Assembly: GCA_013373545.1 (NCBI GenBank)
Contig: JABXHQ010000101.1
Span: forward strand, 1 to 64,000
Source: Gammaproteobacteria bacterium
GTDB taxonomy: Bacteria > Pseudomonadota > Gammaproteobacteria > Enterobacterales > Kangiellaceae
Length of the DNA: 64,000 nt
Direction: 5' to 3'
Made by a program: the position numbers and the translations under genes. This document shows, piece after piece, positions 1 to 64,000 of this stretch (its first letter is position 1; each line of letters opens with the position of its first letter). Below the pieces are notes generated by a model. It searched no databases and was not told the DNA's origin. It saw only the letters and a list, made by a program, of their open reading frames with translations.

Positions 1-69
1 GAGAAAAGCAACCTCACCTTTTTGCGAGCAGGTTATTAGCCAATTTCACTATTTCATTAGTTAATTAAC

Positions 70-136
70 CAAGAGGGCAACAAAGCGTTCGATAACCCAT
101 TGTTTTTACTGAGTTTAATTACTGGCCCTCTTTTTG
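70..136. other. Possible long-loop hairpin upstream of the first gene
   Basis: An AAGAGGGC arm near 70-77 can pair with GCCCTCTT near 125-132, followed by more Ts and then GCTTT. The loop is about 47 bases, long for an intrinsic terminator. It may be the tail of a gene left of the window or a leader structure for the PGPGW gene. Nothing else recognisable lies in bases 1-190. Confidence 0.25.
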
Positions 137-214
137 CTTTAGTCATCCTTTCCGTCGAACTTCGCGATTCTATCGACTAAATTTCGACCAATGGCTAAGC
201 AACAAGGACACTGT

Positions 215-448
215 ATGCGATACGTAAAGAAAACGTTAGTTACGCTCGTTGGAATACTCATACTCCTAATCGGTATTGTGTTTATCGTTCTTCCGGGACC
301 CGCAATTTTAATTATTCCTCTTGGATTAGCGCTGTTAGCAACTGAATATCCAATTGCGCGCAAATGGTTAACCGTATTTCAACAAAAAATGCGCGCGACC
401 GCTCACTGGCTTGATCGCAAGTGGCGCAACCGCAAACGCAGTTACTAA
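215..448 (+). CDS. Small PGPGW-type transmembrane protein
   Basis: A 77-residue protein of unknown function. A long hydrophobic stretch (about residues 8-42) contains a VLPGPAILIIPLGL segment, the signature of the PGPGW family of putative inner-membrane proteins. A strongly basic tail ending in KWRNRKRSY follows, so the C-terminus is probably cytoplasmic. An in-frame ATG exists at 191, but AAGGA at 204-208 sits six bases before the ATG at 215, so I use 215. The gene is followed 16 bases later by a symmetrical terminator shared with the convergent icmF. The family assignment rests on the motif; no specific role can be read from the sequence. Confidence 0.75.
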   Translation: MRYVKKTLVTLVGILILLIGIVFIVLPGPAILIIPLGLALLATEYPIARKWLTVFQQKMRATAHWLDRKWRNRKRSY

Positions 449-464
449 CGAGACAAACAAAAAA

Positions 465-482
465 GGCGACCCGTTGGTCGCC
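465..482. terminator. Bidirectional intrinsic terminator between PGPGW gene and icmF
   Basis: A perfect 7-bp stem GGCGACC/GGTCGCC with a 4-base loop (CGTT) is flanked by an A-run on the left and a T-run on the right. It can terminate both converging transcripts. Confidence 0.85.
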
Positions 483-517
483 TTTTTTTCTTATACACAA
501 TTTACATCTTGCGTCGT

Positions 518-3500
518 TTACATGTTACGTCGATATTGGCCGCCCACTTGATAAAGCGCATTAGATATTTGGCCTAATGTACAGTACTTTGTAGCTTCCA
601 TTAACTCGGCAAAAATGTTTTGGTTCTGTAGAGCCGCACTTTGCACTTCATTGAGCACTTGCTCGCTTTCTTGACTAAACCGCCCGTGCAGCTTCTCAAC
701 CGTCCCAATTTGATACTCTCGTTCTTCTTTAGTCGAACGGATAACTTCTTGTGGAATGTTGGTTGGCGAACCTTTCGACGACAGGAATGTATTCACACCA
801 ATAATCGGTAGCTCACCGGTGTGCTTCAATGTTTCATAGTACAATGACTCTTCCTGAATTTTCGAACGTTGATACATGGTTTCCATTGCGCCCAATACAC
901 CACCACGCTCAGAAATGCGTTCAAATTCAAGTAACACGGCTTCTTCAACTAAGTCGGTTAACTCTTCTATAATAAAGGCACCTTGCAATGGATTTTGGTT
1001 AGTCGCCAATCCTAACTCGCGATTGATAATTAATTGAATCGCCATAGCGCGACGTACCGACTCTTCAGTTGGTGTGGTAATCGCTTCGTCATAAGCATTG
1101 GTGTGAAGCGAATTACAGTTATCGTAAATCGCATACAAAGCTTGCAACGTGGTACGAATATCATTGAAGTCAATTTCTTGAGCGTGCAATGACCGACCCG
1201 AAGTTTGAATATGATATTTAAGCATTTGCGAGCGTGCATCTGCTTTATATAGATGCTTAAGCGCTTTCGCCCAAATTCGTCGCGCTACTCGTCCCATCAC
1301 TGCATACTCAGGATCCATACCATTAGAAAAGAAGAACGAAAAGTTTGGCGCAAACTTATTAATATCCATTCCGCGAGCAAGGTAGTACTCAATAAATGTA
1401 AAGCCATTGGCTAGTGTAAACGCCAATTGCGAAATAGGATTCGCACCGGCCTCAGCAATGTGATAACCCGAAATCGAAACAGAATAAAAGTTACGAACGT
1501 TATTATTAATAAAGTACTCTTGCACATCACCCATTAATCTCAAGGCAAACTCTGTTGAGAAAATACAGGTATTTTGCGCCTGGTCTTCTTTCAAAATATC
1601 CGCTTGAACAGTGCCTCGCACCGCACTAAGGGTTTCAGCTTTAATTTTTGCATACACTTCTTGCGGTAATACTTGATCGCCGGTTACCCCTAACAACATC
1701 AAACCAAGTCCATCATTCCCTTCGGGTAATTCGCCTTGATAAGTCGGAACTGGTTGCCCTTTCGCTTGATAAATAGCGGCGATTTTCTCTTTAACTTCGG
1801 CTTCAAGTCCATGCTCTTTAATGTACAACTCACACTGCTGATCAATTGCGGCGTTCATAAAAAAGCCAACTAAAATTGGAGCCGGGCCATTAATGGTCAT
1901 GGAAACAGACGTTTTGGGGTCCGCTAAATTAAACCCTGAATACAATTTTTTTGCATCATCTAAACAACAAATTGAAACACCTGAGTTACCTATTTTTCCG
2001 TAGATATCTGGACGAAAATCTGGATCTTCTCCATACAAAGTAACCGAGTCAAAAGCCGTTGATAATCGTTTAGCAGGCATCCCTAACGAGACATAGTGGA
2101 AACGGCGATTGGTTCGCTCCGGTCCGCCCTCGCCGGCAAACATTCGGGTAGGATCTTCACCTTCACGTTTAAATGGAAACACGCCAGCCGTGTAAGGGAA
2201 TTCGCCGGGAAAGTTCTCCTGCAAGTTCCATTTTAAAATATCGCCCCAACTACGATACTTAGGCACCGCAATTTTAGGAATCTTATTATGCGACAAAGAC
2301 TCTGATTTAGTTTGTACCTTAATGTCTTTGCCACGAACTTGATAAACAAACTCATCAGCTTGGTAGGCCTGCTTTTTCTCGTCCCACTCGTCGAGTAACT
2401 TACGGTTTTGCCCATCTAATGCTAATTCAATGTCTTGATAGGTTTGTTCTAGCGTGGTTACAACTTCATTACCCGCGCTATCGGCTAAACCATTAATCGT
2501 GGTCATAGATTGCTTAAGACCATACAGCTTTTCAGCAATCTCAGCTTGCTCATTTACCCACTCATCATACTTACGATTATTCTCAGCGATTTCAGCTAAG
2601 TAACGCGTCCGCTTTGGTGGAATAATGTATATCTTCTCTGACATTTCATCAGTAATGGCAAAGTTTGATTGCAAATCGACGCCGGTTTTTGCCACTAAGC
2701 TATCCATAATCGCTTTGTATAGCGCATTGGTTCCCGGATCATTAAATTGACTCGCGATAGTGCCATAGACCGGCATCTCATCAACATTCTTGTCAAACAA
2801 GGTATTGTTTCGTTGATACTGCTTTTTAACATCGCGCAGCGCATCCAAGGCGCCGCGTTTATCAAATTTATTAATCGCAACAATATCCGCGAAATCCAAC
2901 ATATCAATTTTTTCTAACTGCGTAGCAGCTCCAAACTCAGGCGTCATCACATACATTGACATATTAGAGTGTTCGACAATTTCGGTATCTGATTGACCGA
3001 TGCCGGAAGTTTCCAAAATAACTAAATCGAAACCAGCCGCTTTAACAATATTGACCGCATCTTGTACATGAGGTGATAAGGCAAGATTCGATTGGCGGGT
3101 TGCTAACGAACGCATATAAACACGCTCATTGTTAATGGCATTCATACGAATTCGATCGCCGAGAAGAGCACCACCGGTTTTGCGCTTAGATGGGTCAACG
3201 GAAATAATGGCAATTGACTTATCTTCAAAGTCGAGTAAAAAGCGACGTACCAATTCGTCAACTAACGATGACTTACCCGCGCCACCGGTGCCAGTGATTC
3301 CCAATACTGGAGTCTTCGACGCTTCGGCTTGTTGCTTAATGGTCGTCAGTAATTCTCGATTCGCGTCACCGTGATTTTCTGCCGCGGAAATCAACCGTGC
3401 CAGCGCATGGTGATCGGAAGCACTAAGGCGCTTGGCCTCATCGGTAAGATCAGCACCGGTCGAAAAGTCAGCACGCATGACCAAGTCGTTGATCATCCCC

Positions 3501-3901
3501 TGCAGCCCTAATTCGCGGCCATCATCGGGCGAGTAAACTTTAGTGATACCGTGTGCATGCAGCTCTTCAATCTCGTCAGGCAAAATTACGCCACCGCCAC
3601 CAGCAAAAATTTTGATATGACCGCAGCCGCGCTCTTGCAGTAAGTCATACATATATTTTAAATATTCAACATGACCGCCTTGGTAGGAAGTCATGGCAAT
3701 TGCCTGTACGTCTTCTTGTATCGCACAGTCGACAATTTCTTGTACCGAACGATTGTGACCCAAATGTATTACCTCACAACCGGTTGACTGAATAATCCGG
3801 CGCATAATATTTATGGCTGCGTCATGCCCATCGAAGAGAGAGGCTGCCGTTACCACGCGGACTTTGTGCTGTGATTGATAAGGAATTGATTTATCGGCCA
3901 T
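518..3901 (-). CDS. icmF: Fused isobutyryl-CoA mutase (IcmF)
   Basis: A 1127-residue adenosylcobalamin enzyme that interconverts isobutyryl-CoA and n-butyryl-CoA; some members act on related branched acyl-CoAs. Domain order is as in IcmF: an N-terminal B12-binding domain (about residues 12-145; DGHDA loop with the cobalt-ligand His near 26), a MeaB-like G-protein chaperone with P-loop GTGGAGKSS near 203-211 and NKFD, and the large C-terminal mutase barrel. Fusion of mutase and chaperone in one chain separates it from two-subunit methylmalonyl-CoA mutase. I chose the ATG at 3901 because an AGGTGG ribosome site precedes it; the in-frame GTG at 3913 lies inside that site. It is monocistronic, and no cobalamin riboswitch was recognised upstream. 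The exact substrate (isobutyryl, isovaleryl/pivalyl) cannot be settled here. Confidence 0.96.
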
Positions 3902-4182
3902 AACCGTTACCACCTGTACTGTATAAGTTTATATCTAACCAATTGATTTAATTAAACATTATAGAAATATCAATGGGCCAAACATGTTCCAGAAAAATTC
4001 GGGAGGCAAATTTTACCACTGAACCTACCATTATGAAAAATTCAAGGTCGGTTAATTGCTATAAAGCGACCTTTGGGCAACTGGTAGGAGCAGTGGTTGA
4101 AGAATGCTATCGCTGGTTGCCTGAATTGATTACACTAGGCGCCGAATTAAATCTGATGAAAAATGTGAACAGTGGTCATCTT

Positions 4183-5073
4183 ATGAGCGAAATCGGCATC
4201 GGTGAAATATTTGCGCTTTCCAGTGCCCTAATGTGGGCTATCGCCGTCATTATGTTCACTAAAATTGGAACACGTTTACCTGCCTTTGAACTTAACCTTA
4301 TTAAAAATATTATTGGTGTTATTTTAATCGCTTTGACTTCATGGTGGTTTGAAGGCTTACTGATTCCGAGCTTCTCGTTTAACGACTGGCTGTTGATCAT
4401 ATTCAGTGGGTTTATCGGCATTGCCATTGCCGACACTTTGTATATGAAAGCGCTAAATACTATTGGTGCCGGCGCAACCGGAATTGTGGCGGCTTTGTAC
4501 AGTCCTTCAGTGGTGATCTTGTCGATGTTCTATCTGAATGAGTCGCTTGGATTTTACCAATGGTTAGGCCTCGTTCTGGTACTAGGCGGCATTATATTTA
4601 TTAGTCTCGATAAGTCGCCCAGTTTGGATCATTTAGCCAATCCAATCAAAGGGGTTTTATACGCCGCAAGTTCAGTTTTCTTGACCGCTTTAGGCGTTGT
4701 GTTGATAAAACCTATCGTTGAAAGCGAACCATTTTTCTATGTCACCGGATTACGACTATTGATTGGCGTGATCGGAATGCTGCTGTGGTTAGTGATCACG
4801 CGCAAAACCATTCAAAGCTGGCACAAAATACGGCAAGTGCAACAATGGCCGATGATTATTGTTGCCAGTATTATGGGGTCTTACATCGCTATGTCATTGT
4901 GGCTCGCCGGCTATAAATATACTTCGGCTTCAGTAGCGGCAATTTTAAACGAAACCAACTTTATCTTTATCGTGATCTTAGCTGCTTTGTTTTTAAAGGA
5001 GCCCATTTCCAATAAAAAATGGCTCGGCAGTGCGCTGGCTATCGTGGGTGTTGTATTGGTGGTGTTGTTATAA
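4183..5073 (+). CDS. EamA/DMT-family inner-membrane transporter
   Basis: A 296-residue protein with about ten hydrophobic helices arranged as two homologous EamA halves (about 4-140 and 150-290), the usual size and plan of drug/metabolite transporter permeases. Substrates of this family range from amino acids to nucleotide sugars and cannot be predicted here. The open frame extends upstream to 3973, but that 70-residue extension is hydrophilic, has no family resemblance and no good ribosome site. The ATG at 4183 gives a normal N-terminus leading straight into helix 1. It converges on the response-regulator gene only six bases after its stop. About 280 bp separate it from the divergent icmF. 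Confidence 0.85.
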   Translation: MSEIGIGEIFALSSALMWAIAVIMFTKIGTRLPAFELNLIKNIIGVILIALTSWWFEGLLIPSFSFNDWLLIIFSGFIGIAIADTLYMKALNTIGAGATGIVAALYSPSVVILSMFYLNESLGFYQWLGLVLVLGGIIFISLDKSPSLDHLANPIKGVLYAASSVFLTALGVVLIKPIVESEPFFYVTGLRLLIGVIGMLLWLVITRKTIQSWHKIRQVQQWPMIIVASIMGSYIAMSLWLAGYKYTSASVAAILNETNFIFIVILAALFLKEPISNKKWLGSALAIVGVVLVVLL

Positions 5074-5078
5074 AATAT

Positions 5079-6287
5079 TTAAAACAGTTCAATGTCTGCG
5101 CTATCGGCGACATCCGAAGTGTTTTGCATTTGTTCTTTTTCACGAGAAATTTTATCCACCACCCGGCTTTGACTTTCTACCGTACTTTGCAAGTGCACTA
5201 AAATATCTTCGAAAGAGGTAAATATGGTTTCCCCGGCATCCAACAAGGCAAGCGACTCTTCCACCGCATCATCGACGTACTTAATGACTCGCTCTTCTTG
5301 ATCTTCTTCTAGTCCCAGACGCTGGATAAATACTTGAAGCTCATACACCATTTTATGTAATCGCTCGCTTGCCTTTTGTTGATTACTTCCCAAGGAGTCG
5401 GTTAGTGAGCGCATCGTCATTTGAATCACTTCGAACGAGTGAATTAGCTCTTGTGCTTGGGTTAACACATTTTGCTGGGCTTCTATTTCCGACAACCGTG
5501 AATTCAAACAACCAATAATGGCCGGCAATAAATCTTTTATCCGTCCGTAACGATCAGGATCGTCAACCGGCATATTCAGCACTAGCAACGAAACATGCGA
5601 ATAATTCACTTGGGTACGCATTTTAAAATCAAAAAACCGTCCGCGTTCGCGCAAGACTTCTAATAGTTCACGCTCAATCGGTCGTGTGTCCCCTTCATAA
5701 GAAAAGAACTCTCGAACCTGATTCACCTCGGTCATAATGGTGGCTTTAAGATCTAAGGAGTTTAGTAAGTCGAAAGTACTCTGACATAACGCAGCCACGG
5801 TAACCAATGAGAATGAATGCTCGACAAACTGCATTACCCGTCCCAGCTCACTGCTGGTCGACATTGCCGTCATGACGGTCTTCTGAGCGCTTTGCAGATC
5901 ATTTTGAATACGCTGCAACTTTTGTTTGCGCTCGGTGAGTACTTTAACTTTTGATAACAACTCTTCCGGATCGAGTGGCTTAGAAATAAAGTCATCAGCG
6001 CCTGACTCGAAGGCTTTTATTCGCGTATCGATATCACTCGAGGAAGACACAAAGATAACCGAGGTTGTCGCTAAGTAGCCTTCGGCACCTAGCCGCTGAC
6101 AAATTTCGTAGCCATCAATACCCGGCAAATGTAAATCCAATAAAACAACATCCGGTTCAAAATCATCAAATATGGCGAATACAGCTTCGCCTGACTCGAC
6201 ACATTTTACCGAAAAGTCATCCATTAACATTCGCTCATGGGCCATTCGGACCATGGCATCATCATCAACCACTAGTACTTTTGACAC
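5079..6287 (-). CDS. Orphan response regulator with long coiled-coil output
   Basis: A 402-residue protein. Residues 1-125 are a receiver domain with the acidic triad (VVDDDAM), the phospho-acceptor Asp in LLDLHLPGIDGYE, SSSS in the switch position and Lys in FISKPLDPEE. A helical linker (about 115-150) and a mixed region with a GAF-like or undefined fold (about 150-270) follow, then a long Gln/Glu-rich coiled coil to the C-terminus. There is no HTH, GGDEF, EAL, HD-GYP or kinase motif, so the output is probably a protein-protein interaction. No histidine kinase is adjacent. It could join a phosphorelay or chemosensory-like array; this is inference. Confidence 0.8.
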   Translation of the reverse strand: MSKVLVVDDDAMVRMAHERMLMDDFSVKCVESGEAVFAIFDDFEPDVVLLDLHLPGIDGYEICQRLGAEGYLATTSVIFVSSSSDIDTRIKAFESGADDFISKPLDPEELLSKVKVLTERKQKLQRIQNDLQSAQKTVMTAMSTSSELGRVMQFVEHSFSLVTVAALCQSTFDLLNSLDLKATIMTEVNQVREFFSYEGDTRPIERELLEVLRERGRFFDFKMRTQVNYSHVSLLVLNMPVDDPDRYGRIKDLLPAIIGCLNSRLSEIEAQQNVLTQAQELIHSFEVIQMTMRSLTDSLGSNQQKASERLHKMVYELQVFIQRLGLEEDQEERVIKYVDDAVEESLALLDAGETIFTSFEDILVHLQSTVESQSRVVDKISREKEQMQNTSDVADSADIELF

Positions 6288-6409
6288 TAAGAATACACCT
6301 CATTATGCCTACAACTAAAGTTAGACAAATTTAGCGTAAATGCAAGTGTTTGAAATAAAAACAGAATGTAAGAAAATAATACTCACAGCGAGATATTTAA
6401 AGTAAAAGT

Positions 6410-6913
6410 TTAAGCGTTGGGTTTGCTTTGGCGCGCGGCCTTAATTTGTTGCCGGCGTTGGCGAAAGAAATTAGACAATAACTCAGCGCCTGCCGTCGCC
6501 ATTAAACCTCCATGCGACTCGACTTGATGATTGTGCGACGGGTGCTCGAGTAAACTCATCGCTGAACCACAAGCTCCGGTCTTTGCATCACTAGCGGCAT
6601 AGATTACACGCGCGATACGTGCATGAACCATAGCCGCGGCACACATTGGACACGGCTCGAGCGTCACATACAAGGTTAAATTTAATAAGCGATAATTACT
6701 TAGCGTTTGGCTAGCTGCGCGCAAAGCCATAATCTCAGCATGTGCGGTTGCATCGCTTAGCGTGATTGGTTGGTTATACCCTTCACCAACAATTTGATTA
6801 TCAAGGACCGCGACAGCGCCCACCGGCACCTCATTGTGCTCAGCGGCGCGTTCAGCGAGCACCAGTGCTCGCTGCATAAAATGATAATCCTGCTCGGTAA
6901 ATTCCATTGCCAC
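6410..6913 (-). CDS. tadA: tRNA-specific adenosine-34 deaminase
   Basis: A 167-residue zinc deaminase that converts A34 to inosine in the anticodon of tRNA-Arg(ACG). The catalytic HAE motif (AHAEIMAL) and the zinc-binding PCPMCAAAMVHARI motif are intact, and spacing and length match bacterial TadA. It lies 36 bases downstream of guaA on the same strand, as in many gammaproteobacteria, so it may be co-transcribed with guaBA. Confidence 0.96.
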   Translation of the reverse strand: MAMEFTEQDYHFMQRALVLAERAAEHNEVPVGAVAVLDNQIVGEGYNQPITLSDATAHAEIMALRAASQTLSNYRLLNLTLYVTLEPCPMCAAAMVHARIARVIYAASDAKTGACGSAMSLLEHPSHNHQVESHGGLMATAGAELLSNFFRQRRQQIKAARQSKPNA

Positions 6914-6949
6914 TCAACCAACCCGGTAAGGGTTACACTCCGGCGCCGG

Positions 6950-8527
6950 TTATTCCCACTCGATTGTCGCAGGCGGTTTTGATGAGATGTCGTAGGTTAC
7001 GCGCGAAATGCCATCGATTTCATTGATGATTCGATTTGAAACATGCTCTAAAAACTCATAGGGTAAATGTGCCCAACGAGCCGTCATAAAATCGATGGTT
7101 TCAACTGCGCGCAGTGATACAACGTAATCATATTTACGCGCATCCCCCATAACACCCACCGATTTTACCGGTAAAAACACCGTAAAGGCTTGAGATGTTT
7201 TATGATAAAGGTCGTGCTTGTACAACTCTTCAATATAAATAGCATCGGCGCGGCGCAATAGATCAGCGTACTCTTTTTTCACTTCACCTAAAATGCGTAC
7301 ACCAAGACCTGGTCCAGGAAATGGATGACGATATAACATGTCGTAAGGAAGTCCGAGTTCTAAACCAATTTTCCGCACTTCATCTTTAAACAATTCACGC
7401 AACGGCTCAACTAACTCAAGTTCCATGTCATCTGGTAATCCGCCAACATTATGATGCGATTTGATCACATGAGCCTTGCCAGTTTTTGCACCTGCAGACT
7501 CAATCACATCAGGATAAATGGTGCCTTGAGCCAGCCATCGCGCCGATTTTAATTTCTTCGACTCTTCTTCAAAAACTTCGACAAAGACACGACCAATGAT
7601 CTTACGTTTGTCTTCCGGATCATTAACCCCTTTAAGCTCATTTAAAAAGCGATCTTCGGCATCAACCCGTACTACGTTTAATCCCATATGTTTCGCGAAC
7701 ATGCCCATTACCTGGTCACCTTCGTTCAAACGCAATAAGCCGTTATCAACAAACACACAGGTAAGATTGGTACCAATGGCTCGATGCAATAAAGCGGCCG
7801 TTACCGAAGAGTCAACACCACCGGAAAGGCCAAGAATTACTTCATCATCGCCGACTTGTTGTTTAATGTGCTCTACCGCATCATCGATAATATTGCCCGC
7901 GGTCCACAAAGCATCACAACCACAAATACCTAACACAAAACGTTCGAGTACTCGGCCACCTTGTCGCGTATGAGTCACCTCTGGGTGAAACTGCACGCCG
8001 TAAAAATGACGCGATTCATCCGCCATTGCCGCAAACGGTGCATTACCACTTTCGCCAATACACGTAAATCCATCGGGTAATGCAGTGACTTTGTCACCGT
8101 GACTCATCCACACATCTAACAGACCTTCGCCATCTTCATTCGCGTGATCTTCGATACCTTTAAATAATTCAGAGTCACCAACATGCTTAACTTGAGCATA
8201 ACCAAATTCACGCTCTGTGGAGCCAGAAACTTCACCGCCCAATTGCGCCGCCATGGTTTGCATGCCATAACAAATACCTAACACCGGTACGCCTAAATTA
8301 AACACTACATCGGCTGCTCGTGGCGTAGTTGCCTCGGTCACACTTTCAGGACCGCCAGACAAAATAATGCCGTGCGGATCAAATTCGCGGATCGCCTCTT
8401 CGCTTAAATCGAACGGATACAGCTCGCAATAAACACCAATCTCCCGTACCCGTCGTGCGATTAACTGGGTGTACTGAGAACCAAAATCTAAAATTAATAT
8501 TCGGCTAGAATGAATGTCTTTGGACAT
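6950..8527 (-). CDS. guaA: GMP synthase (glutamine-hydrolysing)
   Basis: A 525-residue enzyme that aminates XMP to GMP with ATP and glutamine, the last step of guanine nucleotide synthesis. The N-terminal class I amidotransferase domain (about 1-205) has the nucleophile motif GICYGMQ and the QFHPEV His-Glu pair. The ATP-pyrophosphatase domain has the P-loop [11 protein letters not shown] near residue 235. The C-terminal dimerisation domain ends in the conserved KPPATIEWE. It follows guaB on the same strand with a terminator-like hairpin in the 103-base gap. Confidence 0.98.
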
Positions 8528-8583
8528 AAGCGTTACCTTATTTGACTCATGGTGGTTTCAGCCACTTGCGGCTAAAACAGAAA

Positions 8584-8606
8584 AGCCGGAAGCTTCACTT
8601 CCGGCT
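8584..8606 (-). terminator. Intrinsic terminator/attenuator-like hairpin between guaB and guaA
   Basis: Read on the minus strand, AGCCGGAAG pairs perfectly with CTTCCGGCT around a 5-base loop and is followed by TTTCTGTTTT. It lies downstream of guaB and upstream of guaA, so it could reduce or condition read-through. Confidence 0.65.
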
Positions 8607-8630
8607 CATAGTATAGTTAATTCTGATTCA

Positions 8631-10106
<1,476 letters not shown>

Positions 10107-10319
10107 TCACCTTTCCGGTAAACGGTTGGAAAACCAAAGCGGGATTATAACATCCTTCATTTTTTGAGGACAATCTTCAGACCCACTCGGGAGAGAGAAA
10201 ATGCACCCTTTTATTGCTTTTTTTTATGTTTCTGAAAAAATGACACGTTTATTGATATATTGAACTCACTCAAACGCGCAAATTAGGCGTTGAAATTGAA
10301 AGGTTAGTGATTCCTCACC

Positions 10320-11702
10320 ATGCTGAAACCCGTGCTAAAACCGCAAAAGCCCAGCGAACGTCGCTATCTCTCGATTACCGAGCTGAATCGCAAAGTCAAA
10401 CGGCTACTCGAAGAACAAGGCAGTAATTTAATGATCAGTGGCGAAATCAGTAACTTTGTTGCTGCGGCTTCAGGTCACTGGTACTTCACCTTAAAAGACG
10501 AGCAAGCTCAAGTTAAATGCACCATGTGGCGCGGACGCAACCAAACGCTCAAAGTGCGCCCAGAAAACGGCATGCAAGTTAATGTTCGGGCAAAGATGAC
10601 GCTGTATGAAGCACGTGGCGATTACCAATTAAATATCGATTTTCTCGAGCCCGCTGGTGCCGGTAACTTACAAGCCCAATTTGACCAGCTAAAAGAAAAG
10701 CTGGCGCATGCAGGATTGTTTGATGCAAGCAAAAAACGTCCGATCCCACAGCAACCACGACGGGTTGGAATAATAACATCGCCCAGTGGCGCGGCGATTC
10801 GAGATGTAATCACGGTGATGCGTCGCCGCTTTCCACTCACTGAAATCATCATTTACCCCTGCCAAGTGCAAGGGCGACAAGCCCATGTTGGCATTATCGA
10901 AGCGATTAACACCGCGAATCAACGCAATGAAGTCGATGTTTTGTTGTTAACCCGTGGCGGAGGCTCGTTGGAAGATCTATGGTGCTTTAATGAAGAAGCG
11001 CTGGCTTACGCAATTGCGGCAAGTCAACTGCCAACGATTGCCGCAGTCGGCCATGAAATTGACTTTTCAATTGCTGACTTTGTTGCTGACTTGCGCGCGC
11101 CAACACCTTCGGCGGCCGCAGAACTGTTAACCCCCGACGCCGCTCAATTACGCCAAAAGTTGGACGACCTACAGTTTGCCTTGAGCAAAAATGTAAAGAC
11201 TTACTTAAACTTAAAAGCGCATCAACTTGAGCGCTTTCAGTTAAAACTGATCCACCCCCAAAGCGCTTTGGCGCAGCATCAAAGCCAGCTGCAGAGCCTT
11301 GGACAACGTTTAGCTCAAGCCAGCAAAGAAACCGTTCAAGACCTGCAGTCGCAATTACACCGCTTGCAGTTGCAACTGTCACAACGTCACCCACAAAACC
11401 GTATCGAGACAGCGCTGCAAAAAAATGACGCACTTAAACAGCGCCTCATTTTTGCCCTTAATACCCAGCTAAATCGGCGCCAAGCGTTATTAGCCGCGCG
11501 TGCCGACCGACTCAATACGGTTAGCCCATTGGCCACCCTCAGTCGCGGTTACTCGGTGACCTTGAAAAGCGATCAGTTGATTCAGTCAGAAAGTCAGGTA
11601 AAGCCCGGCGATATCATTATCACACGTGTCGCCGATGGAGAAATAGAAAGCCAAGTGCAGCAAACTCGTCAGTCAACTAAGACAGCATTGACTCTTAAAT
11701 AG
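10320..11702 (+). CDS. xseA: Exodeoxyribonuclease VII large subunit
   Basis: A 460-residue catalytic subunit of exonuclease VII, which degrades single-stranded DNA with XseB. It begins with an OB-fold nucleic-acid-binding domain (about 17-115; YLSITELNRKVKRLLEE), continues with the family core (PRRVGIITSPSGAAIRD, GGGSLEDLWCFNEE, PTIAAVGHEID) and ends in a long Gln-rich coiled coil and the conserved LSRGYSV segment. The divergent arrangement with guaB is common in gammaproteobacteria. Its stop codon overlaps the first TetR-type operator motif. Confidence 0.97.
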   Translation: MLKPVLKPQKPSERRYLSITELNRKVKRLLEEQGSNLMISGEISNFVAAASGHWYFTLKDEQAQVKCTMWRGRNQTLKVRPENGMQVNVRAKMTLYEARGDYQLNIDFLEPAGAGNLQAQFDQLKEKLAHAGLFDASKKRPIPQQPRRVGIITSPSGAAIRDVITVMRRRFPLTEIIIYPCQVQGRQAHVGIIEAINTANQRNEVDVLLLTRGGGSLEDLWCFNEEALAYAIAASQLPTIAAVGHEIDFSIADFVADLRAPTPSAAAELLTPDAAQLRQKLDDLQFALSKNVKTYLNLKAHQLERFQLKLIHPQSALAQHQSQLQSLGQRLAQASKETVQDLQSQLHRLQLQLSQRHPQNRIETALQKNDALKQRLIFALNTQLNRRQALLAARADRLNTVSPLATLSRGYSVTLKSDQLIQSESQVKPGDIIITRVADGEIESQVQQTRQSTKTALTLK

Positions 11703-11715
11703 ACCGGTCATATAT
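11700..11715. promoter_or_regulatory. Operator-like motif upstream of the tetR gene
   Basis: TAGACCGGTCATATAT contains the palindrome GACCGGTC at 11702-11709, 14 bases before the tetR start. The 14-mer GACCGGTCATATAT recurs at 12356-12369 in front of the next gene. The match suggests autoregulation by the TetR protein (inference). Confidence 0.6.
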
Positions 11716-11722
11716 TATTGAG

Positions 11723-12307
11723 ATGGGACGTAAAGCGCATTGCCGCCAACACATATTGCAATCAGGACTCGAAGTACTCTCCGCAAAGGGCTATAACGGC
11801 ACCGGTGTGAAGGAAATTGTCGAGCGCGCCGGTGTGCCGAAAGGTTCTTTCTACAATCACTTTGACAGTAAAGAGTCCTTCGTTATTGAGGCGCTGCAAA
11901 TGGCCGCGGCGCAAAGCTTAGCCGACGCCCGCCAACTCCTGCAAGATAACACTAAGCCACCAGTGGAACGTCTCATCGCTTTTTTTAGCCAGCAATACCA
12001 GTTAATGCGCGAACAGTCCTTTTGTGGCGGCTGCTTAGTCGGCAACATCAGCCTTGAGATGGCTGGCGAAAATGACAATTTGCGCGCCACCACCAATGCC
12101 ATCTTTGAGCAATACATTGGGTTGCTGGCTGAGGTTATTGCCAGCGCTCAACAGCCGGCGCCAAACGCTCAGCACACCGACCCGAAAGCGCTTGCTGAGT
12201 TTATTCACTGTGCTTGGGAAGGCACCTTGATGCGACTTAAAACCAGCCGCGAGCGTCAACCTTTCGATATTTTTATTCAGCAAATTCAACAGTTACTCGC
12301 CGATTAA
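11723..12307 (+). CDS. TetR-family transcriptional regulator (NemR/AcuR-like)
   Basis: A 194-residue repressor-type protein. The N-terminal helix-turn-helix (about 10-57) has AKGYNGTGVKEIVERAGVPK and the GSFYNHFDSKE motif. The C-terminal ligand domain has CGGCLVGNISLEMA, a Cys-containing segment reminiscent of NemR/AcuR-type regulators that sense electrophiles; the resemblance is from memory. It starts 20 bases after xseA and precedes the LpxR-like gene. GACCGGTC-type motifs flank it on both sides, which fits control of its own promoter and of the downstream gene. Confidence 0.88.
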   Translation: MGRKAHCRQHILQSGLEVLSAKGYNGTGVKEIVERAGVPKGSFYNHFDSKESFVIEALQMAAAQSLADARQLLQDNTKPPVERLIAFFSQQYQLMREQSFCGGCLVGNISLEMAGENDNLRATTNAIFEQYIGLLAEVIASAQQPAPNAQHTDPKALAEFIHCAWEGTLMRLKTSRERQPFDIFIQQIQQLLAD

Positions 12308-12352
12308 TTGAGTTTTTTCATCAATTCCATCGAATCCTACCCTTTAAAATAA

Positions 12353-12397
12353 GACGACCGGTCATATATATTACATCCAAGACGATTGGTCATTTAT
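12353..12397. promoter_or_regulatory. Tandem operator-like repeats upstream of the LpxR-like gene
   Basis: Two direct copies of AAGACGAyyGGTCATwTAT occur with a 28-bp period. Their palindromic cores are GACCGGTC (12356-12363) and GATTGGTC (12384-12391). The first shares 14 consecutive bases with the site before tetR. They end just before the ribosome site of the next gene and probably cover its promoter. Confidence 0.65.
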
Positions 12398-12410
12398 TTT
12401 GGAGCTGACC

Positions 12411-13592
12411 GTGAATACCTTTTTCGGCCTACTGCGATGGGCCATTACTGCAGTATTTTTCTGGCTACCGCTGTGGCTGAATGCCGAGCAATCCGCTACT
12501 ACGGAGCCGTCACACTCGACCAGCACAAACGCCGCAACACTACGCAGTAATCGCGCTGGTGCGGGTAGCATTCAAGACGAACGCTCACCGCTGCGTCAAT
12601 GGCAGTGGCTCAATCAAGAACCCGATGACGCCGGATGGGCCTTGTATATCGATAATGACTTATTCACCCTACGCCACCGTGATCAAGATTACACGGGCGG
12701 CCTGTCCATTACCCTCGCCGGAGCCCGAGCTAAGCATTATGCGCTGTCCCTTGAGCGGCCACGTGCCGCGATTACCCGTGGATTAGGTTTATTGCCAGAA
12801 CAAACCGCTGCCCACAGCTACCATCATGGAATCGAAGCTGGTTTCACCGTGTTTACCCCAAAATATATTGACGACCCAAGCCAGCAAAGCGGCGATCGTC
12901 CCTTTGCCAGTTTGCTTTATCTTGCCAATACCCAAGAAGTGATTGATAGCCATCGCGATACCGCATGGGTTAGCACCTTCACTGTCGGCGTACTTGGCCT
13001 TGACGCCGTGCATAAAATCCAAACCGAGCTCCATGCAGCGCTCGGCAGCGATCGACCACAGGGATGGGACAATCAAATCAGCGACGGCGGAGAGCTGACC
13101 GCTAAATACAGCTTTGGTAAACAGCAATTACTTACCTACCACTATGGCCAGACCAACTTTGAATTAAGTTCAACCAGCCAGTTTAGTGTCGGTTACCTGA
13201 CGGAAGCGACTTTTGGTCTCTCCGGTCGAATCGGAAATTTCCGCACTCCGTGGTATAGCTTTCGTCCGCAATTTAATGATTATTCAGAAAAGTCCACCAG
13301 CTTGGCAGGCTTAACCCAACCACAAACCGAGTTCTATTTTTGGGGCGGCCTTGCAGCGCACTTGCGGGGATACAATGCTTTCCTCCAGGGTCAAGGACGC
13401 AGCAGCAAAGTCACCTTTAGTCAGCGCCAACTGGAGCCGATTGTTTGGGATGCATGGATGGGGGTGACTCACCAATCGGCAAGTGGCTGGCGCATGAGCT
13501 ATTTGTTGCGCGCGCAATCATCCGAGGTACGAAGTGGACCTGCCAATCGTAGTGTTATATGGGGAGGGATCATTCTAAGTAGTCATTACTAA
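12411..13592 (+). CDS. LpxR-like outer-membrane lipid A deacylase
   Basis: A 393-residue precursor. A signal peptide (about residues 1-27, ending LWLNAEQ) precedes a low-complexity Ser/Thr/Asn stretch and then an LpxR/DUF2219-type beta-barrel. It opens with YIDNDLFTLRHRDQDYTGG, the conserved N-D...D..YT.G segment that holds the catalytic and calcium-binding residues of LpxR, which removes the 3'-acyloxyacyl chain of lipid A. GTG at 12411 is chosen because GGAG (12401-12404) lies six bases upstream; the in-frame TTG at 12399 overlaps that site. Tandem TetR-type motifs upstream suggest inducible expression. It could be another enzyme of the same barrel family. Confidence 0.82.
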   Translation: MNTFFGLLRWAITAVFFWLPLWLNAEQSATTEPSHSTSTNAATLRSNRAGAGSIQDERSPLRQWQWLNQEPDDAGWALYIDNDLFTLRHRDQDYTGGLSITLAGARAKHYALSLERPRAAITRGLGLLPEQTAAHSYHHGIEAGFTVFTPKYIDDPSQQSGDRPFASLLYLANTQEVIDSHRDTAWVSTFTVGVLGLDAVHKIQTELHAALGSDRPQGWDNQISDGGELTAKYSFGKQQLLTYHYGQTNFELSSTSQFSVGYLTEATFGLSGRIGNFRTPWYSFRPQFNDYSEKSTSLAGLTQPQTEFYFWGGLAAHLRGYNAFLQGQGRSSKVTFSQRQLEPIVWDAWMGVTHQSASGWRMSYLLRAQSSEVRSGPANRSVIWGGIILSSHY

Positions 13593-13594
13593 AA

Positions 13595-13612
13595 CGGCCG
13601 CGAATGCGGCCG
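13595..13612. terminator. GC-rich terminator between lpxR-like gene and der
   Basis: CGGCCGC/GCGGCCG form a perfect stem with a GAAT loop. On the minus strand it is followed by TTTT, so it mainly suits der; the T-run on the plus strand is poor. Confidence 0.6.
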
Positions 13613-13619
13613 CTGTTGA

Positions 13620-15020
13620 TTACTTTTTCTTACCAAACTTTTTAATTGCACGTTTGCGCTTAAGTCGCTGGCGTCGAGTGACTTCTTGCCTTTTACCTTC
13701 GTGCGGGTTTTTACCTTCTTTTAACTCTAATTTAATCGGCGTGCCGACAATGTTAAGCACTTTGATAAAGTGCTTAATTAAATAGCGCTGATAAGATTCA
13801 GGGAGCTTAGTGGTTCGATTCCCATGTATAACAATTCGCGGCGGATTATGCCCACCGGGGTGAGCATAACGCAACTTACTGCGAAATCCTTTAACTGTTG
13901 GCGGCGGATGTTTGGCTACCGCAATTTCTAATTCGCGGGTAAGTTTTGACGAAGACATTTCAACATTTGCACTGGTAAAAGCTTCATCAACAGAATCAAA
14001 TAAATCGCCAACGCCGCTGCCATGTAACGCTGAAATAAAATGCATACGGGCAAAATCAGCAAACACCATGCGTCGGTTGACTTCACTTTTAACCGCTTCT
14101 TTTTGTTCACCCGTCATGCCATCCCATTTATTGATAGCAATAACCAACGAGCGCCCAGCTTCCATAATAAAGCGCAGCAATGATAAATCTTGTTCGGTGA
14201 TCCCTTCTTTGGCATCAAACACCATAATTACCACATTGGCGTCTTCAATGGCTTGAAGTGTTTTTAGTACCGAGAACTTTTCCACGGTCTCTCTAACTTT
14301 ACCGCGCCGACGCACACCCGCTGTATCGATAATGGTGTAGGGTTTGTCGCGACGTTCCATGTCGATGTAGATAGAATCACGGGTAGTGCCCGGCATATCA
14401 AACACGACCACTCGCTCTTCACCCAACATGCGATTCACCAGGGTCGACTTACCCACATTGGGTCGCCCGACAATGGCGAATTTTGGATGCTTAGTACGGG
14501 CACGCTCAGCTTCTTCAAGCTGCTCGGTGGATGATAATGGCAGTAAGATGTCATCGGCTAACGCGCTAACCCCACGGCCATGGGCGGCAGCAATCGGGAG
14601 CACGCTATCAAAGCCAAGTGAGTAAAAATCAGCCACCGCGGCATCGGCATTGATGCCATCAATTTTGTTCACAACCAAATGAACCGGTTTGCCAGAGGCA
14701 CGTAATTCGCGCGCAAGATTTTCATCCACCGCGGTTAATCCCGCACGGGCATCAAGGATAAATAAAACAACATCCGCTTCCTGAACCGCCAACTTCGACT
14801 GCTCAGCCATATAGCCATCAATGCCAACTTCGCCGCCGGTAATACCGCCGGTGTCGATAATGATAAATGGATGGCCATGAATGCGCGCGTGGCCGTACTG
14901 ACGATCTCGGGTAAGCCCCGGTAGATCGGCAACTAGGGCATCGCGAGTGCGCGTCAAACGATTAAACAAGGTCGACTTTCCAACGTTCGGTCGGCCGACC
15001 AAGGCAATGACAGGAATCAT
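13620..15020 (-). CDS. der: Ribosome biogenesis GTPase Der (EngA)
   Basis: A 466-residue essential GTPase acting in 50S subunit maturation. Two tandem G-domains each have [10 protein letters not shown]-loops (near residues 8 and 183), DTGG / DTAG switch II motifs and NKID / NKWD specificity motifs. A KH-like C-terminal domain and a very basic tail rich in Lys/Arg follow. It lies 17 bases downstream of bamB on the same strand, the classical gammaproteobacterial order. Confidence 0.98.
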
Positions 15021-15037
15021 ACAGTTGGTATCTTAAG

Positions 15038-16252
15038 TTAGGCGTCTTTTAGCTGCTGGTACGCAATTAAATGACCATTGCGCGTTAATACAACCAGCAA
15101 GTCATCCACCACAAACGGTTTGGCGGCTACGCCATACTCTTCATGGTTATGAAAACGACACGCTTCGGAACTATCGTAGCAATCAGTATAGTTAATACTT
15201 GAGTTAATATTAATTTGACCGATGATTTGACCATCGGACTTATCAAACATATGTAAATAGCCACCCATATCACCAACCACAATATGGTCGCCAAATGCTG
15301 TTGGTGAGGTTGCTTGGCGTAAGAATAGCGCTTTTTGGGTCCACAACAGCGCGCCATTGTTACGATTCAAACTGGTGATATAGCCATTATCTTGAGTGAC
15401 CAACAACGTTTGGTTATCCACTTCAATATTTTGAAACGACGACAACTCTCGTGACCACATGGCTTCGCCAGAGCGCAAGTCCAATGCCACCATGTTCCCG
15501 TTAAACGACGCCGCATATAGCGTAGAACCAAAGACAATTGGCTGAGCATCAACATCGACCAAGCGCTCCAGATCAGAACGCCCACTCGGAGCGGTCACTT
15601 GCCGCTCCCAAGCCAGCTGACCCGACTCAAGAATAAATACACCTACTTTACCGTTGGCAAAACCGGCGATTGCAGCACCGAGGGCAATCACTGGGGAGGA
15701 AGTGCCGCGCAGCGTTAGACTCGGTAATGAGCGATCGTAAAACCATTTTTGTTCGCCCGTTTGGCCATCCAGCGCAAAAATTTTGCCGTCCACCGTATTT
15801 ACGACTACGAAACCATCGGCGGCAGCGGGTGTTGCAATAATTTCACTCGACACTTGGCTTTGCCAAAGCTCTTCACCCGATTCAACATCAAGTGCGATAA
15901 CTTGACCTTCTCGAGTACCCACCAGCGCCATACGACTGGAAACGGTAACGCCAGCGGAAACGCGTTCGGCTAGTTTGGTTTGCCATATACGCTTACCCGT
16001 TTTTGGATCCAAAGCGGTCACCGAACCACTGGCATCGGCTAAGAAAATCTTGCCATAACCAGAAGCCGGTTCAAGTTTCAAAAATTCGTCTTGAATCCCA
16101 TCTCCGACACTCACACTCCAAGCTTCGCTGTAACGAACTTTGGTTTCCGGTACCGATGGAATCGGATTTGGCAGTACTTCGTCTTCATCGCCACAGCCGC
16201 TAAGTAACAATAAAGCCACGACTACGGGCGCGAAATATTTAGTTTTGATCAT
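15038..16252 (-). CDS. bamB: Outer-membrane assembly lipoprotein BamB
   Basis: A 404-residue BAM-complex lipoprotein that supports BamA in inserting beta-barrel proteins. A type II signal peptide with lipobox LLSGC (Cys near 20) precedes an eight-bladed PQQ-like propeller with repeated ALDxxSGExxW blades (e.g. ALDPKTGKRIWQ, ALDVESGEELWQ, ALDGQTGEQKWF). Its position between yfgM and der is the standard one. Confidence 0.96.
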   Translation of the reverse strand: MIKTKYFAPVVVALLLLSGCGDEDEVLPNPIPSVPETKVRYSEAWSVSVGDGIQDEFLKLEPASGYGKIFLADASGSVTALDPKTGKRIWQTKLAERVSAGVTVSSRMALVGTREGQVIALDVESGEELWQSQVSSEIIATPAAADGFVVVNTVDGKIFALDGQTGEQKWFYDRSLPSLTLRGTSSPVIALGAAIAGFANGKVGVFILESGQLAWERQVTAPSGRSDLERLVDVDAQPIVFGSTLYAASFNGNMVALDLRSGEAMWSRELSSFQNIEVDNQTLLVTQDNGYITSLNRNNGALLWTQKALFLRQATSPTAFGDHIVVGDMGGYLHMFDKSDGQIIGQININSSINYTDCYDSSEACRFHNHEEYGVAAKPFVVDDLLVVLTRNGHLIAYQQLKDA

Positions 16253-16290
16253 TACAACCCCTGTGATTGTGTCTAATTTAACGCTTTTTT

Positions 16291-16953
16291 CTAAGGTGTT
16301 GGCTCAGAGGTGGTAGTGGTTTCAGTAGCCACCGCAAGGTCGTCAATCATCATATCAAGTTCATTCTTAACCGCAAAAGACTCACTGGCTTCTTTCGCTT
16401 TAGTGTAAGCCTCTTGCGCGGCAACTTTGTTACCCTGCTTAGCATAGATATCACCCAACAAGCGCTGCTTCATACCTTCAAAACTGGCAGCTTTAATAGC
16501 ATTAACCGTCGCCAATGCGGCATCCACTTTACCCTGCTCTAACAACACACGTGCTAGGCGAGTAGACACCAAAGGTTGCATTTCAGTTCCCTCAGTATTT
16601 TTAACTGCCCATTCTAGTTGGGTTTGCGCACTGGCAAGATCATCCGCTTGGATGAATTGCTTAGCAAGGTGTAATGCGGCTAAAGCACCATAAGCGGTAT
16701 CAGCATACTCTTGTTTGATCGCTTCGCCAGCGCTCACAAATTCATCTTTGTTGGCTTTAAAGTCGATATCGGTAAACAACTCGTAAGCAACTGAGGCCCC
16801 TTGCTTAAGTTCAGTTTGGCTATCTTTCCACCAGTTATAACCTAAAAAGCCACCGATCCCGATGATGATTCCCACAATGATGGAAGTTCCATTTTCACTC
16901 CACCACTCTTTAATCGCTTTTAACTGCTCTTCTTCTGTATTGTAAACGTCCAC
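16291..16953 (-). CDS. yfgM: YfgM-family SecYEG-associated TPR protein
   Basis: A 220-residue inner-membrane protein with a short cytoplasmic N-terminus (EEEQLKAIKEWWSENG), one membrane helix (about 24-42, GIIIGIGGFLGYNWW) and periplasmic tetratricopeptide repeats. In E. coli YfgM binds the Sec translocon and PpiD and helps hand over periplasmic clients. It lies between hisS and bamB with 38-45 bp gaps. The tail is Thr/Glu rich (ATETTTTSEPTP). Confidence 0.92.
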   Translation of the reverse strand: MDVYNTEEEQLKAIKEWWSENGTSIIVGIIIGIGGFLGYNWWKDSQTELKQGASVAYELFTDIDFKANKDEFVSAGEAIKQEYADTAYGALAALHLAKQFIQADDLASAQTQLEWAVKNTEGTEMQPLVSTRLARVLLEQGKVDAALATVNAIKAASFEGMKQRLLGDIYAKQGNKVAAQEAYTKAKEASESFAVKNELDMMIDDLAVATETTTTSEPTP

Positions 16954-16998
16954 TTATTAACTCCTAACTCAACCAATCGGTTTATGGTTCAATACTGA

Positions 16999-18288
16999 TT
17001 ATTTTAAATCTTTGCCCATTGCTGTCGCGAGACTACTCGCTAAAGCACTCCACTCAAGGGTTTGTTGCGCTTTATCGACGCGTAAAAATTTTACTCCGAC
17101 GGTACCCGATGCGACTTCATCGTCACCTAATACCAAGGCGATTTCGGCTTGCGAGCGATCCGCTTTTTTAAATTGCTTTTTAAAATTACCACCGCCACAG
17201 TTCACCACTAAACGCAGCTTAGGGCATTGCTCACGTAATTGCTCAGCCAATACCATGGCTTGCGTTTCTGCTGCGTCGCCCATGGCAATCAAATATACAT
17301 CGGGTGCATCCACTAAATCCGCTAGCACGCCGCTTTCCGTTGCCAACGCTAAAATGCGCTCGAGTCCCATTGCAAAGCCGCTCGCTGGCGTCGCTTGACC
17401 GCCCAGCTGTTCCGCTAAACCATCATAGCGACCACCCGCGCAAATCGTGCCCTGTGCGCCGAGCTTATCGGTCATCCATTCAAACACTGTGCGGTTGTAA
17501 TAGTCCAGTCCGCGTACCAATCGGTCGTTAATTACATAGCTGATACCCGCTGCCGTGAGCATTTCTTGCAACCGCGCAAAGTGCTCTTTAGAAGCTTGGT
17601 CAACATGCTGCGAAAGTTTTGGTGCCGCCTCAATAAGCGCTTTCAGAGCCGGATTTTTTGAGTCCAAAATACGCAGCGGATTACTGCTTAATCGGCGCAG
17701 GCTATCTTCATCGAGCTGGGCTTTGTGCGTGGTGAAGTATTCAACCAACAAATCGCGGTAAGCCGCACGCGAAGCACTGTCGCCAAGAGTATTAATATGC
17801 AGTACAACGTCATCAGCAATGCCTAACTCGCGCCATAGTCGCGCGGTTAACAGAATTTGTTCAACTTCAACATCGGGACCTTGGTAGCCGAACGCTTCCA
17901 CCCCTAGCTGATGAAACTGTCGATAGCGCCCTTTTTGCGGATTCTCACGACGAAACATGGGCCCCATATACCACAATTTTTGCTGTTGGTTATACAACAA
18001 ACCATGTTCAATTCCGGCACGAACACAGCTAGCAGTTCCTTCGGGACGCAAGGTTAAGCTATCGTCGCTTAAATCGGTCCAGGTATACATTTCTTTTTCA
18101 ACAATATCGGTTACTTCACCAATCGAGCGCTTGAACAAAGCAGTCTTCTCGACGATGGGCATGCGGATTTCCGCATAGCCATATTGGCGCATTAAACGCA
18201 GCAACAAGGCTTCTAATGCCTGCCACGCAGGGCTCTGCTGCGGCAAAATATCATTCATCCCCTTGATTGCTTGAAACTTAGCTTTCAC
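16999..18288 (-). CDS. hisS: Histidyl-tRNA synthetase
   Basis: A 429-residue class II aminoacyl-tRNA synthetase charging tRNA-His. Motif 1 ([11 protein letters not shown]), motif 2 ([17 protein letters not shown]) and motif 3 ([10 protein letters not shown]) are clear, and the two histidine-specific signatures [14 protein letters not shown] and AGGRYDGL are present. The C-terminal anticodon-binding domain is complete. It leads the hisS-yfgM-bamB-der cluster. The usual upstream partner ispG is 5.5 kb away here because two genes intervene. Confidence 0.98.
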
Positions 18289-18497
18289 GTCATACCCTTA
18301 AAACTGTTGTACTCTGCGTACGGCAGCGCACTTAAAACTCGGTCGTCGCCAAATAAACGCGGCATTATAGCTGAAATCAGCGCTTTGTGGAGAGCTTTAG
18401 CGCGGATTTCACGCTAATGAAGCAGAAATATCCACAACTGGGGAAAAATGTTAGAGCTGCTATACTAAAAACACCGCTATTTATTACTCACTGGCTA

Positions 18498-21400
18498 ATG
18501 AAGTTACTGATAATTATTATAATTTTCCTGCTGGCCGCGACGTCTTTTCCGCTCCAAGCAAACTCGGCAAATGTCGATTTAAAACACTTTTCGACGCGCG
18601 AAGGCCTTAGTCAAAGTGTGGTGTGGGAAATTGAGCGTGATCGTGATGGCTACCTTTGGTTAGGCACCGAAGAAGGCGTGAATCGCTTCGACGCTTATCG
18701 CCTTGGCGCGGTACCCGGACCGGACGGCTTATTTAATGCCCGTTATGTTGGCTTAATTCACCGTGATCGCGAAGATTACCTATGGATCAGCGTCGCCCCT
18801 AACCTTAATTATCGACTGAGTCCCGATGGCGACCAGTACACTTTAATGACCCTGCCCCAGCGGACGCCAGAAAATAACGAGCGGAATGAGCTTGAAGCGG
18901 CCTTTGAAGCCGACTCAGGCGACCTATGGCTGATCAATTACGAAGAAGCATTTCGCTACGATTATGGTGAGCAGCGGCTTGAATCGGTGGTCACTCGCAA
19001 AGATATTTGGCCGGAAGAGTTCAACAATAAAGTCTTTCGAGCAGTGTACAAATTTAATCATTACCTATTGCTAGCAACCACCGCCGGTCTTTACGCCGTC
19101 GACCTACGCGACCAGTCGGTAATTCCAATTAAACATCAGCCCATCGAGATCCTCAATGATGAGCAGAACAACGTTAAGGGTCTATTTAAATTGCCTGATG
19201 GGGCTTTATATGTAGCGACGGTCAGCGGCTTAACCAAAATTGATCAAAACAAACTTTTTAGTGCGTTAACCACTGGGCAAAAGCCACTGTTTAAGTTCGT
19301 CAATAAAGAACTCAATATTTGGGATATTGAACTCCTCAATGGTGACACTTGGGTCGCGACTGACGATGGGCTTTACCAACTCGAAAATGATCAGCTTGAG
19401 TTTACCTTTCGCTTTTCCGATCTACCGTTTAACTTATTCGATAATGACATCATTAAGTTAAAAGGTGATCGCGAAGGTAACTTGTGGCTTGGTAGCCGTG
19501 AAGATGGCTTTTTTAAATGGTTTCCGAACAACGCCATTGTGGATGTTATTAGCAATGTTCGCGGTAAAAAGAAAATGCTGCCCTCCAACTTGGCAAGGGT
19601 AATCAAAAAAGAAGGCGAACAACTGTTAATCGGTACGTCGCATGGACTTAGCAGCTATTCCATGAGCACCGGTGACACAAACACTATTTATGAAGTTGAT
19701 GATGAACGTGCTCCATTCACTACTGCCGACACCTACCAAATTGTGCGCTTAGATAATTACTATTGGGTACATCGCAACGACGGAATTAAATTACTCGATG
19801 TTGCAACCATGCAAGAATCATCGCGACCGCTGCCAGAGAAAACTATCGAAGTATTAAAAGAGCCTATTTGGAGCTCACAAAAGTTATCCGACCATGAAGT
19901 ACTAATTTTACAAAATAAAAAAGGCGCAATCTTCGACAGTCGCAGTGGCCAAATAAAAGAGGTTGAGTCACTCTCCGTAAGAGAAGACAAGGACGCCTAT
20001 TTTAATATTCTTACATCAAACCAACCGGCGGACTCTCAGTTCTACTTAACTCAATTTAATCGCGTCGATGTATATGATCCGGTCAGTGGCAGTGTGAAGA
20101 ACTTACACACGCTAAAACACGCAAACCCAAAACTAGCTACCGCTGTCAGCATTTTCAAAACCACTGGCCAGGTATGGGTAAACTATTACGGTCATGGTAT
20201 TTATATTATCGATGACCAAACTGGAGAGGAGCTGAGTTTTCTCGATGCCAAAAGTTTAGGCAGCGGAAATTTATTAGATATCTTCGAAGATGCTAATAGT
20301 AACTTATGGATTTCATCGAACGATGGTTTACTGCGCGTTAACCGTACAAACTTTACCGTTGAAAAATTCAACCGCCGTGATGGTCTGCCAACAAACGAGT
20401 TTGTTGGAGGAACAACCACGTCTCTCGATGGCGAGCGATTTGCTATGAGCACCAACAAAGGCGTGATCATACTCGACTTAACCAAGCTAGTACAAAAGCG
20501 TCGTCAGACCCCAAAAGTTCACCTAACCGGACTCAATCTTTTATCGAACTCAGAACAGAACTTTGGTGATAATAAAAACATTCAGCTGCAGTATGATGAC
20601 TTCGGCTTAAAAGTAGAATTCTCAGCGCTAATTTTTCATAAAACGAGTCAGGTTAAATATCGCTACTGGATCGAAGGCGACTCAAAAACCTCACCGGCGA
20701 TTACTTCAACCAGTGAAATATTATTTCCGAAGTTTAATCCAGGACGATCAGTACTAAAAATTGCGGCTATCGATTATAAAAGCGGCGATGAATCGGAACC
20801 TTTATCATTTAATATTAACGCCTTACCCGCCCCCTGGTTATCTCTACCGGCTTACATTGCTTACATCGCAACTTTTGTACTGACCGTAGGAATATTATTC
20901 TATCTTCGACATCGTCGCCAAGTCGCTTTATTATCCGCCCATGACGCGATTACTCGTAGCGAGAAGCGTTTACAATTGGCGTTAACGGGTAGCGATAGTG
21001 GCTTATGGGATTGGCGCTCAGAGAACAATTTAGTGTATGAGCCGCGCCTCGATTTTGCTATTGATAATAAAGAGCAATTGATCGGCTTTAACCAGCGTTT
21101 AAATTATATCCACCCAGATGACCAAAGCTTATATGCCTCTAAGTGGCAAAACTTTCTACTGCAATCAGAAAAAGGTTTTGAGCATGTCTATAGAATAAAG
21201 AACGAAAACAATGAATGGCGCTGGTTCCGTGACTTAGCTCGCGTATCGGAACTCGATGGTTACGATAATCCAAAACGAGTAACCGGCACCTATACCGACA
21301 TCACCACCCGCAAAGACACGCAAGACAAAATGCGCTTGTTTTTTGAGGCGTTTGAAAACACCCGAGATATCATTATTATTCTCGACAAAGATTTCATGGT

Positions 21401-22997
21401 CAATTCGGTCAATCAATCGTTTACTAAAACAACGGGCTATGACATGTCTTCGGTGCTTGGCAATGCGCTCACTTGCTTAACCAAAGATGACATTAATATT
21501 CCATTAACCATATCGATTAAGGATCAGTTATCCATCCATGAGCAGTGTGAGTCGGAAGGCTTTCTACTACGTCAGTTTCAAAAACCATTACCCGTACTCA
21601 TTAACGCGACCCGTTTTTCCAATGAAGACAACGAACAGTATTACGTTATTACCGTCACCGATATCAGTGAACAAAAGCAAGCACAAGAGAAATTAAAGAA
21701 GCTGGCCAATTACGATCCACTCACCAACCTTCCGAATCGAGCGCTATTAATGGATCGAATCACTCATGCTATCGAGCATTGTTATCGACGCAAACAAAAG
21801 CTAGCGGTATTTTTTATCGACTTAGATCGCTTTAAGCAAATTAACGATACACTCGGACATGATGCCGGTGATATGTTATTAATTACGGTCGCTGATATTT
21901 TAAAGTTTGCAGTACGAGAAGACGATACTGTTGCGCGCCTTGGTGGTGATGAATTTGTAATTGTTTTAGAAGATGTCCACTCAATTGAAATTGCCACTCG
22001 TATTGCAAATATTATTATCAACAATATGGCTGAGCCGTTTGAAATTAAAGAGCAAGATGTTTCAACCTCACCAAGTATTGGCATTTCGATATTTCCTGAC
22101 GATGGCGATACCGCAGAGCAGCTGATAAAAGCCGCAGATATGGCGATGTACCATGCAAAAAACCTGGGCCGAAATAATTTCCAATTCTTCCGCTCATCAA
22201 TGAATCAAGAAGCACATAGCAGAATGTCAATGGAGTCGATGTTGCGCAGTGCCATTAAACGCCGGGAATTCACTTTGGTTTATCAACCACAAGTCTGCTT
22301 GCAAACTCAAAAGATCAAAGGATTTGAAGCATTAGCTCGCTGGCAACAACCCAATGGTGAAATTATTTCACCATTGGATTTTATTCCAGTCGCCGAGGAA
22401 GTTGGATTAATAATTCCATTAACTGAGCAGCTGATTGAACAAGCGCTGGTGCAACTCGACAATTGGCATAAGGCTGGCTTTGCAGTCGGGGTGGCGGTTA
22501 ATCTATCGGCCAGACATTTACGTCAATACGACATTGTACGCTTTATGAAAGACAGTTTAACTGAGTACAATTTTACCGCCGGCCAATTGGAATTCGAGCT
22601 TACCGAAAGTATGTTGATGACAGATATCGACGTTTCTTTGCCATTGGTGAAGTCATTGAAGAAAATGAATATTGAACTGGCGCTCGATGACTTCGGTACC
22701 GGTTACTCGTCATTAAAATATTTGCATCAGTTCCCGATTCATAAAATGAAAATAGATCGCAGCTTTGTTTCCCTTATCGGCCAACAAAGCGAAGCAGAAG
22801 CCATCATTGAAACTATTATCGCTCTTGCTCGCTCATTGAATAAGAAAAGCGTTATTGAAGGAGTGGAAACTTTCGGGCAATTAGAGTTTGTGCGCAAATT
22901 GGGAGCCGATTATATTCAAGGCTACTATTTTTCTAAACCGGTATCAGGAGAGGCAAGCTTTGAGCTCCTCGAGCGCGATTGGTCGGATAAATTTTAG
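18498..22997 (+). CDS. Membrane sensor: Reg_prop propeller, PAS, GGDEF and EAL domains
   Basis: A c-di-GMP enzyme of about 1499 residues. After a signal peptide (MKLLIIIIIFLLAATSFPLQ) come two-component-regulator propeller repeats (e.g. RDGYLWLGTEEGVNRF, REGNLWLGSREDGFF, NSNLWISSNDGLL), then a Y_Y_Y-type Ig-like domain and one membrane helix near residue 795. Two PAS-like domains follow (LTGSDSGLWDWR and the next), then GGDEF (RLGGDEF, with a REDD inhibitory-site motif five residues earlier) and EAL (EALARW, DDFGTGYSSL). Both catalytic motifs look intact, so it could make or degrade c-di-GMP. The frame extends to a GTG at 18387; ATG at 18417 is another option. I prefer 18498 for the clean signal peptide, without a convincing ribosome site for any start. 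Confidence 0.9.
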   Translation: MKLLIIIIIFLLAATSFPLQANSANVDLKHFSTREGLSQSVVWEIERDRDGYLWLGTEEGVNRFDAYRLGAVPGPDGLFNARYVGLIHRDREDYLWISVAPNLNYRLSPDGDQYTLMTLPQRTPENNERNELEAAFEADSGDLWLINYEEAFRYDYGEQRLESVVTRKDIWPEEFNNKVFRAVYKFNHYLLLATTAGLYAVDLRDQSVIPIKHQPIEILNDEQNNVKGLFKLPDGALYVATVSGLTKIDQNKLFSALTTGQKPLFKFVNKELNIWDIELLNGDTWVATDDGLYQLENDQLEFTFRFSDLPFNLFDNDIIKLKGDREGNLWLGSREDGFFKWFPNNAIVDVISNVRGKKKMLPSNLARVIKKEGEQLLIGTSHGLSSYSMSTGDTNTIYEVDDERAPFTTADTYQIVRLDNYYWVHRNDGIKLLDVATMQESSRPLPEKTIEVLKEPIWSSQKLSDHEVLILQNKKGAIFDSRSGQIKEVESLSVREDKDAYFNILTSNQPADSQFYLTQFNRVDVYDPVSGSVKNLHTLKHANPKLATAVSIFKTTGQVWVNYYGHGIYIIDDQTGEELSFLDAKSLGSGNLLDIFEDANSNLWISSNDGLLRVNRTNFTVEKFNRRDGLPTNEFVGGTTTSLDGERFAMSTNKGVIILDLTKLVQKRRQTPKVHLTGLNLLSNSEQNFGDNKNIQLQYDDFGLKVEFSALIFHKTSQVKYRYWIEGDSKTSPAITSTSEILFPKFNPGRSVLKIAAIDYKSGDESEPLSFNINALPAPWLSLPAYIAYIATFVLTVGILFYLRHRRQVALLSAHDAITRSEKRLQLALTGSDSGLWDWRSENNLVYEPRLDFAIDNKEQLIGFNQRLNYIHPDDQSLYASKWQNFLLQSEKGFEHVYRIKNENNEWRWFRDLARVSELDGYDNPKRVTGTYTDITTRKDTQDKMRLFFEAFENTRDIIIILDKDFMVNSVNQSFTKTTGYDMSSVLGNALTCLTKDDINIPLTISIKDQLSIHEQCESEGFLLRQFQKPLPVLINATRFSNEDNEQYYVITVTDISEQKQAQEKLKKLANYDPLTNLPNRALLMDRITHAIEHCYRRKQKLAVFFIDLDRFKQINDTLGHDAGDMLLITVADILKFAVREDDTVARLGGDEFVIVLEDVHSIEIATRIANIIINNMAEPFEIKEQDVSTSPSIGISIFPDDGDTAEQLIKAADMAMYHAKNLGRNNFQFFRSSMNQEAHSRMSMESMLRSAIKRREFTLVYQPQVCLQTQKIKGFEALARWQQPNGEIISPLDFIPVAEEVGLIIPLTEQLIEQALVQLDNWHKAGFAVGVAVNLSARHLRQYDIVRFMKDSLTEYNFTAGQLEFELTESMLMTDIDVSLPLVKSLKKMNIELALDDFGTGYSSLKYLHQFPIHKMKIDRSFVSLIGQQSEAEAIIETIIALARSLNKKSVIEGVETFGQLEFVRKLGADYIQGYYFSKPVSGEASFELLERDWSDKF

Positions 22998-22999
22998 CG

Positions 23000-23032
23000 C
23001 AAAACGGCTTGCCCATGTTGCTCGCCGTTTTG
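23000..23032 (+). terminator. Terminator-like hairpin after the GGDEF-EAL gene
   Basis: CAAAACGGC pairs with GCCGTTTTG around a 15-base loop three bases after the stop codon. The T-run is only the four Ts inside the stem. Confidence 0.55.
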
Positions 23033-23065
23033 ACGACTAACGACAGTTATCAAAGTGCCTAACGG

Positions 23066-23099
23066 CAATGAGGACGCGCGAGTTTAATTGTCCTCATTG
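23066..23099. repeat. Perfect 10-bp inverted repeat at the 3' end of the SDR gene
   Basis: CAATGAGGAC and GTCCTCATTG are exact inverted copies separated by 14 bases. There is no T-run on either side. It may stabilise the 3' end of the minus-strand transcript or act as a weak terminator. Confidence 0.5.
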
Positions 23100-23103
23100 A
23101 TGG

Positions 23104-23814
23104 CTAATAATCTTGGCCTATTGGGTGCAGAGTTATTTGATCGATAATTTGATTGCGCGGTGTTTGACAGACCGTCACCACTAATTGCGCCACTTGCTTA
23201 GGATCCAAAGCGGCATCATTAAGCTCAACTGGCTCGGAGTGAAAGTCCGTTGCCATCATTCCAGTATTAATTTGAGTAAGTCGAATACCATGCGTTTTCA
23301 CTTCACGCACTAACGACTCCGTGAACCCTTGAATACCGTATTTACTGGCAACATAAGGCGCCATGTTGGCCAGTGGTCGTTGTGCTAAGTCAGAACCAAT
23401 GTTCACAATATGCCCCGCGCTTTGAGACTTCATCTTGGAGACCACTTCACGAGTCAAGATCATTGGGGCCAGTAAATTGATATTCACCAGCGCCATTAAC
23501 TCTTGGTCGCTGTGCTCATCAAGCGGCTTATAAAAGCCAATACCTGCGTTATTAACTAACAAGTCAACATTGGTAAGAGTTGCAAGCAATGATTTCATCG
23601 CTACGCTGATTTGCTCACACTGATTTAGATCGAGAACAAGGATTTGAGCATTAATAGAAAAACTTTCGCAAAGCTCAGCGGCTAAGTTTTCTAAGCCAGT
23701 TTGCTCACGGGCAATTAACACCAGGTCGAAGTTTTCGGCCGCCAGTGCGCGAGCAATTTCAGCTCCAAGTCCACGGCTGGCACCGGTAATAATTGCAGTC
23801 GGATTACAGGCCAT
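23104..23814 (-). CDS. Short-chain dehydrogenase/reductase
   Basis: A 236-residue classical SDR. The nucleotide-binding motif TGASRGLG is near residue 10, NNAG near 90, the catalytic Ser in VNIGSDLAQ, and the YVASK (YxxxK) motif near 152. The substrate is unknown; 3-oxoacyl or sepiapterin-reductase-like activities are possible. It starts six bases after the ispG stop and is probably in that operon, an uncommon position next to ispG. Confidence 0.9.
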   Translation of the reverse strand: MACNPTAIITGASRGLGAEIARALAAENFDLVLIAREQTGLENLAAELCESFSINAQILVLDLNQCEQISVAMKSLLATLTNVDLLVNNAGIGFYKPLDEHSDQELMALVNINLLAPMILTREVVSKMKSQSAGHIVNIGSDLAQRPLANMAPYVASKYGIQGFTESLVREVKTHGIRLTQINTGMMATDFHSEPVELNDAALDPKQVAQLVVTVCQTPRNQIIDQITLHPIGQDY

Positions 23815-23820
23815 TAATCG

Positions 23821-24951
23821 CTACTTAGTTGCTATTAATGGTTGGCCTTGTGTTTTATCGAGCAGCGCTTGCTCTCGCGCTTGAATCTTTTGTCGAATTT
23901 CTTTTTCCATCTCATCAACGAGTTGTGAATTTTCAACTTTATGATCTTTCGCGCCGCCTTTATAAATAAGACTCGAGCCCGCGCCACCGGTTAAACCTAT
24001 ATCGGCTTCTTTAGCTTCACCAGGACCATTAACCACGCAGCCAATAATAGCAACGTCCATTGCTTCGCGAACATCTTCCAGACGAGATTCTAATTCGTTA
24101 ACCGTCTTAATAACATCGAACTGTTGTCGCGAACACGACGGGCAGGCAATAAAATTAATACCGCGTTGACGCAGTCCCAGAGATTTTAGAATATCAAAGC
24201 CGACTTTAATTTCTTCCACAGGATCGGCCGCTAATGACACGCGAATAGTATCGCCAATACCTTCCGATAATAACAAGCCTAATCCAACAGCCGACTTTAC
24301 CGATCCTGAACGCAAACCACCGGCTTCAGTAATACCCAAATGCAATGGCTGTTCAATCTGAGCCGCCAATATGCGATAGGCTGCTACGGTCATAAACACA
24401 TCAGACGCTTTCAAACTAATTTTATAATTATCGAAGTTGTGACGCTCTAAAATATCAATATGGCGCATCGCAGATTCAACTAATGCCTCTGGTGTTGGTT
24501 CACCATATTTAACTTGTAAATCCTTTTCCAATGAACCAGCGTTAACGCCAATTCGAATCGGAATGTTTTTATCTTTGGCGCAATCAATCACCGCTCGAAC
24601 GCGGTCTTCATTGCCAATATTGCCAGGATTAATACGCAAACAATCAACCCCATAATCGGCAACTTTAAGTGCTATTCGATAATCAAAATGGATATCCGCA
24701 ACTAAAGGCACAGTCGCTTGCTGTTTGATCAACTTAAATGCCTCTGCTGCATCCATGGTCGGAACAGAAACGCGTACTATATCGGCACCGGCATCCGCCA
24801 ACTGCTGAATTTGGCCTAAAGTTGCAGCGACATCACAAGTTTCGGTATTGGTCATACTCTGTACCGCAATCGGCGCATCACCACCAATGGGCACATTGCC
24901 CACCCAAATCTTTTTTGCCACGCGGCGTTTAATCCAAGAGAGGCCTTTCAT
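23821..24951 (-). CDS. ispG: 4-hydroxy-3-methylbut-2-enyl-diphosphate synthase (IspG)
   Basis: A 376-residue Fe-S enzyme of the MEP isoprenoid pathway converting MEcPP to HMBPP. The TIM-barrel half starts with [16 protein letters not shown], and the C-terminal cluster-binding half has [10 protein letters not shown] and [10 protein letters not shown], giving the three Cys ligands. Length matches the compact bacterial form. It follows rodZ by 15 bases. The hisS gene that normally comes next is displaced. Confidence 0.98.
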
Positions 24952-24966
24952 ATTTCACCTAGCACT

Positions 24967-25944
24967 TTATTCAATGGTCAAGCGCGCGGTTTGCCCCGCG
25001 CGATAACCTGAAAGATCGATAGTTTTATCGTCAAATTGTACGCGCACTACCGACGGATCACCCAAGGTGACCGAGTACGGTGGGGTGCCCGATAAATTAA
25101 TAACTTTGCCATTTTCTTTAATGCCATAGGCCAATCGTTCACCAGTGGCATCTTTAATATCAATCCAGCAGTCGCCGACAAAAATCAGCGATAAAGTAGC
25201 GCTGTTATCGGTAGTTTTCGGCAAAACGCTGGCAGCGGAATTATCGTTGACGGTTGCCGCAGTGTTACTCGCCGCAGGAGTCGTTGGTTGCGTTGACGAC
25301 TGAGTCGTGGCAACTGGCTCAGCGGTCACTGTTGCGGCAGGCTTTACCTGAGTGGCCGAGTTGTCAGGCACCGAAGAGCCTAACTCTGCTCCTGTCGTTT
25401 TACCGGTACTTACTGTAGGGTTAGTGCGGGTTTGCTCAAGCGTCGGTGCAGCGGGTGTAGCCACTGTGCTTTCATTATCATTCATTGCTGGTGATAGCTC
25501 GACTGGATTATCTTGAGCAGCGGGCGCGGCAAAGTATTTTTGCTTAATACCAAAGCCAACCGCACAGATAATCAGCACTAAAATAACCAGGCTAAGCCAT
25601 TTAAATCCGGTCGAAGAACCCGAAGTGCGGCGGCTCGGTGAATATTGGCTAACACGCTGAGCCGTAGTGATTTGCACGTCAGTGCCAAAAATGGTGCTGA
25701 ACTCATTGAGCAAATCGTCAGGGGAAATTTTCAATAGCTGCGCATAGTTGCGAATATAGCCGCGGTAAAAGGTTGCCGACACAGTGTCTGAGTACTCGCC
25801 TTTTTCAATTTCTTCAATCCGCGCTACCGGTAGATTGAGTCGCGCAGCCACTTCTTGGACGGTTAACTTTTGTTGTTCGCGAGCCTGTTTAAACTGCTCT
25901 GAGCTGCCGGTCGTTACTTTGGCGTCCATCGCGCTCACTGCCAC
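24967..25944 (-). CDS. rodZ: Cytoskeletal cell-shape protein RodZ
   Basis: A 325-residue single-pass membrane protein that links MreB to the elongasome. The N-terminal helix-turn-helix of the HTH_25 type (about 16-85; REQQKLTVQEVAARLNLPVARI) is followed by a basic juxtamembrane segment, one membrane helix (about 114-130), a long Thr/Ala/Pro-rich periplasmic linker and a C-terminal DUF4115 beta domain. Its start overlaps the end of pilF by 10 bases, so the two are probably translationally coupled. Confidence 0.94.
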   Translation of the reverse strand: MAVSAMDAKVTTGSSEQFKQAREQQKLTVQEVAARLNLPVARIEEIEKGEYSDTVSATFYRGYIRNYAQLLKISPDDLLNEFSTIFGTDVQITTAQRVSQYSPSRRTSGSSTGFKWLSLVILVLIICAVGFGIKQKYFAAPAAQDNPVELSPAMNDNESTVATPAAPTLEQTRTNPTVSTGKTTGAELGSSVPDNSATQVKPAATVTAEPVATTQSSTQPTTPAASNTAATVNDNSAASVLPKTTDNSATLSLIFVGDCWIDIKDATGERLAYGIKENGKVINLSGTPPYSVTLGDPSVVRVQFDDKTIDLSGYRAGQTARLTIE

Positions 25945-26732
25945 TTATCTTTCGATTCAAGATACTCGAGCGTTTCCGCTGAGTCTGGATACATGTTCTG
26001 CAATAACAAAGCATAACTGGAAACGCCATCTTTGTTATTAAGCTTCGACTCTATGCGCAGTGCCAACCACAAAGATCGCGGCGTGTGGCGTGCTACGCTG
26101 CGATAACGATCAACATATAATTTTGCGCGCGAATAACGCTCGAGAGTAAATTCATATTGAGCCATTTCGATTAACGCCGTCGGTAACTTCGGATTAATGT
26201 TGAGCGCTCGACGGTAAAATTCTAACGCAGCTTCTTTATCGCCTTGCACATCTTGGCACAATCCGGCGTTAACATAAGCTTGGTCGATATGCGTATAAGT
26301 TGGATTATTTATCGCTTCTTCAAAATAGCGCTCAGCTTTGCGGTATTCTCCTTGCTGACATAAAAATCGAGCGAAGGAGTTTTTGTATTCAGGATTATCA
26401 CCGTCGAGACGTAACGCTCGCTCGAATGAGTTGCGCGCTTCTTCATAGTCCTTCGCCATTTGATAGTAGAAGGCTAAAGTAAAATGCAGATCCGGCAAGT
26501 CATCTTTATGTTCTGCGGCTTTGTCCAAGTGGTATTTGGCGCGGCGCAAGTTGTTCGCTTGCAAATATTTCTGCGCAGCACCAACGCGGTCTTTAGCCGC
26601 TTTTTCTGGATCAAAGGATGTTGCAATGGTTTTGTTGCCTTCATAGTTTCCAACAGTGGTAGTGGTTTGAGTGGTACAACCGACTATTACTAAAGTCGAA
26701 AGAATGACGAGACTACTTATTATTTTATTCAT
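25935..26732 (-). CDS. pilF: Type IV pilus biogenesis lipoprotein PilF/PilW
   Basis: A 265-residue lipoprotein (lipobox LVIVGC, Cys near 19) built of tetratricopeptide repeats such as AKYHLDKAAEHKDDLPDLHF and ARNSFERALRLDGDNPEYKN. In Pseudomonas and Neisseria the homologue pilots the PilQ secretin to the outer membrane. It lies between rlmN and rodZ in the conserved gammaproteobacterial order. No other pilus genes are in the window. Confidence 0.93.
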   Translation of the reverse strand: MNKIISSLVILSTLVIVGCTTQTTTTVGNYEGNKTIATSFDPEKAAKDRVGAAQKYLQANNLRRAKYHLDKAAEHKDDLPDLHFTLAFYYQMAKDYEEARNSFERALRLDGDNPEYKNSFARFLCQQGEYRKAERYFEEAINNPTYTHIDQAYVNAGLCQDVQGDKEAALEFYRRALNINPKLPTALIEMAQYEFTLERYSRAKLYVDRYRSVARHTPRSLWLALRIESKLNNKDGVSSYALLLQNMYPDSAETLEYLESKDKWQ

Positions 26733-26751
26733 TGCCCTACCTTGTGGTTAT

Positions 26752-27861
26752 TTAACTTGCCACCTGCTGAACGGGAATTTGCTGGCGCAACTTACGCTTT
26801 GTTTTATCATTCACTTTGCCGACCAATTGACCACATGCGGCGTCAATATCGTCGCCACGGGTGCGTCGAGTAATCACCGTAAAGCCTTTTTTCGCTAAAA
26901 TATCGGTGAATGTGTCAATGGTTCGCTGGCTCGAAGTCTGATAATCCGTTTGCGGAAACGGATTAAACGGAATCAAGTTAATCTTACTGGGGACATTTTT
27001 CAAGAGCTTTACTAATTCATATGCGTGTTCTGGCTGATCGTTCACATCTTTTATCATCACATATTCAATAGTGACTTTTTCTGACGCTTTTGATCGCTCA
27101 AGATAACGCATTACCGATGGCATCAATACCTCAATCGGATATTTCTTATTTAAGGGTACCAATTCATCCCGTAAAGGGTTATTGGGAGCATGTAGAGATA
27201 GTGCCAAAGCCACATCGATGTGATCGGCTAACTTGTCCAAAGCCGGCACCACTCCCGATGTCGAGATAGTAACGCGGCGTTTCGATAGCCCATAGCCGAG
27301 ATCATCCATCATCATGTCTAACGCTTTAATGGTATTATCGAAATTCAGCAAAGGTTCGCCCATTCCCATCATCACCACGTTCGAAACACGGCGTTCACCG
27401 GTTAGCTTTTGACTGCCCAGGCGTTTCACCGCATACCAAACCTGCCCAATGATTTCAGCAACTGATAAATTGCGGTTAAAACCTTGTTGGGCCGTGGAGC
27501 AAAATGAACACTCAAGGGCACAGCCAATTTGCGTGGAGACACATAAGGTGCCGCGAGATTTTTCTGGGATAAAAACGGTTTCAATGGCTTGACCGCCATC
27601 TAAACTGAGCGCCCACTTGATGGTGCCATCGTCGGAAATTTGTTCTGCAACAGCTTCTGGGCCTTGAATATAGGCGACTTCAGAAAGTTTAGTGCGCAGT
27701 GCTTTGCTCAGGTTGGTCATCTGTTCAAAGTCGTCGACCCCCATATGATGGATCCACTTCATAACCTGAGTTGCACGAAACGGTTTTTCGCCCAATTCGG
27801 TAAAGAATTGAGTGAGACCATCGCGATTCAGGTTGAGTAAATTAACTTTTGCGTTACTCAT
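26752..27861 (-). CDS. rlmN: Dual-specificity 23S rRNA/tRNA C2-adenosine methyltransferase
   Basis: A 369-residue radical-SAM enzyme that methylates A2503 of 23S rRNA and A37 of some tRNAs. The cluster motif CALECSFC (CxxxCxxC) is near residue 115, GGMGEPL-like [12 protein letters not shown] follows, and the resolving Cys is in DIDAACGQL near the C-terminus. ATG at 27861 is preferred because AAGGTG lies six bases before it; the ATG at 27870 abuts that site. Start of the rlmN-pilF-rodZ-ispG run. Confidence 0.97.
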
Positions 27862-27979
27862 TACATTCACCTTTTAGCGATTCTTAGCTGGCAGCGGCGG
27901 TAACTAAGCGCTGGCGCTGAGCTATATGACCACAACTGGATAAGAAAGTTTACAAATTGTTTTGGAACACTTAAAAATA

Positions 27980-28014
27980 AAGCCCTTAGCACGCACTCTC
28001 GGCACTAAGGGCTT
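27980..28014 (-). terminator. Terminator of ndk
   Basis: AAGCCCTTAG and CTAAGGGCTT form a perfect 10-bp stem with a 15-base loop, 17 bases after the ndk stop. On the minus strand it is followed by TATTTTTAAG. Confidence 0.75.
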
Positions 28015-28030
28015 GCAATAACTTTAGTAA

Positions 28031-28462
28031 TTAACGAGTGCGTGGGCAAATCTCGTCATCATTAAAGAAATAAGCAATTTCACGTGCCGCCGACTCTGGA
28101 GCATCGGAACCGTGCGCTGCATTTTCGTCAACCGAAACGGCATAGTCTGCTCGGATAGTACCACGAGCTGCTTCTTGAGGGTTAGTCGCCCCCATGATTT
28201 CGCGGTTCGCAGCGATCGCATTTTCGCCTTCAAGCACTTGAACCATAACCGGTCCAGAAGTCATGAACTCAACTAAAGCACCGAAGAAAGGACGCTCTTT
28301 GTGTTCTGCGTAGAAGCCTTCTGCTTGCTCTTTGCTCATGTGAATCATTTTAGACGCCACAATTTTAAGCCCAGCACGCTCGAAACGAGTGTAGATTTCG
28401 CCGATTACATTCTTTGCAACCGCATCAGGCTTAACGATAGAAAAAGTACGTTCAATCGCCAT
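28031..28462 (-). CDS. ndk: Nucleoside diphosphate kinase
   Basis: A 143-residue enzyme that balances NTP/dNTP pools by phosphate exchange. It starts [15 protein letters not shown], carries the catalytic-His motif ([10 protein letters not shown] region with [12 protein letters not shown]) and has the usual length. ATG at 28462 is chosen: GGAG lies just upstream, and the in-frame TTG at 28474 overlaps that site. It is monocistronic with its own terminator. Confidence 0.98.
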
Positions 28463-28617
28463 TTTACTCTCCAAAATAGTATAGTTTTCAATAAATTAGC
28501 TTGTAATTACCGAGTACCAAGCGCGCTTCGCTAAAGGAGCTTCGTTCTCTGCACAAAAATTCAGCGGCGCATTATACATGGCGCGCCCCTAAAAGCCCAA
28601 TAATAGCGCGCTCGAGT

Positions 28618-29301
28618 TCAGCTTTGATATCGAGTCGGATCGGCAACACCCGCAGCAACAAAGGCATCGCGCCGAATTCGGCAGCTATCGCATTGACCGC
28701 ACGCGCGCCCCTGCGGGTCCGCTTGATAACATGACACGGTTTGACTGTAATCGACCCCAAGCGCAACGCCTTGCTGGATAATCGCAACTTTGGAGAGCTC
28801 GATTAACGGGGTTTCAATAACTGGCCCGTTGCCTTCAATACCGGCTTTGGTGGCCAAATCCGCCATCGCTTGAAAAGCGGCTATATATTCTGGTCGGCAA
28901 TCCGGGTAGCCCGAATAATCAACTGCGTTCACTCCGGCAATAATTGCTTTCGCCGCGATCACTTCCGCCCACGCTAAGGCAATTGATAAAAACACGGTAT
29001 TGCGCGCTGGCACGTAGGTCACAGGGATCCCGGCAGCCGCTTCTGTCGGAACGGCGATCGATTGGTCGGTTAATGCCGAACCACCGAAGCCACCTAAATC
29101 AATCGGAATAATGCGATGCGCCGACACATTGGCCGCCGCCGCTAGGCGCTTAGCGGCTTCAAGCTCAGCACTGTGGCGCTGCCCGTAACTAAAGCTAAGT
29201 GCGTGAATTTGATAACCTTGCTGTTGGGCTAAGGCTAGGCAAGTGGCAGAGTCGAGGCCACCCGACAACAATACAATTGCACGATTCGGCTGAGAACTCA
29301 T
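28618..29301 (-). CDS. queC: 7-cyano-7-deazaguanine synthase (QueC)
   Basis: A 227-residue ATP-dependent enzyme turning 7-carboxy-7-deazaguanine into preQ0 in queuosine synthesis. The PP-loop [13 protein letters not shown] is near residue 12, and the zinc-binding cluster [18 protein letters not shown] lies near the C-terminus. It follows queE by three bases, so the two form an operon. Confidence 0.97.
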
Positions 29302-29304
29302 CGG

Positions 29305-29949
29305 TTATCTCCCGGGCTCATCGTTCCAAAGAATTTTATGCAATTGAACCTGAAATCGCACCGGTAAATTGTCGGCGACGATCCAGTCGGCCAACTGCGT
29401 CGGCGATAACTGCTCAAAACTGGGTGAAAACAACACATCACAGCGCTTGGCTAATTCCAGTTCGTCGAGTTTAAGCTTGGCCCACAAATAATCTTGGCGC
29501 GAGCAAATAACAAATTTGATCTCATCGGTCTTTTTTAAGTACTGCAGGTTATCCCACAAATTACGCGCCATTTCGCCTGAGTCGGGGGTTTTTAAATCCA
29601 ACACAATCGAAACGCGAGGATCGACCCCAGCGATATCCATGGCACCGCTGGTTTCAATAGAAACCGCATACCCTTCATCACACAAAGCCGTCATCAGCGC
29701 TTCACAAGGCGCTTTTTGTGCTAAAGGCTCACCTCCGGTAATGGTGACGTGGTGGGTGTTAAAGTCACGGACTTGTTGCAGCACTTGCTCTTGGGAAAAA
29801 TATTCACCCCCACTAAACGCGTATGCGGTATCACAATAGTGACAACGCAGCGGACAGCCGGTTAAGCGGACAAAAACCGTCGGTAATCCGATGGTTCGAG
29901 ATTCACCTTGCAGGGAGTGAAAAACTTCTGTTATTCGCAGTCGAGACAC
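29305..29949 (-). CDS. queE: 7-carboxy-7-deazaguanine synthase (QueE)
   Basis: A 214-residue radical-SAM enzyme that forms the deazaguanine ring from carboxy-tetrahydropterin. The cluster motif is RLTGCPLRCHYCDTAYAF near residue 30, and the ITGGEPLAQ SAM-binding motif is clear. The position directly after the Tol-Pal genes and before queC is conserved in gammaproteobacteria, although here a terminator separates it from cpoB. Confidence 0.96.
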   Translation of the reverse strand: MSRLRITEVFHSLQGESRTIGLPTVFVRLTGCPLRCHYCDTAYAFSGGEYFSQEQVLQQVRDFNTHHVTITGGEPLAQKAPCEALMTALCDEGYAVSIETSGAMDIAGVDPRVSIVLDLKTPDSGEMARNLWDNLQYLKKTDEIKFVICSRQDYLWAKLKLDELELAKRCDVLFSPSFEQLSPTQLADWIVADNLPVRFQVQLHKILWNDEPGR

Positions 29950-30098
29950 AATATGGACAAACTTTGTTCAAAATGGGCGCACATTTTAATCATTGCCTCG
30001 GATGAGGTAAAGCAATAACCGGTACCCAGCACTTAATACTCCGTTGAAATCACCCAAAACCCCAACATTAAGCGTTCAAGCCAACACGCTAGACAGAA

Positions 30099-30124
30099 AA
30101 AAAGCGCCTCACTGGACGCTTTTT
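30099..30124 (-). terminator. Terminator of the tol-pal-cpoB operon
   Basis: AAAAAGCG and CGCTTTTT pair around a 10-base loop, 22 bases after the cpoB stop. On the minus strand it is followed by a run of Ts (CGCTTTTTTTCTG). Confidence 0.75.
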
Positions 30125-30145
30125 GTATTGGATTAAAAATCCCTA

Positions 30146-30904
30146 CTAATTGGCTAGTTTTTGTAGTTCGTTACGCGCCAATTGCTCGGTGGTGCCATCA
30201 TAACGCTCAATCACCTGATTAAAGATTGTCCGCGCCGCATCTTTTTTACCTTGCAGCACTAACACTTTACCTTGCTTGAGTAAGGCATCGGCGGCACGCG
30301 AGGAGCTGGCAAATTGCTCCGTCACGGTTTGATAGGATTTCAACGCCAAGGGCAATTTACCCTGAATGTAGTAAATCTGTCCCAGCCAGTAGTGCACACT
30401 CGCTTCATACTGACTATTGGGGTATTGCTTTAGAAACGCTGAATAATCCGCAATCGCTTCGTCGTACTGCTTATTGCGAACTTTGGTAAAAATCTTTTGG
30501 TAGTCACTGTGTACATCACCGTCTGTCACACCGCTTTGACTGGCAGTGCCAGAGTCAACCGTTGTGGTGGTTGGGCTGGTGGTGGTAGTGGTAGCTGCGC
30601 TATTATTTTGCAGCTTGGCTAAGCGACGCTCAATGTCACTGTAGAGATCGCGTTGGCGCTCTTGTAACTGCTTTAATTGATACTGATGCTCTTCAATTTG
30701 ACCGCGTAACTTTTGCAGTTCTTGTTGCATCGCGTTGATTTGGAACATGATGTCAGCTTGCAGCTGACCACGAGTCTCCGCCATCTGCTCCAAGCGCGTG
30801 ATACGTTGCTCAAGCGACTCGGCCGCAAAACCGCTAGCGGAAAATGACGACAGCACTGCAAGCAGTGCTGTCGTAAGAATGGCGCGGTATGAATTAACCT
30901 TCAT
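30146..30904 (-). CDS. cpoB: Cell division coordinator CpoB (YbgF)
   Basis: A 252-residue periplasmic protein that coordinates peptidoglycan synthesis with Tol-driven outer-membrane constriction. A signal peptide (to about residue 27, SASGFAAES) is followed by a coiled-coil trimerisation segment rich in Gln (about 30-95), a Thr/Ser linker and C-terminal TPRs (YQKIFTKVRNKQYDEAIADY onward). It overlaps the pal stop by about 11 bases, as the last gene of the tol-pal operon. Confidence 0.95.
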   Translation of the reverse strand: MKVNSYRAILTTALLAVLSSFSASGFAAESLEQRITRLEQMAETRGQLQADIMFQINAMQQELQKLRGQIEEHQYQLKQLQERQRDLYSDIERRLAKLQNNSAATTTTTSPTTTTVDSGTASQSGVTDGDVHSDYQKIFTKVRNKQYDEAIADYSAFLKQYPNSQYEASVHYWLGQIYYIQGKLPLALKSYQTVTEQFASSSRAADALLKQGKVLVLQGKKDAARTIFNQVIERYDGTTEQLARNELQKLAN

Positions 30905-31409
30905 ATTTCAAGAAAGCGCGACGATTCTCTTCCCAAGCACTCTCGTTGTGTGCTGGGTTAGCTGGGTTTTCTTCACCGTAGCTAACAACTTTGATTTGAG
31001 CTGAAGTTACACCGTAGCTCATAAGGATATCGCGCACTGAATTACCACGACGCTCACCTAGGGCTAGGTTGTACTCAGGCGTACCACGCTCATCACAGTG
31101 ACCTTCAACCACAACTTGAACCGCTGGGTTTTTCGACAAATACCAAGCGTGTGCTTTTAATAAGTCTTGATACTCAGATTTAACCGTTGAGTCATCGAAC
31201 TCAAAGTAAACTGTACGAACTTCACGCATTTTAGCGTTAGCTTGCGCTTCAAGCTCTGCTTGAGTAGGACCTGTTGGTACTTGTGGTTGAGTCGTAGTTT
31301 GCGAGTCAGTAGTTGCCGGAGTGGTATCCGTATCGCTACCTGAACACGCGAACAAGAATAATGCGGGTAAAGTAATTAGGATGCTTTTCCCCAGACCTTT
31401 GATTGACAT
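30894..31409 (-). CDS. pal: Peptidoglycan-associated lipoprotein Pal
   Basis: A 171-residue outer-membrane lipoprotein (lipobox LFACS) whose OmpA-like domain binds diaminopimelate in peptidoglycan and TolB. The motif EGHCDERGTPEYNLALGERR is intact. A Thr/Gln/Pro-rich linker connects the lipid anchor to the domain. Confidence 0.98.
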   Translation of the reverse strand: MSIKGLGKSILITLPALFLFACSGSDTDTTPATTDSQTTTQPQVPTGPTQAELEAQANAKMREVRTVYFEFDDSTVKSEYQDLLKAHAWYLSKNPAVQVVVEGHCDERGTPEYNLALGERRGNSVRDILMSYGVTSAQIKVVSYGEENPANPAHNESAWEENRRAFLKYEG

Positions 31410-31497
31410 TTTTAGTGCTCCTATCGTTTTTTTAAATTAAAACCTGTTGTTATTGACTAATCTTACAGCGAAGCCAGCGGCATTTCTGCTACTGACG

Positions 31498-32823
31498 TCA
31501 CTGAATTAAATACGGCGACCACGCGGGCGCTTTTACTTCACCCTGTTTAGCCGGAAGGCGAATCTTAAACCGACCATCGGTCGATACTTGTGCTAACACC
31601 TGACGGCCATTTTGAATCGTAGCATAGATTACCATGGTTCCGTTCGGAGCTAAACTAGGAGATTCATCGAGCATGGTGTCTGTGAGGATTTGCAAAGTCC
31701 CCGTCTCAACATCTTGCTTTGCGATATGATACACACCATCGGTTCGATTGACGAGGATAATGCTTTTTCCATCCGGTGTATAGCTAGCACTGGCATTATA
31801 TTCCCCTTCAAAAGTGATCCGCTCGGCACGACCACCGTGCACACTTACGCGATAAATCTGCGGTCTAAGCCCACGGTCGGAAGTAAACAGAATCCACTGC
31901 CCATCCGGAGAAAACTCCGGCTCAGTATCGATAACATTAGGACCGGTATTGGTTAAGCGGCGAAATTGGCGAGTGACCAAATCCAACACATAAATTTCTG
32001 CATTGCCATCTTTGGACAACGTTAAGGCTAATTTACGCCCATCCGGCGAAAAAGCTGGCGCGCTGTTAATACCGGGAAACGCGGCAATCATGGTGCGTTG
32101 ACCGGTGATCTGTTGTAAATAAATTTCTGAGCGACCATTTTCGAACGAAACATAGGCGATCGATTTACCATCGGGCGACCACACTGGCGACATTAATGCT
32201 TCTTCACTGCTGAACAAAGAAATTCGGTTATAGCCATCACTATCCGCCATGACCAATTGATAAGGGGTGGCTAAGCTGCGATCAACCGTGACATAGGCGA
32301 TCCGCGTCGCGAACGCGCCTTTAATACCGGTTAAAGCTTCGTAAATATCATCGGCGACTTGGTGCGCCACAAAACGGAAACTGCGCGTATTGGTGCTAGC
32401 CGCTTTGTTCAATAACAACGACTGTTCAGCGCTGATGCCCGCTTGCGGTTTAAACACGTCTATCAACTGATATTGAATACGAAACTGATCTTGGCTAATT
32501 TCTTCAACGGATCCCACCACAACTGCTTCAATGCCGCGTTCTTTCCATTTGCTGATCTCCACTTGGCGATAATCCGTGGGTAATTCCGGCATTTCGTTAT
32601 ACGCCATCGGATTAAAGCGCCCTGAACGGCGCAAGTCGTTGGCAATAATCGCGGAGAAATCGTGCGGAGGTCGCGCTGACGTACCACTAAAGTTAAACGG
32701 CACGACCGCGACCGGTCGCGCCATACTCATACCTTCTTCAATAATGATATCAATGTCGATATCAGCACGTACCGATGCGATCAAACAACAACTCAAAAAA
32801 AATGTCGCAATGCTTTTCATCAT
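31498..32823 (-). CDS. tolB: Tol-Pal system translocation protein TolB
   Basis: A 441-residue periplasmic protein with a signal peptide (about 1-21), an N-terminal alpha/beta domain and a six-bladed WD40-like propeller with repeated SPDGKxIA motifs (e.g. SPDGKSIAYVSFENG, SPDGRKLALTLSKDG, SPDGQWILFTSDRG). It binds Pal and relays the TolA signal. It lies between tolA and pal. Confidence 0.97.
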   Translation of the reverse strand: MMKSIATFFLSCCLIASVRADIDIDIIIEEGMSMARPVAVVPFNFSGTSARPPHDFSAIIANDLRRSGRFNPMAYNEMPELPTDYRQVEISKWKERGIEAVVVGSVEEISQDQFRIQYQLIDVFKPQAGISAEQSLLLNKAASTNTRSFRFVAHQVADDIYEALTGIKGAFATRIAYVTVDRSLATPYQLVMADSDGYNRISLFSSEEALMSPVWSPDGKSIAYVSFENGRSEIYLQQITGQRTMIAAFPGINSAPAFSPDGRKLALTLSKDGNAEIYVLDLVTRQFRRLTNTGPNVIDTEPEFSPDGQWILFTSDRGLRPQIYRVSVHGGRAERITFEGEYNASASYTPDGKSIILVNRTDGVYHIAKQDVETGTLQILTDTMLDESPSLAPNGTMVIYATIQNGRQVLAQVSTDGRFKIRLPAKQGEVKAPAWSPYLIQ

Positions 32824-32892
32824 AATGACTTTGTCTACCCTAAATTGCTGTGAACCGCCCTATTAACACGAGTCGGAGCGACTCACAATTGT

Positions 32893-33678
32893 TTAATTAA
32901 TGTCTTGTTTTGGCCGCAGTAAAATATTCAAACTACGCAGTTCGTCAATGACCGCTGGATTCTTGCTCATCGGAAACGGCGCCGCTTTCGCCACCGCTCG
33001 CTCCGCTGAGTCACAATAGCGATTACCTTTTTCTGCCAGCTCTTGGTAACTGAGCAAAATACCACCCGGGCCTAAACGAATATTAAACGTACACTCACCT
33101 TGAAACTCTGGCTGATTCCAATATTGACGAATGCGCGCCTCAATCCGCGTTTTATAAATTTCCACTTCCGATAACACCGCTTCGCGTTCAGCGGCCATCG
33201 CTTGTTGTTCAGCCGCCATTTGTTCAGCCAGCAACTCTTCTTCGCGCTGGCGCTGCTCAGCCAATGCTTGTTCACGTTTTTTTCGTTCAGCTTCGTCACG
33301 CTTTTTCTGTTCCGCCAGCTCTTTTTGTCGCTTGGCTTCCTCGGCTTGCTTTTTCTTTGCGTCAGCTTGCTTCTTCGCTTCAGCTGCTTTGCGCTTTTTT
33401 TCTTCAGCGATTTGTTGTTGCCGTTTGCGCTCTTCTTGTTGTTTTCGTAACTTAGCTTTATCGTCTTGCGCTTTAGGCGGTGTTTTTTGCGGTGTTTTTT
33501 TCACCTCTTTACGCTGCTTAATGGCCGCGCCATCAACCGCGACTGCTCGAATATTGGGCGCTACTTTATCTCGCGGCACAGCAACCGAGTCGAAGCTGTA
33601 AGCCAAGATCATCCCCAGCAACAACAGCAAGTGTGCCAGCAATGAAATAACTAAAGAAATAATTAACCGTTTGCTCAC
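32893..33678 (-). CDS. tolA: Energy-transducing protein TolA
   Basis: A 261-residue inner-membrane protein. One N-terminal membrane helix (about 7-28) is followed by a long Lys/Ala/Glu/Gln/Arg coiled-coil arm (about 60-165) and a C-terminal domain that contacts TolB (GECTFNIRLGPGGILLSY). It couples TolQR proton-motive-force use to the outer membrane. It is shorter than E. coli TolA, mainly in the helical arm. Confidence 0.95.
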   Translation of the reverse strand: MSKRLIISLVISLLAHLLLLLGMILAYSFDSVAVPRDKVAPNIRAVAVDGAAIKQRKEVKKTPQKTPPKAQDDKAKLRKQQEERKRQQQIAEEKKRKAAEAKKQADAKKKQAEEAKRQKELAEQKKRDEAERKKREQALAEQRQREEELLAEQMAAEQQAMAAEREAVLSEVEIYKTRIEARIRQYWNQPEFQGECTFNIRLGPGGILLSYQELAEKGNRYCDSAERAVAKAAPFPMSKNPAVIDELRSLNILLRPKQDIN

Positions 33679-33689
33679 AAAGAACAGCC

Positions 33690-34109
33690 TTACTCTAGCG
33701 GCTCGGTTGCAAAACCAACATCACTGATCCCCGCTTCTTGCTGCAACAACACCATGACTTTAACGACCGTGCCATGAAACGCCTTTTTATCTGCGTTAAT
33801 GACAATACCTGCTTTGGGATGAGTTTCTCTGTGTTTGACAACGAGCGCGACCAGCTCTTGGGGTTGCAATGCTTGATCTTGCACCTCGCCAAGCGACAAA
33901 TAATAATTGCCACTGGCGTCAATGCTAACAATTAATGGCGGCTCTTCATCGACTGGTAAAGGCTCGCTGCTGGCTTCAGGTAACTCAACCTCAATGCCGG
34001 TAGTGATCAGCGGGGCAGTAATCATAAAAATCACCAACAACACCAACATAACGTCGATATAAGGAACGACGTTAATCTCCGCCATGGGCTTCCGACGATT
34101 CGGCTTCAT
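33690..34109 (-). CDS. tolR: Tol-Pal system protein TolR
   Basis: A 139-residue ExbD/TolR protein. Its single membrane helix begins at NVVPYIDVMLVLLVIFM with the proton-pathway Asp, and a periplasmic domain follows (PKAGIVINADKKAFHGTVV). It forms the stator complex with TolQ, three bases away. Confidence 0.97.
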   Translation of the reverse strand: MKPNRRKPMAEINVVPYIDVMLVLLVIFMITAPLITTGIEVELPEASSEPLPVDEEPPLIVSIDASGNYYLSLGEVQDQALQPQELVALVVKHRETHPKAGIVINADKKAFHGTVVKVMVLLQQEAGISDVGFATEPLE

Positions 34110-34112
34110 CGC

Positions 34113-34802
34113 CTAGCCCTCATTACTGCTGTGGGCTTTGCGATGCAAAATACCGGAAAACTCTTCAACGAAGTTATCAAATTGGTTTTCCACTTTTTGC
34201 ACCGAGTGATTAAATTTATTATAAGCAATAACAGCGGGTATCGCGGCAAACAATCCCATCGCCGTGGCGACTAACGCTTCGGCAATGCCCGGTGCCACCA
34301 TGGCAAGAGTGGCCTGCTTGACCGAACCTAATGCGATAAATGAGTTCATAATCCCCCAGACCGTGCCGAGCAAGCCGATATAAGGTGTGGTCGAGCCGAC
34401 AGTCGCCAAAAAGCTAAGGTGATTTTCCAATTTATCAATTTCGCGCGAGTGCACAACGCGCATTGCACGGTGCGTGCCTTCCATCACCGCACCGGCTGAG
34501 GTTCCTTTTTGATTGCGCAACCGGACAAACTCACGATATCCCGCCATAAACACTAATTCCATTCCACTCGGTGGAATGCGTCTGGCACCTAATTCACTGT
34601 AGAGCTTACTGAGATCAATACCGGACCAAAATTTATCTTCAAACTTACGACTCGATTCAGAGGCAAGCTTTAGGGTGCGAAAACGATCGACAATCATGCC
34701 CCATGAAACAAACGAGAGCAGAACCAACACCAGCATAATTAATTGAACAAATAAGCTGGCGTTTAAAAATAAGCCAATGATGGACATTTCTTCATGCGTC
34801 AC
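34113..34802 (-). CDS. tolQ: Tol-Pal system proton channel TolQ
   Basis: A 229-residue ExbB/TolQ/MotA-family protein with three membrane helices. The conserved third-helix region has PGIAEALVATAMGLFAAIPAV. It pairs with TolR to power TolA. Its start overlaps the ybgC stop by about 11 bases, indicating coupling. Confidence 0.97.
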   Translation of the reverse strand: MTHEEMSIIGLFLNASLFVQLIMLVLVLLSFVSWGMIVDRFRTLKLASESSRKFEDKFWSGIDLSKLYSELGARRIPPSGMELVFMAGYREFVRLRNQKGTSAGAVMEGTHRAMRVVHSREIDKLENHLSFLATVGSTTPYIGLLGTVWGIMNSFIALGSVKQATLAMVAPGIAEALVATAMGLFAAIPAVIAYNKFNHSVQKVENQFDNFVEEFSGILHRKAHSSNEG

Positions 34803-35199
34803 GAGACATTTCCTCTAACAGTTCTGACGGAATTGAGCGGGGTTTCATGGTACTTAAAGTGACACAAACCACCAGTATTTCACCTTCAGCAAAGACTAAT
34901 TCTGGATTTCCGGCGGCAATGATTTTTTGCTGAAACAAAACGCGAACACCGCGAATTTCTTTTATTGACGAGACCACTTCGAGTGCGTCATTGAAGCGCG
35001 CGGGTCGATAATAATCGACTTGTGCTCGACGCACGGCAAATGCAATGTCTTGATCGATAAGCACGCTTTGATCAAGGCCCCATTGCCGTAACCATTCCGT
35101 TCGGCCACGCTCCATAAACTTTAAATAATTGGCGTAATAAACAACACCGGCTACATCGGTGTCTTCATAGTAGACTCTTATTGGAAATGAAAATTCCAT
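34792..35199 (-). CDS. ybgC: Tol-Pal-associated acyl-CoA thioesterase YbgC
   Basis: A 135-residue hot-dog thioesterase. The active-site segment YYEDTDVAGVVYYANYLKFMER contains the catalytic Asp of the 4-hydroxybenzoyl-CoA thioesterase-like family. It opens the tol-pal operon, as in most gammaproteobacteria, and probably acts on acyl thioesters of phospholipid metabolism. Confidence 0.96.
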   Translation of the reverse strand: MEFSFPIRVYYEDTDVAGVVYYANYLKFMERGRTEWLRQWGLDQSVLIDQDIAFAVRRAQVDYYRPARFNDALEVVSSIKEIRGVRVLFQQKIIAAGNPELVFAEGEILVVCVTLSTMKPRSIPSELLEEMSRDA

Positions 35200-35369
35200 A
35201 CCGCACCACTTTAATTTTATTGATTACCCGAGCGTACTCAAAAGTCGCTTATCTCGATTTTGTGACTTCGGCTGTTGCCGCACACTATACAACGTTTAGC
35301 GCAATGAATGAATGCACAGAGCGTTGCAAAGTGTGAATGCGTCGAAAGTTTTACAACATCGCTACCCGT

Positions 35370-36392
35370 TTAATCGAATAAATCCTTTTTCTGCGGAATA
35401 ATATCAAAATGCTGATAAGCTCTTTGTGTCGCAATGCGGCCACGCGGCGTGCGCTGAATATAACCCTGCTGGATTAAAAACGGTTCGATAACATCGCCGA
35501 TAGTGTCGCGCTCTTCACCAATCGCCGCAGCAAGCGTGTCGAGCCCAACGGGCCCACCGGAAAACTTATCAATGATGGCCAACAACAACTTGCGGTCCAT
35601 GGTGTCAAACCCTTGTTCATCAACCTCTAACATATTTAATGCTTTCGCGGCGACTTCATGAGTGATCACCCCATCAGCTTTAACTTCTGCATAATCACGC
35701 ACACGGCGCAGTAAGCGATTGGCGATCCGTGGCGTTCCGCGAGAGCGCCGAGCGACTTCTCGCGCTCCGTCCGACTCGGCGGTCAGTCCAAGAATCGTCG
35801 CCGAGCGCATCACGATATCGGACAGTTCATCTACATCATAAAATTCGAGTCGTTGCACTATGCCGAAACGATCCCGCAATGGTGACGTTAGCAGTCCTGC
35901 GCGCGTGGTTGCTCCCACCAAAGTAAACGGCGGTAAATCGAGTTTGATCGAACGCGCAGCCGGTCCTTCTCCAATCATAATGTCGATTTGATAATCTTCC
36001 ATGGCCGGATAGAGGATCTCTTCTACCATCGGACTCAATCGATGAATTTCATCAATAAACAGTACATCGTTCTCTTCCAAGTTGGTTAATAACGCGGCTA
36101 GGTCGCCCGCTTTTTCCAACACCGGACCAGAGGTAAATTTAATCGCCACTTCCATTTCATTCGCGATGATATTCGCCAAAGTGGTTTTTCCAAGCCCAGG
36201 AGGACCAAAAATAAGTACGTGATCGAGCGCATCTTGACGTGACTTTGCCGCTTGTAAAAAAATCGTCATTTGTTCTTTTACTTGCTTTTGTCCGACATAG
36301 TCAGCCAGCTTGGTCGGCCTTATCGCACGATCAAACCGATCCTCATCGTTCGATTGTGTAGCGCCTGTAATAATACGATCTTCTTCAATCAT
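35370..36392 (-). CDS. ruvB: Holliday junction branch-migration ATPase RuvB
   Basis: A 340-residue AAA+ motor. Walker A is [12 protein letters not shown] near residue 64, Walker B is [11 protein letters not shown], sensor 1 is GATTRAG, and the C-terminal winged helix has [12 protein letters not shown]. It pairs with RuvA; the gene lies 69 bases after ruvA. Confidence 0.98.
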
Positions 36393-36461
36393 AATAATTT
36401 TCTCGTAGTGCTCGACCCGAAGATTCGATCGGTGTGACCGAACGTCGCAATCGAACGCAGA

Positions 36462-37067
36462 TTACTTACCCATATTCTTTAACGCTAACCGAATCAATTC
36501 CGCACTGCTTTCGGCCTGATCACGAATACGACTGATCGCCTTAGCCGCATCTTGAGGCTTATAACCCAACGCAACGAGTGCACTTTCGGCCTCGCGCTCA
36601 ATGTCACTTGCACCACTGGCCGCAGCACTCGCCACTGTTCCGGAAGCGACACTGTTGCCACTCCAATCTTTTAATCGATCTTTCATTTCAACAATTAAAC
36701 GTTCCGCGGTTTTTTTACCAACCCCAGGTAATTTCACCAGTCCTTGACTGTCGCCTTCGTGAACATTTTGCACAAACTCGTCGGCGGTCATACCCGACAA
36801 AATTGCAATGGCTAATTTAGGACCTACGCCGTTTACTTTAATCAGTTCACGAAATAATTGCCGATCCCGTTTCGAATGAAAGGCAAAGAGATTATGGGCA
36901 TTCTCGCTCACCGACAAATGCGTGAATAAGGTGACGGTTTTGCCAGCTTCCGGCAACTGAAAATGCGTCGTCATCGGAGCTTGAACTTCATACCCGACGC
37001 CTTGCACGTCGACCAACAAATACGGTGGTGACTTTTCAATTAAGGTGCCACAAATTCGACCTATCAA
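36462..37067 (-). CDS. ruvA: Holliday junction DNA-binding protein RuvA
   Basis: A 201-residue tetrameric junction binder. It begins with (M)[20 protein letters not shown], followed by two helix-hairpin-helix segments ([13 protein letters not shown] and [13 protein letters not shown]) and a C-terminal domain that contacts RuvB. I place the start at TTG 37067, where family alignment begins; it overlaps the ruvC stop in the sequence TTGA. A longer frame to 37139 exists but adds 24 residues that translate ruvC in another frame. Confidence 0.94.
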
Positions 37068-37582
37068 CGTACTCGACCTCTTCTTCGCTTGTTGGCGCCT
37101 AACTGGCTGACCAAAGATTGCATGGTATTGGCATGACACATCGCCACAGCTAACCCATCAGCCGCATCGGCTTGCGGTTTTGCTGATAAGCTTAATAATG
37201 TCATTACCATATGTTGAACCTGTTCTTTCAATGCGCCGCCATGACCGACAACGGCTTGTTTGATTTGGCGCGCCGAATACTCAGCTACGCTTAATGCATG
37301 AGTCGAAGCCGCTACCATCGCAACGCCCCGCGCTTGTCCCAGTTTTAATGCTGAGTCAGCATTTTTCGCCATAAACACTTGCTCAATGGCCGCTTCGGTG
37401 GGGTGGTATTGGCGGATAACTTGGGAGAGATTATCAAAAATTTGCTGCAACTTTTCAGCTAATGGCGCATCTTGCACCCGAATACAACCACTGGTGACAT
37501 AACTTAACTGACGGCCCTGCACTTCAATAATGCCAAAGCCGGTTATGCGCGAGCCGGGATCAATACCAAGTATACGCGTCAA
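37064..37582 (-). CDS. ruvC: Holliday junction resolvase RuvC
   Basis: A 172-residue endonuclease that resolves four-way junctions. The acidic catalytic residues are visible in ILGIDPGSR (Asp7), AAIEQVF (Glu) and DAADGLAVA (Asp pair). The C-terminal tail is basic. It overlaps ruvA by four bases. Confidence 0.97.
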
Positions 37583-37688
37583 GCAAACCTCTCGTTACGC
37601 GGCCACTGAGGGACCGCGATCACCTTTAATGTTGAATAAACGGGTTAGCGGTACTATATCATGCCGCTGCAACATTGCAGCTCGGCCG

Positions 37689-38432
37689 CTATAACAATTC
37701 GTAGGCTTGCTCAGGTATATCTGCGTTGGTGTAAACATTTTGCACATCGTCGAGATCTTCCAAACGCTCAATTAGGCGCAAAACCTTAGCACCATCGTCC
37801 ACGGCTAATTCGGCTTGAGTTGCAGGTAACATCGCCACTTCGGCGTTCTCGGCCACAAAGTTTGCCTGAGCCAGCTCAGATTTAACCGCTAAAAACTCAT
37901 CCGGACTGGTTAACACTTCGAAAGAGCCGTCTGCATGACTGACAATATCGTCAGCTCCCGCCTCCAGCGCGGCCTCCATTAGCGCCTCTTCTTCGATGTC
38001 GTCGGCAAAAATTAATTGACCTTTTTTATCGAATAAGTAAGCCACCGATCCCGATGTTCCTAAATTGCCGCCATGCTTGGTGAAAGCGTGTCGAACTTCG
38101 CCTACAGTACGATTTTTATTATCGGTCAAACACTCCACCAGAACCGCAACGCCACCCGGTCCATAGCCTTCATAGGTTAGGTTTTCGTAATTCTCACCAT
38201 CGTTATTGCCGGCGCCACGTGCAACCGCTTTTTCAATGGTGTCTTTTTTCATGTTGGCACCGAGCGCCTTATCAATCGCAGCGCGCAGTGCGGGGTTATC
38301 TTCGGGATTGGGTCCGCCCGCTTTCGCCGCCACCACCAACTCACGAATAATTTTAGTGAAGATCTTACCGCGCTTAGCATCTTGCGCGGCTTTACGGTGT
38401 TTAATATTGGCCCATTTACTATGTCCTGCCAT
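37689..38432 (-). CDS. yebC: YebC/PmpR-family protein (TACO1-like)
   Basis: A 247-residue protein with the invariant start [20 protein letters not shown]. Family members are annotated as transcriptional regulators, and some recent work links them to translation of proline-rich stretches. It lies between aspS and ruvC, the conserved context. Confidence 0.96.
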
Positions 38433-38464
38433 TATGCTCTCCGCCGTCTTTACTGATTAATTAT

Positions 38465-40234
38465 TTACGCCTTGCTTTTTAGTCCAATACCCAACTCATC
38501 CAATTGCTGCGGCGACACTTTCGCCGGCGCCTCAGTTAACGGGCAGGCCGCAGTGGTGGTTTTAGGGAAAGTTATTACGTCTCGAATCGAGTTCGCGCCG
38601 ACCATCAACATAACCAGCCGATCCAAACCAAATGCGATCCCGCCATGCGGAGGGCAACCGTATTTAAGTGCGTCGAGTAAGAAACCAAATTTTTCGCGCG
38701 CTTCTTGTTTTTCAATACCAAGAATATCAAAAATTGTTTGTTGTAAGGCCATATCGTGAATACGAATTGAACCACCGCCCACCTCGCAACCATTTAGTAC
38801 CATGTCATACGCACGCGACAGGGTTCCCGTCGGATCGGCTTGCAACGCTTGTGGGTCAAGCTGTTGTGGCGAGGTGAATGGATGATGCAAGGCTTGCAAT
38901 TGACCGCCATCTTCTTCAAACATTGGGAAATCAACCACCCAAAGAGGCTGCCATTCATCACGCAATAAATTAAAGTCATTGGCAATTTTTAATCGCAATG
39001 CACCGAGTGCATCCGCGACCACCCGCGCATTATCCGAGCCGAAGAATAAAATGTCACCGGCTTCTGCACCGACGCGCTCAAGTAAAGCGTTGGCAACTTC
39101 GGGCGTTAAAAATTTAACGATGGGTGACTGCAAGCCATCAAGACCGGCACTGGGATCGTTCACTTTGATAAACGCTAAACCTTTCGCCCCATACACGCTT
39201 ACGTATTGGGTGTAAGTATCAATCATCTTGCGGCTGATTTGTTCAGCGCCGCCTTTAAAATTAATCACGCCCACACGCCCCTCTGCATCTTGAGCGGGTC
39301 CACTAAACACTTTAAAGTCGAGTCCCGACATTAAGTCATCAACGGTATGGATCGGCATATCGACCCGTAGATCGGGTTTATCTGAACCATATTTTTCCAT
39401 TGCTTCTTGATACGGCATGCGCGGAAATGGGTTTGCCAGTTCGACATTCATCAACTCTTTGAAGACATAACGAATCATATTTTCCATCATGTTCATGATG
39501 TCTTCTTCATTCATAAACGAGGTTTCAATATCGAGCTGGGTAAACTCTGGCTGTCGATCAGCACGTAAGTCTTCATCACGAAAGCAACGCACCACTTGAT
39601 AGTAACGATCGAATCCACTCATCATCAGCAACTGCTTAAACAATTGGGGTGACTGAGGCAGAGCAAAGAAAGAACCTTTGTGAGTACGCGAAGGTACTAA
39701 ATAATCACGCGCTCCTTCCGGAGTTGCTTTGGTTAAAATCGGAGTTTCCATATCGAGGAAACCATTATCATCCAAGTAACGCCGCAGAAGTGACGTCACC
39801 TTGGTACGAAACAAGAATTTTTGTGTCATTTCCGGGCGCCGTAAATCGAGGTAGCGATACTTCAGGCGCGTCTCTTCCGCCACATCTTCATGGCCATCAA
39901 TCAAGATTGCTGGAGTTTCCGCACTGTTGAGACATTCAATGTGCTGCGCTACGACTTCAATTTTTCCCGTCGCCATATCTTGGTTGATCATGTTGTCCGG
40001 GCGCATGCGTAAACGTCCTTTGATCACCACGACATATTCGCTTCTGAGCTTGTCGGCTTGGGCAAACACTTCGCCTTGATCCGGTTCGATAGTGACTTGA
40101 ACAATGCCACTGCGGTCTCGAATTTGTAAAAAGATCAATCCACCTAAGTCACGACGACGGTGGACCCAACCAGCAATGGTCAGTTCAGTTCCCTCGGCTA
40201 GCGAGATCAAGTCCGCACAATAATGGCTACGCAT
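38465..40234 (-). CDS. aspS: Aspartyl-tRNA synthetase
   Basis: A 589-residue class II synthetase. The N-terminal OB-fold anticodon-binding domain ([22 protein letters not shown]) is followed by the catalytic core with motif 2 ([19 protein letters not shown]), a bacterial GAD insert (about 290-420) and motif 3 ([10 protein letters not shown]). It is divergent from the borosin-like cluster across about 170 bp. Confidence 0.98.
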
Positions 40235-40402
40235 AGTTCAATTCCTGCTCAAAAAATCTACTCATTATCAGCCGTGTTGCAAGCAGCGCTCAATTAAGGC
40301 ATGTTAGCGCTAAAATTTGCTAGCAATAAACACGAGCTTTTGAAGGGGCATAATGGTACGCGAGGCCCTTGCTATAAGCAAGATAGAACAAAGAAAGGAC
40401 CC

Positions 40403-41674
40403 ATGGTGAAATCGACTCCTTTGACGCTCAAAATTCCGATTACCAACGTTTATGCTAATGGTGACTACACCATGGACGTATTAATCGGCAGTGAGCAACG
40501 AAAAGCTCGGGTGATCTTAGACACCGGCAGTAGCACTTTCGCAGTGCATCCGGTCAATTATTGCCCCGAAAGCGATCACTACCTTACCCCCACGCCGTAT
40601 GCTCAAGACATTACTTATGGGCTCGGTGGCTGGACCGGCCCTTTGGTCAAAACCGCAATAACCTTAAGCGGCGAATGCAGTCAGCGTGGACCGGCCCATA
40701 CCATCACCGCCGCCCAATCTCATCTTGCCGTAGCCAGCCAAGAGCAGCCCCATGCGTTTGCCGCTGCCGATGGCATTTTGGGTCTGGCCTATCATGGACT
40801 TAACAAGGCCTTTAATCTGCAAGACTATTTCGAAGCTCATCAAGTGACCCCTGCTGTGACTTTTCCTTGGCCATTTCCGGTACAGCCGACTCACCAGGCC
40901 ATCGCCGACTTTAAAAAATTTTTATGGCGCTATCAGGAGCAAGATATTCAGCCACTTTTTACTGAGTGGGAACAGCATGGGTATTGTGCCAACCGTTTTG
41001 CGTTTGTTACGCGTCGCTCCAGTGTCCACCACCGTGCCGCCGATCTAAGTACGCAAGCGCTGGAGCAAGATCCGCTGAACCAAGGTTACTTTATTCTCGG
41101 CGGCGGTGAAGAGCAGCCGCTCTATCAAGGTGAGTTTATTACCATTCCGGTGCACGACCATGTGTACTACAACGTTGAGCTGGCAGCGATTTCCGTCGCC
41201 AACTTAGCTCCGCGCTCGGCGCCACCATTGGCGGCTAAAGATGAGCACCTTTATCGCACCAATGCCATTTTAGATACTGGAGCCTCGGCCATCGTGTTGC
41301 CAGCCTCTCTCTACCAGGCATTGCTCGAGGACTTTTCTACCATAGATGAACGACTGGCCACGTGTATCAAAAATTACCCAGTCTTTAACGGACAAGAGCA
41401 AGGCATTGCAATTGCTGACATGATTGATTTGCCATGGCCAGATATTCAATTTTGGTTCCAAGAGGTTGCCGCCCCGCTGACCATCAGCGCAAAAGAGTAT
41501 TGGCAATTGAATGCCCCAGAGTTCGGGCAGGCCTCCTTTAAGCTGTTTTCGCAATTAGCCCATTGGCCCAATCAAACTATTTTAGGGCTACCCATATTTA
41601 ATCCCTACTTCACCATTTTTGATCGCGCAGCGCCGCCGCGTGGTCAAGTAAAATTTGCACCGCTTTATGATTGA
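40403..41674 (+). CDS. Pepsin-like (A1 family) aspartic protease, no signal peptide
   Basis: A 423-residue two-lobed aspartic protease. The two catalytic motifs are VILDTGSSTF (Asp near 40) and AILDTGASAI (Asp near 291). The flap ITYGLGGWTG (Tyr near 72) resembles the pepsin flap, and a hydrophobic-hydrophobic-Gly signature (DGILGLAY) is present. Bacterial pepsin homologues such as the shewasins of Shewanella are known but uncommon. No signal peptide or propeptide is visible, so it is predicted cytoplasmic, as reported for shewasin D (from memory). ATG 40403 follows AAGGA at 40395-40399; the frame continues up to 40301 without coding character. First gene of a six-gene plus-strand run and a candidate leader protease for the precursor at 43056 (inference). 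Confidence 0.88.
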   Translation: MVKSTPLTLKIPITNVYANGDYTMDVLIGSEQRKARVILDTGSSTFAVHPVNYCPESDHYLTPTPYAQDITYGLGGWTGPLVKTAITLSGECSQRGPAHTITAAQSHLAVASQEQPHAFAAADGILGLAYHGLNKAFNLQDYFEAHQVTPAVTFPWPFPVQPTHQAIADFKKFLWRYQEQDIQPLFTEWEQHGYCANRFAFVTRRSSVHHRAADLSTQALEQDPLNQGYFILGGGEEQPLYQGEFITIPVHDHVYYNVELAAISVANLAPRSAPPLAAKDEHLYRTNAILDTGASAIVLPASLYQALLEDFSTIDERLATCIKNYPVFNGQEQGIAIADMIDLPWPDIQFWFQEVAAPLTISAKEYWQLNAPEFGQASFKLFSQLAHWPNQTILGLPIFNPYFTIFDRAAPPRGQVKFAPLYD

Positions 41675-42188
41675 GCCCAGTCCACTTACCACCCCGCGGT
41701 TTTCCTTAATGCCATTGACTGAAGCGGACTTTGCGCTATACCAGTCACTATATCAATGCCCCTCCATTCAAGCATTGATTGGGATTTGCTTGCCACCAGC
41801 AGCTATTTTAAAAGCGTTTAATCAAACATTAAGAAAAGTCAGCCAGCAATGGCAAAACGCCATGCATTGGGTAATTTTCGATCAGCAACAAACAGCATTA
41901 GGCATCACCGCTTTGGTTGGCCAAGACAGCGTTGAGGTCGGAACCTTACTTTTGCCATCTGCGCAAAATTGCGGCGTCGCTAAAGAGGTTATGGGGTGTA
42001 CCATTGATTACGCTTTTCGCGAATTTAACAAAACTAAAGTATTTGCGTATTTTTGGCATCAACATATTGCATCTTTACGTTTGGTACAGAGCTTGAACTT
42101 TTACGTTGATCAACAGACTCTACATCAATCGCGTCCGCTGCCCTCTTGGTATTGCGAGAAAATCAACAAAAATAGAGTAAGTGTTTGA
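41667..42188 (+). CDS. GNAT N-acetyltransferase (RimJ/RimL-like)
   Basis: A 173-residue acetyltransferase-fold protein. The opening LTTPRFSLMPLTEADFALY is typical of RimJ/RimL-type GNATs, as is the C-terminal motif NKTKVFAYFWHQHIASLRLVQ, although the acetyl-CoA loop (VEVGTLLLPSAQNCGVAKEV) departs from the usual Q/RxxGxG/A. ATG 41667 lies eight bases inside the end of the protease gene, implying translational coupling. The family modifies N-terminal or side-chain amines of peptides and proteins. A role in tailoring the borosin-like peptide is possible but unproven. The weak acetyl-CoA motif leaves activity uncertain. Confidence 0.78.
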   Translation: MIEPSPLTTPRFSLMPLTEADFALYQSLYQCPSIQALIGICLPPAAILKAFNQTLRKVSQQWQNAMHWVIFDQQQTALGITALVGQDSVEVGTLLLPSAQNCGVAKEVMGCTIDYAFREFNKTKVFAYFWHQHIASLRLVQSLNFYVDQQTLHQSRPLPSWYCEKINKNRVSV

Positions 42189-42246
42189 AAATATTGGAAA
42201 CACTGGTATCTTAGCAATCTAACTATTGATAGGGGACAAGACAGCA

Positions 42247-43041
42247 GTGGCGCGATTACTTTGTGTGGGAGTGGGAATTGAGCTCGGAGCTCACTTAACA
42301 CCTGCAGCGAAAAAAGCCATTGCGAGCAGTGATGTTGTGCTGTACGCCGCCTCCGACAGCCTATTTGAAGCTTGGATGGCAGAACTACACCCACAAGCGC
42401 ATTCATTGCAATCCTTTTATGCCCCGGGCAAATCCAGAAAAACATCTTATCAAGAGATGACCCAATTTATTCTGCAAACGCTTGAGCAAAATACTACCGT
42501 TGCAGCCGTTTTTTATGGTCACCCCGGAGTGTTTGTGCAGCCAGCACGACTCGCCATGGCCGCAGCTATTAAGCAAGGTCATGAAGCGATAATGCTGCCG
42601 GGAATTTCGGCCGAAGATTGTTTATATGCTGACTTAAACATCGATCCAGGTCGCTACGGCTGTCAAATGTATGAAGCTTCACAATTTCTTTTTTATCAGC
42701 GTAACTTCGATACCGCCGCTTACTTAATTTTATGGCAGATTGCCTTAGTCGGCGATCAATCGCATACGCGCTTTCAAGAAAATAAAGAAAACGTTCAGCT
42801 GTTTGTTGAATACTTGCAGCAACATTATCCAACAGAACATGAGGTAATTGTCTACGAAGCGCGCGCCAGTTACCTTGATGACTTACGTAAAGTGACGATT
42901 CCTCTAGCACAGCTCGCCACGGTTGAGCTCACTGAAAAATCAACTTTAGTAATACCTCCAGCGACAAAAATGCAACGGAATAAATTTTTTGAGCAACAAC
43001 AGAAAAACATCAATAACTTAACTTTGATTCACTCTCGTTAA
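42247..43041 (+). CDS. Split-borosin peptide-backbone alpha-N-methyltransferase (SonM-like)
   Basis: A 264-residue SAM-dependent methylase of the tetrapyrrole-methylase fold. It resembles SonM of the Shewanella oneidensis split-borosin system along its length: start RLLCVGVGIEL, FYAPGKSRKTSYQEM, FYGHPGVFVQPARLAM, PGISAEDCLYADLNIDPG and MYEASQFLFYQ. Tyr58, Arg64, Tyr68 and Tyr90 occupy the positions of the SonM/OphMA catalytic Tyr-Arg-Tyr set and the YGHPG tyrosine (mapped from memory). Such enzymes methylate main-chain amides of a separate precursor. GTG 42247 gives the SonM-like N-terminus, with AGGGGA at 42231-42236; a TTG at 42226 would add seven residues. The next gene, 14 bases on, encodes the probable substrate. 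It is not a porphyrin enzyme by context: no haem or cobalamin genes are near. Confidence 0.88.
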   Translation: MARLLCVGVGIELGAHLTPAAKKAIASSDVVLYAASDSLFEAWMAELHPQAHSLQSFYAPGKSRKTSYQEMTQFILQTLEQNTTVAAVFYGHPGVFVQPARLAMAAAIKQGHEAIMLPGISAEDCLYADLNIDPGRYGCQMYEASQFLFYQRNFDTAAYLILWQIALVGDQSHTRFQENKENVQLFVEYLQQHYPTEHEVIVYEARASYLDDLRKVTIPLAQLATVELTEKSTLVIPPATKMQRNKFFEQQQKNINNLTLIHSR

Positions 43042-43055
43042 CCATGGAGAACACT

Positions 43056-43304
43056 ATGAAAGCTGCACTTAAAATAATAGAAAAATTGGGACTCGGTGAG
43101 ACTTTAAGCGACGCAGATAAAGCATCGGTATCAGACGAGCTGATGCAAATGTTAAAAGAGCGTAACAAACGTTTAGTAGAAAAATACCTCGACTTAACAC
43201 CGGATATTCATTGTGTGTTATTACCAGCTGATGACGACGAAGAAGAGCAAGAAGAAACTCCTAACCAAGAACCTGAAAAAGACACAATTGTTGCTGTTAG
43301 ATAA
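43056..43304 (+). CDS. Probable split-borosin precursor peptide
   Basis: An 82-residue protein directly after the methyltransferase. Residues 1-47 are predicted helical (ALKIIEKLGLGE..., ELMQMLKERNKRLVEKYLD), a plausible methyltransferase-binding domain. A short hydrophobic segment IHCVLLPA (51-58) follows, then a strongly acidic run (DDDEEEQEE, 59-67), a Pro/Glu linker and a terminal hydrophobic TIVAVR (77-82). Either hydrophobic segment could be the methylated core; VLLP sits where SonA has its LVIS core. Start: GGAG at 43046-43049 lies six bases before ATG 43056, so the ATG at 43044, which overlaps that site, is unlikely. The stop TAA overlaps the ATG of the next gene by one base. It does not look like SonA outside the general plan. 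The call rests mainly on context and architecture. Confidence 0.72.
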   Translation: MKAALKIIEKLGLGETLSDADKASVSDELMQMLKERNKRLVEKYLDLTPDIHCVLLPADDDEEEQEETPNQEPEKDTIVAVR

Positions 43305-45085
43305 TGAAAATATTAGCTTTAACATTATTACTGATCGGTAGCGGAGGCCTTTGGGCCTCCGAGCCGGTCAGCTCTTTACTGCAAACTGCGGATGAAATTC
43401 GTCTATCCGAGCCGCAAAAATTTTCCGCGATTCTGCGCGATATTGCTCAGCAAATTGACTCACTCAGCTCAGAGCAACGTTACTTTTTTGAGTATTTGAT
43501 GGCTTATGAATCAGCCTTAAAAGGTGATTCTGAACGCGCCATTAACACTTATAAACATGTATTTAAAAATGCGTCCGATCAAGATTTAATTTATCGCGCT
43601 AGTTATTCCATTTTGAATGTACTGGTTATTAATCGACGCTGGCGTGAAACGCCGCAGTACCTTCAGTACATCAATGACAACTACACATCGATTAGCTCTG
43701 AAGAAATCAAGGCCACCGGACTAGTCGCCGTTGCATTATTTTATAATCATTTAGGCAACTTTGATAAAGCGCGTGACTATGGCTTAAAAGCAATCGCCGA
43801 TATCAAAGCAGACAACGTACTGTGCACGGGTTACCAACAGTTAGCTCACTCTGAATTAAAGTTAAATTTATTAGCCTCGAGTGCAGCGATCCTTAGCGAC
43901 GGAATGAGCGCTTGTGAGCGTTCAAGCAAGCAATTAATTGCTTATATGATCAACTTATACCAAGCCACCGCGCTATTCAAAGAAGAACAATATGATGCAG
44001 CAACCGCTCTGCTACAACGACATCTCAGCCGCGTTGATGCCTCAAACTATGTGCCGATTCAATCGGAATATTATGCGTTACTCGCACAACTCTCTTTTGC
44101 TACAGGTAACGTCAGCGGTGCCATTGCTTACGCACAAAAAGTTATTAATTCAAACAATCAGTCGCACAATACTGAAGCCTTGGTTAAAGCACTAAAAATT
44201 ATGGCTGACGCAACCGCAATCCAAGGCAACTTAACCGACTCTATTGTTTGGCTAAAACGCTATGCTGAAACAGACAAAGCATTTTATGATCAACTAACCG
44301 CTGAGAACCTTGCATTTCAACTGGCCACTCATGAAGTAATTGAAAAAGAAAACCAAATCAAGTTACTCAATAAAGAAAACGAAGCGTTGAATTTAGAGCG
44401 TGATTTATCGTTGCAAGAAGCGCAAAACAAAACCTTGATGATTATTTTACTTATCTTGATCATTGGCTTTACATCGTTTTGGGCTTACCGCACCAAGAAA
44501 ACCCATGTTAAATTACGTAAGCTCGCAGAATTTGATTCGCTAACCGGAATTGCCAACCGCCGTCACTTCACTAAAGAAGGCGAAAATACGCTCAAGATCA
44601 ACCGTTCAAGAGGTCAAGCGGTTAGCTTTATTTTATTTGATCTCGATAAATTCAAAGCCATTAATGACCGATACGGCCATCCGGTTGGCGACTGGGTGCT
44701 ACAACATGTACCGATTCCGGTTAAAAAGATCATTCGCAAAATTGATATTTTTGGCCGTATGGGCGGTGAAGAATTTGCCATTTTATTACCCGGTTGCGAG
44801 CTCGATAAAGCACGCGAAATTGCCGAGTCAATACGCCTTGGTTTAATGGAAATCAACTGCGAAGAAACCGGGCACAATTTTAACATCAGCGCGAGCTTTG
44901 GTATTACGGTTAGTCGCGTATCGGGATATGAATTTGAAGACTTAATGAAACATTCTGATGACGCTCTGTACGAAGCCAAGCGTGAAGGTCGCAATCGTAT
45001 TCACGTGTACTCGATGCCGCCAACTGAGTCTGCCGTAATAAGCAAGCAAGCCAATACTGCTTCTGACCAAACTACTGAGGCATAA
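43304..45085 (+). CDS. Membrane diguanylate cyclase with periplasmic TPR domain
   Basis: A 593-residue protein. Signal peptide MKILALTLLLIGSGGLWAS, then helical TPR-like repeats (about 30-330), a coiled coil (about 340-368), one membrane helix (about 373-392, LMIILLILIIGFTSFW) and a cytoplasmic GGDEF domain. The active site is RMGGEEF near residue 485, with RKID five residues before it as a c-di-GMP inhibitory site. Both suggest an active, feedback-controlled cyclase. Its ATG overlaps the precursor stop (TAATG), so translation of the two is probably coupled. It may sense a periplasmic signal; a link to the peptide product is only inference. Confidence 0.92.
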   Translation: MKILALTLLLIGSGGLWASEPVSSLLQTADEIRLSEPQKFSAILRDIAQQIDSLSSEQRYFFEYLMAYESALKGDSERAINTYKHVFKNASDQDLIYRASYSILNVLVINRRWRETPQYLQYINDNYTSISSEEIKATGLVAVALFYNHLGNFDKARDYGLKAIADIKADNVLCTGYQQLAHSELKLNLLASSAAILSDGMSACERSSKQLIAYMINLYQATALFKEEQYDAATALLQRHLSRVDASNYVPIQSEYYALLAQLSFATGNVSGAIAYAQKVINSNNQSHNTEALVKALKIMADATAIQGNLTDSIVWLKRYAETDKAFYDQLTAENLAFQLATHEVIEKENQIKLLNKENEALNLERDLSLQEAQNKTLMIILLILIIGFTSFWAYRTKKTHVKLRKLAEFDSLTGIANRRHFTKEGENTLKINRSRGQAVSFILFDLDKFKAINDRYGHPVGDWVLQHVPIPVKKIIRKIDIFGRMGGEEFAILLPGCELDKAREIAESIRLGLMEINCEETGHNFNISASFGITVSRVSGYEFEDLMKHSDDALYEAKREGRNRIHVYSMPPTESAVISKQANTASDQTTEA

Positions 45086-45096
45086 GCAAGTTTAAG

Positions 45097-45900
45097 ATGA
45101 ATCGCTTTGAGCATCATTTTTCCGTTAGCGAATCTGGGCAGACATTGCTCGATTTGCTCGCGGCTAATACCGAGCTTTCGAAGCAAAAACTAAAAGATGC
45201 TTTAGCCAAAGGGTGTGTTTGGCTAACGCTTGGTAAGCGAACTCAGCGCATTCGGCGGGCCAAAAAAGTCATCGCGGCTAGTAGTGAAATTCATATCTAC
45301 TACGACCCACAAATCCTGAATGCCGCGATCCCTGAGCCAACACTCGTTACCGACGCCCAAGAATACTCGGTTTGGAATAAACCTTGTGGGCTACTCAGTC
45401 AAGGTTCCAAATGGGGCGATCACAGCACCATTACACGATGGGCCGAGAAACACCTTACACCACAACGCAATGCCTTTGTGGTTCATCGTCTCGACCGGGC
45501 GGCTAGCGGTTTAATTGTTATTGCACACAGTAAACAAATGGCTGCCGAGTTATCGCGGTTATTTGCCGAACGCCAAATTCAAAAACAATATCATGCATGT
45601 GTTGCTGGGCAGTGGCCGCATTCAGAAAGCATCACAGTACGCGAACCGATCGATAACAAAGAAGCGATTAGTCATATTGAGCTGGTGGAGCAGAAAGCCG
45701 ATCGAGCGTTACTACAGGTAACAATTGAAACCGGCCGTAAACATCAAATTCGACGCCACCTTTCGCAACTAAAGTTCCCAATCTTAGGCGACCGACTTTA
45801 CGGTGATCCCAACGCGGTCAGTGACTTACAACTGACCGCGGTAACGTTAAGTTTTCACTGCCCTATCGCGCAGCAGCCAGTTACTTTTTCGCTGCTTTAA
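45097..45900 (+). CDS. RluA-family pseudouridine synthase
   Basis: A 267-residue enzyme. An N-terminal S4-like segment (LLDLLAANTELSKQKLKDAL) precedes the catalytic domain with VHRLDRAASGL (catalytic Asp in HRLD) and the KHQIRRHLSQL motif near the C-terminus. The target uridine in rRNA or tRNA is not predictable; RluA-, RluC- and TruC-type enzymes share this plan. It starts 11 bases after the cyclase gene and may be the last gene of the run. Its 3' end overlaps the convergent peptidase gene by 20 bases. Confidence 0.9.
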   Translation: MNRFEHHFSVSESGQTLLDLLAANTELSKQKLKDALAKGCVWLTLGKRTQRIRRAKKVIAASSEIHIYYDPQILNAAIPEPTLVTDAQEYSVWNKPCGLLSQGSKWGDHSTITRWAEKHLTPQRNAFVVHRLDRAASGLIVIAHSKQMAAELSRLFAERQIQKQYHACVAGQWPHSESITVREPIDNKEAISHIELVEQKADRALLQVTIETGRKHQIRRHLSQLKFPILGDRLYGDPNAVSDLQLTAVTLSFHCPIAQQPVTFSLL

Positions 45901-47689
45901 TCTCGTTTAAAAAGTTAGCGATGACCTCATAAATGCGCTGCCGAGCTTTAGGCGTTGCTAAGCTGTGTTGTGCGTCACTCAGCTGCTCAACAATTACTTG
46001 CTTGTTAAGCGTTTCAAGACGCGAAGTTAAAGCTTGATACTGGGCCTGCGGCACTTGCTTATCCGCTGTCGAATAGATGATTAACAGCGGCCGTTGAATA
46101 GCTTCAAGTTGCGTGACTAAATTATTTTCCGCCCGCCACTTAGGCTCACTTGGGTCGCCAAATCGCTCTAGAAAACGCTGTTTATCCTCTACTTGCGTCA
46201 GGGCATCATAGATGCCGGAAAGATCAACTACTGGTGATAACACAATTCCGCAAGCGTAATCTTTAGGGTTTTCAATCAGCTCAGATAAAGCCGCAAAGCC
46301 GCCAAACGAGCCCCCCCATAGACAAGCGTTTTCGCGCCGCACTCGATAGTGCGACTCAAGCGCATCCATTAGACTGTCAACATCGTCTTCAAGCGACGCA
46401 CGTAACTTGCCAAAAGAAACCTGTTGAAATGCCTTCCCGAAACCGGCTGAGCCACGATAATTAAGTGCCACCACTAGATAGCCTTGTGCCGCTAACCATT
46501 GAGCCTCGGGATCAAATCGCCACCGCTCGCGCACCTCAAAAGGCCCGCCGTGCAGTCGTAATATAATCGGCATGTTAGCACTAGGCGCCTTAGGCTCTGT
46601 AATATAAGCGGTTAAATTGAAACCACCACTCTGCGGAATTTTCCACGCATGAGTTTTGGCCCAATCTTGCTTGGGCAAACGCTCATTCAATAAAGTGGCG
46701 TGCTGTTGTCGAATATCAAATAAATACACTTGTGGCGGTCGCGTGGGTGATTGAATTTCGACCAACCAGCGTCGCTGGTTATCATCACTGTCGACCACTT
46801 TCCAAGCCGCTAAGCGATCGATTTTATGGATCAGTACGGCCAAACTAGCATATTCACGTTGGAAATTTTCGAACCGAGGGTATTCATCATCAAACTGAAT
46901 TAATCCCAGTAGATTGCCACTGGCGGCCACTCGAAAATCGCTAATATCAAGTTGCGCAACCGATTTATCTAATGTGAAATTAAATTTTTCTGCGGTGGCA
47001 TGATACTCACTGCGCCAAATGGAGATGGTATTTTGATCGCCTTCAGAGAGTAGCCACAATGATTCGCAAAATCGATCATTTAGCACTTTACGAATCGGCG
47101 AAATCCCGGTGACCGGCAGCCATTGCTCGGCCACTTTTTGGAGAACTTGTCCTTGTCGACCGATTGCGACACAAGGACCGTCCATTGCGTTTAATACCAG
47201 TGACGTATTCTGAGGTAGCGCCACAGTGGTTTGCACCACGCCTTTGCTGGGACTAAATGCGAAGGCTTGATCATCGACACGAAACCAAACCGGAAAACGC
47301 CGTTGGTAACTTTTAATCAATTCCAACTGGCCGTTACCTTTTGCAACCAAACGTTGTTGCCCACTGTTGAGGTCATGTTGCAATAATTTGTATTGCGCGG
47401 CTTGTTGCACGCCATAAACTAAAAATTGATTCTCATAAATATCAACGCCTAACAACGACTCGCCTGGAGCAAGCTTGATATGTATGTTGGCAGCAGATGA
47501 ATCCTTGACCGGTTGTGCAACAATCGTAGCGGTTTGTGCTTCCATCACCCAGATGACCCAGTTACCATCAGCCGATAAACGTACCGGCGTGGCTAGTTCA
47601 CCACCAAACCAATCATTAATATCAAACGCTCGTACGGGGGCAGTAATTAGCAGTAACGTAAGCGTTAAAGTCGAAAGTAATTTATTCAT
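45881..47689 (-). CDS. S9-family (prolyl oligopeptidase-type) serine peptidase
   Basis: A 602-residue exported peptidase. A signal peptide (about 1-21, ITAPVRAF) is followed by a degenerate propeller and a C-terminal alpha/beta-hydrolase domain. The nucleophile is in WGGSFGGFAALSE, the Asp in IYSTADKQVP and the His in DAQHSLA. Family members cleave short peptides, often after Pro or Ala. It converges with the pseudouridine synthase gene and precedes nothing on its strand. In fungal borosin clusters a prolyl oligopeptidase releases the peptide, so its closeness to the SonM-like gene is noted, though the signal peptide puts it in another compartment. Confidence 0.92.
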   Translation of the reverse strand: MNKLLSTLTLTLLLITAPVRAFDINDWFGGELATPVRLSADGNWVIWVMEAQTATIVAQPVKDSSAANIHIKLAPGESLLGVDIYENQFLVYGVQQAAQYKLLQHDLNSGQQRLVAKGNGQLELIKSYQRRFPVWFRVDDQAFAFSPSKGVVQTTVALPQNTSLVLNAMDGPCVAIGRQGQVLQKVAEQWLPVTGISPIRKVLNDRFCESLWLLSEGDQNTISIWRSEYHATAEKFNFTLDKSVAQLDISDFRVAASGNLLGLIQFDDEYPRFENFQREYASLAVLIHKIDRLAAWKVVDSDDNQRRWLVEIQSPTRPPQVYLFDIRQQHATLLNERLPKQDWAKTHAWKIPQSGGFNLTAYITEPKAPSANMPIILRLHGGPFEVRERWRFDPEAQWLAAQGYLVVALNYRGSAGFGKAFQQVSFGKLRASLEDDVDSLMDALESHYRVRRENACLWGGSFGGFAALSELIENPKDYACGIVLSPVVDLSGIYDALTQVEDKQRFLERFGDPSEPKWRAENNLVTQLEAIQRPLLIIYSTADKQVPQAQYQALTSRLETLNKQVIVEQLSDAQHSLATPKARQRIYEVIANFLNEIKAAKK

Positions 47690-47690
47690 A

Positions 47691-48185
47691 TTATTGCAGT
47701 AATAATTCTTGTTTTAGTTTTATCGCCGGCATGTATTTGCGATCGGCGGCACGATTTAAATAATAATTAGCTTCTGTTTCATCGCGTGCGACACCATAAC
47801 CATTATGAAAATGATGATAGAGCATAAACATCGCTTTCTCGATTCCTCTCTCCGCCGCATAATAATATAACTTAGCCGCTTTATTATAATCTTGCTCAAC
47901 ACCACGGCCTTCATAATACAGATCAGCAAGTAACGTCATTGACTTTGGGTTTTGCGTCGCGGCGGCCAGGGTACACCACTTAAACGCTTGCTCGTCATCT
48001 TGCGGGGCTGACATTCCATTGCTGTAGCGATAGCACAAAGCGTGCGCAGAATTCATATCACCGTTTTCCGCTTCATCGGCAAGTGTGGTTAAACTTTTTT
48101 CCATATTCGTCATATTTGCACAGCTCATCAGGAGGGTTCCAACTCCTAAGCACAGTGCGCTCATTTTCGCGGTGGTCAATTTCAA
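47691..48185 (-). CDS. Sel1-repeat lipoprotein
   Basis: A 164-residue protein with a lipoprotein signal (LGVGTLLMSCAN, Cys near 22) and three or four Sel1-like repeats, e.g. SMTLLADLYYEGRGVEQDYN and AMFMLYHHFHNGYGVARDE. Such repeats mediate protein interactions at the envelope. It starts the minus-strand pair with the S9 peptidase, whose start codon lies one base after its stop, so they are probably co-expressed. Confidence 0.88.
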   Translation of the reverse strand: MKLTTAKMSALCLGVGTLLMSCANMTNMEKSLTTLADEAENGDMNSAHALCYRYSNGMSAPQDDEQAFKWCTLAAATQNPKSMTLLADLYYEGRGVEQDYNKAAKLYYYAAERGIEKAMFMLYHHFHNGYGVARDETEANYYLNRAADRKYMPAIKLKQELLLQ

Positions 48186-48331
48186 AGCAAAACTCCCGTT
48201 GACGATGATTTATCGCTTAATTGTGTGGTTTTGTCCGCGCAAGGTCAATTCAATCCGCTATATTAATGACTGAGAATTTAACAAAGTGGTAAACTTATAC
48301 CTTCGATTAGTCACCCGATTGAGTCCGCATT

Positions 48332-49192
48332 ATGAGTAGAGTTCTAGAAGAGTTGGTCGATTTGTTGAGCCTTGAGCGCATCGAAAGCAATTTATTTCGT
48401 GGCGAAAGCCAAGATTTAGGATTTGCCCAACTGTTTGGTGGCCAAGTAATTGGGCAAGCCTTATCAGCGGCCAAGCAAACCATTGAATCGGATCGGGTAT
48501 CGCACTCTTTCCATAGCTACTTTTTACTACCGGGAGACTCAAGCAAACCAGTGGTTTACGATGTCGAGTCGATTCGTGATGGCCGCAGTATTTCTACACG
48601 CCGAGTAAAAGCCATTCAACATGGCAAGACGATTTTTTATATGACAGCCTCGTTTCACGTTGAACAAGAAGGATTTGATCATCAAGCTTCAATGCCCAAC
48701 GTCACCCTTCCCGACGAATTGCCCTCCGAGTTAGAAATCGCGCGGCGTTACCAAGAATATATTCCGGACGCGCTGCGAGCGAAATTTACTTGTGATAAAC
48801 CCATTGAAATGCGTCCGGTTGAATTCTTTAATCCGCTGCGACCAGAAAAGGCCCAACCACAACGCCATATTTGGATGAAAACTAACGGTCAGCTCCCTGA
48901 CGATTTGCGCATTCACAAGTATGTTTTAGCTTATGCATCGGACTTTAGCTTTCTACCAACGGCAGCACTGCCCCATGGCGTGTCTTTTCTAACGCCGAAT
49001 TTACAAATGGCGACCATCGATCACACGATGTGGTTTCACCGCGAATTTCGTTTCGATGATTGGCTGTTGTACGTCATTGATAGTCCGTCAGCGTCCCACC
49101 AACGGGGTTTTGTCAGCGGCAAAATATATGATCAAAGTGGCCGCCTGGTCGCCAGCTCGGCGCAAGAAGGCATCATGCGCTTTAAACCATAA
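48332..49192 (+). CDS. tesB: Acyl-CoA thioesterase II
   Basis: A 286-residue double hot-dog thioesterase hydrolysing medium/long acyl-CoA. The sequence starts with LEELVDLLSLERIESNLFRG and has the FGGQVIGQALSAA motif, SFHSYFLLPGD, and the C-terminal active-site region with MWFHREFRFDDWLLY and SSAQEGIMR. Length and motifs match TesB. It is monocistronic and ends at a symmetrical terminator. Confidence 0.97.
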   Translation: MSRVLEELVDLLSLERIESNLFRGESQDLGFAQLFGGQVIGQALSAAKQTIESDRVSHSFHSYFLLPGDSSKPVVYDVESIRDGRSISTRRVKAIQHGKTIFYMTASFHVEQEGFDHQASMPNVTLPDELPSELEIARRYQEYIPDALRAKFTCDKPIEMRPVEFFNPLRPEKAQPQRHIWMKTNGQLPDDLRIHKYVLAYASDFSFLPTAALPHGVSFLTPNLQMATIDHTMWFHREFRFDDWLLYVIDSPSASHQRGFVSGKIYDQSGRLVASSAQEGIMRFKP

Positions 49193-49197
49193 AAAAA

Positions 49198-49214
49198 GGC
49201 GAGTACCACTCGCC
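49198..49214. terminator. Bidirectional terminator between tesB and the CitE-like gene
   Basis: GGCGAGT/ACTCGCC form a perfect 7-bp stem with loop ACC, flanked by seven As and seven Ts. It serves both convergent genes. Confidence 0.85.
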
Positions 49215-49241
49215 TTTTTTTATCGGACCGTGCCAGCAGCG

Positions 49242-50237
49242 TTAGAAAAAGCGCTGCGTAACTTCATCGGGTAGGTTTTCACCAGAAACATGCGCGCGTT
49301 GCAATAGTTCCCAGTAATAGCGGTAAGTTGCCCGATCATGCAGCTCACCTTTGTATTGAATCGGTCCCCACTCGGCATCTTGCGCGGCCGATAAAATACC
49401 AATCGCGTCTTCAATCTCTGAGTAGTCCGGCTTCATCGCATCGATAATCGCAGCGATCTGAGTTGGATAAATACTCCACATCCGTAAAAAGCCAAACTCA
49501 CTGCGCGCGCGATCCGCATCTTTATAAGTTTGATACGGGTTTTTCAAATCCAGCGTGACGTTATGCGCCGGTACGACACCATTGGCCAGCGCTGCCGCCA
49601 CCATTTCGGTTTTCGCACGTGCCAGCATTGGGTGGTCGAATTGCCCCGGAGAACGCATCGCTGACGCTGGGATCGCCCCATGATGACCGGACACGAAATC
49701 CATCATGCCAAAGTCAAGTACTTGGATCCAAGGCAGCTTGGCAATCTTCCACACATCTCTCAGCGCCCCATGGGTTTCAATCAACACGTGGATCGGAATT
49801 TCACGACTAATATTGCACTCTTGGGCTTTAGTCTGAATATAGTGGACCATTTCCGCCACTTGCGCCGCTTCGGTCGGCTTAGGGATGGTGATATACGCGA
49901 CGCGCTCACCAATCTTGGGCACTAAAATATCAATATCTTGACGCCAATCTGGGTGCGAATAGTCGTGAATTCTTACGCCAGCCATATTGTGCTTGTTAGC
50001 GTCTGAGCTCAACACGCGCGCAACCATTTCGGCATGCTCAACTTCTTTACCCGCAGCTGCACCATCTTCGCAGTCGCAAGTAATGTCAAAAACGGGTCCT
50101 ATTTTGTCCTGCATCTCCAGCGCTTTGAGGATCAATTTCTCGCTACCGGCGAAATGTTCGCAGCTTGGAATCACCGGGAACGGTTTTTCTCCTTCAAACA
50201 ACGCATCGTTTGGGTGCACCTTGTGGCTCATAGCCAA
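49242..50237 (-). CDS. HpcH/HpaI aldolase / CitE-like lyase (paralog 1)
   Basis: A 331-residue member of the citrate-lyase beta / malyl-CoA lyase superfamily. Motifs include FDITCDCEDGAAAG (acidic metal site), GVRIHDYSHP (substrate-phosphate Arg), IPIHVLIETHGAL (metal Glu) and FGMMDFVSGHHG (metal Asp). The family cleaves or forms C-C bonds in 3-hydroxy-acyl-CoA thioesters such as malyl-CoA. It is divergent from the four-gene CoA cluster across a 309-bp region with two palindromes, and so is probably co-regulated. Exact substrate unknown; it differs clearly from the other two paralogs. Confidence 0.85.
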   Translation of the reverse strand: MAMSHKVHPNDALFEGEKPFPVIPSCEHFAGSEKLILKALEMQDKIGPVFDITCDCEDGAAAGKEVEHAEMVARVLSSDANKHNMAGVRIHDYSHPDWRQDIDILVPKIGERVAYITIPKPTEAAQVAEMVHYIQTKAQECNISREIPIHVLIETHGALRDVWKIAKLPWIQVLDFGMMDFVSGHHGAIPASAMRSPGQFDHPMLARAKTEMVAAALANGVVPAHNVTLDLKNPYQTYKDADRARSEFGFLRMWSIYPTQIAAIIDAMKPDYSEIEDAIGILSAAQDAEWGPIQYKGELHDRATYRYYWELLQRAHVSGENLPDEVTQRFF

Positions 50238-50330
50238 CCTCCTGTAACTTTATGTTTTGCAAAGCAAATTGGTCATTTAACGGGACCAGTCTTTTAGCTG
50301 TTGCTCGGTTTAATCGCATTATCGTTTAAT

Positions 50331-50345
50331 TTTTGCACCGCAATA
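50331..50345. promoter_or_regulatory. Imperfect palindrome, left operator-like site
   Basis: TTTTGCACCGCAATA differs at two positions from the perfect palindrome at 50437-50451. It lies 94 bp upstream of the minus-strand lyase start. Confidence 0.5.
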
Positions 50346-50436
50346 AACCGATTACAACCATACTAAAGACCTGTTTTTTTGGCAATAAAAAATTCAAACA
50401 AGTGATTGAAATGCGCGTTTAACTATGCTTTAGTAT

Positions 50437-50451
50437 TATTGCACTGCAATA
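50437..50451. promoter_or_regulatory. Perfect 7-1-7 palindrome, right operator-like site
   Basis: TATTGCACTGCAATA is a perfect inverted repeat with one central base, 95 bp upstream of the plus-strand lyase start. The 106-bp distance to the left copy is about ten helical turns. The rest of the 50238-50546 gap is AT-rich with no gene; no sure -35/-10 pair was found. Confidence 0.6.
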
Positions 50452-50546
50452 TCTATAACCATAAAAATATTATCCGACAATCGCCACAATTCAAGTTTGC
50501 GGCTACATTGTCATATTAAACACAGTAGATACCATAGGACCGGATC

Positions 50547-51668
50547 ATGAATTACGAGTACGCGTTTCTCGACAATGTCGACGAGCAGCTAGTGCTGGGT
50601 GGATTTTGGCCGGGGATACAGCTGTATTACCCGCCTGTTAAATACAATCCCGCTCAAGGTGAATATGAAACCATGGAACAAGCAGCTGAGCGGATGCGGC
50701 GACATGCCCACAACTGCCCTGCCCACACCCTACTGTTCGACTTAGAAGATGGGTGTCGACAAAAAGAAATGAGCCGCGAGCTGCTCAAACAAGAATTACC
50801 TAAATTTCCCGAACGCAACTTCCAAATCGCCCTTCGCATCAATCCTTTTAGAACGCCAGAATACGAAAAAGATCTCGAATTAATCAAAGCGGTCAAAGAG
50901 CACATTGATGTGATTATCCTTGCCAAAGCCGGTGAAGTTTACGGCGCGGCGGAAATTCGAGACCTTTCCGCTTGGTTAGTGGGCGTTAACGACAAGATTG
51001 AAATTCAACCGATTATTGAGCATCCGCGCTCGCTGAAACTGGCGCCGGATTTAATGCAATATTCATCAGTTACCCATGTGGTTTTCGGTATCCATGACTT
51101 TTCCAAAGCAATGGCAATCCATTTAACCCCCGAAGGTTGGATAGACGAGCTGCGTACTTATTTACGTAACTTGTTACTTGAAGCGCGAATTGCCGGTAAA
51201 GGTGTTATCGGTGGGGTTGAAGTGTTGATTAACGATACGCCAATGCCAGAAAACTTTATTGAGCCGCACGACGTGCGCCGATGGTTGGATCTCCACGGTG
51301 ATCATAACTCGGAAGTAGTTCATCGCCATGCGGTCGAAGAAGCTCAAATGGGGTTAACCGGAAAGCAAGTTATTCACCCGTACCATATCCATCTCTGTAA
51401 AGTGGCTTTTACACCAAGTCCATTACAAATCGAACGCAACGTCAGTGTTTTACAAGCTGCCATTGATGCTGATGCCTTGCTAGGTGGCGCGATTCGCTTC
51501 GAAGGTGAAATGCTCGATCCGCCAATGTTTGGCAAGGCGTTACAAACACTGCTACGCGCCTATGCGCTGAAATCTCTCAGCCAGGAGCATAAGGCTTTTG
51601 CAATGGATGTCCTCAAGCGACTACCGGTTCATGTTATCCGTGAAAACTGGCCTTACGGCAAAATTTAA
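50547..51668 (+). CDS. HpcH/HpaI aldolase / CitE-like lyase (paralog 2)
   Basis: A 373-residue protein of the same superfamily as paralog 1 but with a longer N-terminus. Visible motifs are TLLFDLEDGCRQKE (metal-site acid residues), IALRINPFRTPEY (CoA/substrate Arg), IQPIIEHPRSL (Glu), VFGIHDFSKAM (Asp) and TGKQVIHPYHI, the C-terminal 'G-K-x-x-I-H-P' motif of CitE-like enzymes. First gene of a plus-strand operon with an acyl-CoA synthetase, a third lyase and a MaoC hydratase. A role in cleaving or making a malyl-CoA-type thioester is inferred from the family and context. Confidence 0.85.
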   Translation: MNYEYAFLDNVDEQLVLGGFWPGIQLYYPPVKYNPAQGEYETMEQAAERMRRHAHNCPAHTLLFDLEDGCRQKEMSRELLKQELPKFPERNFQIALRINPFRTPEYEKDLELIKAVKEHIDVIILAKAGEVYGAAEIRDLSAWLVGVNDKIEIQPIIEHPRSLKLAPDLMQYSSVTHVVFGIHDFSKAMAIHLTPEGWIDELRTYLRNLLLEARIAGKGVIGGVEVLINDTPMPENFIEPHDVRRWLDLHGDHNSEVVHRHAVEEAQMGLTGKQVIHPYHIHLCKVAFTPSPLQIERNVSVLQAAIDADALLGGAIRFEGEMLDPPMFGKALQTLLRAYALKSLSQEHKAFAMDVLKRLPVHVIRENWPYGKI

Positions 51669-51678
51669 GGGGCGAGAC

Positions 51679-53319
51679 ATGTCTTTAAAGCAATATCTCC
51701 ACCCAACCGATGGTGGTTTCGAATGGCAAGTTCCGGAGCGCTTCAATATCGGAACCGCTTGCATTGACCAACAAGTGAAAGCTGGCTTAGGTGACAAAGT
51801 CGCGTTTATTTTAGAAGACGCCGAGCGCGGGACTCATTCCTTGACCTATCAAGGTTTGTACGAACAAACTTCGGCGTTTGCCAACCTGCTAGCTAATTTA
51901 AAATTTAGCATTGGCGAGCGGGTCTTGATTCGCCTACCGAACTCTCTCGAGTATCCAACCGCATTTTTCGGCGCACTTAAGTACGGCGCTGTTGCCGTGC
52001 CGACTTCAACGCTACTTGCCGCCGATGAAGTGGCATATCTAGCCAACGATTCTGGTGCTCGTGCGCTGGTAACCCATAAGTCGATGTGGCCGGAACTATC
52101 AGCGGCGTTAGCTGAGTGTCCCGCACTGAAACAAGTTTTTCTTACCGGCGAAGGTGCGCTGCACGAATTACCAACAGTACCCGGTTTGCAGCTGATCGAT
52201 TTAGATTTAGAGCTAAAATGTCAGCGCACCGAGTTCGTGCCGCGTGATACGCAAGCAGAAGATCCTGCCTATTTAGTTTACACTTCAGGCACCACAGGAT
52301 TTCCCAAGGGCGTGCTGCACGCTCATCGCGCTTTGATTGGTCGTTTACCGGCTTCAGAACACTGGTTTGACTTTGCCGGCGATGATCGCATTTGCCACTC
52401 AGGTAAATTTAATTGGACCTATGTCCTTGGTTCAGCATTGATGGATCCACTTTTCAATGGCAAGACAGTGGTGGTCTACGAGGGTCCGAACAATCCGCAA
52501 ACATGGCCAGACTTAATTAAAAAACACGACTGTACAATTTTTATTGGCGTGCCCACTATCTTTCGTCAAATCATTCAAAAAACTCAGCTGACACATCGCG
52601 ACGTGCCCTCTCTACGCCACTGCATGAGTGCCGGAGAACACCTATCCGATGAGATGCTACTGGCTTGGCGCGAACGCTTTGATCAAGAGGTCTATGAAGC
52701 GATTGGAATGTCAGAGTTGTCTTATTACATTTCTCAGAACAAAGATAACCCAATCAAGCCGGGAGCGGCGGGCTTTCCTCAACCAGGCCATAATGTGCAG
52801 CTATTAAACGAAGAGTTTGAACCGGTTGCACCCGGTGAAGAAGGTATGATTTGTATTCCTCTCGATGACCCTGGTTTATTCTTGCAATATTGGCGGCTAC
52901 CGGAAGAAACCGCAAAAGCACGGCAACACGGCTACTTCCTAACTGGCGATTACGCGCGCCAAGATGAGCAAGGATACATTTGGTTTATCGGCCGTAAAGA
53001 CGACATTATCAACACTTTTGGTTATCGTGTGTCACCGCATGAAATTGAACGCGTGATGAAAACACATCCAGCCATTGCCGACTGTGTTGCATTAGGTGAA
53101 ACCATTGCTAAAGATAAAACTCTAGTCTCTATTTGCGTGATTTTACATCCCGGCAGTGAAGCGTCCGAAGAAGAATTACTGGCCTTTGGCGCCGAGCACT
53201 TGGCCAAATATAAAGCGCCAAAAATTGTTCACTTTTTACCAGACTTTCCGCGCACTAAAAACGGAAAAGTATTGCGCAAGCAACTTATTAAACAAATTCA
53301 GATGGAGCAGGCATCATGA
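51679..53319 (+). CDS. AMP-forming acyl-CoA synthetase (benzoate-CoA ligase-like)
   Basis: A 546-residue ANL-superfamily ligase. It has the ATP motif VYTSGTTGFPKGVLHAH, the adenylate motif region with YEAIGMSELSYYI, the hinge motif LTGDYARQDEQGYIWFIGRKDD and the catalytic Lys near the C-terminus in PRTKNGKVLRKQL. The closest look is to benzoate/2-aminobenzoate-CoA ligase-type proteins, but its operon suggests a small dicarboxylic or hydroxy acid may be activated. ATG 51679 is preceded by AAGGGGCG; an upstream frame to 51598 only overlaps the previous gene. Its stop overlaps the next start (ATGA). Confidence 0.9.
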   Translation: MSLKQYLHPTDGGFEWQVPERFNIGTACIDQQVKAGLGDKVAFILEDAERGTHSLTYQGLYEQTSAFANLLANLKFSIGERVLIRLPNSLEYPTAFFGALKYGAVAVPTSTLLAADEVAYLANDSGARALVTHKSMWPELSAALAECPALKQVFLTGEGALHELPTVPGLQLIDLDLELKCQRTEFVPRDTQAEDPAYLVYTSGTTGFPKGVLHAHRALIGRLPASEHWFDFAGDDRICHSGKFNWTYVLGSALMDPLFNGKTVVVYEGPNNPQTWPDLIKKHDCTIFIGVPTIFRQIIQKTQLTHRDVPSLRHCMSAGEHLSDEMLLAWRERFDQEVYEAIGMSELSYYISQNKDNPIKPGAAGFPQPGHNVQLLNEEFEPVAPGEEGMICIPLDDPGLFLQYWRLPEETAKARQHGYFLTGDYARQDEQGYIWFIGRKDDIINTFGYRVSPHEIERVMKTHPAIADCVALGETIAKDKTLVSICVILHPGSEASEEELLAFGAEHLAKYKAPKIVHFLPDFPRTKNGKVLRKQLIKQIQMEQAS

Positions 53320-54227
53320 CGACTCATTCAATCATGCCATCAAATTATCGACCGCGACGAACCATGCTTTACGTTCCTGCGCATATCAAACGTCATATCG
53401 AAAAATCACAAGGTCTCGATGCTGACTCGATTATATTTGATCAACAAGAATCGGTCCCTCCTCAGCAAAAAGAGCAGGCGCGCGAATGCTTAAAAACCAT
53501 GCTCAATAGTGGTGACTTTGGTCACTCGGAGAAAGTGGTCCGCATTAATCCTCTCAACTCACCCTGGGGATTTGACGATCTTGCTGCGGCTTGCCAACTC
53601 GATATCGATGCAATTATGTTTCCACGCATTGAGAGCGCAGAGCAACTTGAAGAGGCGATTTATCATTTAAACCGTCTCGGTGGACAGAACCTGAAAGTAA
53701 TGGCAAATATTGAAAGTCCGCTTGGCGTATTAAATGCTCAAGCGATTGCGGCGAATCCTCGGTTAGAAGTTATTGTTCTCGGTACCACAGATTTATCCAA
53801 CGAACTAAAATTAAACCCAACACCGGATCGTCAAGGGTTACTGACAAGTTTATCACTGGTCATTTTAGCCGCTCGAGCCTATAAGAAATGTGTTATTGAT
53901 GGACCGCATTTTGATCTAAAGGATGTTGAAGCATGTGAATATTCATGTCGACAAGCTCGCGATCTTGGCTTCGATGGAAAAACCGTAATTCATCCTGTTC
54001 AGCTCAACTATACCAACGATGCATTTACACCAAAGCGCGATGAAATTAATCGAGCAAAACGAATCCTTGAAGCGATCGAAGAAGCCAACAAAGCCGACCG
54101 CTCGATGGCGGTACTTGATGATCGACTCGTTGAACCAGCGCTGGCTGAATGGGCAGAGCGTGTTTTATCGGTTTATGAGACAGTTCAAAAAATCGGTCAA
54201 AGTGAGCTTTGTGGTCCGGAGAAATAG
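53316..54227 (+). CDS. CitE/Mcl-like CoA-ester lyase (paralog 3)
   Basis: A 303-residue protein with the classical CitE/malyl-CoA lyase plan. RRTMLYVPAHIKRHIEKS replaces the usual S-x-L-F/Y-V-P-G start, and DSIIFDQQESVPPQQK stands where most members have DLEDxV: Asp-Gln-Gln-Glu rather than Asp-Leu-Glu-Asp, an unusual variation. VVRINPLNSPWG, MANIESPLGVLN and LGTTDLSNEL carry the Arg, Glu and Asp, and GKTVIHPVQL is present. Overlaps the synthetase by four bases and is followed one base later by the MaoC gene. Confidence 0.87.
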   Translation: MTTHSIMPSNYRPRRTMLYVPAHIKRHIEKSQGLDADSIIFDQQESVPPQQKEQARECLKTMLNSGDFGHSEKVVRINPLNSPWGFDDLAAACQLDIDAIMFPRIESAEQLEEAIYHLNRLGGQNLKVMANIESPLGVLNAQAIAANPRLEVIVLGTTDLSNELKLNPTPDRQGLLTSLSLVILAARAYKKCVIDGPHFDLKDVEACEYSCRQARDLGFDGKTVIHPVQLNYTNDAFTPKRDEINRAKRILEAIEEANKADRSMAVLDDRLVEPALAEWAERVLSVYETVQKIGQSELCGPEK

Positions 54228-54228
54228 C

Positions 54229-55314
54229 ATGACAAATAATGCGTTACCGCAAGCACAATTGTCCGACAAACATTTCCAAGGCAATTTTTTTGAAGACTTC
54301 GAGTTGGATGATTTAATTCGTCATGCAACGCCACGCACCATTACCGAAGGCGATGTCTCACTGTACACGGCACTCACCGGCAGCCGCTTTGTACTTTACT
54401 GTGCAACAACCGTTGCCAACGCATGTGGCTTTGCGCGCACACCGGTTGATAACTTTTTGGTCTTTCATATTGCATTCGGCAAAACCGTCCCTGACATTTC
54501 ACTCAATGCAGTGGCCAATTTAGGTTATGCCGAATGTCAGTTCGAATCACCTTGTTTTGTAGGTGATACACTCAGCGTCGAATCAAAAGTAATCGGACTG
54601 AAAGAGAACAGCAATGGTAAAACCGGTATCGTTTATGTTCATTCGGTTGCTAAAAATCAACATAACGATATTGTGGTAAGTTGGAAGCGCTGGGTAATGG
54701 TACGTAAAAAAGTTGCCTCAGCGCCTACCGGCATTGACTCACTACCAAACCTTGCCAGTACAGTTACCATAACATCGCAGCTGATTCCACAAACGCTAGA
54801 CTTTGCTCAGTTTGACAATGCCAGCAGTGGTTCGAATCATCGCTATCATGATTATCAAGTAGGCGAATGGATTAACCATGTCGATGGCATGACTATCAAT
54901 CCATCGGATCATTCATTGGCCACCCGGTTATATCAAAACAATGCAAAAGTTCATTTCGATGCCTACGCGATGAAGTCTGCACGGCATGGCCAACCTCTGG
55001 TTTATGGTGGGCATATTATGTCAATCTGTCGAGCACTATCCCATAACGGCTTGGCAAATGGTCTATGGTTAGCAGCGATCAATGGGGGCAGTCATACCGC
55101 ACCTAGCTTTGCCGGCGACACGATCTACTGCGTAAGTCAGATAATGGATAAAGGTGAGTTGCCGGATCGAACTGACCTAGGCTGGATTCGGGTAAAAACC
55201 TTTGGTGTTAAGAACTTGACTTTACAACAAATCAGCGACTTTATTGATGACCAAACACTCTGGGATGAGCATAAAGTCCTTGAGCTTGATTACACTTTAC
55301 TGTGCCCTAAGTAA
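54229..55314 (+). CDS. Mesaconyl-CoA hydratase-like MaoC protein
   Basis: A 361-residue double hot-dog MaoC-family hydratase. The N-terminal half (GNFFEDFELDDLIRHATPRT, TEGDVSLYTALTGSRF, VDNFLVFHIAFGKTVPD) strongly resembles mesaconyl-CoA hydratase (beta-methylmalyl-CoA dehydratase) of Rhodobacter, by memory of that sequence. The family reversibly hydrates mesaconyl-CoA to beta-methylmalyl-CoA, which an Mcl-type lyase splits into glyoxylate and propionyl-CoA. The two lyases and the CoA ligase in the same operon fit such a route. ATG 54229 sits one base after the preceding stop; the longer frame from 54019 merely overlaps that gene. Last gene, followed by a terminator. Confidence 0.87.
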   Translation: MTNNALPQAQLSDKHFQGNFFEDFELDDLIRHATPRTITEGDVSLYTALTGSRFVLYCATTVANACGFARTPVDNFLVFHIAFGKTVPDISLNAVANLGYAECQFESPCFVGDTLSVESKVIGLKENSNGKTGIVYVHSVAKNQHNDIVVSWKRWVMVRKKVASAPTGIDSLPNLASTVTITSQLIPQTLDFAQFDNASSGSNHRYHDYQVGEWINHVDGMTINPSDHSLATRLYQNNAKVHFDAYAMKSARHGQPLVYGGHIMSICRALSHNGLANGLWLAAINGGSHTAPSFAGDTIYCVSQIMDKGELPDRTDLGWIRVKTFGVKNLTLQQISDFIDDQTLWDEHKVLELDYTLLCPK

Positions 55315-55332
55315 AAGCGTTTTAGTACCGAA

Positions 55333-55356
55333 AAAGCAGCTATTATTAGCTGCTTT
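55333..55356. terminator. Bidirectional terminator after the MaoC gene
   Basis: AAAGCAGCTA/TAGCTGCTTT form a 10-bp stem with a TTAT loop, flanked by As and T-rich sequence. It overlaps the stop codon of the convergent sensor gene. Confidence 0.8.
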
Positions 55357-58300
55357 CTTTTGATTGCCAGACCAAGCTCGTTTTTTCAATCGACGACGAA
55401 ATCTCCAGTAGTCCATTATCTACTAACCGCTCTGGCGCATTCATCACTTCGGAAATAGTGACTTCTTCTTCCGAGTAATGTCCAATCAAACCGACACTGC
55501 AGTCACGCCCGCTTGCCTTTGCGCTGTACAAGCACAAATCTGCAATTTGGATCACTTGCTCGGGCAATAACTGTGATGGGTAATAGCTAGAAAAAGGATA
55601 CGGCGCAAAACCAACTGAACAGGTAATCATAATATTAACTTCTTGGTTAACCTTAAACTTATGACTTCGGAACGAATCTAATAATCGCTGCGCGATATAG
55701 TCACCTTCACTGCGCGAAGTATCACGCAATAATAGTAAAAACTCTTCACCACCATAGCGAATAACTAAGTCACCTTCGCGACTAACCTTGGATAATATCT
55801 GCGAGATCTCAATCAATAAGCGATCGCCGATAGCATGTCCATATTGGTCATTAATGTCTTTAAAATGATCAATATCAATGAGAAATATTAAAAGATCATG
55901 AGCTTGAACTTCTTTAAGATTATCAAAACTCGGATTTAAGCCTATATAGGCCCGATTAACATCGCCGATATCGCGCTCTAAAAACTGATATAGCATTCGA
56001 CGATTACCAAGCCCGGTTAGTGCATCAGTCATGCTTACCTTTTCCAACTTCTCGTTCGCGACTTGTAGTTCAGAGTTTAATAGTTCGAGCTGCTCATTTT
56101 TCGACTTTAACTCCTGAGTTCGATGCTCAACCATATAATGCAATCGTTGCAACATCTCACTATTACGTTTTCGATAACGATTAAAAATTTCTAAGCATCC
56201 CAACACTAAACTAAAAATAAGTATTACATAACCAATATATGCCCAGCCGGATGCAAACCATGGTGGATTTACTTGTAAATCCACCATGGTTGTTGCAGGA
56301 CTCCATAGACCATTAGTAGACTTTACTTGCAACTCTAAACGATAGTCACCAGGACTTAAGTTTGAGTAGCTTATATTGCGGTTACTACTTTCCACTTCTT
56401 GCCACTGTGACTCAAATCCCAACAAGCGAAATCGAAACTTATTCAAGCTTAACTCGCGATATTCATTGGTTGCAAAAGATAGCTGGAGTTTCTGAAAATC
56501 TCCCTCAATGACGATTCTTTCCGGAGCAAAAAAATAGCCATCAGTATGAGCATATTCAATTTCATTGTGAATGCTTTCACCATTAATAATAATATCGTCA
56601 ATATAGGCACGATAATTTTCCTGGCTTTTCAGCAATAGCTCCGGATTTACTTGAACAATACCCTTAAGCGTACCGAAATAAATCAGTCCGTTAATTGACT
56701 TAAAGTAGGCGCCAGAGTTGAATTCATCATGCGGTAATCCATGCACTTTAAAGTAGGATGCAATTGAATTAGTAGTAAGATTTAATTGCGCTAAGCCACG
56801 GTTTGTTGACATCCAAAGACTATCTTGATTATCAGAAATAATGGCATAGATGACATCATTGGGTAAGCCACTTTCAACGTTAATATAGTCAAATATTTTT
56901 GTCTGATAATTTAGCCGCCCTAACCCATGTCCATAAGTCCCCATCCAAACATCTTTGTTTTTGCTTTGATACAAGCTCCAGATCGAATTTCCCGGCGCTC
57001 TTAGCCGTGGACGCAACTCAGTGTGAAAGTGTTCGATAATCTTTAATTCATTCAGCTCAATAACAAATAAACCTGCATTATCGGTGGCAATCCAAAGTCG
57101 GTTATTATCATCGCTATACAATAGTGAAACTTTATCGATCAAGCCTTGGCCAAGTAATGGAACATGAAAAATATTTTTCTTGTCCGCGGTTTGAAAGAAA
57201 AGCCCCTTATCATATGTGCCAATCCACAAACGCTGATACTGATCTTGATAAATGGAGCGGATACGATTGCCCACTGAAGTTTCAGTTAGCTGGGCATCGA
57301 CAGCGGTACTCTGTTGCCCTTTCGATGCAACCAAAGCAATCTTAGAATTAATATTTCGCTCAGTTGCAATCGGTAAAACTGCGGCTTGTGTTTGCTCATT
57401 AGTAATTACTTGATAGCCTGATTCACGATCAAAATAACCCACACCGTTTTCAGTACCAATCACCAACTCGCCACTGGAGAGTTGGTAAAAAGTGCGAATG
57501 CTATCTGAAGGGAGATTCACACCACTGTTACGGTTGAATTGTTGATAAGGTCCGGCTAAACCCTCCGCCGTTAGGATTCCATCGCTATCGGTACCAATCC
57601 ACCAGCGTTGTTGTGCATCTTGATAAATTGCTCGAATACTCGGCACATCAATTGGTTGATGTTGATCTTGCACGCGAAAACGAGAAATTGTTTGAATACC
57701 AGGTACCGAAAACTTAAGCTGTACAACACCGCTAAGCCAAGTCCCAAGCCAAATAATGCCATCATTGGACTGATAAATAGACGCAATATGATTGTCGGAA
57801 ATTTGCTGCGTTTTGCTATTGCGATGCAAATGATAGATCTTTTGCAACCGCTCATCGGCGATAAAAATGCCTTTAGTTTCAGTTGCTACCCAGATCGTAT
57901 CAGATTCTTTAACAAAGATTTCGCTGGCCTTTTCAGTACTAAGTCGCCGATTAAGTTCAATAATAAGAGGGCTATTCGACTCACGCCAACTTAAATCTTG
58001 CATGCGAAAGCGAGCAACACGATCCTCCAGCAATACCCACAGCCACTCATTGGATTCAAACGCCATCGCTTTGATATTTTGCTGGCTAATATTCGGTAGT
58101 GGCAAGGTTACTAGCTGTCCAAAATCAAACAACAACATTCCTTTGTTAGTTGCGATATAGAGCAAATTGCGGTGCTTTTCAATAGCGTTAATTGAATGCT
58201 CAGGATAACCCTCTTCGGCAAGCCAATGAGCATCCAAAACCGTAATTGATTCACTCACGCTGGGTTGAATCGAAAACAATCCGCGGTCGGTAATCATCCA

Positions 58301-58762
58301 AACTTTGGTGCTTTTTTCATCACTGACACAACCGATTACTTGAGTCCCGGCTCGCGGCGAAAATAAGTTACTTAAATAGAACTCTTGGCTGGCTTCGGTT
58401 GCGATTGCATGAACTAAAAAGCCACCATCAAACGAAGGTGCGATAATATGACCTTGCCAGTAACATAAGTCGGAGAAACTAAATAGATTACGTTCTTTGC
58501 CTAACTTGGCCTGTAAGCGTCGGTGAGTAAACCCATTGAATTGAGAGACACCATCGTCGGTCGCAAAATACATTAACCCGTGCGGATCTTGCAGAATAGC
58601 CCTGACCGTTGATTGCGGCAAACCGCTCTCAACCCCAATCATATGTTTTTGATATTTAAACTCATACGCCAGCGTAAAGCCGGTAAAACAAATGAGTAAG
58701 ATAGCTGAAATTAGCAGCTTAACCTGCAACAATGGCTGTATTCGCATGGAAACCTTTATCAT
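55346..58762 (-). CDS. Membrane sensor: Reg_prop propeller, Y_Y_Y, coiled coil, GGDEF
   Basis: An 1138-residue probable diguanylate cyclase. An N-terminal hydrophobic signal segment (about 10-32) is followed by a periplasmic two-component-regulator propeller (repeats such as DAQQRWWIGTDSDGIL, DNNRLWIATDNAGLF, NKDVWMGTYGHGLG, NQDSLWMSTNRGLA) and a Y_Y_Y domain (LNKFRFRLLGFESQWQEV). A membrane helix near residue 848, a coiled coil and a GGDEF domain (RYGGEEF, with REGD five residues earlier as inhibitory site) complete it. No EAL, unlike the 18.5-kb relative. The ligand is unknown; propellers of this class are often linked to carbohydrate or other external cues. Confidence 0.92.
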   Translation of the reverse strand: MIKVSMRIQPLLQVKLLISAILLICFTGFTLAYEFKYQKHMIGVESGLPQSTVRAILQDPHGLMYFATDDGVSQFNGFTHRRLQAKLGKERNLFSFSDLCYWQGHIIAPSFDGGFLVHAIATEASQEFYLSNLFSPRAGTQVIGCVSDEKSTKVWMITDRGLFSIQPSVSESITVLDAHWLAEEGYPEHSINAIEKHRNLLYIATNKGMLLFDFGQLVTLPLPNISQQNIKAMAFESNEWLWVLLEDRVARFRMQDLSWRESNSPLIIELNRRLSTEKASEIFVKESDTIWVATETKGIFIADERLQKIYHLHRNSKTQQISDNHIASIYQSNDGIIWLGTWLSGVVQLKFSVPGIQTISRFRVQDQHQPIDVPSIRAIYQDAQQRWWIGTDSDGILTAEGLAGPYQQFNRNSGVNLPSDSIRTFYQLSSGELVIGTENGVGYFDRESGYQVITNEQTQAAVLPIATERNINSKIALVASKGQQSTAVDAQLTETSVGNRIRSIYQDQYQRLWIGTYDKGLFFQTADKKNIFHVPLLGQGLIDKVSLLYSDDNNRLWIATDNAGLFVIELNELKIIEHFHTELRPRLRAPGNSIWSLYQSKNKDVWMGTYGHGLGRLNYQTKIFDYINVESGLPNDVIYAIISDNQDSLWMSTNRGLAQLNLTTNSIASYFKVHGLPHDEFNSGAYFKSINGLIYFGTLKGIVQVNPELLLKSQENYRAYIDDIIINGESIHNEIEYAHTDGYFFAPERIVIEGDFQKLQLSFATNEYRELSLNKFRFRLLGFESQWQEVESSNRNISYSNLSPGDYRLELQVKSTNGLWSPATTMVDLQVNPPWFASGWAYIGYVILIFSLVLGCLEIFNRYRKRNSEMLQRLHYMVEHRTQELKSKNEQLELLNSELQVANEKLEKVSMTDALTGLGNRRMLYQFLERDIGDVNRAYIGLNPSFDNLKEVQAHDLLIFLIDIDHFKDINDQYGHAIGDRLLIEISQILSKVSREGDLVIRYGGEEFLLLLRDTSRSEGDYIAQRLLDSFRSHKFKVNQEVNIMITCSVGFAPYPFSSYYPSQLLPEQVIQIADLCLYSAKASGRDCSVGLIGHYSEEEVTISEVMNAPERLVDNGLLEISSSIEKTSLVWQSKESS

Positions 58763-58833
58763 GATACTTCGTTAGTTTTTATGGCGTTTCCGTCAATGCT
58801 AAAAGTGTAAGACACCGCGCGCATTTGCGCCAC

Positions 58834-59709
58834 CTAGGAACGAGGATTTCCTTGTAACCCACCAGTATGCCAATAAATTACCTTGGCTTTTGCTGGCACT
58901 TTATTGGTTAACCATTGATGCATTGCCTGAAAAGTTTTCACCGCATATACCGGCTCAAGTGGGATTTGATATTGGGTTTCGAGCTCGGCTTGGTATTGTC
59001 GATCAGTGGCGCTTATTTTGGCAAAGCCGCGACCGCAAAATCCATGCTCAAGAACTAAATTATTTGGCCAAGGTTTATTGGCAGCTTTGCACAGCTGTTG
59101 CAAATCGCAGGTTATTGACTCAGCCCCTTTCAACACAACCACACCAATCACCTTGGTTGGCCAGCCCAGTAAATGGCTCGCGATCGCTAATGAAAGTGCT
59201 GTAACCCCCGTACCGACTGGTACAAAAATAAAGTCAGGCGCCCATGGCAACTCACTCAAAGCAGGAATAATTGACTGCAAAGCGTGAACGTCACTGCCGC
59301 CTTCAGGCAACCATACTTCACCCGCAGACAGCGCTGGGGGGGTAGCGCGCAAGCAGCGAAAGCGCGCTTTATCGACAAATTGTAAGTCGACGCGCCAACG
59401 ATTTAAGTCTGCCAAAGTCGCAGCCAATACTGGCGGCCGATGGCCACGAATATAGGCGGTCATCGGGACCTTGTAGTAATAGCTCAAAAACCCTAAGGCA
59501 TGAAGGTAGTTCGAACGATTGCCACCCATGGTGATAAGTTTTGTAGGCGCCGTTAGCGCCAGCTGATCAATCCAATGGCGCAATTTACGCGCTTTATTTC
59601 CGGAAATGATCGGATGGATTAAATCATCGCGCTTAATGAATAGTTGCTGTTGCGTTGAGCAGCCACCGAGAGGCTCAAGTGGCGAAGGAAGTGTTAAGGG
59701 AAAAGCCAT
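58834..59709 (-). CDS. PLP-dependent deaminase/D-cysteine desulfhydrase family protein
   Basis: A 291-residue fold-type II PLP enzyme of the ACC deaminase / D-cysteine desulfhydrase family. The PLP-lysine motif is IISGNKARKLRHW near residue 40, followed by MGGNRSNYLHALGF and the phosphate-binding VPVGTGVTAL. The C-terminal TGGLQGNPRS is conserved. Substrates cannot be distinguished (ACC, D-cysteine or other). It stands alone between the sensor gene and a small Arg-rich gene on the same strand. Confidence 0.86.
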   Translation of the reverse strand: MAFPLTLPSPLEPLGGCSTQQQLFIKRDDLIHPIISGNKARKLRHWIDQLALTAPTKLITMGGNRSNYLHALGFLSYYYKVPMTAYIRGHRPPVLAATLADLNRWRVDLQFVDKARFRCLRATPPALSAGEVWLPEGGSDVHALQSIIPALSELPWAPDFIFVPVGTGVTALSLAIASHLLGWPTKVIGVVVLKGAESITCDLQQLCKAANKPWPNNLVLEHGFCGRGFAKISATDRQYQAELETQYQIPLEPVYAVKTFQAMHQWLTNKVPAKAKVIYWHTGGLQGNPRS

Positions 59710-59771
59710 CGGGGTGAATAATTTAGAGTGAGCAAGGCACCTCGGCGAGTGCCGATAGAAAAACTTTAATG

Positions 59772-59790
59772 GCCGCTATGAGTTAGCGGC
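59772..59790 (-). terminator. Hairpin overlapping the stop of the small Arg-rich gene
   Basis: GCCGCTA/TAGCGGC form a 7-bp stem with a 5-base loop. On the minus strand, CATTAAAGTTTTTC follows, a weak T-rich tail. Confidence 0.5.
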
Positions 59791-59985
59791 TTGTGACATT
59801 ATCAGCCAAGACGTATTGCGTTTGCGACGGTCTCGACCAATACGACGGTCTAATCCAAAATCGCTTAGCAAATGCTCGAGCCGACGATTGTTGTTGGTCC
59901 GACGACGATCAATGCGGCGCTCGGGTCCAACATAGCAACGTTCGCCATTCATATCTGTGAAGAATGCTTGCGGCGTTTTATTCAT
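59776..59985 (-). CDS. Small Arg-rich hypothetical protein
   Basis: A 69-residue protein of unknown function. The centre is dominated by Arg clusters: YVGPERRIDRRRTNNNRR and LDRRIGRDRRKRN. The PERRxxxRR type of motif occurs in small proteins or tails of several gammaproteobacteria, as I recall. The basic charge suggests nucleic-acid or membrane contact, but nothing firm can be said. Coding character is supported by the compact gene, the terminator-like hairpin at its end and a GAGAGGG ribosome-like site just upstream of the ATG at 59985. Confidence 0.65.
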   Translation of the reverse strand: MNKTPQAFFTDMNGERCYVGPERRIDRRRTNNNRRLEHLLSDFGLDRRIGRDRRKRNTSWLIMSQAANS

Positions 59986-60161
59986 TGCATTTTCCCTCTC
60001 GTTAACTCCAAACTAGAACAGCTGTGTAGCAATCAGCTTTTTCACTCTAGCTATTCCATTGTATCCTTATACGCAAATTTTACCCTAATAGACCTCGATA
60101 TTCGGTTAAAAAATGCGGATAACAGGATAGAATTTCGTTTTTTATTGACATAAGAGATATT

Positions 60162-60785
60162 ATGACACCCTTCGATCCACTCAATCTAGGTAAAAAATAC
60201 ACACTCCTATTGGCCCATGGAGCCGGCGCCGGCGCGAACTCTGACTTTATGCAAGCCCTGCGACTTGCCTTTGAACCATCGGATATAGACTTAGTGCGCT
60301 TTGAATTTGGCTATATGCAACAGATGACTGAGACAGGCAAGCGACGTCCGCCCAGCCCTTTTAACCAGCTAATCGAGCAATTTTCCTCGGTGATCGCTTG
60401 GTGCCAAGAGCAAACTTCGCGCCCATTATGGATTGGCGGCAAGTCGATGGGAGGCCGTGTTGCCAGCCATTTGCTCGGAACGTCCACGGTGATGGGCGGC
60501 ATTGTCTATGGCTACCCGTTTCACCCGCCAGGAAAGCCGGACAAGCTACGAACTGAACACTTACAACAAATCACCAAACCCCTGCATATTATTCAAGGCG
60601 AAAGAGATACGTTTGGTAGCGCTGCTGAAGTGTCAGAACTGACACTTGATCCAGGCATCGAATTGCACTGGATCCCAGACGGCGACCATAGCTTTAAACC
60701 GCGCAAGCGTTCCGGTTATACCTTGCCAAGTAATCTAGCAATGGCGGCCAGTATTACCCAGCAAATCATTTTGGACAGCGAATAA
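60162..60785 (+). CDS. Alpha/beta hydrolase of the KANL3/Tex30 type
   Basis: A 207-residue protein. The start LLLAHGAGAGANSDFM (oxyanion region), nucleophile WIGGKSMGGRVAS (Ser in GxSxG), VYGYPFHPPGKP and the terminal IPDGDHSFKPRK (His) are typical of the small DUF/KANL3-Tex30 family of dienelactone-hydrolase-like proteins. Substrate unknown. It is followed 40 bases later by an unknown gene on the same strand. Confidence 0.88.
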   Translation: MTPFDPLNLGKKYTLLLAHGAGAGANSDFMQALRLAFEPSDIDLVRFEFGYMQQMTETGKRRPPSPFNQLIEQFSSVIAWCQEQTSRPLWIGGKSMGGRVASHLLGTSTVMGGIVYGYPFHPPGKPDKLRTEHLQQITKPLHIIQGERDTFGSAAEVSELTLDPGIELHWIPDGDHSFKPRKRSGYTLPSNLAMAASITQQIILDSE

Positions 60786-60825
60786 ATGCCAGCACAAGCC
60801 ACAACACCGATACTGCGAGCCCGCC

Positions 60826-61248
60826 ATGTTTGATTGGCAAAGCTTACCTCGTGATGAATTAATTGAAGTGACCTTTGAGGGGATCACAGAGACTGGCTGG
60901 CGACAGTTAGAACCTTGGCTTAATGGCAAAGTGTTGCATGTGGAGTGTCAGTACGGCCGCTTGCCTAACTCGGAATTCACCATGGATGCATTTCTTGACG
61001 AGCAGTACTCATACAGCCTGTTGGTCGCCGTGTCAGCTAAACAAAAGCTAACCTTGCTACTCAATGAGCTTGACTGTTTAACTTGTGATATCGAACCTGG
61101 TGAATTAAACACCCCTGAACAGTGCCAAGCGTTTATTACTGCAGTTGATGAACTCGCCGCAGTTATAAACCCTCGTCGCTACTTCATTGCGCCCGAGTTC
61201 AAACCGCAAGCAATGATCTATCTTAATGGACATTTTGTAGCTCAGTAA
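60826..61248 (+). CDS. Hypothetical protein
   Basis: A 140-residue acidic protein I do not recognise. No signal peptide, membrane helix or catalytic motif is visible. Two Cys pairs of note are CQYGRLP near 45 and LDCLTCDIEPGE near 85. The aromatic and charged pattern suggests a compact alpha/beta fold. It probably forms a transcription unit with the upstream alpha/beta hydrolase, from which it is separated by 40 bases. Confidence 0.7.
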   Translation: MFDWQSLPRDELIEVTFEGITETGWRQLEPWLNGKVLHVECQYGRLPNSEFTMDAFLDEQYSYSLLVAVSAKQKLTLLLNELDCLTCDIEPGELNTPEQCQAFITAVDELAAVINPRRYFIAPEFKPQAMIYLNGHFVAQ

Positions 61249-61397
61249 TCGAGCTAAGAAAGTCTTATTTCATTGGCAACTTTTTCATTCAATTCCTAAA
61301 ACAACAATGAAATGTATAGGTATGGCGCATAGCGGGCACTAGCCGCTAATTTAATTATGCCGCAATCAGTATTCACTAGAGCGTTAGAAATTAAAAA

Positions 61398-61417
61398 AGG
61401 CCCACAATTGTGGGCCT
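61398..61417 (-). terminator. Terminator of pstS
   Basis: AGGCCCACAA/TTGTGGGCCT is a perfect 20-base palindrome, 69 bases after the pstS stop. On the minus strand it runs into TTTTTAATTTC. The rest of 61249-61485 has no gene. Confidence 0.8.
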
Positions 61418-61485
61418 AATCATCCATGCTTATAAAATCCGTTTCAATCGCACCATCCGTGCTGCGGATAACATCCTGTTATTGA

Positions 61486-62445
61486 TTACTCTAAAGTTTT
61501 CAATACTTTCTCAACAGTCGCTGCAGGAAGAGGAACATAACCGTCTTTAACAACTACTTCTTGACCTTTCTTAGAAAGAACCATTTTCAAGAATTCACGC
61601 TCAAGCGGTGACAAAGGCTTGTTCGGGTTCTTGTTGATGTAAACGTATAAGTAGCGGCTTAATGGGAATGAACCGTTAAGAACATTCTCAGGAGTCGCAG
61701 CGATGAACTCATCACCTTCTTTTTTCGCTAGTGGAACTAAACGAACACCAGAGGTTACATAACCGATACCTGAGTAACCGATACCGTTTTTAGATTGGCT
61801 GATAGCCTGAACAACAGCGGCAGAACCCGGTTGCTCATTAACACTGTTTTTGAAGTCACCTTTACAAAGCGCTTTGCTTTTGAAGTAACCGTAAGTACCT
61901 GATACCGAGTTACGACCGAATAATTGAATATCGCCTAAACCGTCAACACCAACACCTTCCCAGCTCGCGATGTCGCCATCAGCTTTACATTTACGAGTTG
62001 AAGAAAAAATCGCATCAACTTGTGGAATGGTTAAACCTTTGATTGGGTTATCTTTGTTTACGTATACCGCTAGTGCGTCAATCGCTACTGGAATAGCTAA
62101 TGGCTTATAACCGTGCTTTTCTTCAAATGCTGCCATTTCTTTCGACTTCATTTTACGGCTCATAGGACCTAGGTTTGCAGTGCCTTGAGTTAACGCAGGA
62201 GGAGCAGTAGAAGAACCCGCAGCTTGAATTTGAATGTTAACGTTTGGATATAGACGCTTGAACTCTTCTTGCCATAGAGTCATAAGGTTCGCTAAGGTAT
62301 CAGAACCTACTGAAGACAAGTTACCCGAAACACCGCTAGTTTTAACGTATTCTGGTAAGTTTTCATCTACTTTGCTCGCCATCGCAGTCGAAGTCATCGC
62401 TGCGGCAATTGCAGCAGCTGCTGCGATATTTTTAAAAAGTTTCAT
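61486..62445 (-). CDS. pstS: Phosphate ABC transporter substrate-binding protein PstS
   Basis: A 319-residue periplasmic protein. Signal peptide with Ala-rich core (about 1-25) is followed by a PBP-like fold with [36 protein letters not shown] and [12 protein letters not shown], typical phosphate-contact motifs of the PstS family. ATG 62445 follows GGGAGAG; a longer frame to 62538 lacks a ribosome site and would spoil the signal peptide. It lies downstream of phoR on the same strand. No pstCAB or phoU is in the window on the downstream side. Confidence 0.93.
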
Positions 62446-62514
62446 TTCACTCTCCCAATTTATCTCTAAAGCTTGGTTACCCGTAATCTGGATAGTGGAC
62501 ATAGTAGAGGATAA

Positions 62515-62540
62515 ATATTTCGGTTTTATGACAACCAAAC
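62515..62540 (-). promoter_or_regulatory. Possible PhoB box upstream of pstS
   Basis: On the minus strand a TTGTCATAAAA element (core at 62528-62534) lies about 85 bases before the pstS start and matches one half of the PhoB consensus; the second half-repeat is poor. A TACTAT -10-like hexamer lies at a fitting distance. Confidence 0.35.
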
Positions 62541-62623
62541 CTTTTATATTTACTGCTTATTTATCAAGATGTTATAAAGCATAAGAATTTTAAAACAAGG
62601 CGTGGATGACATTAACATATCAG

Positions 62624-63910
62624 TTATTTGACAGCTTTAAAGTCACAATAGAAACAGCTACCAACCCCTACTTCGCTGTCAATCTTTAAACTAGAGCCAT
62701 GACGTTCAAGTATATGTTTCACGATGGCAAGGCCAAGTCCGGTACCGCCCACAGCGCGATCACGACCATCGTCAACTCGATAAAACCGTTCGGTAAGCCG
62801 TGGTAGATGACCGGCTTCGATGCCAGGTCCATTATCTTTCACCGCCATTCGATAACCATTGACTAATTCCGTCCATGAAATTTCGATGGTGCCTCCGGTT
62901 GGCGTGTAGCGCACCGCGTTAAAGATCAAATTTGAAAAAGCGCTGAGCAACTCCTTTTCATTGCCTTTAATGCTATCTTCATTATCGAAGCTGAACTTTA
63001 TTTTGTGCCGCCCTTCGCTTAGCGTCTTGGCTTCTTCAGTAATACGTTTAAGAATCATATGGGGCATTACCGAAACCTCTCTTACCGGCTCATCGCCACT
63101 TTCCAACTTCGATAACGTTAGCAAGTCGTCGACTAAAGAGCGCATACGTTGCAATTGTTGGCCCATTTGATCAACTGGACGGTGAAAAAATCCCGGCAGC
63201 TGCTCTTTCGCATCGGAAAAGATTTCCACATAGCCATTAATAACGGTTAGCGGTGTTCGCAATTCATGAGATACATTGGCAACAAAATCTTGGCGAATTT
63301 TTTCTAGTTGATAAAGGCGCGTTACATTTCGAACCATTAATAAACGCTGATTCTTATTGTAGGCCGTTAAGCGCAAACTTAACTTCACATCGTCGTCGAT
63401 TGGGGATGTGATTTCCACTGGTAGCGAATACTCCCCCTTTTCAAGATAACCAACAAAACGCGGATTACGAATTAAGTTTGTGATCCGCTGCCCGACATCT
63501 TTTTTGACATTTAATCCCAATAGGTTTTCGGCGGATTTATTAAACCAAATGATCTCGGTCATCTCACCCAACACAATGGCTCCATCGGGCAATGCTGCAG
63601 TGGAGGAGCGAAATTCACTTAAGATCCGAGCAAGCCGTTTCTTAGACTTTCGGTTACGCTTTTGCAGGAGATAAATGGAGTGGAAAATATCGCTCCAAAT
63701 ACCTTCTGATTCGGGCGGGTACAAATCGCGAGACGTTGTTAGCCAACGCTTGAGTCGATAAATTTGTCGTAGATGCCACGCTAAATAAGCCACCGTGATC
63801 ACAAACAAGATTTCGCCGGTGAATCCGGTAAACAAACCAATGATAATAGCCACAATCGAAACGACTGAGACAAACCAGATTTCAACACCCCAATAGCGAA
63901 AACTACTCAT
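62624..63910 (-). CDS. phoR: Phosphate regulon sensor histidine kinase PhoR
   Basis: A 428-residue kinase. Two membrane helices at the N-terminus (about 10-45), no large periplasmic domain, a PAS domain (about 95-190; LPDGAIVLGEMTEIIWFNKSA), an H-box FVANVSHELRTPLTVINGY with the phospho-His, and an ATPase domain (NLIFNAVRYTP, DNGPGIEA, GGTGLGLAIV). It follows phoB and precedes pstS, so it controls or responds with the phosphate regulon. Confidence 0.96.
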   Translation of the reverse strand: MSSFRYWGVEIWFVSVVSIVAIIIGLFTGFTGEILFVITVAYLAWHLRQIYRLKRWLTTSRDLYPPESEGIWSDIFHSIYLLQKRNRKSKKRLARILSEFRSSTAALPDGAIVLGEMTEIIWFNKSAENLLGLNVKKDVGQRITNLIRNPRFVGYLEKGEYSLPVEITSPIDDDVKLSLRLTAYNKNQRLLMVRNVTRLYQLEKIRQDFVANVSHELRTPLTVINGYVEIFSDAKEQLPGFFHRPVDQMGQQLQRMRSLVDDLLTLSKLESGDEPVREVSVMPHMILKRITEEAKTLSEGRHKIKFSFDNEDSIKGNEKELLSAFSNLIFNAVRYTPTGGTIEISWTELVNGYRMAVKDNGPGIEAGHLPRLTERFYRVDDGRDRAVGGTGLGLAIVKHILERHGSSLKIDSEVGVGSCFYCDFKAVK

Positions 63911-63944
63911 TGGTTGGCCTTAAATTATCGACGATTTAATTGTA

Positions 63945-64000
63945 TTAACCACGGTGCGAAAAGCGATAGCCGGCACCACGAACAGTTTGCACATAGTTCT
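63945..64000 (-). CDS. phoB: Phosphate regulon response regulator PhoB (C-terminal fragment)
   Basis: Only the last 18 residues are in the window: NYVQTVRGAGYRFSHRG followed by TAA. This is the end of an OmpR/PhoB winged-helix domain (the TVRGAGYRF strand). Together with the phoR gene 34 bases on, it identifies PhoB. The rest lies past the right edge. Confidence 0.88.
   Translation of the reverse strand, partial: NYVQTVRGAGYRFSHRG

Follow-up and report, generated by a model that had tools for sequence, protein, structure and literature searches.

We propose that a five-gene operon in the 64,000-nucleotide stretch of Kangiellaceae DNA analysed here (hereafter the window) makes and uses a backbone N-methylated peptide, with a pepsin homologue processing the precursor and a TPR protein sensing the system. 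We put the probability of this reading at roughly 0.6. The genes follow one another in the order pepsin, GNAT, methyltransferase, precursor and TPR-GGDEF (Table 1), with spacings of -8, +58, +14 and -1 bases. The pepsin stop and the GNAT start thus overlap by 8 bases, and the last base of the precursor stop is also the first of the TPR gene. No transporter gene was found between the pepsin and TPR genes in the window, and a scan for promoters and terminators gave counts no higher than in shuffles. Sequence comparison establishes the protein families, the homology of the precursor leader, the tight coupling of the genes and the co-inheritance of the pepsin with this class of precursors; we infer methylation, cleavage, acetylation and sensing by this operon. 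The preliminary description of this DNA had picked out the methyltransferase and the precursor, but it missed the pepsin, acetyltransferase and TPR-GGDEF genes of the same operon. Neighbour group 4, whose sequences we take to be PepB aminopeptidase and come nearly all from the neighbourhood of one genus, was not counted in the system.

Table 1. Genes of the operon and segments of the precursor, in window coordinates
Feature	Position	Strand	Evidence or remarks
Family-A1 pepsin homologue, marine-bacterial (shewasin) type	40301..41674	+	Pfam Asp PF00026, E=2.4e-18; possible later start at ATG 40403
GNAT acetyltransferase (Acetyltransf_3 type)	41667..42188	+	Pfam PF13302, E=1.3e-13; AlphaFold2 pLDDT 94
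Borosin alpha-N-methyltransferase, SonM-like	42247..43041	+	GTG start, 264 aa; SonM PDB chain, E=1e-56; Y58/R64/Y68/Y90 invariant
Probable split-borosin precursor, 82 aa	43056..43304	+	Class profile: SonA chains are top PDB matches, E about 8e-4; hhalign 97.1%
Precursor residues 1-44, helical binding domain (BBD-like leader)	43056..43187	+	AlphaFold2 helices to residue 44; SonA alignments
Precursor residues 51-58, predicted hydrophobic core, (I/V)VC-hhh-PA	43206..43229	+	Column counts, 80 precursors
Precursor residues 59-82, acidic C-terminal tail	43230..43301	+	11/24 Asp/Glu
Membrane TPR-GGDEF protein	43304..45085	+	Signal-like N-terminus, TPR, transmembrane near 377-395, GGDEF with GGEEF

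The methyltransferase and its precursor

The methyltransferase and the 82-residue ORF behind it almost certainly form a split-borosin pair, as the preliminary description had proposed; protein family, catalytic residues, gene order and precursor homology all point in this direction. The three SonM motifs quoted there are present in the translation. In a PDB search, SonM is the top known match, covering residues 1-245, and OphMA follows with E=2e-42. As for other families, the broad TP_methylase model (E=7e-19) is the only one above the Pfam cut-off. Among the NCBIfam models, the best match reaches 39 bits where 525 would be required, and those for cobalamin and haem methylases score at most 19 bits. 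An identity as a haem or cobalamin methylase was rejected on the basis of these scores, which are far under the cut-offs.

Tyr58, Arg64, Tyr68 and Tyr90, already singled out as catalytic positions, are conserved in all 148 distinct aligned sequences, the window's included. In the PDB-search alignment, the first three pair with SonM Y58, R67 and Y71 across a gap in the side-clamp loop, which is three residues shorter in the window, and Tyr90 pairs with a SonM tyrosine. The three SonM residues are described as stabilising the deprotonated amide (PMC8429565). Homology to SonM and OphMA and equivalents of the catalytic Tyr58/Arg67/Tyr71 are thus both found, as in split (type IV) borosins. In a quick tree of 136 methyltransferases, 61 of the 63 rows of one branch (SH-aLRT 96) go with the window's precursor class, and three changes are needed to place this class on the tree. 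The set omits duplicate loci (L134-L190) and 20 regions fetched later, and it is biased to the window's class because the rows added from the genus Shewanella (g11) were the best-scoring ones.

The precursor begins at ATG 43056, 14 bases past the methyltransferase stop, at the distance and with the length first described, and most relatives have their start Met at the aligned position. An alternative in-frame ATG at 43044 would give a precursor of 86 residues. The AlphaFold2 model (mean pLDDT 76.5, pTM 0.43) has helices at residues 2-12, 19-23, 27-34 and 38-44, with no more secondary structure beyond; the helical N-terminus and short hydrophobic stretch noticed at the outset are recovered in these helices and in the predicted core. 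A family of 80 distinct precursors, the window's included, shares a helical leader, a PD(V/I)VC-hydrophobic(3)-PAED(D/E) core and an acidic tail, and this pattern occurs mostly behind the methyltransferases closest to the window's. The core Pro is found in 67/80 precursors, Ala at the next position in 67/80 and Cys four positions before the Pro in 63/80, and the tails are 14-59 residues long with a median of 44% Asp/Glu. Several loci harbour two or three precursors in tandem.

Profile comparisons indicate homology between the leader of the window precursor and the binding domain of SonA. In a PDB HMM search with the class profile, the top seven matches, with E from 8e-4 to 3e-3, are precursor chains from SonM-SonA entries, some of these chains being labelled LigA domain-containing protein. 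The best of these alignments spans SonA 1-53, and the match after these seven has E=0.045. The hhalign probability in Table 1 was obtained over 60 columns against 19 SonA-type precursors, 2 of the 21 found being omitted as near-copies. In view of this homology, the early remark that the precursor does not look like SonA holds for the core and tail only, the first 50 or so residues being SonA-like. Searches by other routes gave little: phmmer with the window precursor alone returned nothing convincing, Foldseek with the modest-confidence model returned neither SonA nor any significant match, and no convincing family came up for the 80 precursors in Pfam or NCBIfam. The weak matches were to an NCBIfam NHLP-clan RiPP family (1/80, E=1.6e-4) and to Pfam Nif11 (8/80, best E=0.005). 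The possibility of a chance ORF was rejected in view of the conserved family and the leader homology.

The window pair resembles SonM/SonA, the type IV split borosin system described in Shewanella oneidensis (PMC8429565), in its separate enzyme and precursor, its catalytic Tyr and Arg residues and its helical leader, which as a borosin binding domain is a further mark of split borosins. The two systems differ in that pepsin and GNAT genes lie upstream in the window, and in their cores: the SonA core ends the protein, whereas 24 residues, 11 of them acidic, follow the hydrophobic stretch of the window precursor. In omphalotin-type OphMA, the methyltransferase is homologous but fused to its precursor. 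By their distance from the leader, as for SonA L63 and I65, V54 and L56 might tentatively be considered as candidate methylation sites.

The pepsin and acetyltransferase genes

The window pepsin has two Asp-Thr/Ser-Gly motifs, ILDTGSST and ILDTGASA, the second with Ala, and in the PDB it matches BACE-2, proteinase A and pepsin best. That Ala position is occupied by Val, Cys or Thr in 12 of the 45 relatives in which both motifs were detected, and the catalytic Asp pair is retained in 60/60 full-length pepsins aligned. In the pepsins of L063 and of genus g5 (L147-L158), the second motif is DCG instead of DTG, with the Asp kept. A simple hydropathy scan found no hydrophobic stretch at the N-terminus, as in a protein without a signal peptide.

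Foldseek with the GNAT model returned many GNAT matches, the best with E about 1e-10. Spermidine, bleomycin, PA3944, ribosomal-protein and lasso-peptide acetyltransferases match with similar E-values, and the substrate can therefore not be read from the fold. MccE and the lasso-peptide acetyltransferase 9iy3 share this fold and a distant sequence similarity, but the window GNAT is no closer to them than to polyamine or ribosomal-protein acetyltransferases. Its alignment comprises the window sequence and 58 of the 72 references found.

Bacterial pepsins are rare proteases. Homologues were reported in 2009 (PMC2761423), and two of them, shewasins A and D, were characterised: they work best near pH 4 in vitro, shewasin D is described as cytoplasmic, and their function in vivo was still to be understood according to the 2016 paper (PMC4814920). 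The words operon, neighbo(u)r, methylase and methyltransferase are all absent from the main text of that paper. Four of our Shewanella pepsin matches lie inside the gene coordinates given by Rawlings and Bateman for S. denitrificans, S. amazonensis, S. loihica and S. sediminis (PMC2761423). The S. denitrificans gene is named Sden_0804 in the shewasin D paper (PMC4814920), and the homologue from S. amazonensis, a species with one gene in the 2009 table (PMC2761423), is shewasin A. The genes for shewasin D (L224) and shewasin A (L226) lie directly upstream of a GNAT gene, a methyltransferase gene, three precursors and one precursor of the class, respectively, and a TPR gene. Because the matches fall in the published coordinates, we conclude that both shewasin genes head the same operon order as in the window. 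The window pepsin is 43% identical to each of the two over the aligned region (G204, G219), belongs to the same family, shares with them the two Asp motifs with Ala in the second and, as reported for them, has no evident signal peptide (PMC4814920, PMC2761423). As the same gene arrangement surrounds both characterised bacterial pepsins, it suggests that shewasins A and D act on this class of modified peptides. S. denitrificans harbours three tandem class precursors at L224 and two at L225, with differing cores.

Co-occurrence of pepsin and precursor class across genomes

The distribution of the pepsin makes its functional coupling with this precursor class highly probable. Our survey covered 198 genomes, that of the window among them, from the genus, family and order; methyltransferase matches were present in 68 of them and pepsin homologues in 32. 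From around these methyltransferase matches, 100 regions were fetched, contig-fragment matches of G017, G025 and G038 being left out. By a hand reading of the profile matches, the pepsin and the precursor class occur together in 29 genomes; the class occurs alone in 2, the pepsin alone in 3 (these being 73-86% complete) and neither in 164. A Fisher test of this table ignores kinship, and contrasts within a genus therefore weigh more. Genus g5, in which the pepsin gene lies apart from the borosin locus, has 11 genomes with both, 1 with the pepsin only and 8 with neither.

Linkage is the rule in g11, which the published gene coordinates identify as Shewanella and in which 40 of the 129 genomes have a pepsin. 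In 39 of the 40, a borosin methyltransferase gene lies downstream on the same strand, with 548-974 bases between match edges, and in the fortieth (G280) a GNAT gene comes next and then the contig ends. The 39 include one pepsin split over two frames (G201) and one reduced to a remnant of 112 codons (G221). At the latter locus (L235), the remnant precedes GNAT, the methyltransferase and two precursors devoid of PAED (e.g. VVGMMILTEDD), as if protease and core had decayed together. In the 136-row set, with the lean described above, a pepsin gene is found upstream at 42/61 loci of the window's precursor class and at 0/75 others, and a GNAT gene at 55/61 and 3/75. The remaining 72 of the 75 other loci thus have neither gene upstream, and the three exceptions have GNAT only. 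A draw of 369 genomes across the taxonomic class yielded one pepsin genome besides the window's, G681, from a different family. On a contig separate from the pepsin, it harbours a methyltransferase, a GNAT, a precursor with the core ICGLSPAEPDD and a TPR gene, the GNAT gene sitting between those of the methyltransferase and the precursor.

The association has exceptions. The precursor class and GNAT are present in G051 and G094 (85% and 93% complete), in which no pepsin was detected. Four loci (L225, L229, L230 and L242) have class-like precursors and neither pepsin nor GNAT adjacent to them, and three of these are in genomes devoid of any pepsin match (G220, G225 and G316). The cores at the second S. 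denitrificans locus and at the loci of G220, G225 and G316 are altered (e.g. ICCAQAVPDEEEP); to judge from these four loci, a small number, the pepsin and GNAT could belong specifically with the PAED core. At L043 and L045, methyltransferases with class-like scores occur with precursors that are odd or unmatched by the class profile, and with no pepsin. In several genera, the pepsin gene is not adjacent to the borosin locus, as in g5, G002, G004, G009 and G117. Three further loci, L231, L232 and L233, were rejected as class members, being of SonA type or without a precursor match. The window's genome encodes a second pepsin homologue (L221, G000:C193:9595-10800), 44% identical to the first and near a contig end; the gene ahead of it is presumably an Lrp/AsnC-like regulator.

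Processing, sensing and alternative readings

The last gene of the operon encodes a protein with a GGDEF domain (Pfam E=3.9e-44) and weak TPR matches. Its hydropathy profile shows a start resembling a signal sequence and a single strongly hydrophobic segment ahead of GGDEF, and for this reason the TPR part is probably periplasmic. A TPR protein is encoded at most 700 bases downstream of the methyltransferase at 32/32 loci of the window's precursor class, while among the 75 other loci it lies downstream at 50, upstream at 16 and on neither side at 9. The outputs at the class loci are GGDEF (30/32) or HisKA (2/32). At 47 other loci, in an alignment that omits 3 of the 50 (L112 and L129, incomplete, and L073, a two-methyltransferase locus), GGDEF is found in 8 and a histidine-kinase ATPase domain in 18. 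A constant TPR part with changing outputs would fit the usual pattern of receptors, and the recurrence of the protein beside borosin loci suggests a role in signalling; we give even odds to its being the receptor. Cys 174 and Cys 204 (window numbering) are invariant in the 32 TPR proteins of the class and perhaps form a disulphide in the sensor part.

In the mechanism that we favour, the SonM-like enzyme would bind the helical leader and methylate backbone amides in the hydrophobic core, V-L-L ahead of Pro-Ala. The pepsin-type protease would then cut the precursor in the cytoplasm, thereby freeing the product from its leader; capping of this product, or of the N-terminus created by the cut, may be the task of the acetyltransferase. 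At the membrane, the TPR-GGDEF protein would sense either the product or the system's state and change c-di-GMP. We lean towards the pepsin being the processing protease rather than a target. A rough cut-site score based on published specificity singles out no unique site in the precursors, the best position collecting 21/80 of the weighted top sites. Several observations count against the model: the lack of a single preferred cut site; a TPR part that appears to be periplasmic, with no evident export signals in the precursor and pepsin and no transporter gene in between; the optimum of the shewasins near pH 4, which sits badly with the cytoplasmic location of shewasin D (PMC4814920); and the exceptions mentioned above, in which no pepsin was detected in the genome (G051, G094), none is adjacent to class-like precursors (L225, L229, L230, L242), class-like methyltransferases go without one (L043, L045), or the pepsin gene lies elsewhere, as in several genera. 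It is tempting to extend the model to the whole class, as a form of ribosomal peptide signalling: the cytoplasmic pepsin would release the N-methylated peptide, and a TPR receptor in the membrane, its output exchangeable between diguanylate cyclase and histidine kinase, would read it. This extension is possible but rather doubtful; if true, bacterial pepsins would gain a native substrate and split borosins a signalling role.

Alternatively, the N-methylated peptide might regulate or inhibit the pepsin instead of being its substrate. Shewasins have no prosegment, and therefore an adjoining peptide, hydrophobic and protease-resistant, could keep the cytoplasmic enzyme in an inactive state. The resistance of N-methylated peptide bonds to proteolysis and the close pairing of the pepsin with the precursor class would both fit. 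Nevertheless, pepsin prosegments are basic, unlike the acidic tails of these precursors, an inhibitor would need neither a helical leader nor an acetyltransferase, and other split borosins do without a pepsin, as at the 72 loci with neither gene upstream. We consider inhibition improbable. The same low probability applies to a division of labour in which the pepsin takes no part in making the product: it would remove failed or unused precursor, or act on some other target, and the operon would serve stress signalling through the output of its GGDEF protein. TPR proteins with varied outputs do occur beside borosin loci that lack an adjacent pepsin, in the downstream and upstream positions counted above, but the pepsin is tightly linked to one precursor class only.

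Finally, the genes might share a neighbourhood with no direct biochemical link, pepsin and GNAT being passengers of the borosin genes. The genomes in which the pepsin is unlinked to the borosin locus (g5, G002, G004, G009 and G117) could be taken in this sense. However, the unlinked g5 genes still co-occur by genome and are both missing in the same congeners, co-occurrence is seen again in the distant family of G681, and the full-length pepsins have all kept their catalytic Asp pair, which makes mere passengers very unlikely. Relative to these alternatives, processing of the precursor by the pepsin remains our preferred reading.

The presence of a pepsin beside a borosin class offers a testable partner for each, a native substrate for the former and a processing enzyme for the latter. 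The title of a 2023 paper reportedly announces a split-borosin final product. In 2021, none had been associated with split borosins (PMC8429565). None of the open papers searched, a set that excluded the main borosin mining papers (2022-2023), links borosins with pepsin or with tetratricopeptide, and in wider literature searches the word borosin was absent among the matches listed. The main text of a review on RiPP leader proteases contains none of the words aspartic, aspartyl and pepsin, and as far as this review goes a pepsin in RiPP maturation would therefore be a new type of protease. That the precursor class and its neighbours are new is plausible rather than proven.

Two other borosin loci deserve mention. 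At L032 of Streptomyces ureilyticus, a long frame (5817-7680) scores 399 bits against the methyltransferase, above most single-domain relatives, and a second methyltransferase frame is nearby; it is perhaps a tandem-domain borosin enzyme. With the profiles used, this locus gave no pepsin, GNAT, TPR or precursor match. The window's genome harbours a second split-borosin pair at L033 (G000:C114:9557-22291, methyltransferase at about 5915-6783), with a SonA-type precursor. This pair lies ahead of a TPR membrane protein gene, similar neighbour groups are found at L114, L123, L124 and L125, and the genes directly ahead of it are presumably rnfG and rnfE.
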